Shown: one piece after another, positions 1 through 64,000 of the stretch
How positions within the stretch are numbered: the stretch's first letter is position 1
Layout: the number at the start of each line of letters is the position of its first letter
NCBI RefSeq assembly: GCF_024707545.1
Contig: NZ_CP062229.1
Span: 4,693,501 to 4,757,500 of the forward strand
Direction: 5' to 3'
Length of the DNA: 64,000 nucleotides
Source: Mesorhizobium onobrychidis
GTDB taxonomy: Bacteria > Pseudomonadota > Alphaproteobacteria > Rhizobiales > Rhizobiaceae
Made by a program: the position numbers and the translations under genes
The notes under the pieces: model-generated
Databases searched by the model: none
Told to the model about the DNA's origin: nothing
What the model saw: only the letters and a program-made list of their open reading frames with translations

Positions 1-35
1 GCAACACTGGAGATTAGCGAAATCCTTTGCGAAGG

Positions 36-97
36 CGTCCTTCTCCCCGTCATTATACGGGGAGAAGTGCCCGGCAGGGCGATGAGGGGCAGCGCAA
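36..97. repeat. Intergenic palindromic repeat (rhizobial, 'cttctcccc' type)
   Basis: An 11-bp inverted repeat (40-50 and 57-67) flanks a 6-base loop and is followed by a 'ggcgatgagggg' tail. The same architecture recurs at 7845-7975 and 37911-38106. This type of dispersed intergenic palindrome is common in Mesorhizobium. It lies just upstream of the first gene. Confidence 0.7.
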
Positions 98-195
98 ACC
101 TGAAGCGATTGCTCTGCTGCAGCAGCACTTTCAATACCATATTGCCGCCGGCCATCCGCCGCGCTATCTCAACTGACCTTTTGCCGGAGCCTGCC

Positions 196-939
196 ATGCC
201 TGAAATCGTCACCGCCGCCATGCTGGTCATCGGCGACGAGATTCTGTCCGGCCGCACCAAGGACAAGAATATCGGCCACCTCGCCGACATCATGACGGCG
301 ATCGGCATCGACCTGAAGGAGGTGCGCATCGTTCCCGACGAGGAAGACGAGATCGTCGCCGCAGTGAATGCCCTGCGCACCCGCTACACCTATGTCTTCA
401 CGACCGGCGGCATCGGTCCCACGCATGACGACATCACCGCGGATGCGATTGCCAAGGCCTTTGGCGTGCCCTGCGAATACGACGCCAAGGCCTATGCCAT
501 GCTGGAAGCGAGCTACGCCGCGCGCGGCATCGAATACACCGAGGCGCGCAAGCGCATGGCGCGGATGCCGCGCGGTGCCGACCATATCGACAATCCTGTG
601 TCCATCGCGCCGGGCTTCCGCATCGGCAACGTCCATGTCATGGCCGGCGTGCCGGCGATTTTCCAGGCCATGCTCGACAATGTGGTGCCGACGCTGAAGG
701 CCGGCACCAGAATGCTGTCGGCGACGGTGCACTGTCCGTTCGGCGAAGGCCTGGTCGGCGGACCGCTGGGCGACATCCAGAAGGCGCATCCGGACACGAT
801 CATCGGGTCCTACCCGAAATATGGCGACGGCAAGTTCTGGACGGAACTGGTCGTCCGTGCCCGCAGCCAGGAAGCGCTGGACGCCGCCCACGCCGATGTC
901 GAGGCGATGGTCGCCGGTCTCGCCAGCGCGGCCACCTGA
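196..939 (+). CDS. Molybdopterin-binding (MoCF/CinA N-terminal) domain protein
   Basis: 247 aa. It consists of a single MoaB/MogA-like fold as found at the N-terminus of CinA; the C-terminal nicotinamide-nucleotide amidase domain of full CinA is absent. The N-terminal strand carries VIGDEILSG (about 11-19), and the loop TTGGIGPTHDD (69-79) is the family's substrate-loop signature. I chose the ATG at 196 because homology begins with PEIVTAAM; the frame stays open upstream to 67 but that stretch is repeat-derived. CinA-type proteins act in pyridine-nucleotide metabolism. The biochemical role of the stand-alone domain is less clear, so I give no symbol. Confidence 0.85.
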   Translation: MPEIVTAAMLVIGDEILSGRTKDKNIGHLADIMTAIGIDLKEVRIVPDEEDEIVAAVNALRTRYTYVFTTGGIGPTHDDITADAIAKAFGVPCEYDAKAYAMLEASYAARGIEYTEARKRMARMPRGADHIDNPVSIAPGFRIGNVHVMAGVPAIFQAMLDNVVPTLKAGTRMLSATVHCPFGEGLVGGPLGDIQKAHPDTIIGSYPKYGDGKFWTELVVRARSQEALDAAHADVEAMVAGLASAAT

Positions 940-942
940 TCT

Positions 943-1045
943 AAAGCGCGTCGCGTCTGAAAGGATTCATTCGACGCGCTTTAGGTTCTTGTTTTTATGC
1001 ATGTCGTTATCCCAAAACCGCTGCGCACTTTTGGGCGACATGCAT
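943..1045. repeat. Double palindrome intergenic repeat
   Basis: Two adjacent stem-loops. The first pairs aaagcgcgtcg (943-953) with cgacgcgcttt (972-982). The second pairs atgcatgtcg (997-1006) with cgacatgcat (1036-1045) around a 'cccaaaaccgctgcgcac' type loop. The second stem is related to the elements at 39185-39231 and 49274-49319. It sits between the MoCF gene and the Usp gene and could act as a terminator or mRNA structure. Confidence 0.65.
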
Positions 1046-1118
1046 TAGCCGGAACTAAGCATGGTGCTGTAACGTTTCTCGCGGGCGAGTTTCGATCGCC
1101 GTAAAATGAGGGATCACC

Positions 1119-1952
1119 ATGCGATTCAAGACCATCGTCGCCATACTGCAGAACGAACAGGACGCGGAGCGCGTGCTCGAATGCGCCATTCCGCTTGCCG
1201 ACAGGTTCCAGAGCCATCTCATCGGCATTCATGCCGAAGCGCTTCCCGTCCCCTACACCTCGGCCACCGGCTTTCCCGACACCGAGTTCCTGCAGGCTTC
1301 GGCCGACATGAGCAAGGAGCGTGCTGAAAAATTGCGGGCGGTTTTCCTCAGGCATATCGAGGATTCCGGCCTGTCCTTCGAGTGGCGCAGCCTCGAGAGC
1401 TTTTCCGGAGACAGCGCGCTGACCGGCATCCCAACCGTCCGCACCGCGGACCTGATCATCGCCGCGCAGCGCGAGTCGGGCGGCGATCCGAGCGCCGATG
1501 TCGACACGCTGGTCTATGACGCCGGCCGGCCGGTGCTGGTCGTGCCGCACTCAGGCCCGCTCGTCACCAGCTTCAAGCATGTGCTGCTCGCCTGGAACGG
1601 CAGCAAGGAAGCCGCGCGCGCCGCCTTCGACGCGCTGCCCTTCATCATCGAGGCCGAGAAGACCGATATTGTCGTCATCGACCCGCCGGACACGCTCGAC
1701 GAGGCTCCGGAGGCGGCCGGCGCCGAAATCGCCGCCGCCCTGTCCAGGCACGGCGCTACCGTCAGCGTCTCAGTGCTGCAATCGGGCGGCCACTCGGTCG
1801 ACGACGTGATCCAGACCAGGGTCGCCGAAACCGGCGCCGACCTGCTCGTGCTCGGCGCCTACAGCCATTCCTGGCTGCGCCAGCTTCTGTTCGGCGGGGT
1901 CACGCGCACGGTGCTGCGCACGTTGCCGGTGGCAGCTTTCCTGTCACGGTAA
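1119..1952 (+). CDS. Universal stress protein (UspA family), tandem domain
   Basis: 277 aa, about twice a single Usp domain. The N-terminal half opens with the strand FKTIVAIL. The C-terminal half (from about residue 155) ends with [11 protein letters not shown] followed by [11 protein letters not shown], which fits the G-x2-G-x9-G-(S/T) nucleotide-binding pattern; the N-terminal half lacks this motif. Usp proteins are cytoplasmic and are usually induced by stress or growth arrest. The ATG follows gagggatcacc. It is a single gene, separated from its left neighbour by a double palindrome. Confidence 0.88.
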
Positions 1953-2085
1953 GTCGATAAGAGGTAAGTTCACAGGGATCGCTTGCCGCCGCCCTTGCCA
2001 AGGCCAAGGCTTTCCAGTTAATTCCGCGCGCATTCCTTCAAGTGTCTGCGCGCGGTTTTTCGCGCGCTGCGGAGTGCGCACAAAA

Positions 2086-2586
2086 ATGTCCCTTCCCGAA
2101 AAGGCCTTTCCTGTTTCCTGGGATCAGTTCCACCGCGACGCGCGTGCACTCGCCTGGCGGCTTGCCGGCGCCAACAAAGGGCAATGGAAAGCGATCGTCT
2201 GCATCACGCGCGGCGGCCTGGTTCCGGCCGCCATCATCTCGCGTGAACTCGGCATCCGGGTCATCGAGACGGTTTGCGTCGCCTCCTATCACGACTACGC
2301 CAGCCAGGGGCAGCTGCAGGTGCTGAAGGAGGTCACGCCGGCACTGCTCGCCGATGACGGCGCCGGCGTGCTGATCATCGACGACCTTACCGACACCGGC
2401 AAGACGGCGGGGATTGTGCGCGCCATGATGCCTAAGGCGCATTTCGCCACTGTCTATGCCAAGCCGAAAGGCAGGCCGCTGGTCGACACCTTCGTCACCG
2501 AGGTCAGCCAGGACACCTGGATCTATTTTCCGTGGGATATGGGCTTCACCTACCAGAAGCCGATCGCCGACGACCACGCCGGCTGA
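2086..2586 (+). CDS. gpt: Xanthine-guanine phosphoribosyltransferase
   Basis: 166 aa. It salvages guanine, xanthine and hypoxanthine to nucleotides with PRPP. Alignment by eye with E. coli Gpt is good throughout: TRGGLVPAA near 41-49, the PRPP-binding loop [13 protein letters not shown] at 95-107, and [12 protein letters not shown] near the C-terminus. An in-frame GTG lies at 2074; I prefer the ATG at 2086 because MSLPEKAF fits the family N-terminus. It lies well away from the pur genes at 36-48 kb and appears to be transcribed alone. Confidence 0.93.
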
Positions 2587-2617
2587 TTCGCGGCAACTGC
2601 TTTTTCTCCTGGAACAT

Positions 2618-2651
2618 GCCGGCGAGCACTTCTTGCCGGCGAGCACTTCTT
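2618..2651. repeat. 17-bp perfect tandem duplication
   Basis: The unit gccggcgagcacttctt occurs twice back to back (2618-2634 and 2635-2651) in the short spacer after gpt. It looks like a recent slippage duplication, and no function is apparent. Confidence 0.8.
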
Positions 2652-2785
2652 GAAAGCGTGCCGCGGTGCACGATATTTGGTGTGGTTAACCAGTCCGTAG
2701 GAGGTTTTTTACTTTTATTGCTCATGATTAGCCGTAAGATTCACGAGACGGCAGATGATTCTGGAGGCTGGGGCAAGCTTCTCCG

Positions 2786-3274
2786 ATGTTGACGAGGCCA
2801 GCAACGCACAACCATTTGGCCGAAAGGGTCCAGCGGCTCTTCGGCACGGCCCCGTGCCGCCTGCAGGTTGCAGCATTGCCCTGGCGCGATACTAGGCATG
2901 ACGTCGAGATCATGCTGATCACCAGCCGCGATACCGGCCGCTGGGTGCTTCCCAAGGGCTGGCCTGAGGCCAAGGAACTGCTTTGCGAGGCGGCGGCGCG
3001 CGAGGCCGGCGAGGAAGCCGGACTGCGCGGCACGATCTCCCACCACGAAGCCGGCCGCTACTTCTATGCCAAGGCATTGGCTTCCGGCGAGGAAGTGCCT
3101 TGTGAGGTCCTGGTATTTCCGTTGCAGGTCGACAAGATCGCCGACCGGTGGAAGGAAAAGCGGTCGCGCACCCGCAAATGGGTCAGCCCCGCCGAGGCCG
3201 TGCGCATGGTCAACGAGCCTGACCTTGGCCAGATCATCGCCTATTTCTGTGCCGACCCGCACCAGTTCTCCTGA
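2786..3274 (+). CDS. Nudix hydrolase (diphosphoinositol/diadenosine polyphosphate type)
   Basis: 162 aa. The Nudix box G-x5-E-x7-REAGEEAGL is complete at 58-80 (G58, E64, R72, E73, E76, E77), preceded by the LPKG typical of DIPP/MutT-like enzymes that cleave nucleoside diphosphate-X bonds. Catalysis needs divalent metal bound by the glutamates. The substrate cannot be read from the sequence. I used the ATG at 2786. It is flanked by noncoding DNA on both sides, so it is probably monocistronic. Confidence 0.88.
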   Translation: MLTRPATHNHLAERVQRLFGTAPCRLQVAALPWRDTRHDVEIMLITSRDTGRWVLPKGWPEAKELLCEAAAREAGEEAGLRGTISHHEAGRYFYAKALASGEEVPCEVLVFPLQVDKIADRWKEKRSRTRKWVSPAEAVRMVNEPDLGQIIAYFCADPHQFS

Positions 3275-3701
3275 GCAAGCACAGGCGCACCGGCCAAAGC
3301 CGTGCACCTGCCGCGCATCACCGGCGATGTTCTTTGGCGAAGAGAATCGATTTGGCCACTCCAGCTTTGGCATGCGTTGTCGCGGCCGATTGCCTGCGCG
3401 TGGGCTAATCGAAATCCCCTGGGGCAATTCTATCCCCGTTATCCACAAATGTGACACACAAGATGTTGGGGTCACAAAAGCGGCACAAACGAATCCTTGA
3501 CGGCGCAAAACGAGTCGCCTTTTATAGGCCGTGCGCTCCTGTTGAGAGTGCGACCGGAAAGTTCTGAGCCCGGTCTTTTTCCCGGATTATGTGCGTTTTG
3601 CCGCATTTCCGCCTGGTTACGAGGCCGGCGGGAGCGTTGGGATTGTGGGGTCTTTGGGGGACGAAAGGGAAAAATGTCGGACTGGAATAAATTGTCTGTT
3701 A
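3275..3701. other. Noncoding stretch upstream of nrdJ control region
   Basis: About 430 bases with no convincing gene on either strand. Short open frames exist but lack a ribosome site and have rhizobia-atypical composition. A lone GCCACT hexamer near 3355 is not supported by other cobalamin riboswitch elements. Confidence 0.6.
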
Positions 3702-3746
3702 ATACTATATTTAGTGTTTGCAGGTAGGTTCGACGCTAGATAGTGT
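3702..3746 (+). promoter_or_regulatory. Candidate tandem NrdR boxes upstream of nrdJ
   Basis: Box 1 (3702-3717) matches the NrdR consensus acaCwAtATaTwGtgt at 14 of 16 positions when compared with ACACTATATATAGTGT. Box 2 (3731-3746) is weaker (11 of 16), but its right half TAGTGT is intact. The box centres are 29 bp apart, close to the three-helical-turn spacing usual for paired NrdR sites. The boxes lie about 240 bp before the nrdJ start. Control by NrdR is inferred. Confidence 0.55.
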
Positions 3747-3982
3747 GAAAGTCCCTCGATTGAGGGAGTCGCAAAAAAGTTTCAGTTTTGAGGACCCGCA
3801 GGGTTCGTCGGCGCGTTGGACGGCTACTTCGCAAGGAGTTCGACCAGCAGGGCGGGCGGAGCCTGTGAAAAGGAGCCGGCCGTTTTCGAACGCCGGCAGA
3901 CGGCGGACATGCGCGTTTCGCAATGGGGGCAGAAATCCCCCGGGAAAGGCGCTATATATAGACAAAGCAAGGGATAGGACCA

Positions 3983-6900
3983 ATGCGCATCGAGCGTCGT
4001 TTCACCAAGCAAGGGCAGTCGGCTTATGCGGAGATCGAATTCCGCAAGGCGCTTTCGGAGATCAAAAATCCGGATGGCTCGGTGGTGTTCCGCTTGGACA
4101 ACATCGATGTGCCGGCGCAGTTCAGCCAGGTTGCCGCCGACATCCTAGCGCAGAAATATTTCCGCAAGGCCGGCGTGCCGGCTCGGCTGAAGAAGGTCGA
4201 GGAGAACGACGTCCCCTCCTTCCTGTGGCGCTCCGTCGCCGACGAGGCCGAGCTGGCAAAGCTGCCCGAGGCCGAGCGCTACGGCTCCGAGATCGACGCC
4301 CGCCAGGTCTTCGACCGCCTCGCCGGCACCTGGACCTATTGGGGCTGGAAGGGCGGCTACTTCAAGTCGGAGGAAGATGCGCGCGCCTTCCGCGACGAGC
4401 TTGCCTATATGCTGGCCACCCAGCGCGTCGCGCCGAACTCGCCGCAATGGTTCAACACCGGCCTGCACTGGGCCTATGGCATCGACGGCCCGAGCCAGGG
4501 CCATTTCTATGTCGACCCGTTCACCGGCAAGCTGACCAAGTCGAAGTCTTCCTACGAACATCCGCAGCCGCATGCCTGCTTCATCCAGGGCGTGCGGGAC
4601 GATCTCGTCAACGAAGGCGGCATCATGGATTTGTGGGTGCGTGAAGCGCGCCTGTTCAAATACGGCTCCGGCACCGGCTCCAACTTCTCGTTTCTGCGCG
4701 GCGAAGGCGAAAAGCTGTCCGGCGGCGGCCGCTCGTCCGGCCTGATGAGCTTCCTGAAGATCGGCGACCGCGCGGCGGGCGCCATCAAGTCGGGCGGCAC
4801 GACGCGCCGCGCCGCAAAGATGGTCATCGTCGACGCCGACCATCCCGATATCGAGGAATTCATCGACTGGAAGGTCAATGAGGAGCAGAAGGTCGCCTCG
4901 CTGGTCACCGGCTCCAAGATCGTCAAGAAGCACCTCGAAGCGATCATGAAGGCCTGCATCAACTGCGAAGGCCAGGACGACGATTGCTTCGACCCGGCGA
5001 TCAACACCGCGCTGAAGCGCGAGATCAAGCTGGCCAAGAAGGACGGGGTGCCGGAGAATTACATCTACCGCGTCATCCAGTTCGCCAAGCAGGGCTACAC
5101 CTCGATGTCGTTCAAGACCTACGACACCGACTGGGATTCGGACGCCTACCTCACCGTTTCGGGCCAGAACTCCAACAATTCGGTCTCGCTGAAGGACGAT
5201 TTCCTGCGCGCCGTAGAGCAGGACGGCGACTGGCATCTCACCGCCCGCAAGGACGGCAAGGTGCTGAAGACGCTGAAAGCCAGGGATCTGTGGGAAAAGA
5301 TCGGCTATGCCGCCTGGGCGTCGGCCGATCCGGGCCTGCACTTCAACACGACGATGAACGACTGGCACACCTGCGCCGCGGCCGGTGCGATCCGGGCGTC
5401 CAACCCGTGCTCGGAATACATGTTCCTCGACGACACCGCCTGCAACCTGGCGTCGATCAACCTGCTGCCCTATCGCAACGCCGACGGCACCATCGATATA
5501 TCAGCCTACGAGCACACGGTTCGGCTGTGGACCATGGTGCTGGAAATTTCCGTCATGATGGCGCAGTTCCCGTCGAAGGAGATCGCCAAGCTCTCCTACG
5601 AATACCGCACGCTCGGCCTCGGCTACGCCAATATTGGCGGCCTGCTGATGACATCAGGCATTCCCTATGATTCCGACGAGGGCCGCGCCATCTGCGCCGC
5701 ACTCACCGCGATCATGACCGGCACGGCCTATGCCACCTCGGCCGAAATGGCCGCCGAGCTCGGCGCCTTCCCCGATTACGACCGCAATGCCCAGAACATG
5801 CTGCGTGTCATGCGCAACCATCGCCGTGCCGCCTATGGCGACAGGGACGGCTATGAGAAGCTCGCCGTCAACCCGGTGCCGCTGGTCGCCTCCGACCTGA
5901 AGCAGCCGGAGCTTGCCGCCCATGCCAAGGCTGCCTGGGATCGCGCCATCGAGCTCGGCGAGGAGCATGGCTACCGCAATGCGCAGGCGACCGTGATCGC
6001 GCCGACCGGCACGATCGGCCTGGTCATGGATTGCGACACCACCGGCATCGAGCCCGACTTCGCGCTGGTCAAGTTCAAGAAGCTGGCCGGCGGCGGCTAT
6101 TTCAAGATCATCAACCGCGCCGTTCCGGAAGCGCTGCGCACGCTTGGCTATTCGGAAAGCCAGATCGCCGAGATTGAGGCCTACGCGGTCGGCCACGGCA
6201 ATCTGAACCAGGCGCCAGCCGTGAACCCCGGTTCGCTCAAGGCAAAAGGTTTTACGGACGACAAGATCGCGGCACTTAACGCAGCGTTGAAATCGGCCTT
6301 CGACATCAAGTTCGTCTTCAACCAGTGGACGCTGGGTTCGGACTGGGTGAAGGAGACGTTTGGCTTCACCGACGAGCAGCTCAACGATTTCTCGTTCGAG
6401 ATGCTGCCGGCGCTTGGTTTTTCGCGCAAGGACATCGAGGCCGCCAACATCCATGTCTGCGGTGCGATGACCCTCGAGGGAGCACCATTTCTGAAAGACC
6501 AGCATTTGCCTGTGTTCGACTGCGCCAGCCCGTGCGGCAAGATCGGTAAGCGTTCGCTGTCGATCAATAGCCACATCCAGATGATGGCGGCGGCCCAGCC
6601 CTTCATCTCCGGCGCCATTTCCAAGACCATCAACATGCCGAACGACGCGACGGTGGAAGACGCCAAGGGCGCCTACATGCTGTCGTGGAAGCTGGCGCTG
6701 AAGGCCAACGCGCTCTATCGCGACGGCTCTAAGCTCTCGCAGCCGCTCAACGCCTCGCTGCTTGCCGACGTCGAGGACGACGAGGACGATGCCGTCGAAC
6801 AGCTGATCGCGGCGCCGGCTTCACAGCGCGCCGTGCAGGTGACTGAAAAGATCGTCGAACGCGTCGTCGAACGCCTCTATCGCGACCGCGAAAAGCTGCC

Positions 6901-7756
6901 GAACCGCCGCAAAGGCTATACCCAGAAAGCGGTCGTCGGCGGCCACAAGGTCTATCTGCGCACCGGCGAATTCGATGACGGTCGTCTTGGCGAAATCTTC
7001 ATCGACATGCACAAGGAAGGTGCCGCCTTCCGGGCGATGATGAACAACTTCGCCATCGCCATCTCGCTCGGCCTGCAGTATGGCGTGCCGCTCGAGGAAT
7101 ATGTCGAAGCCTTCACCTTCACCAAGTTCGAACCTGCCGGCATGGTGCAGGGCAACGACGCCATCAAGAACGCCACGTCGATCCTCGACTATGTGTTCCG
7201 CGAACTTGCCGTCTCCTATCTGGAACGCCACGACCTCGCCCATGTCGACCAGTCGGATTTCGACAAGACCGCACTTGGCCGCGGCATCAACGAAGGCAAG
7301 GCGACGCCGTTCTCGAAGGGGCTGACGCGCGGCGTCTCGCCGGTCAAACTGGTGTCGGGCATGAGCGCCGACCCTAAGGGGTTTGGGGGTTCAAGTCCCT
7401 CTCCCGCTGCCGTCCCCACTCGCTCGGCGCCGACGGCGTTCTCAGGCTCCAATGTGCTGGCGCTGAAGCCGGCCAGCGACGAAGCGATCGCCTATAAGCG
7501 AGACTACGAAGAGCGGGCCAGGGAACTGGTCGAGGACATCGTCTACGAAGAAGCAACCGACCCGACTGGGCTGTTCACCGACGATGCCGCGAAAGAAGCG
7601 GCCGAGGCGAAGGCGCTTGCCGCTACCCGGCGTCAGCAATCATTGATGCAGGGCTACACCGGCAACGAATGCTCGGAATGCCACAACTTCACCATGGTGC
7701 GGAACGGGACGTGTGAGAAGTGCGATACCTGTGGGGCTACGAGCGGGTGCAGCTGA
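3983..7756 (+). CDS. nrdJ: Vitamin B12-dependent (class II) ribonucleotide reductase
   Basis: 1257 aa, usual for the long alphaproteobacterial NrdJ. It reduces ribonucleotides to deoxyribonucleotides using adenosylcobalamin to generate the thiyl radical, independent of oxygen. Visible signatures are [23 protein letters not shown] near 474 (active-site cysteine region), PTGTIGL, and a C-terminal Cys cluster (CSECHNF ... CEKCDTC, after about 1230) for zinc binding or re-reduction. The linker near residues 1130-1160 is Ser/Pro/Ala-rich and contains a tRNA T-arm-like DNA sequence. The ATG at 3983 follows a purine-rich stretch. Tandem NrdR-like boxes upstream suggest repression when dATP is plentiful. 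Confidence 0.96.
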
Positions 7757-7844
7757 AAATCTGCAGCGCTAAAAACGCGACATCATCGGCCCGGTCGTAA
7801 GATCGGGCCGAAATGCTTCAAGCGCCGTGATCAGGCGCAGCTCT

Positions 7845-7975
7845 GCCTTCTCCCCCTGTGGGAGAAGGTGGCCGCGAAGCGGCCGGATGAGGGGTGCTCC
7901 AGCTTGGCCGCGACAGCACTCTGTCCAACACCCCTCAACCGTCTTGGCGCTACGCGCCGAGCCACCTCTCCCCAC
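7845..7975. repeat. Composite intergenic palindromic repeat interrupted by an IS
   Basis: The first unit has inverted arms ccttctcccc / gggagaagg followed by ggccgcgaagcggcc and gatgagggg. The second unit runs inverted (acccctcaaccg, then ggcgctacgcgcc) into ctctcccc. Its matching arm aaggggagaagg is found only beyond the IS at 9503-9514, so the element inserted inside the hairpin. Compare the uninterrupted copy at 37911-38106. Confidence 0.75.
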
Positions 7976-7979
7976 TCTC

Positions 7980-9498
7980 GCTAGCGTGCGCACACATCTG
8001 ATTTGGCGGGGATTAGTTTGGATTTGCAAGAGCGAAGCCCTCGGCGATGGCGTGGAAGCGTTTGAGGCCGTTGCTGAAGGTGACGGGACCTGGCGGCCGC
8101 TCCTTTGCGTAGCCGTTCCACCCTCCCAGCCGGGCGATGCACCAAGCGGCCCAGGCGAGCGTGTGTTGCGGATGCGGGTTGTTCTGCTTTTGGGTCTTGC
8201 CTTCGAGCCTGGCAATCAGCGCCTCCAGCACGGTGATCTCGGCGGGGCTGAAGAGGCGTGCAGCCTTGAAGGCCTGGCCGGCGGCATCGCGCCCGTGCAC
8301 GAGTTGCATGACCCTGGTGGCGACGATCAGCGCGGTCGCGGCCAGCCGTTCGAGTGCCTCACCATCGGCAAGCAGGCTTTCCTCCAGATCGATGGCCTGC
8401 GACTTCACGGTTCGGAACAGCTGTTCGACGCTCCAGCGCAACCGGTAGAGATCGACCATGCGGCAAGCGTCGGCGAGCGTTTTGACCGCGTGAGTGGTCA
8501 ACAGCCGCCAGATCACCGCTTCCTTGGGCGAAGGCGGATCGATCTCGCGCACTTCGACCATGTTGAGCGTGATCTCGCGCGGATCGCGACAGTCGGCACC
8601 AAGGCGCGGCTGGCGCAAGGCGACCGCGGCGAAGCGAACGGCCAGTTGCACCTTGCGCGCCGGTCGGCCGGGACGCGCCTGCAGTTCGAAGGCGGTCCGG
8701 CCGGCTTCCGGCGTTTTGGCGATCTCGCCGAACAGACGGCCGCCCTGCTCACCCAGAGCCCGGTCGCGCACGGCGCGGATGAGCACATGCGTGCGCTCGT
8801 CAGGCAGCCTTGCCAGCACTTCGTAGATGTCGGCCTCGCGGTCGCCGATCACGGTAGCCAGCGGCGTGTCGGTCAGCGCCTGGCGGGCCGCCTTGGCGGT
8901 GGCGATCCATTTGTAGCTTTCCTTGGCTTCGATCGGCAGGGCTTGGTAGTCGTGCGCCTTCTGCCCCCGGCGCCGCCAGATCGTGGCAGCCGCAAGCCCC
9001 AGCACCGAGCCGTCGGCGGCATCCACGGCCAGCGCCGGGTGGACGAACAGCCCGACATCCTTGCCGTTGCCGACATGCCCGAGGCCGCGCTTGCGCGAGG
9101 CCTTGGCCTCATAGTTGATCTCGCTGCTGTCCTCAATGATCAGCACATGGCGGCCGGCCGCCGCCTCGCCCGTTCGCGCCGCCGCCGTGCGCACGATCTC
9201 CGGCACCGTCACTTGGGGATTGCGAAACAGCCGCGTGAACGCAATCTGTTCCGCCCGCGTATCGGCCAGCCTGCGCAGGCCCGCGCTGACGCGCGTGCAC
9301 ATGCGCTCCAGCACCATGCTCCCCTTTTTTGCAGGCGCAGGTCGCCGAAGTATCCAAGCAGCAAAGCCATCGTCGAAATCTCCCGAATCAACAATGGCAG
9401 CTACAGAATCACACATGATTCCAACCCCACAAGCCAAACCTGCTACCCGACCAAACTCCCTTGACACCTCTCCGAAGCAGATGTGTGCGCACGCTAGC
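7980..9498. mobile_element. IS4-family (Tn5/IS50-like) insertion sequence
   Basis: Bounded by a perfect 21-bp inverted repeat: gctagcgtgcgcacacatct plus g at 7980-8000, and its reverse complement at 9478-9498. It encloses one transposase gene on the minus strand. The pentamer CCCAC at 7971-7975 and 9498-9502 is a possible target duplication, but it does not sit symmetrically against the inverted repeats, so the exact ends are uncertain. I do not assign an IS name. Confidence 0.85.
8013..9416 (-). CDS. IS4-family transposase, apparently intact
   Basis: 467 aa, close to the 476 aa of Tn5 transposase. DDE residues are visible: first Asp in LIIEDSSE, second Asp in the GDREADIYE signature typical of Tn5-like members, and Glu in YRLRWSVEQLFRTVKS (Y-x2-R-x3-E-x6-K). 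The C-terminal WCIARLGGW also matches Tn5 (MAIARLGGF). I start at the ATG at 9416 because upstream codons would extend through the right inverted repeat into flanking DNA. No frameshift or internal stop is seen, so it may be active. Confidence 0.92.
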   Translation of the reverse strand: MCDSVAAIVDSGDFDDGFAAWILRRPAPAKKGSMVLERMCTRVSAGLRRLADTRAEQIAFTRLFRNPQVTVPEIVRTAAARTGEAAAGRHVLIIEDSSEINYEAKASRKRGLGHVGNGKDVGLFVHPALAVDAADGSVLGLAAATIWRRRGQKAHDYQALPIEAKESYKWIATAKAARQALTDTPLATVIGDREADIYEVLARLPDERTHVLIRAVRDRALGEQGGRLFGEIAKTPEAGRTAFELQARPGRPARKVQLAVRFAAVALRQPRLGADCRDPREITLNMVEVREIDPPSPKEAVIWRLLTTHAVKTLADACRMVDLYRLRWSVEQLFRTVKSQAIDLEESLLADGEALERLAATALIVATRVMQLVHGRDAAGQAFKAARLFSPAEITVLEALIARLEGKTQKQNNPHPQHTLAWAAWCIARLGGWNGYAKERPPGPVTFSNGLKRFHAIAEGFALANPN

Positions 9499-9526
9499 CC
9501 ACAAGGGGAGAAGGAAAGAACCACCC

Positions 9527-11722
9527 TCAGTTCACGGCGCTGATGTTGCCCAGGCGGAGAAACAGCGTTTCGCCGGAAGAATCATCGACGCCGTCATTGT
9601 CGGTGGCGACGAAGATATCGCCGTTCCTGTCGATGGTGAAACCTTCGACCTTGTCGATGACATAGCCGTTGGTGGCTGATTTCAGGTCACTGATGATGTC
9701 GCGTACCAGCGTCTTTTCGACCAATGGCAGTTCGCCACCGAGCTTGGCCGGTTTGAAGGCGTCGAGGGCCACCGAATAAACGCGCTTCACCTTGGCCAGG
9801 TCGCCGATCTGGTTGTCGCGTTCGAGGATGTAGAGCTTGCCGTCATGCGCGGTGATCTCCGACAGGCCCATCCAGCCAGCTTCGGTCGCTTCGAGCGGGT
9901 AACGCACCGCCGACCATTCCTTGGCCTGCGGCTTGTAGGCCAGAAGCTTGACCTGGCCCTTGGGATCGTCGGCCCATTCGCGTTGCACGGCCATCACCAG
10001 CGTCAGGTCGTCGCCCTCGCCGACCGCAGTGATGCCTTCGAGACCGAAGCGGGTCTGGTGGGCGAGCAGTTCTATCGGGAAGCCGATTTCCTGCTTGATC
10101 TCGCCCTTGTCGTTGACGCGCAGGATGGCGTGCGGGACGAGCTTTGCCGGATCGCCTTCATTGGCAAGCCAGAAGCCGCCTTCACCGTCGGCGACAATAC
10201 CTTCGATGTCGAGCTTCTGTGCAGGATGGCCGCCACGCGTGACGATGGTCTTGCCAGTGATCAGCGCCGGCGTCTGGGTGGCATCGATCTCGAAGATCGA
10301 CGGCGCGTTGGCGTAGAACGAGTCCGAGGCCGCGAAGAGCTTGCCGGCAGCGTCGTCGGCCGCGAGCGCCGAAAGCGCACCCCAGCCGAGTGGCGTGCCG
10401 TCTGCCGTAAGCTTTGCCGTGATCATCGGGTAAGTGGCGGGACCCTCCGAGCGCTCGTAGATCATCACGTGCGAGCGGGCGAGCCCGTCCTCAACCAGGT
10501 CGGCTTCGTTGGCGGTGACCAGGAGATTGCGCGACGGGATCGCGACCAGGCCTTCCGGGCCGATGCCGGACGGCAGGATCTGGACGAACTGGGGCTCCGC
10601 ACCCGTGTCCTTGTAGACGCCGACAACGGAGCCACGCTCCGAAGCAACGAAAACCAGTCTGTCTTCGCCGAACGCGCCGGTCTCGAGACCTTCCGGCTCG
10701 ACGCCCTTCTTGTTGCGGTCGTCCGGATAATGGCCGGCATTGGCGACCTGGTTCTCGAAGGATGGACCGGATTCGTAGAGAACCTCGCCCTTCTTGCTGA
10801 AGATTGTGAAGCCGCGCGAGCCGCCCTTGTAGTCGCCTTCGTTGGCGACGACGAGACGGTCATTGTCGAGCCAATTCACGGCGTCGGGTTCGCGCGCGAC
10901 GTTTTCCATTTTGCCATCGAAGGACAAGGCGCCGTTCTTCTTGGTATCGATCTTGTCCAGCGCGACTGAGCCTGCGGTGAAGTGCGTGACGATCGCGCCG
11001 GTTTCGGCGTTGACGATGGCGATGTGGTTGTTTTCCTGCAGCGTGACCGCTATCTCGCCGGCCTCGTTGAAGGCGACGAATTCCGGCTCCGGATCTTCCG
11101 CCGCGACTTCGGCAATGCCCGCCAGGTTGACGGTCTTCATCGCCGCGCAATCAGGCTGGCCTTCGGCAAGCGTGAAAATCTTGAGGTCGCCCGCCGGCAT
11201 CTGCGGAATTTCTCCGTCGTTCAGATCCTCGTCGCGCTCGTTCTCGATGGCGATGGCCAGGAACTTGCCGTCCTTGCTGAACGCCAGCGAGTCCGGCTGG
11301 CCGCCGAGGTCGCAGGTGCCTTCGATCGCCTTTGAGGCGAGGTCGATGATAGTAAGATTGCCGGAAGGCTTGGCTTTGCTCTGGGACGTGTTGACGCCGG
11401 CCAGCACCTTGCCGCCGATGACCACAACCGAGGTTGGCTCGCCGTCGATCTTGACGATGCCGCCGGCCTTGGGCGCCTTGGGATCGGCGATGTCGATGAA
11501 GCCGACCGCACCGAGCGGGCTATCGGAATAGACCAGCGTCATGCCGTCTTCGCTCGCCGTGATGATCTCGGACGAAGTCGGCGTGGTCTTTTCGACATCC
11601 GCCGGGAGGTTTCCGGCCACCGCGAAGCTCGCGACCCGGTTGAACATCATGTCGGCATGGGCCGGCAGCGAAACGGAGGCAGCAAGCGCTGCCGTCAGGA
11701 CGAGAAGCGCGGAATGGCGGGG
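9527..11722 (-). CDS. Exported esterase-like/phytase-like beta-propeller protein
   Basis: 731 aa. It begins with a clear Sec signal peptide (hydrophobic LLVLTAALAASVSL, cleavage near PAHA-D). The N-terminal half has repeated beta-propeller type segments (GGKVLAGVNT, SKDGKFLAIAIEN, DNDRLVVANEGD). The C-terminal half resembles the 'esterase-like activity of phytase' domain (GLEGITAVG, ITAHDGKLYILERDN, KVEGFTIDRNGDIFVATDNDG). The GTG at 11722 is chosen because GGAG lies 9 bases upstream and it gives an ideal signal peptide; a GTG at 11755 would add 11 residues before it. It is probably a periplasmic phosphoesterase or phytate-related hydrolase; the substrate is unknown. Confidence 0.8.
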   Translation of the reverse strand, partial: PRHSALLVLTAALAASVSLPAHADMMFNRVASFAVAGNLPADVEKTTPTSSEIITASEDGMTLVYSDSPLGAVGFIDIADPKAPKAGGIVKIDGEPTSVVVIGGKVLAGVNTSQSKAKPSGNLTIIDLASKAIEGTCDLGGQPDSLAFSKDGKFLAIAIENERDEDLNDGEIPQMPAGDLKIFTLAEGQPDCAAMKTVNLAGIAEVAAEDPEPEFVAFNEAGEIAVTLQENNHIAIVNAETGAIVTHFTAGSVALDKIDTKKNGALSFDGKMENVAREPDAVNWLDNDRLVVANEGDYKGGSRGFTIFSKKGEVLYESGPSFENQVANAGHYPDDRNKKGVEPEGLETGAFGEDRLVFVASERGSVVGVYKDTGAEPQFVQILPSGIGPEGLVAIPSRNLLVTANEADLVEDGLARSHVMIYERSEGPATYPMITAKLTADGTPLGWGALSALAADDAAGKLFAASDSFYANAPSIFEIDATQTPALITGKTIVTRGGHPAQKLDIEGIVADGEGGFWLANEGDPAKLVPHAILRVNDKGEIKQEIGFPIELLAHQTRFGLEGITAVGEGDDLTLVMAVQREWADDPKGQVKLLAYKPQAKEWSAVRYPLEATEAGWMGLSEITAHDGKLYILERDNQIGDLAKVKRVYSVALDAFKPAKLGGELPLVEKTLVRDIISDLKSATNGYVIDKVEGFTIDRNGDIFVATDNDGVDDSSGETLFLRLGNISAVN

Positions 11723-11930
11723 CACGGGTGGCGTCTCCTGTTCGATGGAATCCACCTGATTTGCGGGAACGACATTTCAAAGCGATGACGGATCGATGAC
11801 ACTTCCGCGACAGGCGGTCAGGGTCCGTCGATATTCACCTCATACTGGCCTGCAAATGGCGGCTTTTTGCGGCCGCGATCAGCGCCCCACAGGCGCGAAC
11901 AGCAAGAAGCTCCAGCCCCGGAAGGACGCC

Positions 11931-12947
11931 CTACTCCGCCTCGGCCACCATCTGCCGCCCGCCGACCCAGTTCCGCCAGGCTCTCTCGTCGCCGTGGAAC
12001 ACGTTGAGGTCGATGCGGCCCCTCACCCCGTGCGACAGGCCGGAGCCGGAATACTGCCAGAACACCCATTTGCGGCCGGGATAGACCTTTGACGGGTGCT
12101 GTGCCACCGCGCGCAGCCAGAATGGATAGTCCAGAAATGCGCCACGCAGATTGTCGCGGTAGAAATCAGGCGCGGTGTAGATGATGGGCCGCTGGCCGTA
12201 GTGGCGCTCGAGCTTGTCCATGAACACCTGCATCTTCTCCAGCACCTTTTGCCGCGACGGCCGCCGCTTGCAGCTGGATTCGCCGTTCCACTCGACATCG
12301 ATCACCGGCGGCAAGGCGCCCTCGACCCTCGGCACGTTGCGGATGAACCAGTCGGCCTGCTCGCCGGCCGTGCGGCACCAGTAGAAGAAATGGTAGGCGC
12401 CGCGCTTGAGGCCGGCGGCGTGGGCATTGCGCCAGTTCTTCCTGAACATCGGGTCGAGATGATCGCCGCCGTCGGTCGCCTTGATGTAAGCAAAGTTCGC
12501 GCCCTGCGCGCGCAGCTTGTCCCAGTTCACGTTGCCCTGCCAGCGCGAGACGTCGACGCCGTGAACAGCGAGGTGTCTGGGCGACGCCCTGCCGAAATTG
12601 ATCGGCTTGGCGTCACGAAAACGATAGCGCTGGACCGGCTCGGCGAGCATCGGTGCTGTCCGTGCCAGCCGCGTCGGCGCCACCAGGGCAATCGGCTCGG
12701 CGGGTGGTTCGATGCTTTCCACAGGCTCTGGAGTGGCCATCGCCACAGTCGGCTCCGCCGCCTCTTCCTGCGCGAAGTCGGGCGCCGCATCGGCCGCACC
12801 GACGGACGCTACCGGCGCCGGCGGCCGCACAACCGAGCTGGTCGTCTCGCTGGACGGCACTTGCAACGCGTCGACGCCGGACGTGGATGTGCAGCCGGCA
12901 AGGCACAGAGACGCGAGCACAAAGATGACGACGCCTGATAACCGCAT
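11931..12947 (-). CDS. Lipoprotein with GH25 lysozyme-type muramidase domain
   Basis: 338 aa. The start at 12947 gives a lipoprotein signal peptide ending in the lipobox LAGC. A low-complexity Pro/Ala/Glu linker follows, then a GH25 domain from about residue 125: HGVDVSRWQG (catalytic Asp region), FAYIKATDGGD, GAYHFFYWC, PPVIDVEWN (catalytic Glu region), PIIYTAPDFY and WVFWQYSGSG. GH25 enzymes cleave the beta-1,4 bond between N-acetylmuramic acid and N-acetylglucosamine. It is probably anchored in the outer membrane facing peptidoglycan. It is adjacent to the phytase-like gene in the same direction but about 200 bases away. Confidence 0.88.
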   Translation of the reverse strand: MRLSGVVIFVLASLCLAGCTSTSGVDALQVPSSETTSSVVRPPAPVASVGAADAAPDFAQEEAAEPTVAMATPEPVESIEPPAEPIALVAPTRLARTAPMLAEPVQRYRFRDAKPINFGRASPRHLAVHGVDVSRWQGNVNWDKLRAQGANFAYIKATDGGDHLDPMFRKNWRNAHAAGLKRGAYHFFYWCRTAGEQADWFIRNVPRVEGALPPVIDVEWNGESSCKRRPSRQKVLEKMQVFMDKLERHYGQRPIIYTAPDFYRDNLRGAFLDYPFWLRAVAQHPSKVYPGRKWVFWQYSGSGLSHGVRGRIDLNVFHGDERAWRNWVGGRQMVAEAE

Positions 12948-13171
12948 CTGGACCTGTACGCAGAACACAACAGACCGAGGGCAAGACAACGCCGCCGGAC
13001 AAACCAGTCCAGATTACTAACGAGAAATTACCAACAAAGTTTGAATCAAATTGTTAGGACGAGAACTGGGCAAACAGAATACATGGCGTGCTTGATCGCC
13101 GTAGCGGCGAGAGCTTGAAAACGCCGGCAGGGGCAGAGGGCGCACGAAGGATCGCCGACCCTGCACCGCTG

Positions 13172-13414
13172 CTAGCCACACAGCCATAGCGTGTGGCAGG
13201 CCTTGGCTACCACGTGAGCGGGCGGCACAAAGCGATCCTCGACGGGTCGATCGTCGACCGGGCGATTGACGACCGGCACATCGTCCTCCGCCCGGCGAAC
13301 TTTTTCTTCAAGCAGCGTGCGAAGCTCGGCCGGCTGCACGCGGTCACGCTCCATCACGAGCTTGACCATCGGATCGCTCAAAAGCTCATCCAGGGTGTTG
13401 ATTCTGTCGTTCAT
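13172..13414 (-). CDS. Small hypothetical protein
   Basis: 80 aa, charged and probably cytoplasmic. The N-terminal half looks helical (INTLDELLSDPMVKLVMERD) and is followed by an acidic/Arg-rich segment with near repeats (NRPVDDRPVEDRFVPP). It ends in ACHTLWLCG. The ATG follows gaggcgacgg, a good ribosome site. I do not recognise the family; similar short proteins with a 'DPMVKLVMERD' helix are common in rhizobia. Confidence 0.65.
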   Translation of the reverse strand: MNDRINTLDELLSDPMVKLVMERDRVQPAELRTLLEEKVRRAEDDVPVVNRPVDDRPVEDRFVPPAHVVAKACHTLWLCG

Positions 13415-13532
13415 CCGTCGCCTCCTCGACTGCCGACCCGCACGTAATAGATAGGTGGCAATGATGGCTCGCCAATGACGCTTTGCCGGCTATCTCGTGT
13501 CCCGGATGAAAAAATTGGGCACGCGCTGCGCT

Positions 13533-13931
13533 TCAATTCGGCGGTGGCGCGCCTTCATATTGCGGCAGGCCGTCGTCGAGTTGCACCCAGGGCTGCTTCG
13601 AGGCGGTCCACATATGCATCTGCGGCTTGAATATCGAAGGGTCGTCGAGCGAGCCTGAGGTGACGCCGATGATGCCGGCGGAGTCGCGCCGGGAAAACAT
13701 CGTCGTGCCGCAGCCCGGGCAGAAGCCGCGCTTGAGATCGGGCGAGGAATTCACCGTCGCCACCGGCCCGTCGATGGTCACATCGTCGATACGGAACAGC
13801 ACGCGGGCGTTGAAGGCAGCGCCCAGCGCCTTCTGGCAAAGCCGGCAATGGCAGACGCGCTCGTTGATCGGCGCGGCCTCAGTGCGGTAGCGCACCGCCC
13901 CGCACAGGCAGCCGCCCTGATATTTCGCCAT
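13533..13931 (-). CDS. GFA-family (glutathione-dependent formaldehyde-activating/CENP-V) protein
   Basis: 132 aa. The zinc-binding cysteines are all present: GGCLCGAVRY (7-16), VCHCRLCQKALG, and FCPGCGTTMF. The family name comes from Gfa, a factor proposed to speed glutathione-formaldehyde adduct formation; most members have no tested function. The frame is open further upstream, but the ATG at 13931 begins the conserved domain and is preceded by agaaagagggg. Confidence 0.88.
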   Translation of the reverse strand: MAKYQGGCLCGAVRYRTEAAPINERVCHCRLCQKALGAAFNARVLFRIDDVTIDGPVATVNSSPDLKRGFCPGCGTTMFSRRDSAGIIGVTSGSLDDPSIFKPQMHMWTASKQPWVQLDDGLPQYEGAPPPN

Positions 13932-14117
13932 TGCCTGAGCCCCTCTTTCTGAAGATTGGCAGCAAGGTAGCTGCCGGGATAGGAGCGTCAATTGAAAATC
14001 TTTGATGGCGCCATCTGTTGGCGTGATGCGGCAGGCCGAACGTGCGATCAGGCGCGATGCGCAACGAGCGTCGCCGGCCATCTCGCGGGAGACGGCCGGC
14101 AGGCAGTTGTCAGGCTG

Positions 14118-15074
14118 TCAGTTCGTTTCGCTGACGATCTCGTCCCAGGTCTTGACCTTGGTCTCGCCATTGAGAAAGGGCAGCGCGGCGGCCACCAGTT
14201 CCGGCGCGAAGAACACGTCGTAATGGGTGCGGTTCGGCAGGATGGCCAAACGGTTCTGCGACAGGTTCTCGCGCATCCAGCCGGCGTCCTTCAACCCGCC
14301 GCCGAGCATCTGATAGAACTTGATCTCGTGCTCGGGCCGGTACATGTCGCTGTCGCCAAAAACCAGCATGACCGGCATCTTCAGCTTCGCCACGTCGGCG
14401 GAATAATCATAGTCCTTGCGCATATGGGCGCCCAGTTGATCGAGCAGCTTCGGAAAGTCCTGCGGATGCGGCGCGACCGCCGCGTAGGACTTGTACATCG
14501 GCGTGTCCTTCATCATGTCGGCCATCGCCGCGCCGACCTGCGCCTGCTGGGTGCGCATGTCGGCATAGAAGCCGTCCGAGGCATAGCCGGTCGAGACCAG
14601 GACCAGCCGGCGCACGGTTTCGGGATGCTGGACGGCCATGCGGAAGGCAACGCCGCCGCCCAGCGAGTAACCCATGACATCGACCTGCTCGTAGCCGAGC
14701 GCCTTGACGATCGCCGCCATGTCGTCACCCATCGCCTCCAGGCTGAGCGGCCGGTCGCCGAGCGCGGTGCGGCCGTGACCATGCAGGTCGACGCCGATGA
14801 CGGTGCGGTTCTCGGCAAGCTTAGGCAGGATCGGCGCGAACATGTCGGTGGTGCCGAGACCACCATGCAGCAGAAGCAGCGGCTCGCCGTTGCCGTAGAC
14901 GGCGTAATAGTAATTCAGGCCGTTGATCGGCAGCAGGCCGGATTTCGCCGGCTCTGGCATCGCCTTCATTTCGGTGATCATGGCGGGCTTTGCCTCCTCG
15001 GCTTTGGTGGAGCCCGGCGCAGCGAAGAGCGCAGCAGCCGAGGCGAAGATGGCGAAAAACATCGATCTGGACAT
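14118..15074 (-). CDS. Exported alpha/beta-fold hydrolase
   Basis: 318 aa with a signal peptide (FFAIFASAAALFAAPGS, then TKAEE). The alpha/beta hydrolase core shows the oxyanion HGG (LLLLHGGLG), the nucleophile elbow GYSLGG (catalytic Ser), DSDMY for the acid and NRTHYDV for the His. It is probably a periplasmic esterase or lipase-like enzyme; the substrate is not evident. It is 25 bases downstream of an AHSA1-type gene on the same strand, so the two are likely co-transcribed. Confidence 0.85.
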   Translation of the reverse strand: MSRSMFFAIFASAAALFAAPGSTKAEEAKPAMITEMKAMPEPAKSGLLPINGLNYYYAVYGNGEPLLLLHGGLGTTDMFAPILPKLAENRTVIGVDLHGHGRTALGDRPLSLEAMGDDMAAIVKALGYEQVDVMGYSLGGGVAFRMAVQHPETVRRLVLVSTGYASDGFYADMRTQQAQVGAAMADMMKDTPMYKSYAAVAPHPQDFPKLLDQLGAHMRKDYDYSADVAKLKMPVMLVFGDSDMYRPEHEIKFYQMLGGGLKDAGWMRENLSQNRLAILPNRTHYDVFFAPELVAAALPFLNGETKVKTWDEIVSETN

Positions 15075-15099
15075 GTCGGTCTCCTCCCGTCCGCTGGTA

Positions 15100-15585
15100 T
15101 CAAAGCCGCTTGGCTAGTTCCTCGAGCTGGTCGGCGCACTGGCCCCAGCCCTCGTGAAAGCCCATCTTCTCGTGCTTTTCGCGATCGGTGACGGACCAAT
15201 GCGCAACCCGAGCGATGTAGCGGGTCTTGCCCTCGCCCTCATCCTCGAAGGTCAGTACAACCGTCATGAACGGCTTTTCGGACGGCTCCCAGGCCTTTGT
15301 ATAGGCGTCGGTGAGAACGATCTTCCTGCCCGGCACGACTTCGAGGAAGATGCCGGGGTTCGGGAATTCGTTGCCGTCGGGTCCCGCCATGACGACCAGG
15401 CTGGAGCCGCCGGTGCGCACGTCCATTTCGGCGCGCGGCGTCGTCCAGGGCTTTGGCGCGAACCATTGCGTTACGAGTTTCGGCTCGGTCCAGCAGCGAT
15501 AGACGTTCTCGCGCGGCGCATCGATGATGCGGGCAAGAACCAGTTCACGGTCGGAGTTGGGGGCGATGTCGAGCTTGGTCGTCAT
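15100..15585 (-). CDS. SRPBCC (AHSA1-like) ligand-binding domain protein
   Basis: 161 aa. It has the START-like/AHSA1 pattern: LVLARIIDAPRENVYRCWTEP at the N-terminus, then WFAPKPWTT and ADQLEELAKRL in the C-terminal helix. Such proteins bind small hydrophobic ligands, and related members are paired with ArsR regulators or hydrolases. Its start is well defined (ggaccatcatg). It is the first gene of a two-gene unit with the exported hydrolase. Confidence 0.85.
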   Translation of the reverse strand: MTTKLDIAPNSDRELVLARIIDAPRENVYRCWTEPKLVTQWFAPKPWTTPRAEMDVRTGGSSLVVMAGPDGNEFPNPGIFLEVVPGRKIVLTDAYTKAWEPSEKPFMTVVLTFEDEGEGKTRYIARVAHWSVTDREKHEKMGFHEGWGQCADQLEELAKRL

Positions 15586-15723
15586 GATGGTCCCCTCACT
15601 TGCTTGCTAAAGAGTTGGCTTGAATGCCGGTTTCCGTCTCAAGGACGAGTGGGCAACGCGCAGCCCGACACGGTCTCGCGAAAAACTTCGCCTGGCCGAT
15701 TCCGGCGGACGCCGAATGAGAGC

Positions 15724-15972
15724 TTAGTGGCGCTTGGCTTGCACCAGATAGGCGTCGATCTCGGTCTCGCCGAGCCACTTCGCCGCTTCCAGCCGGTGCA
15801 GGCCTTCGACCAGGATATGGCGCTTGCCGTCATGGCGCACCTGGATCGGCGTCTTCATGCCGTTTTCCAGAATGTCCTCTGCCAGATGCCGGACGGTCTC
15901 GGGATGCAGCGTCTTCCTGCGCGCGGTCGGCACGTAGATGTCGTCCACCTTGACCTTTTGCACTCTCAGCAT
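15724..15972 (-). CDS. Stand-alone ParB N-terminal-like (sulfiredoxin-fold) protein
   Basis: 82 aa. The whole protein is one ParB/Srx-like domain: VKVDDIYVP, then LAEDILENGMKTPIQVRHDGKR, and VEGLHRLEAAKWLG, which is the box containing the G-(x)-HR nucleotide/CTP-binding signature. It lacks the HTH and C-terminal dimerisation domains of true ParB and is far from any parA. The ATG at 15972 has GGAG upstream; an earlier in-frame ATG at 16035 is less well placed. It diverges from the catabolic operon starting at 16130. Function unknown. Confidence 0.75.
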   Translation of the reverse strand: MLRVQKVKVDDIYVPTARRKTLHPETVRHLAEDILENGMKTPIQVRHDGKRHILVEGLHRLEAAKWLGETEIDAYLVQAKRH

Positions 15973-16129
15973 GTCGGCTCCCGTGGCGAAAAAGGCCACC
16001 CTTTGTGAGATAGTCGGTTTGGCAGGCAAGGCCAAGGCCGGCTGTCAGCTATCGCTGGCCCGATCGTTTCCAATTGACGCTTGGCCGGCAGATGGTCGAA
16101 ATGACGCGTTCGACCCTCCACAGGCGTTC

Positions 16130-17770
16130 ATGACCCAGCTTCCTACCGAATTCCCCGATTTCGGACTGACGCCCCACCAGCGCCGGCAAGCGGTGCGCGG
16201 CCACTACTGGGAGTGGCCGGGCATGGATGGCGAACGCGGCGAGATCTGGTGCTACAGCGACCGTTTTTCATACCGCCGGGGCGAGACAGTTGTGCTGCAT
16301 GTCAGCTCGACAGCCTCCAGCTTCAGCGTGGCGATCGTCCGCGACGGCGGGACCGAAACGAAAATGTTCGAGACGGCCGGGATCGCGGCGCGCTGGCAGG
16401 ATACGCCCGATCAATGTTCGGTCTTGGGCTGCGGCTGGGACGCGTCGTTTGAGTTCCGTGTCAATGACGAATGGCCGTCCGGAGCCTACCGCGTCACGCT
16501 GACGGCGGACGGCCGCGACGGCAAGCCGATCCGCTGCCACCACCTTTTCATCGTTAGCCCGCAGCCCGGCAAGAAACGGGGTCGTGTGCTGCAGGTTGCC
16601 GCCACCGGCACCTGGCTTGCCTACAACACTTGGGGCGGCTCCAATCATTACGAAGGCATCACCGGCCCGAACCGCGACCAGTATGCCCCAATGGTGTCGA
16701 GGCAGCGGCCATGGTGCCGCGGCTTTGTTGTTCTGCCGAAAGAGGCGCCGCGCGTGCCGCTCGAGGTCGCCGTGCCGCCGAAGACCGCGCCGCGCTATCC
16801 GCATATGGAATGGGCTTTCGCCACCGGCCATTCGAAGAAATACGCCTCGTCCGGCTGGGCAAGCTATGACAGCCACTTTTTTCGTTTTGCCGAACGCGCC
16901 GGCTATGCTGTCGACCTTGCCAGCCAGCACGAATTGCATTTCTCGCCCGAAATCCTCGACGGCTATGACTGCGTCGTCTTCGTCGGCCATGACGAATATT
17001 GGACCTGGGAGATGCGCGACGCTGTCGATGCCTATGTCGAACGCGGCGGCCATGCGGCGCGCTTCGCCGGCAATTTCATGTGGCAGACCAGGCTGGAGGA
17101 CGAGGGCCGCCGCCAGATCTGCTACAAATACCGCGCCCGCGCCGAGGATCCGGCCTATCGGGGCGGCGACGTGACCCGCGCCACGAATTCTTGGGAAGCG
17201 CCGGAAATCGGCCGGCCGGGTGCGACGACCTTCGGGCTCAATGCGACCAGGGGCCTCTATGCCGGCTGGGGCGGTTGCGCGCCGCGCGGCGTGCGCGGCT
17301 TTCCGGTCTACCGGCCTGACCATTGGGCGTTCGCCGGCACAGGCATCTATTACGGCGACCTGCTCGGCGCCGACAGCCATGTCTATGGCTATGAGGTCGA
17401 CGGGCTGGACCACGAGATCCACGGCGGCCTGCCCTACCCGACGCCCGACAGCGGCGCGCCGGATGGCCTGGAAATTCTCGCGGTCGGCATGGCTGCGCAA
17501 ATCGAGGAGAGCGCCGACATCGCGTTCGAAGACCAGTTTCTCGGCGACGAGGACGGACGCTTCACCGCCGAAACGCTGTTCGGCGAGGCGAGCGACGCCA
17601 ATCTCGACAAGGTCAAGCGCGGCAACGGAATGATCGTCAATTTCCCGCGCGGCAAGGGCGAGGTGTTCCACGCCGGAAGCTGCGAATGGGTCGCCGGCCT
17701 GCTAAGGCAGGACGCGATGGTCGAACTTGTCACCAAAAATGTTCTCGGCCGCTACCTCGGAAAGTCCTGA
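16130..17770 (+). CDS. N,N-dimethylformamidase large-subunit-like protein
   Basis: 546 aa, covering the C-terminal catalytic domain of the DMFase beta (large) subunit, which is longer in the true enzyme. Visible blocks: WPGMDGERGEIWCYSDRFSYRRGE, CSVLGCGWDASFEFRV, TWLAYNTWGGSNHYEG, VVFVGHDEYWTWEMRDAVDAYVERGG and ARFAGNFMWQTR. The last two are part of the glutamine-amidotransferase-like fold that houses the iron site in DMFase. It probably hydrolyses an N-substituted amide. I start at the ATG at 16130, where the conserved region begins. It is the first gene of a five-gene operon, with one base to the next start. Confidence 0.82.
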   Translation: MTQLPTEFPDFGLTPHQRRQAVRGHYWEWPGMDGERGEIWCYSDRFSYRRGETVVLHVSSTASSFSVAIVRDGGTETKMFETAGIAARWQDTPDQCSVLGCGWDASFEFRVNDEWPSGAYRVTLTADGRDGKPIRCHHLFIVSPQPGKKRGRVLQVAATGTWLAYNTWGGSNHYEGITGPNRDQYAPMVSRQRPWCRGFVVLPKEAPRVPLEVAVPPKTAPRYPHMEWAFATGHSKKYASSGWASYDSHFFRFAERAGYAVDLASQHELHFSPEILDGYDCVVFVGHDEYWTWEMRDAVDAYVERGGHAARFAGNFMWQTRLEDEGRRQICYKYRARAEDPAYRGGDVTRATNSWEAPEIGRPGATTFGLNATRGLYAGWGGCAPRGVRGFPVYRPDHWAFAGTGIYYGDLLGADSHVYGYEVDGLDHEIHGGLPYPTPDSGAPDGLEILAVGMAAQIEESADIAFEDQFLGDEDGRFTAETLFGEASDANLDKVKRGNGMIVNFPRGKGEVFHAGSCEWVAGLLRQDAMVELVTKNVLGRYLGKS

Positions 17771-17771
17771 C

Positions 17772-19151
17772 ATGCTGAAGTCCCAAACCCCTGCCCCGGA
17801 CGCCGAGACGCGCCCGCCATCGCATCTGTTCTATCTGTCCAGTCTGCGCCGGCCGCTGGTCGATCGCGCCGAAGGCATCTACATCTGGACGCAGGATGGC
17901 CGCCGCTTCATCGACGGATCGAGCGGACCGATGGTCGCCAATATCGGTCATTCCAACCGCAACGTGCTGGATGCGATGAAGCGGCAGATGGACCGCGCCA
18001 CCTTCGCCTATCGGCTGCATTTCGAGAACGAGCCGGCCGAGGAGTTGGCGCGGGAGCTGGCCGGAAAGCTGCCCGAAGGCATGGACCGCATCTTTTTCGT
18101 TTCGGGCGGCTCGGAAGCGACTGAATCCTGCATCAAGCTTGCCAGGCAGTGGGCAGTGGCGACAGGCCAGCCCAGGCGCTGGAAGGTGATCACCCGCTTT
18201 CCCTCCTATCATGGCGGCACGCTTGGTTCGCTGTCCGTCACCGGCGACGATGCGCTGGCCGAAACTTTTGCGCCGATGATGCAGGTCATGCCGACCGTGC
18301 CGGCGCCGGCCGCCTGGCGCGACCGTGACAATCTCTCGATGGAACAGCGCGGCATTCGCTACGCCGACATGCTGGAGGAGAAAATCCTCGCCGAGGGACC
18401 GGAAAGCGTCCTCGCCTTCATCATGGAGCCGGTCGGCGGCGCTGCCACAGCGGCGCTGGTGGCGCCGGACAGCTACTATCCGCGCATCCGCGAAATCTGC
18501 GATCGCTACGGCATCCTGCTCATCCATGACGAAGTGATGAGCGGTGCGGGCCGCACCGGAAAGTTCCTCGGTGGCGACCATTGGAACTGCAAGCCTGATA
18601 TCGTCGCGCTGTCGAAGGGACTGGGCTCGGGCTATGCGCCGCTCGGTGCGCTGGCGGCGCCGATGCGGCTGGTACAGCCGCTGCTCGCCTCCGGCGGCTT
18701 CCAGCACGGCCACACCTATGCCGGCAATCCGCTCGCCTGCGCCGCCGGGCTCGCCGTGCTTGGCGAAATGGACCGCCTCGGCCTGATCGCCAATGCGGCT
18801 GACATGGGCGACCTTTTGATGGCCGAGCTGAAAGGATTGGCCAAGCGGTTTCCGTTCATCGCCGACGTGCGCGGCAAGGGCCTGCTCACCGGCGCCGAGA
18901 TGGTCGCCGACCCCGATACGCTGAGGCCGATCGCACCGGCGAAGAAGGCCACCCAGCGCCTGCTCGACCTCGCCTATGAGCGCGGCCTGATAATCTATGG
19001 CCGCAAAGTCAAGGGCGGCATCGACGGCGACAATTTCATGGTGGCGCCGCCGATGATCGTCACCAAGGAACAGGTCGGCGAGATCGTCGCCATCATCGGC
19101 GATTCGCTGCAGGTGCTGGCCGGCGAGCTCGACCTGCCGGTCGAAGACTGA
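17772..19151 (+). CDS. Class III (omega) aminotransferase, PLP-dependent
   Basis: 459 aa, full length. It has the class III pattern: DGSSGPMVANIGHSN near the N-terminus, SGGSEATESCIKLARQ for PLP phosphate binding, IHDEVMSGAGRTGKF, and the Schiff-base lysine K282 in ALSKGLGSGYAPLG. These enzymes move a terminal amino group, for example from omega-amino acids, diamines or beta-alanine, to pyruvate or 2-oxoglutarate. The ATG at 17772 is two bases after the preceding stop codon begins its spacer, so translation is likely coupled. The substrate is inferred only from context. Confidence 0.9.
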   Translation: MLKSQTPAPDAETRPPSHLFYLSSLRRPLVDRAEGIYIWTQDGRRFIDGSSGPMVANIGHSNRNVLDAMKRQMDRATFAYRLHFENEPAEELARELAGKLPEGMDRIFFVSGGSEATESCIKLARQWAVATGQPRRWKVITRFPSYHGGTLGSLSVTGDDALAETFAPMMQVMPTVPAPAAWRDRDNLSMEQRGIRYADMLEEKILAEGPESVLAFIMEPVGGAATAALVAPDSYYPRIREICDRYGILLIHDEVMSGAGRTGKFLGGDHWNCKPDIVALSKGLGSGYAPLGALAAPMRLVQPLLASGGFQHGHTYAGNPLACAAGLAVLGEMDRLGLIANAADMGDLLMAELKGLAKRFPFIADVRGKGLLTGAEMVADPDTLRPIAPAKKATQRLLDLAYERGLIIYGRKVKGGIDGDNFMVAPPMIVTKEQVGEIVAIIGDSLQVLAGELDLPVED

Positions 19152-19153
19152 AA

Positions 19154-20083
19154 ATGGCGCCGCGAAAAGTCATCATCACCTGCGCCGTCACCGGGTCGGT
19201 GCACACGCCGTCGATGTCGCCGCATCTGCCGGTGACGCCGGGCCAGATCGCCGCAGAGGCGATCGCCGCGGCGGAAGCCGGCGCTTCGATCCTGCATCTT
19301 CACGCCCGCGACCCGAAGGATGGGCGGCCGACCGCCGATCCTGATGCGTTCATGCAGTTCCTGCCGCGCATCAAGCAGGCGACCGATGCGGTGATCAACA
19401 TCACCACCGGCGGCTCCTCGCTGATGACGCTCGACCAGCGCCTGGCCGCACCGCTCAGGGCCGAGCCCGAAATGTGCTCGCTCAACATGGGCTCGATGAA
19501 TTTCGCGCTGTTCCCGATGCTCGACCGGCCAAGGCAATGGCAGCACGAGTGGGAGCCCAAGTTGCTGGAGGCAACCCGCGACACGATCTTCAAGAACACC
19601 TTTGCCGACATGGAGACCGTGCTCGAAAGACTTGGAAAGGGCTGCGGCACACGCTTCGAATTCGAATGCTACGATGTCGGCCACCTCTATTCGCTGGCGC
19701 ATTTTCGCGACCGAGGGGTGGTTTCGGGACCTCTGTTCATCCAGTTCGTGTTCGGCATACTGGGCGGTATCGGCGCCGATCCCGACAATCTGGTGCATAT
19801 GAAGCGCATCGCCGACAAATTATTCGGCGACAGCTATCAGTTTTCGGTGCTGGCCGCCGGGCGCCACCAGATGCCGATGATCTCGATTGCGGCGGCGATG
19901 GGCGGCAATGTCCGCGTCGGGTTGGAGGATAGCCTCTATGACGGGCCCCAGCTGGCAAAGTCCAATGCCGACCAGGTTCGCCGTATCCGCAGCGTGCTCG
20001 ACGGGCTGTCGCTTGACGTCGCCACGCCCGCTGAGGCGCGCGAGATGCTGGCACTCAAGGGCGGTGATAGGGTAGCGTTCTGA
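19154..20083 (+). CDS. Beta-keto acid cleavage enzyme (BKACE, DUF849 family)
   Basis: 309 aa. BKACE enzymes such as Kce (3-keto-5-aminohexanoate cleavage) condense a beta-keto acid with acetyl-CoA and release acetoacetate and a CoA thioester. The metal-binding HxH is present as LHLHARD (H48, H50), along with ITTGGSS, MCSLNMGSMNF, FECYDVGHLYSL, and the C-terminal VRVGLEDSLY. The metal is usually zinc. The start is 2 bases after the aminotransferase stop. In this operon it could act on the keto acid produced by transamination. Confidence 0.88.
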   Translation: MAPRKVIITCAVTGSVHTPSMSPHLPVTPGQIAAEAIAAAEAGASILHLHARDPKDGRPTADPDAFMQFLPRIKQATDAVINITTGGSSLMTLDQRLAAPLRAEPEMCSLNMGSMNFALFPMLDRPRQWQHEWEPKLLEATRDTIFKNTFADMETVLERLGKGCGTRFEFECYDVGHLYSLAHFRDRGVVSGPLFIQFVFGILGGIGADPDNLVHMKRIADKLFGDSYQFSVLAAGRHQMPMISIAAAMGGNVRVGLEDSLYDGPQLAKSNADQVRRIRSVLDGLSLDVATPAEAREMLALKGGDRVAF

Positions 20084-20105
20084 GATGGCCTGAGATGCTT
20101 GCAAA

Positions 20106-20621
20106 GTGACCAATCCAGCACGCAACGACATTCTCGTCCGGCCCGGAACTGTCGAGGACGTCGAAACCATCCATGCCGCGATCCTGCGGCTTGGCGCTCA
20201 TATCGGCGCGCCCGAGGAAATCACCTCGACGGCCGACGACCTCCGCACCTACGGCTTTGGCGAAAAACCTTCTTTCTCGACCCTGATCGCCGAAGTCGGC
20301 GGCGAGTTCGCCGGCCTCTGCCTCCATTTCCCGATCTTCTCGACCTGGATGGGGCGGCCTGGCGTCTATGTGCAGGACCTCTTTGTCGAAGACCGGTTTC
20401 GCGGCCGCAAGATCGGCGAACGCCTGCTGCGGCGTGTCGCGCGAGAATGCCGGAAAGATGGCGGCGTCTACCTCAGACTGTCCGTCGATACCGACAATGA
20501 AACCGCTAGGGCCTTTTACGAAAGACTGGGCATTGCCTGGTCGAGCTACGAGCAGGTGCAGAAGATCGTCGGCGACGCCTTCGTCGCTTTCGCCGACGCG
20601 CCAGAGGATGAGGGGAAATAA
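20106..20621 (+). CDS. GNAT-family N-acetyltransferase
   Basis: 171 aa. The acetyl-CoA binding loop is seen as VEDRFRGRKIGERLL (R/Q-x2-G-x-G/A type), preceded by the strand GVYVQDLFV and followed by LSVDTDNETARAFYERLG. It resembles diamine (spermidine/spermine) N-acetyltransferase-like members. It starts with GTG at 20106; no strong ribosome site is visible. Its stop overlaps the ATG of the amidohydrolase by one base. Acetylase and deacetylase side by side suggests that N-acetyl amines are pathway intermediates. Confidence 0.8.
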   Translation: MTNPARNDILVRPGTVEDVETIHAAILRLGAHIGAPEEITSTADDLRTYGFGEKPSFSTLIAEVGGEFAGLCLHFPIFSTWMGRPGVYVQDLFVEDRFRGRKIGERLLRRVARECRKDGGVYLRLSVDTDNETARAFYERLGIAWSSYEQVQKIVGDAFVAFADAPEDEGK

Positions 20622-21649
20622 TGAAAGCCTTCTATGCCGAAGAACAGAAGCGCCATGATCCCAAGGCGTTCCTCTCCAGCGGTGCCCAAAAGCCCAATCC
20701 GGAAAAACCGGAACGGGTCGAACGGCTGCTCGCCGGCGCAAAGGCCGCCGGCTGCACGATCGAACGGCCGAGAGATCACGGGCTTGGTCCGGTTGCGGCG
20801 GTGCATACGCCCGAATACCTCGATTTTCTCGAACACATATTCGCGCGCTGGCAGCGCATCGAGGGCGCTTCGGCGGAAGTGATTCCCAACATCCACCCGA
20901 TAGCGCGGGACGGCTCCTATCCGGCCTCGGCGGTCGGCCAGGCCGGCTACCACATGGCCGACACCGCTTGCCCGATCTCCGGCGAGACATGGCATAGCGC
21001 GCTGTGGAGCGCCTGGAGCGCGGTTGAAGCCGCCGAGGCGGTGATGGCGGGTGCGCCGGCTGCCTATGCGCTGTGCCGTCCGCCCGGCCACCACGCCTTT
21101 GCCGATGTCGCCGGCGGCTTCTGCTTCATCAACAATTCGGCGATCGCGGCACAGGCACTACGCAAGAATGCAGCGCGGGTGGCGATCCTCGATGTCGACC
21201 TGCATCACGGCAACGGCACGCAAGGCATTTTCTATGCGCGGCCGGACGTGCTCACCGTCTCGTTGCATGCCGATCCGGTGCGCTTCTATCCGTTCTTCTG
21301 GGGTCATGCCGACGAGCGCGGCGAAAGGCCCGGTCTCGGCTACAATCTCAACCTGCCGCTGGCGCGCAAATCCGGCGATGCCGCGTTCCTCGAAGCACTC
21401 GACGTGGCTTTCCAGCGCATCCGCGCCTTTGCGCCCGAAGCGCTTGTCGTGGCGCTCGGCCTCGACGCCTTCGAGGGCGATCCGTTCGGCGGGCTGTCGG
21501 TGACGACACCGGGATTCTCGCGCATCGGCGAGGCTATCGCCGGCCTCGACCTGCCGATGGTCATCGTGCAGGAGGGCGGCTATCTCTGCGACGAGCTCGG
21601 CGACAATCTTACTGCCTTCCTCACCGGATTCGGCGGCAAGAAGCGGTGA
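20621..21649 (+). CDS. Acetylpolyamine amidohydrolase (histone deacetylase family)
   Basis: 342 aa, almost the same length as Mycoplana ramosa acetylpolyamine amidohydrolase. Catalytic residues line up by position: GHH at 156-158, zinc ligands D193 and H195 in DVDLHHGNG, D282 in GLDAFEGDP, and the transition-state Tyr in QEGGY. It is expected to remove acetyl groups from N-acetyl putrescine, cadaverine or longer polyamines with zinc. It overlaps the upstream GNAT stop by one base (TAATG). It is the last gene of the operon; the next gene is convergent 18 bases away. Confidence 0.88.
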   Translation: MKAFYAEEQKRHDPKAFLSSGAQKPNPEKPERVERLLAGAKAAGCTIERPRDHGLGPVAAVHTPEYLDFLEHIFARWQRIEGASAEVIPNIHPIARDGSYPASAVGQAGYHMADTACPISGETWHSALWSAWSAVEAAEAVMAGAPAAYALCRPPGHHAFADVAGGFCFINNSAIAAQALRKNAARVAILDVDLHHGNGTQGIFYARPDVLTVSLHADPVRFYPFFWGHADERGERPGLGYNLNLPLARKSGDAAFLEALDVAFQRIRAFAPEALVVALGLDAFEGDPFGGLSVTTPGFSRIGEAIAGLDLPMVIVQEGGYLCDELGDNLTAFLTGFGGKKR

Positions 21650-21667
21650 TATCAGCCGGATGCTGCG

Positions 21668-22933
21668 TCAGAACCGCTCCTGTCGCAGCATGGCGATGAC
21701 ACGGCGCACGCTCTCCAGCGTCTCGTCGATCTCGGCCGCCGTGTTGTAATGGGCGATACCGATGCGCACGACGCCATGCTCGGCTGGAATGCCGAGTTGG
21801 TGGACGATCTCCCAGGCATAGTTGTGGCCGGACCACAGGAAGATGTTTTCCGCATTCATCTGCCGCACAATTGTCTCAGGCACGATGCCGTCGACCGTGA
21901 ACGAGACCGTCGGCACGCGCTCCCCGACAAGCGCCGGATCGGTGATGCCGTGAATGATCAGGCCGGAAATATCCGACAGGCAGTCGATCAACCTTTGCGC
22001 CAACGGGTTTTCGTAAGCGGTTGATACTTCGAACGCCTTGGCGATCTTCTGCCGCCGCGATCCTCTCTCGCCGGCTGCCTTGCCCAGTCCCTCGAAATGG
22101 CCAACGGCGGCCGTCAGCCCGGCCAGCAGCTCGATCTGCGGCGTGCCGAGCTCGAACCGCTCCGGCAGAGCGTCGGACGAACAGCGGCACTTGTGCGGTT
22201 TCAGAGCATCGATGACATCCAGCCTGCCCCATAGGATGCCCATATGCGGGCCGAAGAATTTATAGGCCGAGCAGATCAGGAAATCGCAGCCGATGTCCCT
22301 GACGTCGATCAGGCCGTGCGGCGCGAACTGCACGGCGTCCACATAGACCAGCGCGCCGGCCTGCTTGGCGATGCGGGTCAGCGCCTTCACCCGGTTGATC
22401 GAGCCGGTCAGATTGCTGGCGTAGTTCAAGGCCACGAGCCGCGTCCTGTCGGTGAGCAGTGTAGCAAGCGCCGCCTCCTCGATCTGCCAGCTCTGCTGGT
22501 CGAAAGGCAGCCAGCGCACGACGAGGCCAAGGTCTTCGGCCAGTTGCAGCCAGGGCGACACGTTGCCTTCGTGATCCATGCGGGTGAGGATGATCTCGTC
22601 GCCCGGTTTCATCGTGCAGCCGAGCGTGCGCGACATGTGGTAGGTCAACGTCGTCATGTTGGCGCCGATGATGATTTCCTGCGGGCTTGCAGCACCCAGG
22701 AAATCGGCCATCGCCGCATGGGCGTCGTCGACGATTTGTTGCGCCGCGATCGTGGTTTCGAAAAAACCGCCGAGATTGGCATTGGTGGTCAGCAGGCAGC
22801 GCGATACCGCGTCGGCGACCGCTTGCGGCACCTGCGTGCCGGCAGGGTTGTCGAGATAGATGCGGCGACGGCCCTTGTCGGTCAGCGAAAGCGCCGGAAA
22901 TTTCTCGCGCACGGCGTCGATCGGAAAATTCAC
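21668..22933 (-). CDS. Cysteine desulfurase-like class V aminotransferase (VC1184 subfamily)
   Basis: 421 aa PLP protein of the class V fold. Motifs: RRRIYLDNPAGTQVP at the N-terminus, GANMTTLTYHMSR, RMDHEGNVSPW, YVDAVQFAPH, and the PLP lysine in CSAYKFFGPHMG. It matches the 'cysteine desulfurase-like' subfamily known as TIGR01976, whose reaction is not established. It lacks the Suf or Isc partners expected of a true desulfurase. It converges with the amidohydrolase gene and is followed in reverse order by an aldo/keto reductase upstream. Confidence 0.85.
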   Translation of the reverse strand: MNFPIDAVREKFPALSLTDKGRRRIYLDNPAGTQVPQAVADAVSRCLLTTNANLGGFFETTIAAQQIVDDAHAAMADFLGAASPQEIIIGANMTTLTYHMSRTLGCTMKPGDEIILTRMDHEGNVSPWLQLAEDLGLVVRWLPFDQQSWQIEEAALATLLTDRTRLVALNYASNLTGSINRVKALTRIAKQAGALVYVDAVQFAPHGLIDVRDIGCDFLICSAYKFFGPHMGILWGRLDVIDALKPHKCRCSSDALPERFELGTPQIELLAGLTAAVGHFEGLGKAAGERGSRRQKIAKAFEVSTAYENPLAQRLIDCLSDISGLIIHGITDPALVGERVPTVSFTVDGIVPETIVRQMNAENIFLWSGHNYAWEIVHQLGIPAEHGVVRIGIAHYNTAAEIDETLESVRRVIAMLRQERF

Positions 22934-22987
22934 TTCTGCCCCCTTCCCCTTGTAATCATTTGATAACTTCGCTCTCGGCCGTGTTGC

Positions 22988-24055
22988 TCACGGGCACGGA
23001 TTGCCGACACGCTGGTGGATTGCATCGACCGCCTTCTGCATGTCCTCGCTCCAGACGACGTCGGCGGAAGACAGCGCCATTTCGAGCTGCGAAATGGTCG
23101 TCGCGCCGATGATGCTCGAGGTGACAAAGGGCCGGCTCGTGACATAGGCGTTGGCAAACAATGCCGGCTCCATGCCGAAAGAGCGCGCCAGCTTGTTGTA
23201 CTCGAGCTGCGCTTCGGCGGCATTGGGCGTCTCGTAGCGCTGGCCCCGGTTGAAAAGCTGAGAACGCGAGCCCTGCGGCCGCGAGCCATGATCGTATTTG
23301 CCGGTCAGGTAACCTTGTCCCAGCGGCGAATAGGCGAGCAGGGAAACCTGTTCGCGCTCGCAGACCTCAGCGAGATTCACCTCGAACGTGCGGTTGACGA
23401 AATTATAGGCGTTCTGCAGCGACACCAGGCGCGGACCGAGGCCCTTGTCGGATTCGGCGATGAATCGCATGACGCCCCAGGAGCTCTCGTTCGACAGGCC
23501 GAAATGGCGGATTTTTCCAGCCTTCACTAATTCGTCGAAGACGGCGAGCGTCTCGGTGATCGGCGTCTCTTCGGCCGGTGCGCCGACGGAATCGGCTCGT
23601 AGCGCGACGGCGCCGACGCGGTTCGGGTTGGCACCCCACGGCACCGCGCGCTCCGGCCAATGGATCTGATAGAGATCGAGATAATCGGTGTTGAGCCTGA
23701 TCAGCGATTTTTCGACGGCATCGAAGATGTCGGCGCGCACCAGCTTCGACGGGCGCCCGCCGCGGAACCATGTGTTGGCGGTGCGGCCAACCACCTTCGA
23801 GGCGAGGATCACTTGATCGCGGTTGCGCTTCGCTTTCATCCAGCTGCCGATGATCTTCTCGGTCCAGCCTTGCGTCTCCGCCTTGGGTGGGATCGGGTAA
23901 AGCTCGGCAGTGTCGATGAAGTTGACGCCGCGCGAAAAGGCCAGATCCATCTGGGCGTGGCCGTCCGCTTCGGTGTTCTGCTGGCCCCAGGTCATCGATC
24001 CCAAGCAGATCTGGGAAACAAGAAGATCGGTCCGACCGAGGCGGCGTTTGTGCAT
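22988..24055 (-). CDS. NADPH-dependent aldo/keto reductase
   Basis: 355 aa, TIM-barrel AKR of the Tas/MocA type. The tetrad is recognisable: Asp in NFIDTAELYPI with Tyr just after it, Lys in VILASKVVG, and His in DLYQIHWPER. NADP-binding segments follow (YSPLGQGYLTGKYD, SSIIGATTISQLE). The ATG at 24055 has ggagaaag upstream; the frame is open further upstream but without homology. The substrate is not predictable. It is probably co-transcribed with the class V aminotransferase gene 54 bases downstream. Confidence 0.88.
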   Translation of the reverse strand: MHKRRLGRTDLLVSQICLGSMTWGQQNTEADGHAQMDLAFSRGVNFIDTAELYPIPPKAETQGWTEKIIGSWMKAKRNRDQVILASKVVGRTANTWFRGGRPSKLVRADIFDAVEKSLIRLNTDYLDLYQIHWPERAVPWGANPNRVGAVALRADSVGAPAEETPITETLAVFDELVKAGKIRHFGLSNESSWGVMRFIAESDKGLGPRLVSLQNAYNFVNRTFEVNLAEVCEREQVSLLAYSPLGQGYLTGKYDHGSRPQGSRSQLFNRGQRYETPNAAEAQLEYNKLARSFGMEPALFANAYVTSRPFVTSSIIGATTISQLEMALSSADVVWSEDMQKAVDAIHQRVGNPCP

Positions 24056-24436
24056 GGAACTTTCTCCGGCGGGAATTTTTTGCGCGGCTGCGCGGGAAGG
24101 AAGCCACAGCATACAGGAATGCGCGGGCTGTCTCCAAGCCCGCCGCCAATCGCCTGCGACTTTTCCATGAAATCCAGCCAAGGGCTACGCGGCAGCCAAC
24201 AAAAAGCCGGACTGCATTTTCATGCAGTCCGGAAATTTCGCCAGGAATGGCGAGGAAAAACCGGCCCTGTGCCGGCATTCAGCTATACGGTCAGCCCGCG
24301 CCGGAAGTTTCACGGGTCAGGTCGATTGCGATCAAAAAAGCCTGCGCAGCATGGCTGCCATGCAAATGCTGCACTGCACAATTGTCATGATTTGCCTATA
24401 TTGCGAGTCGGGGAGGACCAACCAGGGGCTTGAATC
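24056..24436. other. Intergenic region between divergent genes with minus-strand terminators
   Basis: About 380 bases between the aldo/keto reductase and a 54-aa ORF. No coding sequence is supported. It holds two terminator-like hairpins oriented on the minus strand (listed separately) and a short palindrome gcatggctgccatgc near 24350-24364. Confidence 0.5.
24201..24275 (-). terminator. Two tandem minus-strand intrinsic-terminator-like hairpins
   Basis: Reading the minus strand, stem ccggc/gccgg (24271-24275 with 24261-24265) is followed by TTTTT. Further on, a 10-bp stem ccggactgca/tgcagtccgg (24223-24232 with 24207-24216) is followed by gcTTTTTG. No annotated minus-strand gene ends nearby. 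The closest is the DUF1993 gene, ending about 380 bases upstream of the first hairpin. Confidence 0.55.
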
Positions 24437-24601
24437 ATGGGTTTCCTCACTGAAATGTTCGCTCGTCCGCGTCCGCAGGAACATCTGCGCTACCGCGCGG
24501 CTCTGGCGCTGCTTCATTCAATGAGCAATGCCGACCGTGCCGACATCGGCATCAAACCAGCCGACTTCCCGCGCGTCGCCCGCGAAATGTCCTCACGCTA
24601 G
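24437..24601 (+). CDS. Small DUF1127/YjiS-like protein
   Basis: 54 aa, translated by hand: starts MGFLTEMFARPRPQEHLRYR, then RAALALLHSMSNADRADIGI, ending in AREMSSR. The 'L-x-x-M-S/T-x-x-x-x-x-DIGI' motif resembles the DUF1127 core, whose members are small basic proteins, some linked to phosphate/RNA metabolism in alphaproteobacteria. A ggggagg lies about 20 bases upstream. It is short, so moderate confidence. Confidence 0.6.
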   Translation: MGFLTEMFARPRPQEHLRYRAALALLHSMSNADRADIGIKPADFPRVAREMSSR

Positions 24602-24651
24602 TCAGCTCGTACGATATCCCGGCTCGACCGGGATATCGCCTCGCCAATTCT

Positions 24652-25158
24652 TCAACGCGATCCTATGAAAATCGCCTTGCTCAGCGGCACGCCATTGTGG
24701 CGCAGGATGTCGTAGGCGGTGGTCACGTGGAAGTAGAAATTGGGCATGGCGAGATGCAGCAGATACTGCATGCCGGCCATCGAGAATTCGCGCTGGCCAA
24801 GTTTCAGCTCGATCATTCTGTCGTCGGAGCCGTCCATATCGCCAGCCGAGAACGTCGCCAGATGGTCGACGGTCTTGGCGAGGCGCGCCTGGAGATCGGC
24901 AAAGCTCGCCTCGTTGTCTTCGTACTTCGGCACCTCGCGGCCGGCCAGCCGCGACGGCGCGCCCTTGGCGTGGTCGGTGGCAATCTGCACCTGCCTCGTC
25001 AACGCGTACATGTCCGGCGCCAGCCTCGACGTCAAAAACACCTGCGGGTCGATCTTGCGGTCGAGCGCATTCTGCTCGGCTGTCGAAAGCACGTTGGATA
25101 GCGCCTTCAACCTGGCCGAAAACACCGGCACGGACGCTTCGTACATCGATATGGTCAC
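24652..25158 (-). CDS. DUF1993 family protein (DinB-like helical bundle)
   Basis: 168 aa, all-helical. It starts with MTISMYEASVPVFSARLKAL, contains LAPDMYALTRQVQIATDHAK and ends with FYFHVTTAYDILRHNGVPL, with histidines spaced as in DinB-like metal-binding four-helix bundles. The family is uncharacterised. The start is at the ATG 25158, preceded by aggagactcacg. It is a single gene, divergent from the exported DUF1176-like gene. Confidence 0.85.
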   Translation of the reverse strand: MTISMYEASVPVFSARLKALSNVLSTAEQNALDRKIDPQVFLTSRLAPDMYALTRQVQIATDHAKGAPSRLAGREVPKYEDNEASFADLQARLAKTVDHLATFSAGDMDGSDDRMIELKLGQREFSMAGMQYLLHLAMPNFYFHVTTAYDILRHNGVPLSKAIFIGSR

Positions 25159-25279
25159 GTGAGTCTCCTATCCTGCGGGAACGCCGACGCGGACCTAGCG
25201 CCTCCGCGGGCGAATCTTCAAGCGTCACCACGTCGCCGCAATCGGTATGATAGGATTTCCCATCTGGTGGAGATTCCCG

Positions 25280-26329
25280 ATGAGAAGCGCCCTTTTTGCA
25301 GCGACCGCTTTTTTCTCCCTTGCCGTGACAGGCCAGCCAGTGCTCGCCGCCGAAGCGCCCTATGTCGACGACAGGTCGGACGCCGAGGCGGTCATCCGTT
25401 CGCTCTACAGCGCCATCAACCGGCAAGAATTCGCGCGCGCCTGGGACTATTTCGGCGACACCAAGCCGGCCAAGGATTTCGATGCGTTCGTCAAGGGCTA
25501 TGACGGCACCGAAAGGGTCGATGTCAAAACCGGCGGCGTGTCGGACGACGGTGCGGCCGGCAGCATCTATTACAATGTTCCGGTTGCCATCCGGGCGACA
25601 GCCAAGGACGGCAGCGAAAATGTCTTTGCCGGTTGCTATACGTTGCGCCAGGTCAATGCCCAGATCCAGGAACCGCTATTCCGCCCGATCTTCATCGACA
25701 AGGGCGCTTTGAAACCGTCCAAGGCCGATTTCGAGGACGCTGTGCCGGAAAGCTGCGGCGACGGACCGCCGCCGCCGAAGAAGGATGCGGCGCTGGAGCA
25801 GGCCAAGAAGGCGTTTGCGGCCACTTATGGCGACCAGTGCGACAAGGAAATGCCCGGCGGCGAGCCTTTGGCAGAGCCGGACGCCTACTCCCTCCGCTAC
25901 AAGGATGCGGGCGCCGAGACCGATGAGCCCGAACGCGAGACGCGGCTGTTCCGCTTCTTCTGCTCGATGGCTGCCTACAATGAGAGTGCCGTCTACTATG
26001 TCTACGACGACGTATCCGGTGTCCGGCAGCTGCAGTTCGCCTCGCCGGAACTCGATATCCACTATGAGAACAACAATAGCGAAGGCAAGGTCGAGGCGAT
26101 CAACGTCGTCGGCTTCGAGACAGACGACCAGTTGGTCAATTCCGAATATGACGACGCCACCAAGACGATCTCGTCGCTCAACAAGTGGCGCGGCGTCGGC
26201 GATGCCTCGTCAGCTGGCACCTATCTGTTTCGCAACGGCAATTTCTCGCTGGTGCAGTATGATGTCGACGCCTCCTATGACGGCGAGATCAACCCGCAGA
26301 CGGTGGTGGACTACAACACCGCGCCTTAA
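25280..26329 (+). CDS. Exported DUF1176-like protein
   Basis: 349 aa. The ATG at 25280 has GGAG 7 bases upstream and gives a clean signal peptide (RSALFAATAFFSLAVTGQPV, cleavage near VLAAEA). The mature part opens with a segment like a nuclear-transport-factor fold (AEAVIRSLYSAINRQEFARAW). A second region has DUF1176-like features (YYVYDDVSGVRQLQFASPEL, WRGVGDASSAGTYLFRNGNF). It is probably periplasmic; function unknown. It overlaps the 3' end of the convergent hydrolase gene by 4 bases. Confidence 0.75.
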   Translation: MRSALFAATAFFSLAVTGQPVLAAEAPYVDDRSDAEAVIRSLYSAINRQEFARAWDYFGDTKPAKDFDAFVKGYDGTERVDVKTGGVSDDGAAGSIYYNVPVAIRATAKDGSENVFAGCYTLRQVNAQIQEPLFRPIFIDKGALKPSKADFEDAVPESCGDGPPPPKKDAALEQAKKAFAATYGDQCDKEMPGGEPLAEPDAYSLRYKDAGAETDEPERETRLFRFFCSMAAYNESAVYYVYDDVSGVRQLQFASPELDIHYENNNSEGKVEAINVVGFETDDQLVNSEYDDATKTISSLNKWRGVGDASSAGTYLFRNGNFSLVQYDVDASYDGEINPQTVVDYNTAP

Positions 26330-27201
26330 GGGGCCTTCGACAGCATCCAGTTGAGCGTGCCGCGCCAGTCGGTCATGCGGATCGGCGTGCCATGCGTGCC
26401 CGTCTCGAAACGGACAAAGCGGGCCGGATAGGTTTTCGATTTGGCCAGGATCGAACGGAAGAAGGCTTCCTGTTTCTCGACCGGAAACACCGGATCCCTG
26501 CTGCCCTGGCCAAAGAAGACCGGGACACGGCGCTTGAAGGCCGGGCTGGAGAAGAAACTCTCATCCCAAAGCGAGCCGAGCAGCAGCAGCCCGTCGATGC
26601 GGTCGCCCAAATCCTTGCGGGCGGCAAGCTTCCAACACAGTGCGCCGCCCATCGAGCCGCAGGCAACGAAGATCTTCGCGCCCGGCGACCGTTCGGCATA
26701 GTGGCCGATCAGCGCGGCGATTTGCGCCGCGCCGGTGTCGCCGAAATCGGAGAAATCAGGCGACAGATAGAGGCCGCCATTGCCGGCCATCAGGTTCTTG
26801 ACGCGGTTGAAATTGCCGCCAAAGGTGAAGTCGTCGACGCCCTGCTTGCGGCTGCCGCCCTGCCCGTGCAGGTAGAGCACGATAATGCCGGCGCCTTGCG
26901 TGCGGCCGACGGCGACGTGGCGGATCTTGCCGGCATCGGTCTTCAGCGACAGATCCTGCTGCTTTTTTCGCACGCCGGTGTCGACATACTGCGCGTGTGC
27001 GCGGCGTTCCGGCACTTCGTCGCGGGCGTTGATATCGCGCAGTTCACGATAATCGATGACCGTATAGGCGCCATTGTTCTCGGATGAGAGCGTGGCCTGA
27101 TAGGCGAACAGATCATCCTTGAATGGCTTTAGCGTCTGACCATGCGCCAAACCCGAAAACAAAAGAAAAATCGAGGTCAGAAGGGGTAAACGGAGAGCCA
27201 T
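26326..27201 (-). CDS. Exported alpha/beta hydrolase
   Basis: 291 aa with a signal peptide (LRLPLLTSIFLLFSGLAHGQ). Hydrolase features: VLYLHGQGGSRKQG for the oxyanion region, FVACGSMGGALCW for the nucleophile elbow (GSMGG), GQGSRDPVFPVEKQ for the acid loop and ETGTHGTP for the catalytic His. It may be a phospholipase/carboxylesterase-like enzyme acting in the periplasm. It is the last gene of the cox-type maturation run, 31 bases after the molybdopterin protein; whether it belongs functionally to it is unclear. Confidence 0.8.
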   Translation of the reverse strand: MALRLPLLTSIFLLFSGLAHGQTLKPFKDDLFAYQATLSSENNGAYTVIDYRELRDINARDEVPERRAHAQYVDTGVRKKQQDLSLKTDAGKIRHVAVGRTQGAGIIVLYLHGQGGSRKQGVDDFTFGGNFNRVKNLMAGNGGLYLSPDFSDFGDTGAAQIAALIGHYAERSPGAKIFVACGSMGGALCWKLAARKDLGDRIDGLLLLGSLWDESFFSSPAFKRRVPVFFGQGSRDPVFPVEKQEAFFRSILAKSKTYPARFVRFETGTHGTPIRMTDWRGTLNWMLSKAP

Positions 27202-27232
27202 GCCAAAGGCATGGTTTTTCGGCCTCGGTTTG

Positions 27233-28843
27233 TCAATCCTGCAGCACGCCGCCGGCGCCTTCGAGCGCCTCGCGGGTGTCGACATCGATCGACGCTGCCT
27301 TGCCGATCTCGACATCGACGACATCGAGCCCCTCGGCCTCGACCAGATGGCGCGCGCCGGTATCGCCTTCGAGATGAGCGATCGCCGCGAACAGTGAACG
27401 CGGCAACAGGACCGGATTGCCGCGCCTTCCCTCATGCGAGGCGCGCACGACCGATCGGCCCTCGGACTTGCGGAATGCATCGATCAGCCTGTCGAGATCG
27501 GCTGACGCGACGCCAGGCATGTCGCCAAGCACGATCATGGCACCGGCAGCGTCGCCGGCAACTTTCGCGATGCCGGCCTTCAGCGACGAAGACAGGCCGT
27601 CAGCGAAATCCGGATTGTCGGCGAAGGTGACCTCCAGACCAGACAACGCCGCGCGTACACGCTCGCGCTGATGGCCGGTGACGACGATTGTATCAGAGGC
27701 TTTCGAGCCGAGCGCGCGCTCGGCGGTGCGGCGGACCAGCGGCTTGCCGTCGAACAGCGCCAGCAGCTTGTTCGGGCCGCCCATGCGGCTGGAGCGGCCG
27801 GCGGCCAGCAGCACGACATCGACCTTCAACTCGGCTCTGGCCGGCAGCGGCTCGCGCGGCTGTGGCCGCGTCGGGATTTCCATCAACAGACCGCCGACAC
27901 CCATGCCGGCGATATCCTTGGCCGTCACGTCGAGGCCGGCGATCAACCGGTCAAGAACCCAGTCGAAGCCGTTCTCCTTGGGGCTGCGGGCGCAGCCCGG
28001 TGCGCCGATGACGCGCTTGCCGCCAAGCTTGCCGAGCACCAACAGATTGCCGGGATCGACAGGCATGCCGGCGCGGATGACGATGCCGCCGGCCTTCTCG
28101 ATCGCCGCCGGGACGACGTCGCCAAAATCGCTCATCGCCGAGGCGCCGAAGATCACCACCATGTCGTTATCGCGCGCCAGCGAGGCCGCAGCCTCCGCAA
28201 CGGTGCCAACTTCGTGCGGCGTGCGGCGCTCCGCCGTCAGCCGGCCGCCCGAGCGCGCCAAGCGGGCTTCGGTGACACGCAACGTCTTGTCGAGCACGCT
28301 CTGCTTGATGCCGGGCAGAACCGTCTGGATGACGCCGACACGCACCGGCTGATAGACATTGACGGCAAAGATCTCGCCGCCGGCGCAGATCCTCGCCACC
28401 GAATCGACCAGCATGGAGCTGACCGCGAAGGGAATGATCTTCACCGTTGCAACCATCTGGCCCTTTTCAACCGGCGCGTGCTGCGCCAAGGTGGCGATGG
28501 TGATCGTCGGATCAACGGCGTTGATGGCGTCGATCATCGCCGCATCGACGGTGAAGATGCCGGCCGCCTGAGCGTGGAGATTAACCCGGCCGGTCGCAGC
28601 GGACTTGGCCTCGATGTTGCGATGAATCATGCTCTCCGCGATCTTTTCGGCGGCAGCGTCCTCGCTCAAATCGTCGGGAGCAAGAACAGCCGCGACAACC
28701 TCCGAAATCCCCGCGGCCTTGAGCAAAGCCACATCGTCGGCGTTCAGCCGATGCGCCTTGCGGAAGCGCCGTTCTCCGGCCGTGGTGGCATGCGCCAGCA
28801 CCGCGCCTTCGGCCGTGTTGATCGGGATGAGGCCGAATTTCAC
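27233..28843 (-). CDS. Molybdopterin-binding protein fused to MobA-like nucleotidyltransferase
   Basis: 536 aa fusion. Residues 1 to about 330 form a MoeA/MoCF-like molybdopterin-binding region (VVIFGASAMSDFGDVVP, RAGMPVDPGNLLVLG). Residues from about 340 form an NTP-transferase domain (VVLLAAGRSSRMGGPNK, then VVTGHQRERV, VLGDMPGV). Such fusions make molybdopterin cytosine dinucleotide, the cofactor of xanthine oxidase-type enzymes. The start overlaps the stop of the XdhC gene by 4 bases, so translation is coupled. Its presence with coxDE and XdhC points to maturation of a Mo hydroxylase. Confidence 0.88.
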   Translation of the reverse strand: MKFGLIPINTAEGAVLAHATTAGERRFRKAHRLNADDVALLKAAGISEVVAAVLAPDDLSEDAAAEKIAESMIHRNIEAKSAATGRVNLHAQAAGIFTVDAAMIDAINAVDPTITIATLAQHAPVEKGQMVATVKIIPFAVSSMLVDSVARICAGGEIFAVNVYQPVRVGVIQTVLPGIKQSVLDKTLRVTEARLARSGGRLTAERRTPHEVGTVAEAAASLARDNDMVVIFGASAMSDFGDVVPAAIEKAGGIVIRAGMPVDPGNLLVLGKLGGKRVIGAPGCARSPKENGFDWVLDRLIAGLDVTAKDIAGMGVGGLLMEIPTRPQPREPLPARAELKVDVVLLAAGRSSRMGGPNKLLALFDGKPLVRRTAERALGSKASDTIVVTGHQRERVRAALSGLEVTFADNPDFADGLSSSLKAGIAKVAGDAAGAMIVLGDMPGVASADLDRLIDAFRKSEGRSVVRASHEGRRGNPVLLPRSLFAAIAHLEGDTGARHLVEAEGLDVVDVEIGKAASIDVDTREALEGAGGVLQD

Positions 28844-29544
28844 GCCGCCGCGCCTTTGGATTCCAGGCCACGCGAGCGAAAGGCCTGAATTGCCTGCGCC
28901 AGCACCGCTACCGCGATCTCGGCCGGGCTCGCGGCGCCGATATCGAGGCCGATCGGCGCGTGGATGCGGGCGATCTGGTCGGCGGTCGCGCCCAATGCCA
29001 GCAGGCGCTCGACGCGCTTAGCATGGGTCTTGCGGCTGCCAAGCGCCCCGACATAGAAGCAGTTGGCGTCGAGCGCCGCCTTCAGCGCGAAGTCATCGAT
29101 CTTCGGATCATGAGTGACGGCTGCCAACGCCGTATAGCTGTCGAGCGGCTGGCGTTTCAGGGCATCCTCCGGCCATTCGGCATGCAGTGCGACATCGGGA
29201 AAGCGGTCTGATGTGGCGAACGCCGCGCGCGGATCGACGATCTCCACGGGATAGCCGGCGATCTTGGCCATCGGCGCCAGTGCCTGGCTGATATGGACGG
29301 CGCCGATCACCACCAAGCGCGGCTGCGGCAGATAAGCGTTGAGGAAAAAGGTTCGCCCTTCAGCCTCGACCGACCCGGAATTACCTAACCGAAACGCCTT
29401 GGCGATCGCAGCACCCAATTCGCCGGCGACCTGGTCGCCCTCGCGCACGATGCGGTCGCGGCCGTCGCCGAGATCGGTCACCAGGATCGCCGCGCGGCGG
29501 GCGCGGCGTTCGGCGTTCAGCGTCTTCAGCGCGTAGGGATCCAT
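28840..29544 (-). CDS. XdhC/CoxI Rossmann-domain protein
   Basis: 234 aa. It has the XdhC C-terminal NAD-type Rossmann fold (RLVVIGAVHISQALAPMAK, VEIVDPRAAFA, AAVTHDPKIDDFALKAAL, FYVGALGSRKTHAKRVERL, HAPIGLDIGAASPAEIAVAV). XdhC binds molybdenum cofactor and helps sulfurate and insert it into xanthine dehydrogenase-like enzymes. The CoxI N-terminal part is encoded separately just upstream. It is in the middle of the minus-strand maturation operon. Confidence 0.9.
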   Translation of the reverse strand: MDPYALKTLNAERRARRAAILVTDLGDGRDRIVREGDQVAGELGAAIAKAFRLGNSGSVEAEGRTFFLNAYLPQPRLVVIGAVHISQALAPMAKIAGYPVEIVDPRAAFATSDRFPDVALHAEWPEDALKRQPLDSYTALAAVTHDPKIDDFALKAALDANCFYVGALGSRKTHAKRVERLLALGATADQIARIHAPIGLDIGAASPAEIAVAVLAQAIQAFRSRGLESKGAAA

Positions 29545-29554
29545 CGTGCCTGGC

Positions 29555-29893
29555 CTAACCTAAGCGCTCGACATAGACTTTGATGCGGCCGCCGCAGGAC
29601 AGTCCGACCTGCCACGCGGTCTCGTCGGCGACGCCGAATTCCAGCATCTTTGCTTTGCCGCTGTCGATAACATCGACTGCCTCGGTGACCACCGCGCCTT
29701 CGACGCAGCCACCCGAGACGGAGCCGTGGAAATTGCCTTCCGCGTCGATGACAAGGTGGCTGCCGACTGGGCGCGGCGCCGAGCCCCAGGTCTCGACCAC
29801 GGTAGCAATGGCGACATCCTTGCCGTCTTTCATCCAGCCTTCGGCGATGATCAGCGGATCGCGGGCCTCATCGAGATAAATGCTGTTTTCCAT
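29555..29893 (-). CDS. XdhC/CoxI N-terminal domain protein
   Basis: 112 aa corresponding to the first domain of XdhC/CoxI: ATVVETWGSAPRPVGSHLVI, GSVSGGCVEGAVV (conserved GGC motif) and VGLSCGGRIKVYVE (second conserved Cys). In many bacteria this is one polypeptide with the Rossmann domain; here the two parts are separate genes 10 bases apart. The ATG at 29893 has gggagaaacgg upstream. It probably takes part in Mo-cofactor handling. Confidence 0.9.
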   Translation of the reverse strand: MENSIYLDEARDPLIIAEGWMKDGKDVAIATVVETWGSAPRPVGSHLVIDAEGNFHGSVSGGCVEGAVVTEAVDVIDSGKAKMLEFGVADETAWQVGLSCGGRIKVYVERLG

Positions 29894-29921
29894 CACCGTT
29901 TCTCCCGGAGAAAACATATGG

Positions 29922-31172
29922 CTATGCTGCGTCTCGCGCGCCACCCTCAATCCATCTGCGTGGGTCGACGGAGCGCGCCGAATTCTTGTCCAGCGACGCG
30001 CACAGATCGGCGAGCGCATCGAGATTGTGCACCGAGCGGAATTCGTCAACATGCGGCAGCATCGCCTTGACGCCGCGGGCGCGCGCCTCGAAGCCGTCGA
30101 AGCGCAGCAGCGGGTTCAGCCAGATCAGCCTCCGGCTGGATTTGTGCAGGCGCTCCATTTCCTCCGACAGGCCGGCAACGTCGTCACGCTCCAGCCCGTC
30201 GGTGATCAGCAGCACCACCGCGCCCTGCCCCAGCACACGCCGCGACCACAGCCGGTTGAATTCGGCCAGCGTGTCGCCGATGCGGGTGCCGCCCGACCAG
30301 TCCTTCACCGCCGCCGAACAATCGGCGAGTGCCGCGTCAGGATCGCGATGGCGCATCTGCCGCGTCAGATTTGTCAGCCTGGTGCCGAAGACGAAGGCGT
30401 GCACGCGCCGGCGCTTTTCCGTCAGCGCATGCAGGAAATGCAGGAAAATGCGCGTGTACTGGCTCATCGAACCGGAAATATCGGCAAGCACGACCAGCGG
30501 CGGGTGAACCTCGCGCGGCGACCGGAATTTCGGCAGGATCAGTTCGCCGCCTGTCCGCGCGGCCGAGCGCATCATGGCGCGCGGATCGATACGTCGGCCA
30601 TGCGCGTTGGATTTGAAACGCCGTGTCCTGACCATGTCGAAGGGCAGCCGCAACTCGGCGATCGCCTTCTTGGCGTCAGTCATCTCGGCGGCGTTCATCT
30701 GGGCAAAATCCTTGCCCCTCAGCACCTCGTTCCCGGAAAACGTGAAGCGAGCGTCGACCTCGATCTCGGGGATTTCCTGCACCGGCTGGTTCTTCTGGTG
30801 GCCCTCGAACATTGCCTGGCTGACGCGGTTTTCCGCAGCGCGCGGCTTTTGCTTCTCACGACTGTTCGGCGCCACCGGCGAAAACATCGCCAGCATCTTT
30901 TCGATCAGCTCGTGCGATTTCCAGAACAGCCGGAAAGTCTCGTCGAAGGTAGGGTGATCCTCGTGCCGCGACACCAGTACGGCGTGCAGCGTCCAGTAGA
31001 AATCGTCGCGAGAGCCGATACCGGCGGCCAGCACCGCCTCGATCGCATCCTTGACCGAGGCCGGGCCGACCCGCATGCCGGCCTTGCGTAGGGTGCGGGC
31101 GAAATAGACGATGTTATCGGCGATCCTCCCATCGGGCGTGGCCTCTTTCGGTTCGGGACGCGGCGTTGCCAT
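29922..31172 (-). CDS. coxE: VWA-domain CoxE family protein
   Basis: 416 aa. The N-terminal region is helical (IVYFARTLRKAGMRVGPASV). A VWA domain from about residue 225 carries the MIDAS DxSxS (VVLADISGSMSQY) and later FGTRLTNLT, WSGGTRIGDTL, VLLITDGLERDD. CoxE partners with the AAA+ ATPase CoxD in maturing the CuSMoO2 centre of CO dehydrogenase, and related pairs serve other Mo hydroxylases. The start is 3 bases after the coxD stop, which supports coupling. Confidence 0.9.
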   Translation of the reverse strand: MATPRPEPKEATPDGRIADNIVYFARTLRKAGMRVGPASVKDAIEAVLAAGIGSRDDFYWTLHAVLVSRHEDHPTFDETFRLFWKSHELIEKMLAMFSPVAPNSREKQKPRAAENRVSQAMFEGHQKNQPVQEIPEIEVDARFTFSGNEVLRGKDFAQMNAAEMTDAKKAIAELRLPFDMVRTRRFKSNAHGRRIDPRAMMRSAARTGGELILPKFRSPREVHPPLVVLADISGSMSQYTRIFLHFLHALTEKRRRVHAFVFGTRLTNLTRQMRHRDPDAALADCSAAVKDWSGGTRIGDTLAEFNRLWSRRVLGQGAVVLLITDGLERDDVAGLSEEMERLHKSSRRLIWLNPLLRFDGFEARARGVKAMLPHVDEFRSVHNLDALADLCASLDKNSARSVDPRRWIEGGARDAA

Positions 31173-31175
31173 CGC

Positions 31176-32105
31176 CTACTCCGCCGCCGAAAGCTCGGCC
31201 TTCACCTCGTTGAGGATGCGCCGGCCTTCGCCATGTTCTATACGGGCAATGTCGTCCTGGTATTTCAACAGCACGCCGATCGTGTCGGAAACGGTTTCCG
31301 GATCGAGCGCCACCTTGTCGAGTTCGGTCAGCGCGCCGGCCCAGTCGATGGTCTCGGCAACCCCCGGCACCTTGAACAGCTCGATCTGGCGCAGCTTCTG
31401 GATGAACGAAACCACCTCTGCCGACAGCCGGCTGTTGGCCTGCGGTACTTTTCTGCGCACGATCTCCAGCTCGCGCTCGGCATTCGGGTAGTCGACCCAG
31501 TGATAGAGGCAGCGGCGCTTCAGGGCGTCATGGATCTCGCGGGTGCGGTTGGTGGTGATGATGACGATCGGCGGTTCCTGCGCCTTGATCGTGCCGAGTT
31601 CGGGCACCGTCACCTGGAAGTCGGAGAGAATTTCGAGCAGGAATGCCTCGAAGGCCTCGTCGGTGCGGTCGAGCTCGTCGATCAGAAAGACCGGGGCGGC
31701 GCCCGCCTTGCCGGTCAGTGCGTCGAGCACCGGGCGGCGGATCAGGTATTTTTCGGAAAAGACGTTGCGCTCCATGTCGGAGCGGTCGACCTTGCCGGCC
31801 GCCTCTTCCATGCGGATCTCGATCATCTGCGCGGCGTAGTTCCACTCGTAGACGGCGGACGAGACGTCGAGGCCTTCATAGCATTGCAGGCGGATCAGCC
31901 GGCGGCCGAGCGCTTGCGCCAGCACCTTGGCGATCTCGGTCTTGCCGACGCCGGCCTCGCCCTCAAGGAACAGCGGCCGCTTCATGCGCAGCGATAAGAA
32001 CAGCACGGTCGCCAGTGACCGATCCGCCATATAGTCCGCACCGGTCAGCAGATCGAGCGTCTCGTCGATCGTCCGCGGCGCGGGACGCGGTTTCAACTCG
32101 GTCAT
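31176..32105 (-). CDS. coxD: MoxR-type AAA+ ATPase, CoxD-like
   Basis: 309 aa AAA+ ATPase. Walker A is GEAGVGKTEI, Walker B is PVFLIDELDRTDEAFEAFLLE, sensor 1 is PIVIITTNRTREIHDALKRRC. CoxD acts as a chaperone-like ATPase with the VWA protein CoxE during active-site assembly of CO dehydrogenase-type enzymes. It is the first gene of the run, so the promoter should lie between it and the flavin reductase. The coxSML structural genes are not in the window, so the client enzyme is unknown. Confidence 0.9.
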   Translation of the reverse strand: MTELKPRPAPRTIDETLDLLTGADYMADRSLATVLFLSLRMKRPLFLEGEAGVGKTEIAKVLAQALGRRLIRLQCYEGLDVSSAVYEWNYAAQMIEIRMEEAAGKVDRSDMERNVFSEKYLIRRPVLDALTGKAGAAPVFLIDELDRTDEAFEAFLLEILSDFQVTVPELGTIKAQEPPIVIITTNRTREIHDALKRRCLYHWVDYPNAERELEIVRRKVPQANSRLSAEVVSFIQKLRQIELFKVPGVAETIDWAGALTELDKVALDPETVSDTIGVLLKYQDDIARIEHGEGRRILNEVKAELSAAE

Positions 32106-32137
32106 TCTCTCTCCGTTGGTGCAGCCATCCAGAGCCT

Positions 32138-32632
32138 CTACAGAGCGTGATAGCCGCGGTCGTGATAGATCAGCGGCCGCAAATTATCGCCGGTGCGCAG
32201 GCCTGTCACCTTGCCAAAAAGCACACGGTGGGTGGCCAGATCCTTGGTGTCGATCAGTTCGCAGTCGAACACGGCGAGCGCGCCCTTCAGCGTCGGCGCA
32301 CCGGTCGAGATCACGTCCCAATCGCCCAACGCGAAACGTTCCTCGACGGGCAGACCTGTGAGGCCGGAAAAGCCGACCGACAGCGCCTCCTGGTCCGAAG
32401 CCAGCGTGTTCAAGGCGAACCTGCCATTCTTCACGAACGGCTCATTCTTGGGATTTTCGCAATTGAGGCAGACCAGGATGGTCGGCGGCGTGTCCGAGAC
32501 CGAACAGGCTGCAATGACAGTCGCACCGCGCCGGCCGGCGGGACCGTCGGTGGTAACCACATGGACGTGGCCGGCAAAATGGCTCATCGCGTCGCGATAG
32601 GCCTGCGGCCCTATGTCGTTCTTCTTCAGCAC
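32138..32632 (-). CDS. Flavin reductase family (FMN-binding split-barrel) protein
   Basis: 164 aa. It follows the flavin reductase-like fold: FRDAMSHFAGHVHVVTT-like opening (here YRDAMSHFAGHVHVVTT), GATVIAACSVSDTPPTILVCL, FALNTLASDQEALSVGFSG, and the C-terminal FGKVTGLRTGDNLRPLIYHD. Such proteins supply reduced FMN/FAD to two-component monooxygenases. I chose the GTG at 32632 because homologous proteins begin there (LKKNDIGPQAYRDAM); the frame is open much further upstream, so the start is uncertain. No partner monooxygenase gene is nearby. Confidence 0.82.
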   Translation of the reverse strand: MLKKNDIGPQAYRDAMSHFAGHVHVVTTDGPAGRRGATVIAACSVSDTPPTILVCLNCENPKNEPFVKNGRFALNTLASDQEALSVGFSGLTGLPVEERFALGDWDVISTGAPTLKGALAVFDCELIDTKDLATHRVLFGKVTGLRTGDNLRPLIYHDRGYHAL

Positions 32633-32824
32633 CGGCGATTTCCATTGGTTTGAAGCGAGGTGAACCGAACCGTTATATATGGCGGCATATTGCATGCCAC
32701 AAGCGAAGTGGTTGACATGCATCTTGAATTTCGCGTGTTGCGTGAAAGCTGACCAGCCTTTAGGTCTTGGCAGGAAGTGGCCCCGGCAAACACGCGACCG
32801 GCGCAGAGGAATTCTTTCGCTCGC

Positions 32825-33898
32825 ATGCGACCCAGGACAACGACAATAGCGGTGCTGGCCTGGCTGTCTCTCGCCGGTGATGCGAACGCTGAGGCGCTGC
32901 TGGTCGGCGTCGCAGCACCACTGTCCGGGCCGTCGGCGATCCTCGGCAAGCAGATCGAGGCGGGCGCTGGCCTGGCGGCAGAGGCGAACGGTGCTCAACT
33001 CAAGGTTGTTGATGACGCCTGCACGGCCGATGGTGGGGCTGCCGCAGCGAGGGAATTCGCTGCGGCGAAAGTCGGCGTGGTCGTCGGCTTCCTCTGCACC
33101 GAGGCGATCGAGGCGGCACTGCCGATCCTGAAGGACGCCAACATACCGGTCATCACCGTCGGCGTGCGCACCGAAAGCCTGACCGACCGGCGCGCCAAGA
33201 CCGGCTGGCCGATCTTTCGGCTCGGGCCGCGCGGCGACGACGAGCGCAACGCAGTCGCCTCCATCCTCACCCGCCAATGGCAGAACGAACTGTTCGCCAT
33301 CGTCGACGACGGCACCATCTACGGCCGCGAAATCGCCGAGACGCTTCGGGCGGCAGCCGAGCAGGCGGCGCTGAAACCGGTGTTCGTCGACACATTCCGG
33401 CCGCAGCTCGACAACCAGATCGGGCTGATCGGGCGGCTGAGGAAAGCCGGCGCAACGCATGTCTTCGCCGGCGGCGACGGCAGCGACGTCGCCATCATGG
33501 GCCGCGACGCCGGCCAGCTCGAGGCCGGCATCACATTTGCCGGCGGCGAAACGCTGCGCACGCAGCCCGGCGACGTGCCTTATGTGCAGGGCACGCTGAT
33601 GATCGCGCCGCCCGAATGGGCCGATGTTGCCGACCCCAAGGTGCTGGAAAGCTTTGCCGCACAGAAGATCGAGCCGGACGGCTACACGCTGCCGGCCTAT
33701 GCGGCGGTCGAGATCGCCAAGGCGGTCTCGGCCCTGGCGGAAAGCTCCGGTAAGCCACTGGCCGATGCTCTCACCGCGCAGGACTTCAGCACCGCGATCG
33801 GGCCGATCCGCTTTGACGGTAAGGGCGACTTGACCGAAAACCTCTATCGGGTCTTCCGTTTCAACGGCGTCCGGTTCGTGCCGATCGAGGACAAATGA
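32825..33898 (+). CDS. Branched-chain amino acid-type ABC transporter substrate-binding protein
   Basis: 357 aa with a signal peptide (TTTIAVLAWLSLAGDANAEA). It has the type I periplasmic-binding (LivJ-like) fold: VGVAAPLSGPSAILGKQIEAG, KVGVVVGFLCTEAIEAALPI, FRLGPRGDDERNAVASIL, GYTLPAYAAVEIAKAVSAL. It would capture a small ligand in the periplasm, but no permease or ATPase genes accompany it here. The ATG at 32825 fits the signal peptide; a GTG at 32777 is less likely. Its stop overlaps the P1 peptidase start by 4 bases (ATGATG). Confidence 0.85.
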   Translation: MRPRTTTIAVLAWLSLAGDANAEALLVGVAAPLSGPSAILGKQIEAGAGLAAEANGAQLKVVDDACTADGGAAAAREFAAAKVGVVVGFLCTEAIEAALPILKDANIPVITVGVRTESLTDRRAKTGWPIFRLGPRGDDERNAVASILTRQWQNELFAIVDDGTIYGREIAETLRAAAEQAALKPVFVDTFRPQLDNQIGLIGRLRKAGATHVFAGGDGSDVAIMGRDAGQLEAGITFAGGETLRTQPGDVPYVQGTLMIAPPEWADVADPKVLESFAAQKIEPDGYTLPAYAAVEIAKAVSALAESSGKPLADALTAQDFSTAIGPIRFDGKGDLTENLYRVFRFNGVRFVPIEDK

Positions 33899-34917
33899 TG
33901 TTTCGTACAGGGCAGCGCAATCTCATCACCGATGTCGCCGGCCTGCATGTCGGCAACGCTTCTGATATCAGGCTGAAATCCGGGGTGACCACCATCGTCT
34001 GTGACGAACCGGCGGTGGCCGGTGTGCAGATCCTTGGCGGGGCGCCCGGCACCCGCGAGACCGACTTGCTCGAGCCGCACAATTCGATCGAGGCGATCCA
34101 TGCGGTGGTGCTTTCGGGCGGCTCGGCCTTCGGTCTCGATGCTGCCTCCGGCGTGCAGGCGGCGCTGCGCGAAAGGGGCATCGGCGTGGAGGTCGGCGGC
34201 TTTCGCGTGCCGATCGTGCCGGCGGCGATCTTGTTCGACCTGCGCAATGGCGGCGACAAGGATTGGGGTCGCTATCCGCCTTACCGCGATCTCGGCTATG
34301 AGGCTGCACAGGCAGTCGGCGTCGATTTTCCGCTCGGCACTGTCGGCGCGGGCAGTGGTGCGTTGAGTTCCGGCCTGAAGGGCGGCCTCGGATCGGCCTC
34401 GACGGTGCTCGACAGCGGGGTCACCATCGGCGCGCTCGCCGCCGTCAATCCGACCGGCTCGGTGACGATCGCCCAAACCCGCCACTTCTGGGCAGCGCCC
34501 TTCGAGATCGGCGACGAGTTCGGCGGGCTTGGCTATCCCTCGACTATGCCGGAGGACGCGAAAACGATCCTGCTGAAGTTTCGCGACAAGCATATCGGGA
34601 AACGGGCGAAGGTCGGCGGCAACACGACCATCGCCATCATCGCCACGGACGCCGTCCTCACCAAGGCCGCCGCCAAACGCCTGGCGATATCAGCGCATGA
34701 CGGCTTCGTGCGCGCCATTTGGCCGACACACACGCCGGCCGACGGGGATCTGGTTTTCGCGCTGGCGACCGGCAAGAGCGGTATCGAGCTCGCGCCCAAT
34801 GACGCCATCGACCTCTACGCAGCGGCCGGCGCCACCATGGCGCGCGCCATCAGCCGCGGCGTCTTTGCCGCGACGCCAGCCGATGGCGACCTGTTTCCGG
34901 TCTGGTCGTCGCGCTGA
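33895..34917 (+). CDS. P1-family (DmpA/NylC-type) self-processing aminopeptidase
   Basis: 340 aa N-terminal nucleophile hydrolase. Conserved parts: ITDVAGLHVGNASD, GAPGTRETDLLEP, VVLSGGSAFGLDAASGV, and the autocleavage site in VGGNTTIAIIATDA, where cutting before Thr would free the catalytic nucleophile. Family members are L-aminopeptidase/D-esterases or nylon-oligomer hydrolases. It is translationally coupled to the upstream binding protein, suggesting that the protein supplies or processes its ligand, such as a small peptide or amide. Confidence 0.88.
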   Translation: MMFRTGQRNLITDVAGLHVGNASDIRLKSGVTTIVCDEPAVAGVQILGGAPGTRETDLLEPHNSIEAIHAVVLSGGSAFGLDAASGVQAALRERGIGVEVGGFRVPIVPAAILFDLRNGGDKDWGRYPPYRDLGYEAAQAVGVDFPLGTVGAGSGALSSGLKGGLGSASTVLDSGVTIGALAAVNPTGSVTIAQTRHFWAAPFEIGDEFGGLGYPSTMPEDAKTILLKFRDKHIGKRAKVGGNTTIAIIATDAVLTKAAAKRLAISAHDGFVRAIWPTHTPADGDLVFALATGKSGIELAPNDAIDLYAAAGATMARAISRGVFAATPADGDLFPVWSSR

Positions 34918-34919
34918 AT

Positions 34920-35126
34920 GCGCGCTGCCGTAATCAAAATGGGGCCGTAATTAATGGCCGTGATCAGGTGGGGTCGGATTTTCTGATGCCCCCTGTGAGC
35001 GCCCTCGCCGCTGTCGCGCTTGGTCAGCTTGATTCGTTGTCCCTCAACTTTGTCGACGGTGCCGACATGGACGCCGTCGGCGCCGATCACTTCCATATGT
35101 TCGCGAATGCTGGCTGCATCGGTCAT
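34920..35126 (-). pseudogene. Truncated DUF2171 protein gene
   Basis: The ATG at 35126 opens a typical DUF2171 N-terminus (IREHMEVIGADGVHVGTVDK, then VEGQRIKLTKRDSGEGAHRG). After about residue 46 the conserved C-terminal half is missing and is replaced by unrelated codons (IRPHLITAINYGPILITAAR). The open frame runs on into the 3' end of the convergent P1 peptidase gene, stopping at 34815. Full-length relatives are about 75-85 aa. The replacement DNA (34920-34980) has internal near-repeats (gattacggc, taattacggc), possibly a scar of an old insertion. Confidence 0.6.
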
Positions 35127-35267
35127 TGTGGGTTCTCCATTTGAAGCTGCCAACATAAACAAACGACAGCGCGATTGGATGCATCGGGTTTGCGTCTCAG
35201 AGGGCACGACGTTTTGACGATGTCGTGATAGTGATCGAAACAACGCTGGCTGCTCAAACGGAATCCG

Positions 35268-35993
35268 ATGCGAATTCTTGCCCTGTTTGCCGTTTCCGTC
35301 CTTGCCCAGTTTGCAATCTCGCTCGCCGCGCATGCCGGCGACGTCGCCGAGTTTGAAATCCTCGGCTTCACTGGGGATGGCGGCATCTTCGCCTTCGAGG
35401 AATATGGTGTCCAGGACGGGTCGGGATTCCCCTATGCCAATCGCTATTATATCGACACGGCCGACGACAGTTTTCTCAAGGGCACGCCGATCAGGGTGCG
35501 GCTTGACGACGAGAACGCAACGCTCGACGCAGCGCGCCTTGCAGCCCGGCAGAAAGGCGAAGCTATCATCAAACAGGCGGAGTTGACCGCGAATCGCGGC
35601 ATCACCGCCGGCTCCAACCCGGTGACCGAGCTTTCGGCCGATCCGTTCCGCATGGTGGTCAATCCGCGGCCGATCTTTTCGCCGGTCGATGATCCGCTCG
35701 AGTTCCGGCTCGACGAGATCGGTATGAACGACACGGAAGCCTGCCAGAGCCTCGGCGAGATCAACGGCTTTCGCTTGCTGCGCATCGAGGCGAAAGACGG
35801 GGGCAAGACTGAGCTCCTGCACGAAGACAAGTCGATCCCTAAAAGCAGAGGCTGCCCGAACGGCTATCGGATCGGCGCGGTGCAGACATTTTCCATGCAG
35901 GGCCTCAGCGCCTATGCCGTGCTGATCGCGGTGCGCCAGTACGGCTTCGAAGGGCCGGACTATCGCTGGATCGCGGTGACCGGCCGGCTGTGA
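35268..35993 (+). CDS. Exported DUF2259 family protein
   Basis: 241 aa with a signal peptide (ILALFAVSVLAQFAISLAAH, then AGD). The mature protein begins VAEFEILGFTGDGGIFAFEE, the start of the DUF2259 domain, and contains NPRPIFSPVDDPLEFRLDEI and PNGYRIGAVQTFSMQG. It is probably periplasmic; function unknown. Its stop overlaps the GTG of the next gene (GTGA), so the pair is coupled. Confidence 0.8.
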   Translation: MRILALFAVSVLAQFAISLAAHAGDVAEFEILGFTGDGGIFAFEEYGVQDGSGFPYANRYYIDTADDSFLKGTPIRVRLDDENATLDAARLAARQKGEAIIKQAELTANRGITAGSNPVTELSADPFRMVVNPRPIFSPVDDPLEFRLDEIGMNDTEACQSLGEINGFRLLRIEAKDGGKTELLHEDKSIPKSRGCPNGYRIGAVQTFSMQGLSAYAVLIAVRQYGFEGPDYRWIAVTGRL

Positions 35994-36505
35994 CGCCGCT
36001 CCCTGCCATACACAACCGACTGGATCGTATCGGCAAGGCCTTGCCATCGCCGCGCGCCGCGGTTTGCGGCGCCCTGCTGTGGGCCGCAGCGATGGGCGCC
36101 AGCGCGCTTGCCAATCTGCTGTTGGACGACTGGGAGACCCCGGCAAAGATCCGCTTCGTCTCATTGCTCTATGCGGCCGGCGGAGCGCTCGCTTTTCCGG
36201 TTGGCCTGTTCCTGGCGCGGCTCGTCTCGCTCGGACGGCATTGGCAAGTTGCCTTGGCGGCCGCGTTTGTCTGCCTTCTTGCCACTACGATCGGCCTCAC
36301 CGGTGGGCTCTTTGCGCTGCAATACCGTTCCTACTATGCCCAGTGGCATGAACCTGCACTGACCATCGCCTGGTCCATCCAGTTCGTGCACACCGTGGCG
36401 ACGGCGTTCTATCAATTCATCGTTCTGGGCATCCGGCTTTATTTTCCACTCGGTTTCATCGCGCTCGCTCTCGCCAGCATCTGGTTTGCGCGGCAGCAGC
36501 GTTGA
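35990..36505 (+). CDS. Four-helix integral membrane protein, hypothetical
   Basis: 171 aa with four predicted membrane spans: AVCGALLWAAAMGASALANL, VSLLYAAGGALAFPVGLFLA, WQVALAAAFVCLLATTIGLT and FYQFIVLGIRLYFPLGFIAL. It begins with GTG at 35990 overlapping the stop of the DUF2259 gene, so the exported protein and this membrane protein may work together. I do not recognise the family. Confidence 0.7.
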   Translation: MTPLPAIHNRLDRIGKALPSPRAAVCGALLWAAAMGASALANLLLDDWETPAKIRFVSLLYAAGGALAFPVGLFLARLVSLGRHWQVALAAAFVCLLATTIGLTGGLFALQYRSYYAQWHEPALTIAWSIQFVHTVATAFYQFIVLGIRLYFPLGFIALALASIWFARQQR

Positions 36506-36564
36506 GGATTTTGTCTGCCTCTGTTAGGACGCGGGCGAATGCACTCGCAAGTCAGGATTGACCG

Positions 36565-37872
36565 ATGATCCCTCGCTACTCCCGGCCGGAAATGGTGGCC
36601 ATCTGGTCGCCCGAAACCCGGTTCCGCATCTGGTTCGAGATCGAGGCCTACGCTTGCGATGCACTGGCCGAACTCGGCGTCATCCCGAAGGAGGCCGCCA
36701 AGACCATTTGGGAAAAGGGCGGGGCCGCGAAGTTCGACGTCGAGGCCATCGACGAGATTGAGCGCGTCACCAAGCACGACGTTATCGCCTTCCTCACCCA
36801 TCTCAGTGAATTCGTCGGCCCGGACGCCCGTTTCATCCATCAAGGCATGACCTCCTCTGACGTTCTCGACACCTGCTTTGCCGTGCAGCTCACCCGCGCC
36901 AGCGACATCCTTTTGGCCGACATCGACGGCCTGCTTGCGGCGCTCAAGCGCCGCGCCTTCGAACACAAGGACACAATCACCATCGGCCGCAGCCACGGCA
37001 TCCATGCCGAGCCGACCACCTTCGGCGTCAAGCTGGCGCAGGCCTATGCCGAATTCTCGCGTTGCCGCGAGCGGCTGGTGCACGCGCGTGAGGACATTGC
37101 GACCTGCGCCATATCAGGTGCTGTCGGCACTTTCGCCAACATCGATCCCTATGTCGAAGAGCATGTGGCGAAGAAACTCGGATTGAAGCCGGAGCCGGTG
37201 TCGACGCAGGTGATCCCGCGCGACCGCCACGCGATGTTCTTCGCGACACTCGGTGTCATCGCATCGTCGATCGAACGGCTGGCGATCGAGATCCGCCATC
37301 TGCAGCGCACCGAGGTGCTGGAAGCGGAAGAGTATTTTTCGCCCGGACAGAAAGGCTCGTCGGCGATGCCGCACAAGCGTAATCCGGTGCTTACCGAAAA
37401 CCTCACCGGGCTTGCGCGCATGGTGCGTTCCTTTGCGCTACCGGCGATGGAGAACGTGGCGCTCTGGCACGAGCGCGATATCTCGCATTCGTCGGTCGAG
37501 CGCATGATCGGCCCGGATGCGACCGTGACGCTCGATTTTGCGCTGTCGCGGCTGACCAGTGTCATCGACAGATTGCTCGTCTATCCCGACAACATGCTGA
37601 AGAACATGAACAAGTTCCGCGGCCTCGTGCATTCGCAGCGTGTGCTACTGGCGCTGACCCAGGCCGGTGTCAGCCGTGAGGACGCCTACCGGCTGGTGCA
37701 GAGAAACGCCATGAAAGTGTGGGAGCAAGGCGCTGATTTCCTTGAGGAACTTTTGGCTGACAAAGAGGTCACCGCAGCCTTGCCCGAAGCCGAGATTCGT
37801 GAAAAATTCGACCTCGGCTATCATACCAAGCATGTCGACACGATCTTCAAGCGTGTGTTCGGGGAAGCGTGA
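36565..37872 (+). CDS. purB: Adenylosuccinate lyase
   Basis: 435 aa. It cleaves SAICAR to AICAR and adenylosuccinate to AMP, releasing fumarate. Signature sequence GSSAMPHKRNP is present, with THLSEFVGPDARFIHQGMTSSD and TIGRSHGIHAEPTTFG carrying the catalytic His residues. Length is normal. It acts after PurC, whose gene lies at 41.4 kb on the same strand with several unrelated genes between. The short upstream gap (59 bases) holds no obvious terminator. Confidence 0.95.
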   Translation: MIPRYSRPEMVAIWSPETRFRIWFEIEAYACDALAELGVIPKEAAKTIWEKGGAAKFDVEAIDEIERVTKHDVIAFLTHLSEFVGPDARFIHQGMTSSDVLDTCFAVQLTRASDILLADIDGLLAALKRRAFEHKDTITIGRSHGIHAEPTTFGVKLAQAYAEFSRCRERLVHAREDIATCAISGAVGTFANIDPYVEEHVAKKLGLKPEPVSTQVIPRDRHAMFFATLGVIASSIERLAIEIRHLQRTEVLEAEEYFSPGQKGSSAMPHKRNPVLTENLTGLARMVRSFALPAMENVALWHERDISHSSVERMIGPDATVTLDFALSRLTSVIDRLLVYPDNMLKNMNKFRGLVHSQRVLLALTQAGVSREDAYRLVQRNAMKVWEQGADFLEELLADKEVTAALPEAEIREKFDLGYHTKHVDTIFKRVFGEA

Positions 37873-37910
37873 GGCCACGCGGATTTGACCGGTCCTAGCC
37901 GGCGCCAGGC

Positions 37911-38106
37911 TGGAACACCCCTCATCCGACCTCGCTTTGCGAGGCCACCTTCTCCCACAAGGGGAGAAGGTAAGACGGCATCGACCTCGCCGCCAACCAT
38001 CAAACTGCGAGATTTGCCGAGGCGCAAACGGCAGGCTCGCCCTTCTCCCCTTGTTGTGGGAGAAGGCGGATCGGCGCGCAGCGCCGAGACGGATGAGGGG
38101 TGTTCC
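37911..38106. repeat. Inverted pair of intergenic palindromic repeats
   Basis: The left unit (37911-37972) reads ggaacacccctcatccgacc, then ctcgctttgcgag, then ccttctcccacaaggggaga. The right unit (38040-38106) carries the same blocks in the opposite order and orientation, ending cggatgaggggtgttcc. Same family as 36-97 and 7845-7975, and uninterrupted. It lies between convergent purB and the VOC gene and could terminate both. Confidence 0.75.
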
Positions 38107-38155
38107 AGCCTAGCGCAGCCTTCACCTGCTCAGCGCGCACCATCAGGTTCGAAGA

Positions 38156-39055
38156 TCAAGCCTTGCCGGGAACGGTCCTGATCACCGTTCCCCATGGGTC
38201 CTCGCGCGTCGCTGCATCAGTCACATTGTCGGACCGCATTTCGACCCAGGCCAGGCCGGACCGGGAAGGATCGCGCCGGCCGGCGCCGGAACTCTGCCAG
38301 GCATTGGCGCCGATGTGGTGGTGGTAGCCGCCTGACGACAGGAACACCGCCGCGCTACCATATCTCGCCACCGTGTCGAAGCCGAACTCCTGGTGCCACC
38401 AGGCCTCGGCGTCTTCCGGCCGACCGACGCGCAGATGGACATGGCCGATGATGCTGTTGTCCGGCATGCCCTGCCAGCCGGCATCGCCGGCCGGCACTTC
38501 GGCGACGACCGACGGGATGTTCAGCCGTCCGGTCGCCATCGCCACCTTGTCGCCGTTCCACTTCCAGTCCTCGTGGCGGCGGTCGGCATAGATTTCGATG
38601 CCGTTGCCTTCAGGATCGGTCAGGTAAAGCGCCTCGCTGACCAGATGGTCGGAAGCGCCCTCGATGCCGATATTGTTCGCGATGGCGTTGTTGATCCAGC
38701 GCCCGAGATCGGCCCGGCTGGGCAGCAGGAAGGCGGTGTGGAACAGGCCAGCACTGCGCGGATCGTCGGGTTTCGCCGCTGCATCCGCCTCGATGTCGAG
38801 CAAGGGACGATTGGCGGCGCCCAGCGTAATCGTGCCGCCGGCGCGGCTCAGTTCCCGCAGACCGACGGCGTTGCGATAGTAAGCGGCCAGGCTTTCGGCA
38901 TTCCGCGCGCGCAACCCGACACGGGCAACGCTGACCGGGGTGGTGGCGGCAAAAGGCAGTTCGCTCATCAAAGTCTCCGTTTGGGCGGCCTTCGACGAGA
39001 TTCCCAAAGCCAGGAGTCCGGCGCCACCTACCATTGTCCGTCGTGTCAGTTCCAA
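38156..39055 (-). CDS. VOC-family (catechol 2,3-dioxygenase-like) protein, possible Tat signal
   Basis: 299 aa with two glyoxalase/VOC repeats, as in CatE-type ring-cleavage dioxygenases: VARVGLRARNAESLAAYYR in the first and IGHVHLRVGRPEDAEAWWHQ in the second. Metal ligands are likely His in GLFHTAFLL or GHVHL and Glu in GNGIEIYADRR. From a TTG at 39055 the frame encodes a twin-arginine-like leader (TRRTMVGGAGLLALGISSKA). The ATG at 38968 has a better ribosome site (cggagactttg) and would give a cytoplasmic 270-aa protein. The substrate is not predictable. Confidence 0.78.
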   Translation of the reverse strand: MELTRRTMVGGAGLLALGISSKAAQTETLMSELPFAATTPVSVARVGLRARNAESLAAYYRNAVGLRELSRAGGTITLGAANRPLLDIEADAAAKPDDPRSAGLFHTAFLLPSRADLGRWINNAIANNIGIEGASDHLVSEALYLTDPEGNGIEIYADRRHEDWKWNGDKVAMATGRLNIPSVVAEVPAGDAGWQGMPDNSIIGHVHLRVGRPEDAEAWWHQEFGFDTVARYGSAAVFLSSGGYHHHIGANAWQSSGAGRRDPSRSGLAWVEMRSDNVTDAATREDPWGTVIRTVPGKA

Positions 39056-39184
39056 ATCCTGGTTCTCTTACACGGCTGCTACTTTTCCCGATGACAGATC
39101 GTCGATCGCGATCGTTCACACAAGACGCCAAGAAGCGAACATGGTGTTCACTATTGTGAGCGATCTCACTGATGAGACCCAGTT

Positions 39185-39231
39185 GCGCATGGTCTGTCCA
39201 AAAACCGCTTCACACTTTTGGGATCATGCGC
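39185..39231. repeat. Palindromic intergenic repeat ('gcgcatg' type)
   Basis: The arms gcgcatggtc (39185-39194) and gatcatgcgc (39222-39231) flank an internal ccaaaaaccgcttcacactt segment. The related element at 49274-49319 has the same arms. It lies upstream of the RBBP9-like gene. Confidence 0.65.
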
Positions 39232-39259
39232 GGTTGCACGACGTAACAGCACTCGTTAC

Positions 39260-39817
39260 ATGCGCGGCATGAAAGTCAGGGATGCAGACATTCTCATCGT
39301 GCCGGGCTACACCAATTCCGGCCCCGACCACTGGCAGAGCCGCTGGCAATCGAAACTGTCGACGGCGCGCCGCGTCGAGCAGGCAGAATGGTCGAAGCCG
39401 GTGCGCGAGGACTGGACGGCGAGCGTAGCCAAGGCGGTCAACGAGGCCGAGCGGCCGGTCGTCATCGTCGCGCATTCGCTTGGCGTCGCGGCGGCAGTCC
39501 AGGCAGCCCCACAGTTCGAGCGGCCGATCGCCGGAGCCTTCTTCGTGGCGCCGCCCGACGTCGCCAATCCCAAGATAAAACCCAGGCACCTGATGACCTT
39601 CGGCCCCTATCCGCGCGAGCCGCTGGCATTTCCTTCGGTGGTGATCGCCAGCCGCAACGACCCGTTCTGCACGTTTGAGGTGGCCGAGGACATTGCCGGC
39701 GCCTGGGGCTCGCTGTTCATCGATGCCGGCGATGCTGGCCATCTCAATGCGGATTCCGGCTTCGGCCCATGGCCCGAAGGATCGATGACTTTTGCGAAAT
39801 TCCTGACGGACCTTTAG
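39260..39817 (+). CDS. RBBP9/YdeN-family alpha/beta hydrolase
   Basis: 185 aa. Typical small serine-hydrolase pattern: ILIVPGYTNSGPDHWQSRW at the N-terminus, nucleophile elbow VIVAHSLGVAAA, SRNDPFCTFEVAEDIA for the acid, and GDAGHLNADSGFG for the His. The family is poorly characterised; human RBBP9 is a serine hydrolase. Two in-frame ATGs (39260 and 39269) are possible. It overlaps the 3' end of the convergent aldolase gene by 4 bases. Confidence 0.85.
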   Translation: MRGMKVRDADILIVPGYTNSGPDHWQSRWQSKLSTARRVEQAEWSKPVREDWTASVAKAVNEAERPVVIVAHSLGVAAAVQAAPQFERPIAGAFFVAPPDVANPKIKPRHLMTFGPYPREPLAFPSVVIASRNDPFCTFEVAEDIAGAWGSLFIDAGDAGHLNADSGFGPWPEGSMTFAKFLTDL

Positions 39818-40587
39818 GGGCCGATCGAGTCCCTCACGCTCTTCAGCAGGGTCTTTGCCCCCAGACCGATCAGCGCATGCTCGGAGCCCATCGCCAGCAG
39901 CCGATAGCCCATCGACACCACACGGCCGGCGATGGTCGGCTCGATGACGTAGATGGCGGCATGCTTGCCGGCCTTGCGTGTCCGCTCGGCGATCGAGGCG
40001 ACGGTTTCCATCATGCTTTCGAGCGTCGAGTTGACGGCGGCGCCGTTCGACCAGGCAATCGAGAAGTCCGATGGGCCGACGAAGATGCCATCGATACCCG
40101 GCGTGTCGAGGATGCCGTCGAGCGCGTCGAGCGCGGCGCGGGTCTCGACCATGGCGAAGGCCATGGTGCGCTCGTTGCTGTCGCGCAGCCAGTCGGCATG
40201 GTCGCCCTTGCCATGACGCGGAAAGGCATAAGTCGGGCCCCAGGAGCGCTCGCCTAGCGGCGGGTACTTCATGGCGGCGGCAAACATCTTGGCGTCCGCC
40301 ACCGAATTCACCATCGGCGCGATCACCGCCTCGGCGCCGAAATCGAGCGCACGGCTGGCCATGTCGAAGCGGCCGACCGGAATGCGCACAAGCGCCGGTT
40401 TGTTGGCGGCCAGCACCGGCCCAAGGCCGCGCAGCACGCTGTCTTCGTGATGTCCGCCATGCTGCATGTCGAGCGTGACGGCATCGAAACCCTGTCTGGC
40501 GAGGATTTCCACTGTCAAGGCATCCGGCACGCCGGACCATGCGGTGCATAGCGTTTCATCCGCCGCCAGGCGTGACTTCAGGGACAT
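39814..40587 (-). CDS. HpcH/HpaI-family aldolase
   Basis: 257 aa TIM-barrel class II aldolase. Motifs: FDAVTLDMQHGGH, LVRIPVGRFDMASRALDFGA, VIAPMVNSVADAKMFAAAMK, MVETRAALDALD, GIFVGPSDFS. HpaI-type enzymes cleave 4-hydroxy-2-oxo acids to pyruvate (or oxaloacetate) and an aldehyde with divalent metal. The ATG at 40587 has aaggaaag upstream. It is alone in its direction, so the pathway cannot be deduced. Confidence 0.87.
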   Translation of the reverse strand: MSLKSRLAADETLCTAWSGVPDALTVEILARQGFDAVTLDMQHGGHHEDSVLRGLGPVLAANKPALVRIPVGRFDMASRALDFGAEAVIAPMVNSVADAKMFAAAMKYPPLGERSWGPTYAFPRHGKGDHADWLRDSNERTMAFAMVETRAALDALDGILDTPGIDGIFVGPSDFSIAWSNGAAVNSTLESMMETVASIAERTRKAGKHAAIYVIEPTIAGRVVSMGYRLLAMGSEHALIGLGAKTLLKSVRDSIGP

Positions 40588-40608
40588 AGGCGCTTTCCTT
40601 TTTGGCTC

Positions 40609-40640
40609 GCGCATCGGCCTGGAAATCGAAATCGATTTTC
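40609..40640. repeat. Short dispersed repeat with gaaatcgaaatcgattttc core
   Basis: A 32-base sequence beginning gcgcatcggcctgg and ending in the palindromic gaaatcgaaatcgattttc core. It differs at two positions from the copy at 57771-57802. Both lie immediately beside genes, upstream of the aldolase here and upstream of ttcA there. Confidence 0.6.
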
Positions 40641-40748
40641 GGAGCACGAGGCGAAAACTCAAAGTGTTAGAACTTACTTTGTGCGGCCGAATGGACGCAC
40701 GCCGCTCTAATGCAGTTCAGCCGGAAACTGCCGCAAAGGCAAAGAAAA

Positions 40749-40771
40749 ACCGCCCGGATAGACCGGGCGGT
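40749..40771 (-). terminator. Intrinsic terminator of the zeta-inhibitor gene
   Basis: On the minus strand a 9-bp perfect stem (accgcccgg / ccgggcggt) with a 5-base loop is followed by TTTTTC. It lies 37 bases after the stop of the DUF1476 gene. Confidence 0.85.
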
Positions 40772-40807
40772 CGATTGGTCCAGCAAGTCGATTGGCTCAA
40801 AGAAAGA

Positions 40808-41128
40808 TCAGGTGTTCTTGATCTGCTCGATCGCCTGCGCCATGAGATCGTCCATGGTGCGGCGAATCTGATGGTCCGACTGGTCGACCCCGGCTTCGTC
40901 GAAATCCTTGCGGATCTTGAGGAAAACGTCGTGATCGCCGGCTTCCTCGATGTCGGCGACAACCACTTGCTTGGCATAGGCTTCGGCATCGGCGCCGGAC
41001 TTGCCCAGCTTTTCGGCGGCCCACATGCCGAGCGCCCTGTTGCGGCGCGCCGAAGCCTTGAACCGAAGTTCCTCGTCGAGTGCGAATTTGCGCTCGAAGC
41101 CCTCTTCGCGATCTTTCATGCTGCTCAT
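40808..41128 (-). CDS. F1-ATPase inhibitor subunit zeta (DUF1476)
   Basis: 106 aa. The N-terminal inhibitory region reads MKDREEGFERKFALDEELRF, followed by KASARRNRALGMWAAEKLG and a helical C-terminal part (DAEAYAKQVVVADIEEAGD). In Paracoccus and relatives zeta inserts into the F1 ATP synthase and blocks ATP hydrolysis. The ATG at 41128 is preceded by ccggaggg, a strong ribosome site. It is a single gene with its own terminator, divergent from purC. Confidence 0.92.
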   Translation of the reverse strand: MSSMKDREEGFERKFALDEELRFKASARRNRALGMWAAEKLGKSGADAEAYAKQVVVADIEEAGDHDVFLKIRKDFDEAGVDQSDHQIRRTMDDLMAQAIEQIKNT

Positions 41129-41405
41129 GGTATCCCTCCGGTCAAATCCGATTCGCTGGTAGCTGAATATGTGTGTTGCCGCAGCACAAACCAAAAGGCC
41201 TCGGGTCGGTCAATATGCTACATCACTTGCTGCGCTGCGGCATTTCATTCCCGAAAGCGGTTGATTGAAAGGATTTGCCGATTGAGCAAACAGTGCGATT
41301 GGGATAGACACCGGCATTGAACCCCTACCGTTGCCGCACTAATTTAGGCAGACGGACAGGAACTGGTCGCTTGCCGCCTGCCCGGAAATCCAGAGAAAAA
41401 ATCAG

Positions 41406-42200
41406 ATGAAAAATCGCCGCCGCATTTATGAAGGCAAGGCCAAGATCCTCTATGAGGGACCTGAGCCGGGGACGCTGATCCAATTCTTCAAGGACGACGC
41501 GACCGCTTTCAACAAAAAGAAGCACGAAATCGTCGATGGCAAGGGCGTGCTCAACAACCGCATTTCCGAGCACATCTTCAACCATCTCAACCGGATGGGC
41601 ATTCCGACCCACTTCATCCGCCGGCTCAACATGCGCGAGCAGCTGATCAAGGAAGTCGAGATCATCCCGCTCGAGGTGGTGGTGCGCAATGTCGCCGCCG
41701 GTTCGCTGGCCAAGCGCCTCGGCATCGAGGAAGGCACCGTGCTGCCGCGCTCGATCATCGAATTCTATTACAAGGCCGATGCGCTCGACGACCCGATGGT
41801 GTCGGAAGAGCACATCACCGCTTTCGGCTGGGCGAGCCCGCAGGAGATCGACGACGTTATGGCACTGGCCATCCGCGTCAACGACTTCCTCTCCGGCTTG
41901 TTCATGGGCGTCGGCATCCAGCTCGTCGACTTCAAGATCGAGTGCGGCCGCCTGTTCGAAGGCGACATGATGCGCATCGTCGTTGCCGACGAGATCTCGC
42001 CGGACTCCTGCCGGCTGTGGGACGTGGCGACCCAGGACAAGCTCGACAAGGATCGTTTCCGCCGCGACATGGGCGGATTGGTCGAAGCCTATCAGGAAGT
42101 CGCCCGCCGCCTCGGCATCATGAACGAGAACGAGCCGCCGCGTCCCGCCGGACCAGTGCTCGTCGCCTCGACCGATGGCGTCAAAGGCAAGCCGCACTGA
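41406..42200 (+). CDS. purC: SAICAR synthase
   Basis: 264 aa. It joins CAIR and aspartate with ATP in purine synthesis. Conserved segments: [68 protein letters not shown] and [17 protein letters not shown]. Length and start (ATG at 41406) are normal. First gene of the purC-purS-(coiled coil)-purQ unit; purS follows 42 bases later. Confidence 0.96.
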
Positions 42201-42242
42201 GATTTTCTGCCGCTCAACACTTCGAACAGGAGCATGTCCAGC

Positions 42243-42485
42243 GTGATCAAGGCCCGCATTACCGTAACCCTCAAGAACGGCGTGCTCGACCCACAAGGCA
42301 AGGCGATCGAACACGCGCTGTCCGGGATGGGCTTTGGCGGCGTCGGCCAGGTGCGGCAGGGCAAGGTTTTCGACGTCGAGCTTGCTGAGAGCGACAAGAC
42401 CAAGGCCGAGGCCGACCTCAAAGCCATGTGCGACAAGCTTCTGGCGAATACGGTGATTGAGAACTATAGTGTGGCGATTACCTGA
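42243..42485 (+). CDS. purS: Phosphoribosylformylglycinamidine synthase subunit PurS
   Basis: 80 aa. PurS bridges PurL and PurQ in the three-part FGAM synthase. The sequence IKARITVTLKNGVLDPQGKA is characteristic. An ATG at 42234 lies only one base after AGGAG, whereas the GTG at 42243 has ideal spacing and yields the usual family length, so I choose the GTG. The 3' end overlaps a small coiled-coil frame. Confidence 0.93.
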   Translation: MIKARITVTLKNGVLDPQGKAIEHALSGMGFGGVGQVRQGKVFDVELAESDKTKAEADLKAMCDKLLANTVIENYSVAIT

Positions 42486-42747
42486 GGTTGTGCCGGAGGG
42501 CAGATGGCCGAGCTTGATATTTGAAGTCCTCAAGTCCATTCAGTCGCGGCTGGACAGGATGGATTTGACGCTCGGGGAGGTAAAGTCCGAGCTCGGCTCC
42601 ATCCGCGGCCACCTCATCGCCACCGAGGGTGACGTGAAGAACATCTATGGCGTGCTGGCTCGCCAGGACGAGCGTCTGGAACATATTGAACGCCGCTTAG
42701 AGCTGCGCGAACTTGCCGAAGCCCAGAGGCCTTACGAACCGAAATGA
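42457..42747 (+). CDS. Small coiled-coil protein between purS and purQ
   Basis: Up to 96 aa. The core reads [20 protein letters not shown], then [20 protein letters not shown], then [20 protein letters not shown], a heptad-like amphipathic coiled coil. Similar 'SIQ-RL-M' coiled coils are known in small rhizobial hypotheticals. The start is uncertain: TTG 42457 overlaps purS by 29 bases, while TTG 42514 follows a ggaggg. Its stop overlaps the ATG of purQ (ATGA), so purQ translation is probably coupled to it. Function unknown. Confidence 0.65.
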
Positions 42748-43412
42748 AATCAGCCGTCGTTCTTCTCCCGGGCCTCAACCGTGACCGCGACATGATCGCG
42801 GCGCTGACCAAGATTTCGGGAACGCCGCCGGTCACCGTCTGGCAGACCGACACCGAAATCCCCGATGTCGACCTGATCACCATTCCGGGCGGCTTCTCCT
42901 TCGGCGACTATCTGCGCTGCGGCGCCATTGGCGCGCGCATGCCGGTGATGCGGGCGGTCGCCGAAAAGGCGGCCAAGGGTGTCATGGTCATTGGCGTCTG
43001 CAACGGCTTCCAAATCCTGGTCGAGGCCGGCCTGCTGCCGGGCGCCTTGATGCGCAACACATCGCTGAAATTCGTCTGCCGGCAAGTCAAGCTGCAGATC
43101 GCCAACGCCAACACGATATTCACCCGCCGCTATCAGCCGGGCCAGATCATCCGCTCGCCGGTGGCGCATCACGACGGCAATTACTTTGCCGACGCCGAGA
43201 CGCTTCGCAGGCTCGAAGGCGAAGGCCAGGTCGTGTTCCGCTATGCCGAAGGCACCAATCCCAACGGCTCCATCAACGACATTGCCGGTATCATCAACGG
43301 CCAGGGCAATGTGCTCGGCCTGATGCCGCATCCCGAGAACCTGATCGAAGCGGCGCATGGCGGCAGCGACGGCCGGGCACTGTTCGAAAGTGCCCTCGGC
43401 ATCGCCGCTTGA
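42744..43412 (+). CDS. purQ: FGAM synthase subunit PurQ (glutamine amidotransferase)
   Basis: 222 aa class I glutaminase that feeds ammonia to PurL. The nucleophile is C86 in [19 protein letters not shown], with the catalytic His/Glu in GLMPHPENL near the C-terminus. [15 protein letters not shown] N-terminus (here [11 protein letters not shown]) is typical of the short PurQ of the PurSQL system. The start is embedded in the stop of the upstream coiled-coil frame. Confidence 0.95.
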
Positions 43413-43456
43413 TATCTTCAGCATTCATCTTTTTTCCGAATTCGAAATAGGCGCGC

Positions 43457-43873
43457 ATGAGCCCGAGACAGACGATCGCCCGCCTCGCTCTCGCCGCCGC
43501 CGCCGGCCTTGCGCTCGCCTCCTGCCAGTCGAAGCCGAAAAGCGCACCGGCGCCTTCGGGCAAGAGTGCGGCGCTGCTTGCCATGGAACAGGTGGCAATC
43601 GCCGCCCACAAATGCTGGATCGCCAGCAAGGATCCCGCTTTCAGGCCCTATCAGATGGCCAATGAGCTGAATTCGTTCACCGGCACGCCGCGCTTCCTGC
43701 TGGTCCCGGCCAAGCATTATGGCGGAAAGCCGTTGCTGGTGGTGCAAGCGCAAGGCAATTCACGCCGTATCGACGTCTACGGTCCGCTGATGAACGAGCC
43801 GCTCGGTGCACGCGTCGGCTCGGATATCGCGCGTTGGCAGACAGGCAACCCGGCCTGCGGTGCGGCTGCGTAG
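43457..43873 (+). CDS. Putative lipoprotein, hypothetical
   Basis: 138 aa. Lipoprotein signal peptide ARLALAAAAGLALASC with lipobox LASC. The mature part contains two Cys (HKCWIASKD and NPACGAAA) that could form a disulfide, and a conserved-looking core NELNSFTGTPRFLLVPAKHY. I do not recognise the family. It follows purQ by 44 bases and may be co-transcribed with it. Confidence 0.7.
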   Translation: MSPRQTIARLALAAAAGLALASCQSKPKSAPAPSGKSAALLAMEQVAIAAHKCWIASKDPAFRPYQMANELNSFTGTPRFLLVPAKHYGGKPLLVVQAQGNSRRIDVYGPLMNEPLGARVGSDIARWQTGNPACGAAA

Positions 43874-44025
43874 CGTCATGGCCCGCTTGCTGCAGATAGC
43901 CGGCCTGGTCATAGGATAAGAATAGATAATGAGGGTAACTTCTCGGCGATGAGGAAGACCGCAGCGGCACTCAACGCCGGCTGCCCATCCCGCTATTCGA
44001 GACGGGAGCATGCGACGACGTACTT

Positions 44026-44178
44026 TCAGTCCCAGAACGGCCTCAGACCCTCGCGATGCGCCTCGCAGCGCGAGATGCCGATGTCCTTGAGCTGATCGTC
44101 GGTCATCTCCAGCAGTGCCAGCCGGCTGCGCCGGCGATCCAGCAGGTCGCCGACCCGGTTTGCGAGTGACCTGACCAT
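44026..44178 (-). CDS. DUF1127 small protein
   Basis: 50 aa, translated by hand: MVRSLANRVGDLLDRRRSRL, then ALLEMTDDQLKDIGISRCEA, then HREGLRPFWD. The L-x-x-M-[ST]-D-x-x-L-x-D-I-G-[IL]-[ST]-R motif is the DUF1127 signature. Members are small, Arg-rich, and some are regulators of phosphate or RNA metabolism. It is divergent from the MocR-type regulator gene. Confidence 0.8.
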   Translation of the reverse strand: MVRSLANRVGDLLDRRRSRLALLEMTDDQLKDIGISRCEAHREGLRPFWD

Positions 44179-44363
44179 ACACACGAGAGCTGAATTGCTC
44201 GGGGCGCGCCGGGCAGGCCGGCAAGGCTATGTCCGTCGCCTGGTGCGACGGATTGTATCGATTGCAGCCATTTTCTTGCTACCAGAATTGGAGATTGTAC
44301 CTTTTTATCGCGAAACCGATATGTATTGACTCTTAATTCGGTGCAATATAGAAAATTGTCACC

Positions 44364-45776
44364 ATGACAAATTGGCTTCCTGACCTTACGTCCGGCTCCG
44401 GGCCCCTGTATCAACGGCTTGCGGATTCCATTGAAACGGACATCGACCGCGGCGTGATCGATGCGGGGGCGAAACTGCCGCCGCAGCGCGATCTGGCATA
44501 CGACATCGGCACGACGGTCGGCACGGTCGGTCGGGCCTACCAATTGTTGCGCGAGCGGGGGCTGGTAAGCGGCGAAGTCGGGCGCGGAACCTATGTCCTG
44601 GGCCGGCATGACACCAAAACCGATCTGTTGGCGCCCGACCCGCAGGTGGAAGGCACGCGCTATATCGATGCGCCTCGCGGCAAACTGCGCTTCGACAGCA
44701 CGGCCGCGCCTGATACTGGCCAGGGCGCCATTGTCGCCGATGTGCTCTCGCGCACGGCGCAGGACCATCCGTATGAGATTTCAAGCTATACCCGGGATTT
44801 TCCCGACCGCTGGTTCGACGCCGGCTGCAGCTGGCTCTCGCGCAATTCGTTTCGCCCGAGCCCTGATGGCATCGTTCCGACGCTCGGCACCCATGCCGCG
44901 GTTATGGCGGCGATTGCCGCGCTGACCACGCCCGGCGACTATGTCGCCTTCGAGCACCTCACCTATTCGCAGATTTCACGCAGCGCCGGCCTGATCGGCC
45001 GTCGGACCGCGCTGGTGACGTCAGACGAGGAAGGACTCGATCCAGAGGATTTCGAGCGCGTCTGCGCGCAAAAACACCCGAAAATGATGTTCCTGATGCC
45101 GACGGCCAAGAACCCCACACTGGTGACGCTGTCGGCAACGCGGCGCGAGGCTATCGCGCGCGTCGCGCGCGAATACAATGTCGTCCTGATCGAGGACGAT
45201 CTCTATGGCGATCTGACCGACGACCCGACGCCGCTCTTGGCCGAATATGCCCCCGAACGGACCATCGTTGCCGGTGGCCTGTCGAAATCCGTCGCGGCTG
45301 GTGTTCGCGGCGGCTGGCTCGCCTGTCCGCCGGCCTATCGGCACCGGATCCGGGTCGCTCACAAGATGCTGACGGGCGGCCTCCCCTTCCTGCTGGCGGA
45401 AGTGTGTAGCCGGCTGGTGCTGTCCGGCCAGGCCAGCGAGATGCGCAAGCGCAGCATCGTCGAGATCAACGCGCGCATGGCGATCGTGCGCGAGACGCTG
45501 GCCGGGTTCGACTTCAAGGCCGTGGACAATGTGCCCTTTGTCTGGCTCACCCTGCCTGATCCATGGCTTTCCGGCACGTTCAAGAATGCCTGTCTCGAAC
45601 ATGGCGTGCTTATCGATGATGAGGACGAGTTCAAGGCGGGCCGTTCCGAGCAGGTTTTCCACGGCGTGCGTTTCGGCGTTTCACAGCCGAGTCGGCGAGA
45701 GGACATCGCGGGCGGCGTCGGCGTGATCAGGCGGCTTCTGGACGAAGGCCGTGCCGGTTACGACAGTTTCTCCTGA
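44364..45776 (+). CDS. MocR/PdxR-type regulator (GntR HTH plus aminotransferase-like domain)
   Basis: 470 aa. The N-terminal winged helix (YQRLADSIETDIDRGVIDAG, LPPQRDLAYDIGTTVGTVGR, LLRERGLVSGEVGRGTYV) is fused to a class I aminotransferase-like domain with PLP lysine in VAGGLSKSVAAGVRGGW and a preceding IEDDLYGDL. MocR proteins use PLP or a PLP-amine adduct as effector. A possible promoter is TTGACT (44326-44331) with TATAGA 15 bases on. Targets are not evident; it could control the divergent DUF1127 gene or itself. Confidence 0.9.
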   Translation: MTNWLPDLTSGSGPLYQRLADSIETDIDRGVIDAGAKLPPQRDLAYDIGTTVGTVGRAYQLLRERGLVSGEVGRGTYVLGRHDTKTDLLAPDPQVEGTRYIDAPRGKLRFDSTAAPDTGQGAIVADVLSRTAQDHPYEISSYTRDFPDRWFDAGCSWLSRNSFRPSPDGIVPTLGTHAAVMAAIAALTTPGDYVAFEHLTYSQISRSAGLIGRRTALVTSDEEGLDPEDFERVCAQKHPKMMFLMPTAKNPTLVTLSATRREAIARVAREYNVVLIEDDLYGDLTDDPTPLLAEYAPERTIVAGGLSKSVAAGVRGGWLACPPAYRHRIRVAHKMLTGGLPFLLAEVCSRLVLSGQASEMRKRSIVEINARMAIVRETLAGFDFKAVDNVPFVWLTLPDPWLSGTFKNACLEHGVLIDDEDEFKAGRSEQVFHGVRFGVSQPSRREDIAGGVGVIRRLLDEGRAGYDSFS

Positions 45777-45924
45777 GCCGGCTTGAAACCGGCGGATCGA
45801 GTAGCGATCTTTCGCTGGTTGCTGCCCCTGTGGCTTTCCATCGTTTTTCGTCGCTTGATGGGTGTATCGCCTGCAAAGCTTGCGATAAGACGGGACTCGA
45901 TCCCAAGGATATAAATTGCTGCCC

Positions 45925-48165
45925 ATGACCAGTTCCAATTCCGTGCCGATCACTCCGGAACTCATTGCCGCGCACGGGCTGAAGCCCGACGAATATCAGC
46001 GCATCCTCGACCTGGTCGGGCGCGAGCCGAGCTTTACCGAGCTCGGCATCTTCTCGGCGATGTGGAACGAGCACTGCTCCTACAAATCCTCGAAAAAGTG
46101 GCTGCGCACGCTGCCGACCACCGGGCCGCAGGTCATCCAGGGGCCGGGCGAGAATGCCGGCGTGGTCGATATCGGCGACGGCGACTGCGTCGTCTTCAAG
46201 ATGGAAAGCCATAACCACCCCTCCTACATCGAGCCCTATCAGGGTGCGGCGACCGGCGTTGGCGGCATCCTGCGCGATGTCTTCACCATGGGCGCGCGGC
46301 CGATAGCGGCGATGAATGCGCTGCGCTTCGGTGCGCCGGATCATCCCAAGACCAGGCACCTCGTCGCCGGCGTCGTTGCCGGCGTTGGCGGCTACGGCAA
46401 TTCCTTCGGCGTGCCGACGGTCGGCGGTGAGGTCAATTTCGACGCGCGCTACAATGGCAACATCCTGGTCAACGCCTTCGCGGCGGGGCTTGCCAAGACC
46501 GATGCCATCTTCCTGTCGGAAGCCAAGGGCGTCGGCCTGCCGGTCGTCTATCTCGGCGCCAAGACCGGCCGCGACGGTGTCGGCGGCGCCACCATGGCCT
46601 CGGCCGAGTTCGACGACAAGATCGACGAGAAGCGGCCCACCGTTCAGGTCGGCGATCCCTTCACCGAAAAATGCCTGCTCGAAGCCTGCCTCGAACTGAT
46701 GGCGTCCGGTGCCGTCATCGCCATCCAGGACATGGGTGCCGCCGGTCTCACCTGCTCGGCGGTCGAGATGGGCGCCAAGGGCGACCTCGGCATCGAGCTC
46801 GACCTCGACAAGGTGCCGGTGCGCGAGGAGCGCATGAGCGCCTATGAGATGATGCTGTCGGAGAGCCAGGAGCGCATGCTGATGGTGCTGCGCCCCGAAA
46901 AGGAAAAGGAAGCCGAGGCGATCTTCCACAAATGGGGCCTCGACTTCGCCATTGTCGGCAAGACCACCGACGATCTGCGCTTTCGCGTGCTGCACCAGGG
47001 CGACGAGGTCGCCAACCTGCCGATCAAGGACCTTGGCGACCAGGCGCCGGAATATGACCGTCCCTGGGCCGAACCGAAGAAGCCGGTGCCCCTGGCTGCC
47101 AGCGATGCACCACAAGCCGACGTCGCCGAGGCGCTGATGAAACTGCTCGGCGGTCCCGACCTGTCATCGCGCCGCTGGGTATGGGAGCAGTACGATACGC
47201 TGATCCAGGGCAATTCGCTGCAGCTTCCGGGCGGCGATGCCGGCGTGGTGCGCGTCGAAGGTCATCCGACCAAAGCGCTCGCCTTCTCCTCCGACGTGAC
47301 GCCGCGCTATTGTGAGGCCGACCCTTACGAGGGCGGCAAGCAGGCGGTGGCCGAGTGCTGGCGTAACCTTACCGCCACCGGCGCCCTGCCGCTCGCCGCC
47401 ACCGACAATCTCAATTTCGGCAACCCAGAACGGCCCGAGATCATGGGCCAGTTGGTCGGCGCCGTGAAAGGCATTGGCGACGCTTGCCGTGCGCTCGGCT
47501 TCCCGATCGTCTCCGGCAATGTCTCGCTCTACAACGAAACCAACGGGCAAGGCATCTTGCCGACGCCGACCATCGGCGGCGTCGGACTGATCGCCGACTG
47601 GTCGAAGATGGCGCGGATTGGCTTTGCCGCCGAGGGCCAGATGATCCTGCTGGTCGGCGCGCCATCCATGTGGGGAACGCATCTCGCCCAGTCGGCCTAT
47701 ATGCGCGACATTCATGGCCGCACCGACGGCCCGCCGCCGCCGGTCGACCTCGACCATGAAAAGCGCGTCGGCGACCATGTGCGCGCCCTGATCGCCTCCG
47801 GCGTCGTTACATCAGCGCATGACGTATCCGATGGCGGCATTGTCGTCGCGCTGGCCGAGATGGCGATGGCGTCCGGCATCGGCGCGACCGTCCCCGGCCT
47901 GGTCGGGACCGATCCGATCCCGGTCTGGTTCGGCGAGGATCAGGGCCGCTATCTCTTGACGCTGTCGATCGATCCGCAGAGCAAGGAATGGGATGCAATT
48001 CGCGAAGAGCAGAGCAAGCTCGGCATCTTTGCGCCGTGGATCGGCTCGACCGGCGGCAATGACCTGAAACTCGGCGAGGCACGGGCGATCCCTGTCAGCG
48101 AATTGACCGCTACCCACGAATCCTGGTTTCCTCGCTTCATGGCAAATGAGGTCGTGGACCCGTGA
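45925..48165 (+). CDS. purL: FGAM synthase subunit PurL
   Basis: 746 aa, the normal size of the short PurL of the PurSQL system. It uses ATP and ammonia to turn FGAR into FGAM. Conserved parts: [70 protein letters not shown], and [20 protein letters not shown]. The ATG at 45925 is used; a TTG at 45916 is in frame. Separated from purQ by a lipoprotein gene, a DUF1127 gene and a MocR gene. Confidence 0.96.
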
Positions 48166-48251
48166 TATGATCGAGTGGGGTCGTTTGGGTGTGGTTCATC
48201 CGCCATTTCGATCATATTTATGAGATCACGACCTGAACAAGGAATCCTCGC

Positions 48252-48485
48252 ATGGCAATGGACGCGCACGACATCGAACGGCTGATCAAGGAAGGCATTC
48301 CGGACGCCAAGGTGACGATCCGCGACCTGGCCGGTGACGGCGACCATTATGCGGCCGAGGTGGTGGCCGAAAGCTTTCGCGGCAAAAGCCGCGTCCAGCA
48401 GCATCAGATGGTCTATGACGCGCTGAAGGGCAATATGGGCGGCGTGCTGCACGCGCTCGCTTTGCAGACCAGTGTGCCGGACTGA
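48252..48485 (+). CDS. BolA-family protein
   Basis: 77 aa. The BolA/KH-like fold with the conserved [20 protein letters not shown] segment and the catalytic-looking His and Cys-less helix; [20 protein letters not shown] precedes it. BolA proteins pair with monothiol glutaredoxins to carry or sense Fe-S clusters. The glutaredoxin gene lies 443 bases downstream in the same direction, the usual alphaproteobacterial neighbourhood after purL. Confidence 0.9.
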
Positions 48486-48928
48486 GCTTCGGCGTCCAAC
48501 CCCTCGTTACTTTTTCGCCGAGACGGCAATCATCGGCCCTGCCGGATATTTTTCGCCGACGATCGATCTCTGGCCATTCGACCGCGCCGAGACCGCCCGT
48601 CGAAGAAAAGCGCGTTGGGACAGTGCAGCGCATCGCGGAACAGGCGTGCAAAGCTGCCGAGACTGACTTGCGAGCACCAGATCGCGATTGCCTGAGCCAG
48701 AAGATCAAGGCCAGCGTAACGGGCACAATACCAATCAGGATTGCCGCGCCATCTCGCCTTTTATCGCTTCCTTGGGAAAATAGCTGGCCGATGCTCTTGG
48801 CCCAATATCAAGCCATCCTTTGCGCCATTTGCGTGACGATGCGGCAAACGTCTTGTTTCAGGCAACCTATGGGTTTATTTGAAAGGCATGTTTCGAGCCC
48901 GACTCCCGCGGGCATGAAAGGATTCTCT
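48486..48928. other. Noncoding spacer between bolA-type gene and grxD
   Basis: 443 bases. I see no gene on either strand; the frames that run through it lack ribosome sites and recognisable domains. The grxD promoter probably lies in its AT-richer end (48750-48900). Confidence 0.6.
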
Positions 48929-49264
48929 ATGAGCGGTATCAACGACTACATCGACAGCGAAGTGAAGGGCAACGACGTCGTCCTTTTCATGAAGGGCACG
49001 CCCGGTTTCCCGCAATGCGGGTTTTCCGGTCAGGTCGTGCAGATCCTCGACTACATCGGGGCCGACTACAAGGGCGTCGACGTGCTGACCTCGGCCGAGC
49101 TACGGCAAGGTATCAAGGAATATTCCAACTGGCCGACGATCCCTCAACTCTACGTCAAGGGTGAATTCGTTGGCGGCTGCGACATCATCCGCGAGATGTT
49201 CCAGGCAGGCGAACTTCAGACGTTCCTCGTCGAAAAGGGCGTGGGCGTAAAAGGCGCCGCCTGA
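48929..49264 (+). CDS. grxD: Monothiol glutaredoxin, Grx4 family
   Basis: 111 aa. The CGFS active site is present in [14 protein letters not shown], preceded by [11 protein letters not shown], and followed by [20 protein letters not shown], all hallmarks of the Fe-S cluster-binding class. It carries [2Fe-2S] clusters with glutathione and often BolA. The ATG at 48929 has AAGGA 7 bases upstream; another in-frame ATG at 48914 is less well placed. Confidence 0.94.
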
Positions 49265-49273
49265 ATTTTGTTT

Positions 49274-49319
49274 GCGCATGATCCTTTCCGAAATCGATCC
49301 CGATTTCGGGGTCATGCGC
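49274..49319. repeat. Palindromic intergenic repeat ('gcgcatg' type)
   Basis: The arms gcgcatga (49274-49281) and tcatgcgc (49312-49319) enclose the inner palindrome ccgaaatcgatcccgatttcgg. It lies just after grxD and may end its transcript. Related to 39185-39231 and 40609-40640. Confidence 0.65.
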
Positions 49320-49434
49320 TAAACGCCGGGCCAGCCCCCACCTCGGCAGACTGAGTACCTCCCCCGTATTGGGGCCTAAGACGAATGAATGCGCTGGTGC
49401 GCCGGCGCTTTTCGTTTGAAGATCGGACTTTGCC

Positions 49435-50676
49435 GTGGATCAGCATGCACAAGCGCCGGAGGCAAGCACCTTGCCTATTCCGCGCTGGGAATTCATCGCG
49501 CTTTGCGCTGCGTTGATGGCGCTCAACTCGCTGGCCATCGACATCATGCTGCCGGCGCTGCAGCAGATCGGCGCTTCGCTGGGCGTGGAAAATGAAAACC
49601 ACCGCCAATATGTGATTGCCGCCTATATTCTGGGCTTTGGCGGCGGGCAGCTCTTCTTCGGGCCGATCTCGGACCGTTTCGGACGCCGTGCTCCGCTCGT
49701 CGTAGGACTGGTGATCTATGTCGCGGCGGCGGCTGCGGCGGCAATCGCCCCGTCATTCGCTATTCTTCTTCTGTGCAGGCTGGTGCAAGGCATTGGTGCG
49801 GCGGCCACGCGCGTCATCGCCGTCTCGATCGTGCGCGACACGTTCGAAGGTCGCCGCATGGCTGAGGTGATGTCGCTGATCTTCATGGTGTTCATGGCCA
49901 TTCCGGTGGTGGCGCCAGGCATCGGCCAGTTCATCATGCTGTTTGCGACCTGGCACTGGATCTTCATCACCATGGCGGCGGGCGCGCTGATCGTCTCGGC
50001 CTGGTCGCTGCTGCGCCTGCCCGAAACGCTGCGTCCCGAACATCGCCGGCCGCTGACGGCATCATCCGTCCTTGGCGGTTTCCGCATCGTGCTGACCAAT
50101 CGCATGGCGCTCTGCTACGCCTTTGCCAGCACCTTCATCTTCGCGGCCATGTTCGGCTTCATCGCCTCGGCACAGCAGATCTACGTCGATGTGTTCAAAG
50201 TCGGCGAGATGTTCCCGGTGATTTTCGCAGGGATCGCCGGCGTGCTCTCCTTTTCGAGCTATCTGAATTCGCGCCTTGTCGGCCGCATCGGCATGCGCCG
50301 CCTATCGCAAAGCGCGCTGCTCTTGTTTCTGGCCATCAGCCTCGCCTGGCTGGTCGTTTCCATCCAAATGAAGATGCCGCTCTGGCTTTTCATCACCTTC
50401 TTTGCCTGCACGATGGTCCCGTTCGGCGCACTCGGCGCGAATTTCAACGCACTCGCCATGGAGCCGCTCGGCCAATTGGCCGGGACAGCGTCGTCCATTC
50501 TGGGTTTTATGCAGACCTTCCTCGGCGGCGTGCTCGGCACGCTGATCGGCCAAGCCTTCAACGGCACGGTGACGCCCTTGGCCGCCGGATTCTGCAGCGT
50601 TTCGCTTGGCGCATTGGTGATGGTGCTGATCGCCGAGCGCGGCAAATTCTTCCAGCCGCAGAACCCGCCGGTTTAA
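49435..50676 (+). CDS. Bcr/CflA-family MFS drug exporter
   Basis: 413 aa with 12 predicted membrane spans. Motif A between TM2 and TM3 is GQLFFGPISDRFGRRAPLVV, and TM4-5 carry RLVQGIGAAATRVIAVSIVR and MVFMAIPVVAPGIGQFI (motif C-like), typical of the 12-TM Bcr/CflA drug:H+ antiporters. It starts with GTG at 49435; no strong ribosome site is visible. It is a single gene. The drug spectrum is unknown. Confidence 0.88.
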   Translation: MDQHAQAPEASTLPIPRWEFIALCAALMALNSLAIDIMLPALQQIGASLGVENENHRQYVIAAYILGFGGGQLFFGPISDRFGRRAPLVVGLVIYVAAAAAAAIAPSFAILLLCRLVQGIGAAATRVIAVSIVRDTFEGRRMAEVMSLIFMVFMAIPVVAPGIGQFIMLFATWHWIFITMAAGALIVSAWSLLRLPETLRPEHRRPLTASSVLGGFRIVLTNRMALCYAFASTFIFAAMFGFIASAQQIYVDVFKVGEMFPVIFAGIAGVLSFSSYLNSRLVGRIGMRRLSQSALLLFLAISLAWLVVSIQMKMPLWLFITFFACTMVPFGALGANFNALAMEPLGQLAGTASSILGFMQTFLGGVLGTLIGQAFNGTVTPLAAGFCSVSLGALVMVLIAERGKFFQPQNPPV

Positions 50677-50696
50677 TGCACATTGCCGGACCCGCT

Positions 50697-50857
50697 CTAG
50701 GATTCACCCCCACTCGCTGCTGTGAAGCGAGGGAACAGCGTACGCCCTGCGATCGCTCCACCCATGCGGTCCGAAACGGGCAGTGGCAGGGCCTTATCGA
50801 GAGCCTCGAGGACGGAGGCGACGAAGGCCCGGTTGAGGCTGCCATCATCCCCTAGAC
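50697..50857 (-). pseudogene. 3' fragment of a split exported TonB-C-like gene
   Basis: Read on the minus strand it encodes LGDDGSLNRAFVASVLEALD, then KALPLPVSDRMGGAIAGRTL, then FPRFTAASGGES and a stop. It continues in frame from the 5' fragment at 54269-54520 once the intervening 3.4 kb is removed. The join falls in the direct repeat CTAGAC. Upstream of the junction the frame runs into insert DNA and has no start that would make sense. Confidence 0.85.
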
Positions 50858-51344
50858 TAAACGGGCAGTTCCACAGGAGAAGCGGACGTTGGGACGTTAT
50901 CTGCCGAACTTCCGGTTTTGGCGCAACCCCGACCTCCAGCGTCATCGCCGCCGATGTCTGCTTTCGGAAGCGGAAGCTGATCTCTACGGCCGACATGGGG
51001 CGCAAAGCGGTCATTGCGCGCCGCGCGATGAGTCGCCAATGGGGTCCATCTCAAGATCTTGGCGCGAGTTGGACGACAGCATCATCCGCCTGACCAAGCG
51101 ATAGGGGAACTAGTTCACAGTTCGGAATCGGCTAAGTAGTTGTAATTGTTAAATGCAGAACCTGTGAACCAAAATGCGGTGGTTCACAGCTTCGGAGAAA
51201 AATCGCTTGAAGAGAACGCTATGGCCCTCTCAGCCTCCGATGCAGTTCACAGGTTTTCTGTCGGAACCGCGCAGAACACGGGGATTCCGAGCGGCAGCAC
51301 GGCAATCGGAGAATAGTTCCGCAGACCGACTGGCGGAGGGAAGG
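50858..51344. other. Left noncoding part of the islet
   Basis: About 490 bases without a convincing gene. It contains repeated GTTCACAG octamers (listed separately). Some short open frames occur but none has both a ribosome site and recognisable content. Confidence 0.5.
51113..51252. repeat. GTTCACAG octamer cluster
   Basis: GTTCACAG occurs in direct orientation at 51113-51120, 51182-51189 and 51245-51252. The first two copies extend to gttcacag(c)ttcgga. An inverted copy ctgtgaac at 51162-51169 pairs with the second to form a stem with a loop of about 12 bases. It could be a protein-binding array or a remnant of an element end. Confidence 0.5.
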
Positions 51345-51599
51345 GTGCTGGAATCCAACATTCTCCACATCGGGCCGGTCGATCCGCGAGGCCGCCGCCA
51401 CATAGTCATGGACCGGACGCCCAACAGCAAAATTCTTTCACTCGATGTCGAGGTGGAGACCGAGCAACTGCTGAAGAACGAGAAGGCGGCCGGCTATTTT
51501 GTGGTCAGCCACGGCCGCAACAGCGAGGCGGAAGCAGCACTCCGCCTCGGAACGCTCGTGATTGAGGGGCCCTCGCTTCCTTGTCCTTTTCTCTTTTGA
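51345..51599 (+). CDS. Small hypothetical protein in the islet
   Basis: 84 aa starting with GTG at 51345, preceded by ggagggaag. The sequence contains ILHIGPVDPRGRRHIVMDRT, ILSLDVEVETEQLLKNEKAA and a C-terminal SLPCPFLF. No family recognised. The frame is open further upstream but without a start signal. It ends 45 bases before the pepsin-like gene on the same strand, so the two may be co-transcribed. Confidence 0.4.
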   Translation: MLESNILHIGPVDPRGRRHIVMDRTPNSKILSLDVEVETEQLLKNEKAAGYFVVSHGRNSEAEAALRLGTLVIEGPSLPCPFLF

Positions 51600-51643
51600 G
51601 GGTATTCTCGATCGTAGCTATCGGAAGATTGACGGAGGGTTGC

Positions 51644-52735
51644 GTGAGCGGACTCAGGTATCATTCTTGGTTTCGAGGCGTCATCGTATTCCCGGCTTTT
51701 CTTGGAGCGTTATTGTGCCACGCCCTCTCATCTAGTTCAGCGCAAGAGCTGCCTTTGAATATTCCCTTGATAAAATTAGAGTACCCGGGAACTCCTCAAA
51801 ATATTCGCATGCTGTATATCAATATATTGTTTCTTGGATATCGAAAGATAGCTCAACCGCTCCTATTTGACACTGGATCGAGCGGGATGACTATCGATTG
51901 TACCGTTGTACTTCCTACGAAGATGTGTTCAGAAAAAGGAATAAAGATCAAGAAAACTTTCGAATTAGATGGATTGACCGTCACTACTCAAAAAACTGTC
52001 ATGCACTATGGAACGTACGATGAGTATGGCAATGTGGCGTCCGCCCGCGTGATCTTTGGATCGGCGGACTCGGCTGCATCTACCGCCGTGTCTATCCCCT
52101 TCCTTATCCGCTACAAGGAAGTTAGGCGCAGCACAGGTGAAGTTGTCGGAGGCCCGCTCTGGCCAAAAGGAATCTTTGGGGTCTCGCCGCTTGGCGGTGG
52201 CGGACCAAATCAAATGTTGAAGTCACCCCTGAACTCGGTAAGTGCGGGGAACGGCTTGCGACAAGGGTACTTTCTTTCACCGATCGGGACAGATTGGAAG
52301 GTCTGTACAAATGAAGATTTGAATTGTCCACAAATTGACGCCCTTCATATCGGGTTATCAGATAGTGTAAAGAAGGATTTTAAAATAAAGAAATGGGAAA
52401 GAGCCAGTAAGAACTATAATTTTCCAACAACCGAGGCTTGCATCTTCTGGGGAAAAAAGCCAATATGCCGACCGACACTGTACGATACAGGCAACTCGAC
52501 AATTATGGTTGCCGGCGGGCCGCCAAAGAAACCTGGTTTATCATTGGATACTGGGGTCAATGTTACTGTAACGTCCCCGAACCATGACGAGTGGAGGTTC
52601 ACCACCACATACAAGCCAGAGGTTGAGTTCGTTCCGCAAATTGAGCATCACATTATAGGCGTACGATATTTTGAAACGAATAGCTTGCTGTTTGACTTAG
52701 AGAGTAAAGAAATCGGCTTCCGCATTGGAAAGTGA
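51644..52735 (+). CDS. Exported pepsin-like aspartic protease (A1-type) homologue
   Basis: 363 aa. The GTG at 51644 has GGAGGG 5 bases upstream and gives a signal peptide (GVIVFPAFLGALLCHALSS, then SSAQE). The mature protein shows both aspartic protease motifs: QPLLFDTGSSGMTID (Asp76) and TLYDTGNSTIMVAGG (Asp281), spaced about 205 residues apart compared with 183 in pepsin. A pepsin-like GIFGVSPLGGGG lies between them. The C-terminus HIIGVRYFETNSLLFDLESK plus EIGFRIG mirrors the pepsin end (LGDVFLR, FD, IGFA). Cysteines are present but spaced differently. Codon use is clearly AT-richer than the neighbours, a sign of transfer. No obvious propeptide or TM anchor. Confidence 0.72.
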   Translation: MSGLRYHSWFRGVIVFPAFLGALLCHALSSSSAQELPLNIPLIKLEYPGTPQNIRMLYINILFLGYRKIAQPLLFDTGSSGMTIDCTVVLPTKMCSEKGIKIKKTFELDGLTVTTQKTVMHYGTYDEYGNVASARVIFGSADSAASTAVSIPFLIRYKEVRRSTGEVVGGPLWPKGIFGVSPLGGGGPNQMLKSPLNSVSAGNGLRQGYFLSPIGTDWKVCTNEDLNCPQIDALHIGLSDSVKKDFKIKKWERASKNYNFPTTEACIFWGKKPICRPTLYDTGNSTIMVAGGPPKKPGLSLDTGVNVTVTSPNHDEWRFTTTYKPEVEFVPQIEHHIIGVRYFETNSLLFDLESKEIGFRIGK

Positions 52736-53063
52736 AAACCGGCCGGGTCGATCTGATGCCATTGCTAAGGTGCGTGTAGCGCTTGTTGCCGCCGACCTTG
52801 CCGGCGGCTGCACTGGCCGTCCCGTGCTTGCGCTGTGACACTTCACGACGCTCGCAGCGCTACACCGAACGTCGTCGCCACAGCCCGGCACGTCTGGCCC
52901 GACGCAATGGCAGCAACCACGCATTCGCAAAGATCGGGGAATATGTCACCGTCCCGCAAATTGTGCCCATTCTGCACTAAGGTTTGGCGCGTGTCAGCCC
53001 GAGCCCTCCACAATCGTCCTTGCGGCCGGAATTCTCGTCCACAAATGAGGACCGTTCGTTAAA
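52736..53063. other. Noncoding islet segment
   Basis: About 330 bases between the pepsin-like gene and a small minus-strand frame. A short minus-strand frame (near 52750-52841) encodes SQRKHGTASAAAGKVGGNKR, but its start and context are not convincing; it may be the remnant of a larger gene. Confidence 0.4.
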
Positions 53064-53273
53064 TTAGGCCGGCCAGAAGTAATAGACCGCCACCATGTTG
53101 GCGGCGGCCGCCGCCGTCAAAGCCGGCAGGGATGGCCGCCAGATCGCGAAAGCAGCGAGCGCCAAGGCGATTGCCGATGCCGTCCACGCGGTGCTGATTT
53201 CCTCATTCAGGACGACTGGCGCACCAGTGCCCGGCAGCGTTGCCTGAAAGGCGGGATTGGGCTCAACCGCCAT
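53064..53273 (-). CDS. Possible small membrane protein
   Basis: 69 aa from the ATG at 53273 (a GTG at 53306 is also possible). It has two hydrophobic segments, TAWTASAIALALAAFAIW and ALTAAAAANMVAVYYFW, so a two-span membrane protein is plausible. No family recognised. Its composition is host-like. Confidence 0.4.
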   Translation of the reverse strand: MAVEPNPAFQATLPGTGAPVVLNEEISTAWTASAIALALAAFAIWRPSLPALTAAAAANMVAVYYFWPA

Positions 53274-53306
53274 GCCTGCCGGGGCACCGGTCAGAGCAAA
53301 ACACAA

Positions 53307-53746
53307 CCCGCCCCGACATGAGCAGCCTGCTCGATTATGGTTAACGAATTCTCAATGCCGCCGCATCGTTTCCGGCTGGCGCGACAGGATCGAACAGGAA
53401 AAACGAACGTGTCACCGACCAATCTGCTTGAAGAAAACGAAACGTGCGTCCTGGGCCGTCTCTGTGGCAAGGAAGGGCTATCTAGGCAAGCTGCACGCTG
53501 ACTGGAAGCACCCGTTGCGATTTTATTTGGCGTTTGCCCTCCACTGTATTTGGTGACATGATCCCATCGCTGGTTTCGGCCAGCGAGCGATGAAGCGCTT
53601 GTTGTCACAGCGGATCGCCAGAGCAGAGCTTGACAGCACCCTTCAGTGGGTCCGTTCAACAGCGCCAGATGCGATACGCAGAGCGGCAGCGCCGAATCGA
53701 ACAGGGGCGACCGGAGAAATTCGATCGCCTCTTGCTTTTCCGGCCT
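53307..53746. other. Noncoding islet segment
   Basis: About 440 bases. No gene with a credible start is seen on either strand. Composition is mixed. Confidence 0.4.
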
Positions 53747-53980
53747 TCAGGTCCGGGTGGACATGATTTCAGTCCCTGCCTGTCGCTTCAATTTGACAGC
53801 GTCCACCAGTCCAAGCTTGTCAAAATCTTCTTCCGTCAACTTCGTTTGCGACAGAACCGTGACGCTTTCGCACTGGGCTAACACCTTCGCCTGTGCGACC
53901 TCTTTATCGCGAACCCCAACGATAAAGTGTCGTGTCTTCCCACGATCTTCTACCGCGATTTGCCAACCGGTTCCGGACAC
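53747..53980 (-). CDS. Small hypothetical protein
   Basis: 77 aa. MSGTGWQIAVEDRGKTRHFI and VGVRDKEVAQAKVLAQCESV, then TEEDFDKLGLVDAVKLKRQA. It resembles short rhizobial proteins that open 'GW-AVED-...-YIVG' and have an alternating beta-alpha pattern. The ribosome site aggag lies 4 bases before the ATG at 53980, which makes it the best-supported small gene of the islet. Function unknown. Confidence 0.65.
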   Translation of the reverse strand: MSGTGWQIAVEDRGKTRHFIVGVRDKEVAQAKVLAQCESVTVLSQTKLTEEDFDKLGLVDAVKLKRQAGTEIMSTRT

Positions 53981-54268
53981 ATGAAACTCCTATGCCTTGC
54001 GGTACGCATATAGGAGCGGGGCCGGAAGCGACAACGTCAGAGTTCGGGGGAGTGCCCGCTGCCTTGATGCTCGATCGCGCAATTTTATTGGCGGTGTTGC
54101 ACTATCCGTACCCATCGCAATGTGTTGTGAGATGCGAAAACGCGGCTCCCAAACGCTGAGATTGAAAGCGTCCTGGTTTTCTCGGACTTCATGATTATTC
54201 GCATTCATGCGGTGCACTCTGGAACGAGATAGTCGAAAGCTTCAACTGGGCTGATTTAGCTTCTTCGC

Positions 54269-54520
54269 CTAGTCTAGACGGGAGTAAGTGGCGCGAGGCT
54301 TGCCGATAAGCGTGCCGTTTCGGCGAATTGAGAACTGCAGCGTCAGGGTCATGCCCGCGGTTCCGGGCGGCGACTCCCAACAGGCGACGATCGCGGAGAA
54401 CATCTCGTTTATGGTGTCGACGGGATCGGGACTGCGACAGCCGCGTTCCTGCGATGTTGCCGCGTTAGGACCGGCAACCAGGGCAAGGGCAAGGGCGGCA
54501 ATTGCGGACCGAGGTTTCAT
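54269..54520 (-). pseudogene. 5' fragment of a split exported TonB-C-like gene
   Basis: From the ATG at 54520 (GGAG 7 bases upstream) it encodes a signal peptide (RSAIAALALALVAGPNAATS), then ACWESPPGTAGMTLTLQFSI and RRNGTLIGKPRATYSRL before reaching a stop two codons into the insert. The 'GMTLTLQFSIRRNGTLIGKP' region resembles the TonB C-terminal-type beta pattern of small rhizobial exported proteins. Joined to 50697-50857 the product would be 133 aa. Confidence 0.85.
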
Positions 54521-54611
54521 CTCGGGTCTCCGGTTTCGCACGGATAAATATAATGTAGGCGAATTTTTCGACGAAAGCCTCCATCGATATCAGCGCGGCG
54601 GATGGATCCTT

Positions 54612-55790
54612 TCAGACGTCGGCGTCGATAACGGCCAGCGCCGCATCGATGCCTTTGCCGACCGCAGGCTTTTCGCCCAAAGCATTCATCGCGCCGCCAA
54701 GTGCCGACAGCGCCGCGATCGCATAGATCGGCTGGGCGGTCGGGCCCATGTGGCCGATGCGTGTCAGCTTGCCCAATGTTTCGCCGCGGCCCGACGAAAA
54801 CACCACGCCGTAGCGGGCGCGCGCGGCCTGGCGAAGCGCCTCCTCGTCGATGCCTTCGGGCGTCCTGACGGCGGTCGTGGTTGGCGATGCGATATTGTCG
54901 CTGGCAGCCCAGATCGACAGACCCATGGCGGCGACGCCCGCGCGCATGGCCTTGGCGGTGAGCGCGTGGCGCGCCCACACCGCCGCCGGTCCCTCGTTGA
55001 GGTAGAGGTCGAGCGCGACGTCGAGCCCGTTCATCTCCGCGACGGACGGCGTGAACGGAAACGGCTGGTCCTTCGACCAAGCATGCTCCCAGTCGACGAT
55101 GCTCAGCATCGACGCACGTGGCGCTGCCCTGTTGGCATTCATTTTCGCCCAGGCCCGCTCGCTGACGCCCATCATCGTGAGGCCGGGAGGCGCGCCGAGG
55201 CATTTGTTCGGGCCGGTGACATAGATGTCGGCCTTGCAGTCCTCAGGATGCGTCTTCATGCCGCCAAAGGACGAAACGGCATCGACGATCAGATAGGCGC
55301 CATGCGCCGAAACCAGCGCGCCGATGGCGTCGATCGGGTTGATGGTGCCGGACGGCGTGTCGTGGTGGCAGACGGAAACGATGGTGATTTCCGGATGCGC
55401 TTCCAGCATTGCCGCAACCGCCTGCGGGTCGATCGCCTCGTTGTAGGGCACCTCGATTTCGAGCAGATGCGGCGAATAGCGCTTCGCCCAATAGCCAAAC
55501 CCCTTGCCATAGACGCCGGAGGCGAGGTTGAGCACGACGTCGTCGGGCGTGATCAGGGAGGCTGCGGCCGCCTCCAGGCCAAGAACCGGCTCGCCATGGA
55601 GAATGACCGGCTTGTTCGACAGCCGCATCGCCTTCTGCGCCTTGTCGACCACACGCTCGTAAAAGAGCTGGAACGCCGGATCGTGATCGTAGAGCACCGT
55701 GCGGCCGAGGCCGCGCAGCACGGCGGGATAGGCGTTCACCGGGCCCGCGGTGAGCGTGATGACCGGTTCGGCGTGTTCGAAATAGCGCAT
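54612..55790 (-). CDS. ppaT: Pyridoxamine-pyruvate transaminase
   Basis: 392 aa. It converts pyridoxamine and pyruvate to pyridoxal and L-alanine, the entry of pyridoxamine into the vitamin B6 degradation pathway known from Mesorhizobium loti. The sequence agrees closely with the M. loti enzyme as I remember it: ITLTAGPVNAYPAVLRGLGR, VVLNLASGVYGKGFGYWAKR, VCHHDTPSGTINPIDAIGAL, and Lys196 in VTGPNKCLGAPPG, corresponding to Lys197 there. It has no PLP cofactor in the M. loti case; pyridoxal itself binds the lysine. The usual neighbours are a 4-pyridoxolactonase (here only a remnant, just upstream) and pyridoxal 4-dehydrogenase (absent). Confidence 0.93.
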   Translation of the reverse strand: MRYFEHAEPVITLTAGPVNAYPAVLRGLGRTVLYDHDPAFQLFYERVVDKAQKAMRLSNKPVILHGEPVLGLEAAAASLITPDDVVLNLASGVYGKGFGYWAKRYSPHLLEIEVPYNEAIDPQAVAAMLEAHPEITIVSVCHHDTPSGTINPIDAIGALVSAHGAYLIVDAVSSFGGMKTHPEDCKADIYVTGPNKCLGAPPGLTMMGVSERAWAKMNANRAAPRASMLSIVDWEHAWSKDQPFPFTPSVAEMNGLDVALDLYLNEGPAAVWARHALTAKAMRAGVAAMGLSIWAASDNIASPTTTAVRTPEGIDEEALRQAARARYGVVFSSGRGETLGKLTRIGHMGPTAQPIYAIAALSALGGAMNALGEKPAVGKGIDAALAVIDADV

Positions 55791-55816
55791 GGTCTTTGTC
55801 TCCGCATTGGCGGCGG

Positions 55817-56023
<207 letters not shown>

Positions 56024-56851
56024 CTATTCCGCCCAGAGTTCGCGGCGCAGTTCGCGCCAGCTTTCTTCGTCCGGTGCGACAAGAAGGCCACCTCCGACGT
56101 GCGAAGGCAAATAGGCGCTGCCATCGAAACGCGCCGCGAAACCACCTGCCTCGGCATGGATCAGCACACCGGCCAGGTGGTCCCACGGCATCAGCTTGTT
56201 GTAGACGACGAAGTGGGCGTGGCCGCTCGCCAGCAGGCGGTATTCGTGAGCCGCACAGCGATAGCCGAATTGCGACAGGGATTTCGTCTGGTTGCGCGCC
56301 AGCCGTGACCGTTCCGGCTCGGGCATGTATTGCCAGGAAACCGCGCCGGTCATTTGCGAGATCGGCGCAGGCTCGGCGACATGCACCTTCTCCAGCGTGC
56401 CATGCGCATGCCGTATGTGGCTGCCAGCACCTTTGGCGCCGATCAGCCAATCCTTGCCGACAGGATCGTGAATGATGCCGGCGACGGTCTCGCCCTTCAC
56501 CACGACGCCGAGCATGACGCCGAACAGCGGCACGCCGGAGGCGAAGTTGAAGGTGCCGTCGACCGGATCGATGACGAAGGCGAGATCGGCTTCGCCGAGA
56601 CCCTGGAGCAGCGCCGGATCGTCGGAGCAGGCTTCCTCGCCGACGATCATCGCCTGGGGGTAGCGCTCACGCAGCCTGACGGTGATGAGCCGCTCGGCAT
56701 TCACGTCAGCCTGCGTCACCAGGTCGGCTGCCGAGGTCTTCTGGCGGACCTCGCCCTCATCCAGCCGGCGAAAGCGCGGCATGATCTCGGCAATGGCGGC
56801 GTCGGACAGAAGCTTGGCAAGCCAGTCGATCGCGGTATCGTCAAATGTCAT
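56024..56851 (-). CDS. Inositol monophosphatase-family phosphatase (histidinol-phosphatase-like)
   Basis: 275 aa. Metal-binding motifs: GEEACSDD (Glu), [17 protein letters not shown] (DPxDGT), and [17 protein letters not shown] (WDxAG-type, here WDHLAG). Members dephosphorylate inositol phosphates, histidinol phosphate or PAP with Mg2+. The start at the ATG 56851 lies inside the ttcA 3' end (11-base overlap), so the two genes are coupled. The 3' end is the edge of the deletion that removed the lactonase gene's N-terminal part. Confidence 0.87.
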
Positions 56852-57731
56852 CGGGGATGTCTTGCCGTGTAAGGGTTTCATTGAGTGCGGCGAAATCGAA
56901 GAGTTTGCGATCGAGCAGATGCGAGGGCCGCACATTGGTCATGGCGTGGATCATCGTGTCCTTGCGGCCGGGCATGCGCTTTTCCAAGTCGTCGAGCATC
57001 GCCTTCATCGCATTGCGCTGCAGGCCGTCCTGGCTGCCGCACAGATCGCACGGGATGATCGGGAATTTCATGGCGCCGGCGAATTTTTCGAGATCGGCCT
57101 CGGCGCAATAGGCGAGCGGCCGCAGTACCATGACGTCGCCGTCGTCGTTGAGCAGTTTTGCCGGCATGGCGGCGAGGCGCCCGCCATGGAACAGGTTCAT
57201 GAAAAAGGTTTCGAGAATGTCTTCGCGGTGGTGGCCGAGCACCAAAGCCGAGCAGCCCTCCTCCCGCGCGATGCGGTAGAGATGGCCGCGCCTGAGCCGC
57301 GAGCACAGTGAACAGTAGGTGCTGCCCTCGGGAAGCTTGTCGGTCACCACCGAATAGGTGTCTTGATATTCGATGCGGTGCGGAATGGCGTATGTGTCGA
57401 GATAATCGGGCAAAATGTGTTTCGGGAAATTCGGCTGGCCCTGGTCGAGATTGCAAGCCAACAGGTCGACCGGCAGCAGCCCGCGCCATTTGAGGTCGAG
57501 CAGCAAAGCGAGCAGACCGTAGGAATCCTTGCCGCCAGACAAGGCGACCAGCCAGCGATCGCCGGGCCTCACCATCGAAAAATCGTCGATCGCCTGGCGG
57601 GCGAGACGCAGCAGCCGCTTGCGCAGCTTGTTGAATTCGACGGAGGACGGCACGTCGGCAAACAGCGGATGAAAGCCGCCTGCGGCATCGGCGATCGGTT
57701 CGAGTGTTTCGGCGTCTGGCAGCATGTTCAT
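56841..57731 (-). CDS. ttcA: tRNA 2-thiocytidine(32) synthetase
   Basis: 296 aa. PP-loop SGGKDS at 65-70, with the CxxC pairs in [13 protein letters not shown] and [14 protein letters not shown] that hold the Fe-S cluster. It thiolates cytidine 32 in the anticodon loop of certain tRNAs using ATP. It is the first gene of a unit with the IMPase. A dispersed repeat copy lies 40 bases upstream of its start. Confidence 0.93.
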
Positions 57732-57770
57732 GGCGCGTCGGCCCCAAAATCCTTGTTGCTGCCCGGATTA

Positions 57771-57802
57771 GCGCATCGGCCCGAAAATCGAAATCGATTT
57801 TC
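57771..57802. repeat. Short dispersed repeat with gaaatcgaaatcgattttc-type core
   Basis: A 32-base sequence starting gcgcatcggcccg and ending aaatcgaaatcgattttc, 30 of 32 positions identical to 40609-40640. It lies between the rpsD terminator and ttcA. Confidence 0.6.
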
Positions 57803-57810
57803 AGATGCCC

Positions 57811-57840
57811 ACAAGAAAAGGCCGCCTCGACGGCGGCCTT
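57811..57840 (-). terminator. Intrinsic terminator of rpsD
   Basis: On the minus strand a 9-bp perfect stem aaggccgcc/ggcggcctt with a 5-base loop is followed by TTTTC. It starts 28 bases after the rpsD stop. Confidence 0.85.
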
Positions 57841-57867
57841 CGGTGGTGTCGCAGACGAAGAAATCGA

Positions 57868-58485
57868 TCAGCGCGAATAGAATTCGACGACCAGGTTCGG
57901 TTCCATCTGCACGGCGAAGGGAACATCCGACAGGCCAGGAATGCGCCCGAAGGTCGCGGTCATCTTATTGTGGTCGACCTCGATGTAGTCAGGCACGTCG
58001 CGCTCGGCCAAGCCTACCGATTCCAGGACGATCACCAGCTGCTTCGACTTTTCGCGCACTTCGATGACGTCGCCCGGCTTGCAGCGGTATGAGCCGATGT
58101 TGACGCGCTTGCCGTTGACATTGATGTGGCCGTGATTGACGAACTGGCGAGCGGCAAAAATGGTCGGCACGAACTTGGCGCGGTAGACGACCGCGTCGAG
58201 ACGCGACTCGAGCAGGCCGATCAGGTTCTCCGAGGTGTCGCCCTTGCGGCGGTTCGCCTCTTCATAGACCTTGCGGAACTGCTTTTCCGAAACGTCGCCG
58301 TAGTGACCCTTCAGCTTCTGCTTGGCACGCAGCTGCAGGCCGAAATCGGAAAGCTTGCCCTTGCGGCGCTGGCCGTGCTGGCCGGGACCGTATTCGCGCT
58401 TGTTGACCGGGGATTTCGGGCGGCCCCAGATGTTTTCGCCGAGACGGCGGTCGATCTTGTATTTCGCGGATTCGCGCTTGCTCAT
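57868..58485 (-). CDS. rpsD: 30S ribosomal protein S4
   Basis: 205 aa. S4 binds the 5' domain of 16S rRNA early in assembly. It begins [20 protein letters not shown], includes KQLRRVYE-like region (here [13 protein letters not shown]) and the S4 RNA-binding domain [40 protein letters not shown]. The ATG at 58485 has AAGGGA 6 bases upstream. It is alone here, not in an operon with rpsK/rpoA, as is common in alphaproteobacteria. Confidence 0.96.
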
Positions 58486-58890
58486 CGCATTCCCTTTCAA
58501 AACAACACACCCGGAAACCTCATGGTCCGGGTGAAGGAAACGCGCCCTCCTCTGGCCCCCGTTTTCGAGACCTGACAGGATTTTCCCACGCAACGCGGCG
58601 GAAGACCCACGGGACACGTCATTCTAGACAAGACTCCGGAAAGAATAGAGCGGCTTTCCCAAACGCCTTGCGCACATAAAAAGAACCACCGGACGCTGCG
58701 GCCCGGTGTTGGTGGGCTGATTAGACGGAGATTTAACTGGTGTCAAGCTTGCAGCGGCTGGCGTTGGTGATGGCGAGCGGATACGGCCCAAGGCCGCGGT
58801 TCAGCCGCGGTCTGTGCTGGACCACGGCTATCCAACTATGGAATCGGAAACGACCGTCCTGTGGACGCGTCCGGTCGGACACGCGGCGGG
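58486..58890. other. Noncoding region upstream of rpsD
   Basis: About 400 bases. The rpsD promoter and leader should lie in 58486-58670. A terminator-like hairpin on the minus strand lies at 58677-58708. No gene recognised. Confidence 0.5.
58677..58708 (-). terminator. Candidate terminator for the DUF3008 gene
   Basis: On the minus strand caccgg...ccggtgg (58703-58708 with 58686-58692) is followed by TTCTTTTT. The stem is 6-7 bp with a 10-base loop. It lies about 180 bases beyond the stop of the DUF3008 gene. Confidence 0.5.
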
Positions 58891-59079
58891 CTAGTGTTTC
58901 GATTTCTTCTCGGGCAGGCCCTTACGCTTGGTTTCGGCGAATTCCTCGAGCTGCTTTTCGCTCATGGATTTGTACATTCCCTTCGAAGGGCCTTTGAGTT
59001 CGCTCTTCTTGGTTTCGCCACGCTTGGCGGACAATGCTGCGCCGGCGGCTTTCTGCTGGGCCTTTGATGTGGCTGGCAT
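58891..59079 (-). CDS. DUF3008 small basic protein
   Basis: 62 aa. MPATSKAQQKAAGAALSAKR, then GETKKSELKGPSKGMYKSMS, then EKQLEEFAETKRKGLPEKKS and KH. This is the DUF3008 pattern, small lysine-rich proteins often found in rhizobia. Function unknown. The ATG at 59079 has gagaaacg upstream. Single gene. Confidence 0.85.
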   Translation of the reverse strand: MPATSKAQQKAAGAALSAKRGETKKSELKGPSKGMYKSMSEKQLEEFAETKRKGLPEKKSKH

Positions 59080-59140
59080 GATCGTTTCTCCCGTCTGCAA
59101 TGAGGGAAAAACGCACCGGTCCGGGTGATGTTCCCAGGCA

Positions 59141-59959
59141 TCAGGAAATCGCCAGCCCAAATCCCTGCATCAGGCGGCGAGTCGGGAAATCAACCCGCTT
59201 CGAGGTGAAGACAGCAAGGTCGGCGCCTTCCGGCAACGCCTCGCCGCGGTGGCTGGCCTCGGTGCCCGCGAGCAGCGAGAGCGCCCGCCGTGCGATCGCC
59301 TCGGCGGGATCGAGCCAATCGACCGGCCAAGGTGCCGTCTTGCGCATGCGGTTGGCCAGAAAGGGATAATGGGTGCAGGCAAGCACGACGATGTCGGTCC
59401 GCAGCTCATCATGTTCGACGAAGCACGGCGCGATCTCGACACGCACAGCCTCTTCATCGACAAAGCCTTCGCGCATATAGACCTCGGCCAGTCCCGCCAG
59501 ACTGTCGCTGCCAACCAGACGGACATGGCATTTCTGCGCCCATTTGCCGATCAGGTCGCGCGTATACTGGCGCTTGACGGTGCCGGGCGTCGCCAGCACT
59601 GAAACCAGCCCTGAGCGCGTGCGTTCCGCCGCCGGCTTGATCGCCGGCACCGTGCCGACGAAGGGGTGGCCGGGAAATCTTTCGCGCAACGCATCGATGA
59701 CCAACGTCGACGCGGTATTGCAGGCGATGACCGAAATGGCCGGCGCAAAATGGCCGAGTAGCTTGCCGAACAGCTCCAGTATATGTGCCCTCAGTGCCGG
59801 TTCCTCCCAAGCGCCATAGGGGAAAGCCGCGTCGTCGGCGACATAGACGAACCGTCGGTCGGGCATTAGCACGCGCGCTTCGCGCAGCACCGTCAGGCCG
59901 CCGATGCCGGAATCGAACATCAGGATCGGGCGAGCGTTTGGGGGATCGGTCATTGCCAT
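59141..59959 (-). CDS. murI: Glutamate racemase
   Basis: 272 aa. It makes D-glutamate for peptidoglycan. The two catalytic cysteines sit in [15 protein letters not shown] and [15 protein letters not shown]; the substrate-binding [13 protein letters not shown] is near the N-terminus. Length is normal. The start is at 59959 ([11 protein letters not shown]); the second Met is also possible. Confidence 0.93.
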
Positions 59960-60070
59960 CGATCAGGAAAGGGAGTTGGGGAGAGAAGGCTGGCCCAGGC
60001 TTAGGCCTACGATGCGTTTGTCTGGGACGGTTCTATCTGCAACCATCATGGCCTTGATGCGGCGAGATGA

Positions 60071-60715
60071 TCACACAAGGCCTCGCTTGCCGAAGCCGCC
60101 GGGCCGCGGCCGGCCATTTGGCAGAGACGCAGGTTGAGATGCAGGGTGGTTCGACGGCGCCGGTGCAGCGCGCATGGCGTAGGCCGGAGCCTGGGCCGTC
60201 CCGCCGGCGGCCGACTCTGAATGGGGCGCCCGGCCGCCGTGCAACGGCCTGGGAGGGTCGAGATCATCGAAACTCAGGGAGGACGCCATATCCGCAGAGC
60301 TGCCACCCGCCGGCTTGGCCGCCAAGATGACCGCCCAGAGCCCGACGAGAGCGAGTCCCAGCAGGTTAAGGCCGGAATGCGAATCTTCGCCGTCGAATTT
60401 CACGACAAGAACAGTGCCGGCCTGCAGAATCGCAAACAGGGCCGAGAACACAATGTACGACCAAAGGATCCATTTGGGTCCTTGCGCGTCGCGGCTTCGA
60501 CGCCAGGCGAAGTTCGCGCGAAACAGCACGATCACCAGCGAAGCGATGAGAACGGCCGCGGCCAGCCCTTCCCTGGAAGGACCAGGTTTCGAATTGGCCA
60601 ATCCCTCGATGCCGATGGTCGATACGACGCAAAGCACAAATGTCACAATTTCCGCAACCAGCAGGCCCGCAGAATAGAAGAAAAAGCGAAGACGACCGAT
60701 ATTGGAGTTAAACAT
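60071..60715 (-). CDS. DUF805-like integral membrane protein
   Basis: 214 aa. Four predicted membrane spans: FFFYSAGLLVAEIVTFVLCV, GLAAAVLIASLVIVLFRANF, WILWSYIVFSALFAILQAGT and LNLLGLALVGLWAVILA. The N-terminal 'IGRLRFFFY' and overall topology resemble DUF805. The C-terminal 70 residues are Pro/Ala/Arg-rich and probably disordered in the cytoplasm. The ATG at 60715 is preferred over the GTG at 60727 because of ribosome-site spacing. Function unknown. Confidence 0.7.
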   Translation of the reverse strand: MFNSNIGRLRFFFYSAGLLVAEIVTFVLCVVSTIGIEGLANSKPGPSREGLAAAVLIASLVIVLFRANFAWRRSRDAQGPKWILWSYIVFSALFAILQAGTVLVVKFDGEDSHSGLNLLGLALVGLWAVILAAKPAGGSSADMASSLSFDDLDPPRPLHGGRAPHSESAAGGTAQAPAYAMRAAPAPSNHPASQPASLPNGRPRPGGFGKRGLV

Positions 60716-60798
60716 CCGAGGATCCACCCTTCGCCGGACGATGGATCATATCGAATAAAATTCAGTTACTGGTGAAGCAGCCGTTCTCACGATCGGTT

Positions 60799-61644
60799 CT
60801 ATTCTTTGTCTGTCACCTTGCGGGCGCGTGCCGCCGCTGCCGGAAGCCGTCTTGGATCATCGCCCGGCGATCCGTCGCCGCGCGGCATGGCCGGCGAGAA
60901 CCTGTCCAGCGATGATATTATGCCGCGCAGCACCTTGAGTTCCGGCTCGGCGAAGCCGGCGCGCGTCAGCACCGCGCGCAGATTGTCGACCATCTTCGGC
61001 TTCTTCGGCGCTGGGCGGAAATAGCCGCGCGCTTCGAGCGCGCCTTCCAGATACGCGAACAGGCCGTGCAACTGTTCCTTGGTCGCCGGCATCATGTCAG
61101 GGCTGGAAAAATTGGTTTCCGTTTCATCTTCCAAGCCCGACTTCATCCATTCATAGGACATCAGCAGGGCCGCCTGGGCGATGTTGAGCGAAGAGAAGGC
61201 GGGATCGACCGGGAAGGTGACGATCTCGTCGGCCAGGCCGACCTCGTCATTGTAGAGCCCGAACCGTTCGCGGCCGAACAGGACCCCGGTTTTCTGCCCG
61301 GCTCGCTGGCGCGCCCTCAGCGCCCTGCCCGCCTCGACCGGTCCGCGCACCGGCTTGAAATTATCGCGCGCGCGCGCCGTGGTGGCGAAGACGAAGTTCA
61401 GGTCGGCGACCGCCGAGGCAAGATGGTCAAACACTCTAACGGCATCGATGACATGATCGGCGCGGCTCGCGGCAGCGCGCGCCTTTTCGCTCGGCCAGCC
61501 GTCGCGCGGATTGACGAGGCGTAGTTCGGCAAGGCCGAAGTTCGCCATGGCGCGCGCGACCATGCCGATATTCTCGCCGAGCTGCGGCTCGACCAGGATG
61601 ATCGCCGGGCCTGTGGCAGGAAGGATGTCGTTGCTGGCTTGCAT
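60799..61644 (-). CDS. trmJ: tRNA (cytidine/uridine-2'-O-)-methyltransferase TrmJ
   Basis: 281 aa SPOUT-class methyltransferase. Motifs: PAIILVEPQLGENIGMVARA, LRLVNPRDGWP, GVLFGRERFGLYNDEVGLAD and LNIAQAALLMSYEW (knotted SAM-binding region). A C-terminal helical extension (ALEARGYFRPAPKKP) is typical of TrmJ. It methylates the ribose at position 32 of tRNAs. It is divergent from icd with about 220 bases between. Confidence 0.9.
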   Translation of the reverse strand: MQASNDILPATGPAIILVEPQLGENIGMVARAMANFGLAELRLVNPRDGWPSEKARAAASRADHVIDAVRVFDHLASAVADLNFVFATTARARDNFKPVRGPVEAGRALRARQRAGQKTGVLFGRERFGLYNDEVGLADEIVTFPVDPAFSSLNIAQAALLMSYEWMKSGLEDETETNFSSPDMMPATKEQLHGLFAYLEGALEARGYFRPAPKKPKMVDNLRAVLTRAGFAEPELKVLRGIISSLDRFSPAMPRGDGSPGDDPRRLPAAAARARKVTDKE

Positions 61645-61861
61645 TCTCTCAATGAACTGCTGTTTGCGGCATTTCGGCGTCCCCTGCCATATCCGGCCGC
61701 GAAAATGAAGCTTTCGCAAGGAACGCCCGATGCCACAGTCGAGCCCGCTAGTGTGGATCGCCGTTTGCGCGGCCAAAAATGCTTTGATATACGGGCCGCA
61801 TCCCCGGCCAAAGCCATGCGGGCAAGGCCGTTCCGATCCCCAACAATGAGGCATTCTTTCC

Positions 61862-63073
61862 ATGGCGAAGATCAAGGTGGCGAACCCGGTCGTCGAACTC
61901 GACGGCGACGAGATGACCCGCATCATCTGGCAGTTCATCAAGGACAAGCTGATCCACCCCTATCTCGACCTCAAGCTTGAATATTACGACCTCAGCGTTG
62001 AGCACCGCGACGCCACCAACGACCAGGTGACCATCGATTCGGCCAATGCCATCAAGAAACATGGCGTCGGCGTGAAATGCGCGACGATCACGCCCGACGA
62101 GCAGCGCGTTGAGGAATTCGGGCTGAAGAAGATGTGGAAGTCGCCGAACGGCACCATCCGCAACATCCTCGGCGGCACCATCTTTCGCGAGCCGATCATC
62201 ATGAAGAACGTGCCGCGGCTGGTGCCCGGCTGGACCAAGCCGATCATCGTCGGCCGTCATGCCTTCGGCGACCAGTACCGCGCCACCGACTTCCGCTTTC
62301 CCGGCAAGGGCAAGCTGACGATTAAGTTTGTCGGCGAGGACGGCAAGGTGATCGAGCATGACGTGTTCGATGCGCCGGCCGCCGGCGTCGCCATGGCCAT
62401 GTACAATCTCGACGACTCGATCCGCGAATTCGCCCGCGCCTCGCTGAATTACGGCCTGCTGCGCAATTACCCGGTCTACCTCTCGACCAAGAACACCATC
62501 CTCAAGGCCTATGACGGCCGCTTCAAGGACATTTTCCAGGAAGTCTACGAGGCGGAGTTCGAAGCCGAGTTCAAATCCAAGAAGCTCTGGTACGAGCACC
62601 GGCTGATCGACGACATGGTCGCCTCCAGCCTGAAATGGTCGGGCGGCTATATCTGGGCCTGCAAGAACTATGATGGCGACGTGCAGTCGGACACGGTAGC
62701 GCAAGGTTTTGGGTCGCTCGGCCTGATGACCTCGGTGCTGATGACGCCGGACGGCAAGACGGTGGAGGCGGAGGCCGCACATGGCACCGTCACCCGTCAC
62801 TATCGCCAGCACCAGAAGGGCGAGGAAACCTCGACCAATTCGATCGCCTCGATCTTCGCCTGGACGCGCGGCCTCACCCATCGCGCCAAGCTCGACGACA
62901 ATGCCGAGCTGAAGCGTTTTGCCGAGACGCTGGAAAAAGTCTGCATCCAGACCGTCGAGGCCGGTTTCATGACCAAGGATCTGTCGCTGCTGATCGGTCC
63001 CGACCAGCCATGGCTTTCGACCACCGGCTTCCTCGACAAGATCGACGAGAATCTGCAGAAGGCGATGGCCTGA
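61862..63073 (+). CDS. icd: NADP-dependent isocitrate dehydrogenase
   Basis: 403 aa, of the homodimeric eukaryote-like type found in rhizobia. Features: [59 protein letters not shown], and the cofactor-binding [15 protein letters not shown]. It oxidatively decarboxylates isocitrate to 2-oxoglutarate in the TCA cycle. The ATG at 61862 is clear. A GST gene follows 13 bases downstream. Confidence 0.97.
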
Positions 63074-63086
63074 TCCGACGGGCGAC

Positions 63087-63707
63087 ATGAGCAAGCCCGT
63101 CGTCTACGGGGCGGACAACAGCGTCTATGTGCGCATGGTCCGCCTCGTGCTCGAGGAAAAAGGCATCGACTACGAACTTGTGCCGGTCGACATCTTTGCT
63201 GCGGACGGCGTACCGGGCTGGTATTTCGACCATCAGCCGTTCGGCCGCATCCCCGCCTTCGAGCATGACGCATTCCGCCTCTATGAGACCAGCGCGATCG
63301 CCCGCTATGTCGACGAAGCGTTCGACGGCCCGGCGTTGCAACCGATCGAAGCCCGACCTCGCGCGCGTATGAACCAGATCATCGGCATGCTCGACGCCTA
63401 TGCCTATCGGGCAATGGTCTGGGATGTCGCCGTCGAGCGGCTGGAGAAAGAAGCGCCCGACGAAACGCTGATTGCCGACGGGCTTCGGCGGGCGAGCACG
63501 GCGCTGCGGGCGCTTTCTTCGCTGAAAGCTCCCGGGCCATGGTTGATGGGAAACCAGCTTACGCTGGCCGACCTACATGCAGCACCGATCATCGGCTATT
63601 TCGTCAAGGTCACTGAGGGGCAAAACCTGCTGGCCGAGTTTGCAGACATTCACGATTGGTGGACGCGCATCGCAGGGCGTGCGAGCGTTGCCAACAATCT
63701 GACCTAA
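63087..63707 (+). CDS. Glutathione S-transferase
   Basis: 206 aa. N-terminal thioredoxin-like domain with VYGADNSVYVRMVRLVLEEK, IPAFEHDAFRLYETSAIARY (the conserved cis-Pro and ETSAI glutathione-binding part), then an all-helical domain with LMGNQLTLADLHAAPIIGYF. It resembles the phi/plant-like GSTs of bacteria. The catalytic residue is probably Ser in NSVYV. It is 13 bases after icd, possibly co-transcribed. Confidence 0.9.
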   Translation: MSKPVVYGADNSVYVRMVRLVLEEKGIDYELVPVDIFAADGVPGWYFDHQPFGRIPAFEHDAFRLYETSAIARYVDEAFDGPALQPIEARPRARMNQIIGMLDAYAYRAMVWDVAVERLEKEAPDETLIADGLRRASTALRALSSLKAPGPWLMGNQLTLADLHAAPIIGYFVKVTEGQNLLAEFADIHDWWTRIAGRASVANNLT

Positions 63708-63722
63708 CACCGGGGGCGCTCC

Positions 63723-64000
63723 ATGGTTGAACACTCTCACCAGGACGCGCTAACGGTGGCCAGAATAGTCAGGGTCAACCACGCCGGCGAGTTCGGCGCG
63801 ATCAGAATCTATTCGGCGCAGATTCTTGTCTCGAAGCGTTTCTGGCCGCGTTGCGTGCCGTCTTTGTCAGAGATGCTTGGGCATGAGCGCAGTCATTGCG
63901 CTGCTTTCCTAGCAGCGATGCCGTCGCGACATTCGCGACCGTGCCGCGTGATGCAATTCTGGAGCTGGGGCGGCTGGCTACTGGGTTTCCTCACTGCCCT
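63723..64000 (+). CDS. coq7: COQ7-family demethoxyubiquinone hydroxylase (partial, cut by window end)
   Basis: 92 codons visible from the ATG at 63723. Translation gives RIVRVNHAGEFGAIRIYSAQ with the first di-iron ligand Glu, LSEMLGHERSHCAAFLAAMP with the ExxH ligand pair, and CRVMQFWSWGGWLLGFLTA. COQ7 hydroxylates 5-demethoxyubiquinol in ubiquinone synthesis and is membrane-associated. The remaining half of the protein lies beyond the window. Starts 15 bases after the GST stop. Confidence 0.9.
   Translation, partial: MVEHSHQDALTVARIVRVNHAGEFGAIRIYSAQILVSKRFWPRCVPSLSEMLGHERSHCAAFLAAMPSRHSRPCRVMQFWSWGGWLLGFLTA

Follow-up and report, generated by a model that had tools for sequence, protein, structure and literature searches.

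A divergent pepsin-like protein of Mesorhizobium, a putative exported aspartic endopeptidase with remote relatives among alphaproteobacteria

A gene in the window (the whole stretch of 64,000 nucleotides of Mesorhizobium onobrychidis DNA analysed here) probably encodes, at a likelihood of about 0.7, an aspartic endopeptidase that is exported, acts as a two-lobed monomer and would work like pepsin. The gene is accessory in Mesorhizobium and occurs at several chromosomal sites, and profile comparisons suggest that its family is a remote member of a larger set of exported-looking DTG/DTG proteins found in alphaproteobacteria. The curated libraries miss this exported-looking bacterial pepsin-like group, of which the rhizobial family is a branch. 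A preliminary description of the sequence as that of a pepsin-like protein is partly supported: it was right in kind, as indicated by the conserved family, the link to the structure 4EHC, the weak link to the pepsins and the six cysteines, and off in its framing. The picture of a stray enzyme with the shewasins as its nearest kin is not supported, the family having members in Mesorhizobium and Rhodobacter in addition to the wider alphaproteobacterial group.

Gene and conserved motifs

The coding frame (P0001; Table 1) contains, in order, the segments LLFDTGSSGM (with D76), YGTYDEYGN, KGIFGVSP, CRPTLYDTGNSTIMV (with D281) and HHIIGVRYFETNSLLFDLESKEIGF, and its C-terminus has IIG followed by FDLESKEIGF. 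The two aspartate motifs are 205 residues apart within a single chain, and the A1-type features, namely a pair of hydrophobic-preceded D-[ST]-G motifs and the hydrophobic-hydrophobic-Gly motifs of both psi-loops, are present. The gene and its motif order, which the preliminary description had likened to pepsin in the succession of both DTG motifs, GIFG and the C-terminal FD...IGF block, are confirmed as real and beyond chance: two hydrophobic-hydrophobic-D[ST]G motifs spaced by 150-230 residues were found in one of the 88 ORFs of at least 200 aa in the window, P0001 alone, and in 4 of 20,000 shuffles of the 384-aa frame that starts from a TTG at 51581. The N-terminus, judged by eye, is of the export type that had been described, and D76 follows the putative cleavage site after about 42 residues.

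Table 1. Features of the pepsin-like gene and of the block carrying it, in window coordinates
Feature	Position	Strand	Basis or conservation
Gene for the pepsin-like protein (P0001, 363 aa + stop)	51644..52735	+	Open frame, GTG start
GGAGGG, Shine-Dalgarno-like, 4 bases ahead of GTG	51634..51639	+	Sequence inspection
Putative signal peptide, residues 1-33 (R11; hydrophobic 12-28; SSA before Q34)	51644..51742	+	Inspection by eye
First motif, D76-T-G-S	51869..51880	+	D76 16/16, T77 15/16
Y122 in YGTYDEYGN, candidate flap tyrosine (role of pepsin Tyr75)	52007..52009	+	Y122, Y125, Y128 16/16
First hydrophobic-hydrophobic-Gly, I177-F-G	52172..52180	+	G179 16/16; residue 178 Phe/Ile 16/16; residue 177 Ile 15/16
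Second motif, D281-T-G-N-S	52484..52498	+	D281, T282, N284, S285 16/16; G283 15/16
Second hydrophobic-hydrophobic-Gly, I337-I-G	52652..52660	+	16/16
Inserted block, about 3.4 kb, carrying the pepsin-like gene	50858..54273		Same site empty in relatives
CTAGAC, left border	50852..50857		Sequence
CTAGAC, right border	54274..54279		Sequence

Homologues were found in 15 of 146 Mesorhizobium genomes (own genome counted), the 14 others having 57-68% identity to the window protein, and in Rhodobacter sp. SW2 (51% identity); the window genome has a single copy. D76, D281, G179, G339 and six cysteines (C86, C95, C221, C228, C266 and C275) are invariant in the 16 aligned sequences. Of the cysteine pairs, one follows closely on the first DTG and another directly precedes the second DTG, an arrangement also seen in pepsin. 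Three tyrosines of the flap region (Y122, Y125 and Y128) are invariant, yet the alignment with other groups is uncertain there, and Y122 is the one we infer to serve as flap tyrosine. The residue that departs from Ile at position 177 is a Thr in G440. The homologue of G406 (L003:5945-6930) matches in two frames close to its 5' end, which may reflect a frameshift or an error in sequencing.

Outside the genus, a protein search of an order-level sample and a profile search of a class-level sample returned the own genome alone (1 of 397 and 1 of 385 genomes, respectively), and SW2 itself was the only one of 248 genomes in its taxonomic family. No homologue was found in the plasmids and phages searched by protein, nor in the viral contigs searched with both the protein and the family profile. 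A scan of genome contigs found 4 loci and, as is clear from the genus search, missed most members.

Proposed mode of action and catalytic integrity

Export, disulfides, catalysis and role of the protein are predicted as a scheme in which the preprotein would leave the cytoplasm through its signal peptide and three local disulfides, C86-C95, C221-C228 and C266-C275 (a probable pairing), would stiffen the protein once it is in the oxidising envelope. A single water molecule would be activated jointly by D76, in the N-lobe, and D281, in the C-lobe, each of them held by a psi-loop with a conserved hydrophobic-hydrophobic-Gly, and a flap with Tyr122 would cover the active site. The enzyme would probably process or degrade proteins that are secreted or reside in the periplasm, acting perhaps inside the plant or in acid soil. 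With about 42 mature residues ahead of D76, a prosegment of the pepsin type is unlikely. The two-lobed fold is predicted from the sequence, because the AlphaFold model made on 16 close relatives, consisting mainly of strands, was of low confidence (pLDDT 40.5, pTM 0.34).

It is unlikely that the protein is instead a catalytically altered or non-proteolytic relative, which would have kept the pepsin fold and bind peptides or polymers in the manner of the plant xylanase inhibitors. Such a function would suit the change of motif 1 to DAG in G504 (L016; T77A) and of motif 2 to DTA in G434 (L008; G283A), as well as the only signal that Pfam gives for the window protein, TAXi_C at E 0.029, which is below cut-off; however, both aspartates are conserved in 16 of 16 members, both DTG motifs are intact in 14 of 16, window copy among them, and dN/dS is 0.06-0.12 in five of six pairs (two of these saturated, with dS >1), although such values are compatible with any retained function. 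The closest pair (G434/G531), in which few sites differ, has a dN/dS of 0.46. The DTA and the DAG member both have close relatives with intact motifs.

Genomic context and origin of the gene

The pepsin-like gene had been described as AT-rich compared with its neighbours and carried on an insertion, and both statements hold. Its GC content is 46.6%, against 57.4-66.9% in the 62 one-kb bins of the window outside 51001-53000, and the block around it is missing in related genomes. Eight loci, taken from 60 genomes with the neighbouring MFS gene, were compared with the window: the flanks are joined in five, with an overlap of 4-6 bp, and lie about 30 bp apart in two, the remaining locus being aligned on the left side only. 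The CTAGAC at both borders suits a short target duplication, but may also be due to chance; the border word occurs once in each of the five empty sites, as CTAGAC in two, CTAGAT in two and CCAGAC in one. The MFS gene flanks the block on the left, and on the right are a small ORF and the gene for a class-V aminotransferase. This small exported-looking ORF (54541-54269, minus strand, 90 aa) ends just past the right border and its versions in L054 and L056 are about 50 residues longer, so that the insertion seems to truncate it. Among the loci compared, homologous loci match the block only in its gene part (from 51744). A scan of six small ORFs of the insertion gave no mobility gene, the best match being Dmrt1 at E 0.13.

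In the left part of the insertion, window positions 50905-51043 are a dispersed repeat that recurs at eight more places of the own genome (71-82% identity), and positions 51129-51368, with repeated GTTCACAG words, are 70% identical to G000:C1:4426091-4426333. Two gene-like small ORFs in the insertion, 53747-53980 and 53064-53306, both on the minus strand, have no Pfam match.

A different neighbourhood was found in 11 of the 14 other genomes of the genus, where the homologue is located upstream of groES, 228-267 bp away and in the same orientation (L023, L024, L025, L026, L027, L028, L029, L031, L032, L033 and L034). The gap between the two genes contains a perfect CIRCE operator in 11 of 11 loci, identified by the CIRCE consensus; groESL is therefore separately controlled and hardly in one operon with the pepsin-like gene, an arrangement that was rejected. 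The window copy forms one clade with those of G440, G448 and G518 (support 100/99), and no groES was found in the stretches examined around these copies. The window genome has seven long groESL-like matches (G000:C1 5118009, 7185521, 7082363, 3146784, 5351312, 2202071 and 6431537) and one of 200 bases.

Given the insertion and the patchy presence of the gene, its horizontal movement is likely, as the preliminary description had supposed, and there is no sign of a eukaryotic donor in the prokaryotic and viral collections that were searched for homologues. A recent acquisition from a eukaryote, either plant or fungus, is very unlikely: it would be in keeping with the low GC content, the insertion and the patchy distribution, but the whole family is bacterial and GC-poor (46.6-57.3% in the 16 genes, 56.7-66.6% in their flanks, the gene being lower than its flanks in 16 of 16), its profile links lead to bacterial exported-looking proteins, and the family profile alone finds no eukaryotic pepsin in the PDB. 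As the collections were prokaryotic and viral, bacterial matches were to be expected anyway.

Curated families and remote relatives

The window protein, rightly described as divergent, lies under all Pfam and NCBIfam cut-offs and has no match at all in NCBIfam. The PE-PGRS C-terminal aspartyl peptidase-like domain (PF20729) gives weak matches in 12 of the 16 members (best E 0.0022, under cut-off), P0001 not being among the 12, and NF038019 in five of the 16 (best E 0.012, also under cut-off). PF00026 matches two of the 16 members, none of them the window protein, with a best E of 0.12 that does not reach the gathering cut-off; the window protein is therefore not filed under MEROPS A1. Searched in the window genome (E 0.01), PF20729 did not recover the pepsin-like protein; over 299 genomes of the phylum it matched seven, none above cut-off, and one of 14 control genomes passed. 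Two further candidates were rejected: the multi-domain PF00026 protein L060, found in one of 277 genomes of the GTDB family, has no link to the pepsin-like family, and the sole trace of a defence role is PDC-M08B at E 0.029.

Alignment A2 was built from four exported-looking DTG/DTG proteins out of seven PF20729 matches, leaving out L064 (DUF3443), L066 and L067. Searched with its profile, 179 genomes of the order gave matches in 14, two of them by short stretches only, with five matches in G085; in the window genome (E 0.001) it did not recover the pepsin-like protein, and L090, a locus from this search, gave no tblastn match. By hhalign, the 16-member family matched ten A2 proteins with a probability of 96.8 (E 2.2e-10, 258 columns) and L095/L097 with 97.1 (E 5.8e-11, 287 columns), with the DTG motifs in register in both cases, and the best values among 60 column-shuffle controls each were 2.6 and 2.0, respectively. 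With the four A2 proteins the probability was 96.4, whereas none of 100 shuffles exceeded 1.0 and the reversed profile gave 0.1, and A2 proteins taken singly gave 96.2, 15.5, 12.2 and 1.6. The profile similarity to the A2/A4 group (A4 being the joint profile described below) is nearly full-length, again with the DTG motifs in register, at 16-24% identity between the family and the rows of the group. The A2 rows have no counterpart of about residues 217-232, nor of a stretch before the flap. In a tree of 36 sequences, which carries a long-branch warning, the family is one clade (100/100) beside L095/L097 (99/99).

Several proteins of the A2 search are longer than 1000 aa, and the three examined whole carry the autotransporter barrel PF03797 (E 5e-50 to 7e-66). 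A2 matches the passengers of these proteins with a probability of 100 (E 2e-45), and direct comparison of the passengers with the family reaches only 5.2; the link between family and passengers therefore runs through A2 alone.

Solved structures

The 16-member family profile alone found no protease in the PDB, its best match being a kinase-like chain at 0.72. The joint profile A4 was made of the 16 family rows and 20 others, leaving out L091 and L064. By whole-chain values, its first match was 4EHC, the PE_PGRS16 domain (E 4.1e-9), followed by cod pepsin (0.002), BACE2 and aspergillopepsin (0.015), and HIV protease, gastricsin, renin and BACE1 (0.03-0.15); the best 60 of the 124 PDB chains are, by name, all 4EHC, pepsin-family or HIV-type proteases. 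Taken stretch by stretch, only the first half of the alignment with 4EHC is significant (7e-6) and the second has 0.33, with both DTG motifs aligned in order. With cod pepsin the two DTG stretches have 1.3 and 5.8 in the correct order, with BACE2 the C-terminal block has 3.7 and a DTG match at 60 is crosswise, and with aspergillopepsin the second half fails to align. For the group as a whole, these profiles provide good evidence of kinship with 4EHC, and a consistent, weak trend suggests kinship with the eukaryotic pepsins. When the two DTG segments within the family are compared, they align with a probability of 16, a value without shuffle control.

A single-lobe retropepsin-like dimer, such as RloA or APRc, is highly improbable: tethered HIV protease dimers are matched (best E 0.0012) by the profile of alignment A2, not by that of the window family, but one chain of the window protein has two conserved DTG motifs at the spacing given above and the profile links span both halves. 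Equally improbable are chance motifs in an unrelated exported protein, which would account for the low model confidence and the lack of a curated family match, but not for the rarity of the motif pair among ORFs and shuffles, the distance of the hhalign scores from the shuffled controls or the list of proteases from the joint-profile PDB search.

Comparison with known aspartic proteases

The PE_PGRS16/PecA domain (PF20729, NF038019; 4EHC) resembles the putative two-lobed endopeptidase in its export, which is predicted for the window protein, in its two D[TS]G motifs and as the top PDB match of A4, with both halves aligned. It differs in that the window protein has no PE domain, no PE family having been found in its Pfam scan, and in the six invariant cysteines and the YGTYDEYGN segment of the window family. 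PecA of Mycobacterium marinum, a protein of the PF20729 kind, may by analogy be taken as the nearest worked example for the pepsin-like family; in the account given in PMC6819658 it is a protease active at the cell surface, with one DTG and one DSG motif, which cuts itself and is required for the processing of LipY, and earlier work recounted there had found no activity for PE_PGRS16.

With the pepsin family (MEROPS A1/PF00026, including pepsin, BACE and renin), the window family shares the order of DTG, hydrophobic-hydrophobic-Gly, DTG, hydrophobic-hydrophobic-Gly and FD block. The window protein has hardly any space for a pepsin-type prosegment, and three residues after the second Asp its family has Asn, whereas pepsin has Thr. 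The residue at this position is described as Ala in six of seven bacterial homologues (PMC2761423). The shewasins are likewise bacterial and have two DTG motifs and, as is probable for the window protein, no prosegment. Published descriptions set them apart: they are reported to have no signal peptide and to be mainly cytoplasmic (PMC2761423, PMC4814920), with the lack of a prosegment described for shewasin A and the mostly cytoplasmic location for shewasin D (PMC4814920), whereas the window protein has an export-type N-terminus by eye and six invariant cysteines.

The homologues of Sinorhizobium medicae (Smed_3492, 368 aa) and Marinomonas also come from plant-associated bacteria; compared by description, they differ in their reported D53, F97 and D243 and in having no signal peptide (PMC2761423). 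Both belong to the A1 homologues that the 2009 survey of Rawlings and Bateman describes in seven bacterial genomes, none of them with a signal peptide and all predicted to be intracellular according to that account (PMC2761423). The RloA retropepsin-like peptidases are described as clan AA peptidases that bacteria export and that contain a disulfide, and as being of the retropepsin type with one DTG lobe per chain, in contrast to the two DTG motifs of the window protein (PMC12239564). In a literature search that left most subscription journals outside its scope, no paper was recognised as treating the pepsin-like family.

A possible class of pepsin-type proteins in the bacterial envelope

As a tentative generalisation, to which we give somewhat less than even odds, two-lobed pepsin-type proteases may be a general, barely annotated class of the bacterial envelope and surface, comprising free exported forms, autotransporter passengers and the PecA branch, all of bacterial descent. 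If this is true, two-lobed pepsins would be ancient and common among bacteria, as opposed to having arisen in eukaryotes with only occasional bacterial strays. The putatively exported rhizobial family, with its cysteine pairs and its profile ties to a group that includes autotransporter passengers and resembles a mycobacterial surface protease, would supply a bacterial set for testing the origin of the two-lobed fold. It also puts forward candidates for proteolysis in the envelope of nitrogen-fixing symbionts.

L064:1159-2502 (plus strand) encodes a DUF3443 protein that has both a DTG and a DSG motif and is possibly another pepsin-like family; as a relative of the present one it was rejected, hhalign giving 1.5 with L064 as a single sequence. 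No mention of DUF3443 was found in the literature searched, which was mostly without subscription journals. The autotransporters are encoded at L098:182-3661 (plus strand), L099:992-4450 (minus strand) and L100:1074-4304 (minus strand), with open frames of 1160, 1153 and 1077 aa and an A2-group DTG/DTG domain as the passenger; these passengers have no Pfam name above cut-off except for a PATR repeat in L100. Exported-looking DTG/DTG proteins with open frames of about 350-430 aa are present at L061, L062, L065, L080-L085 and L092.
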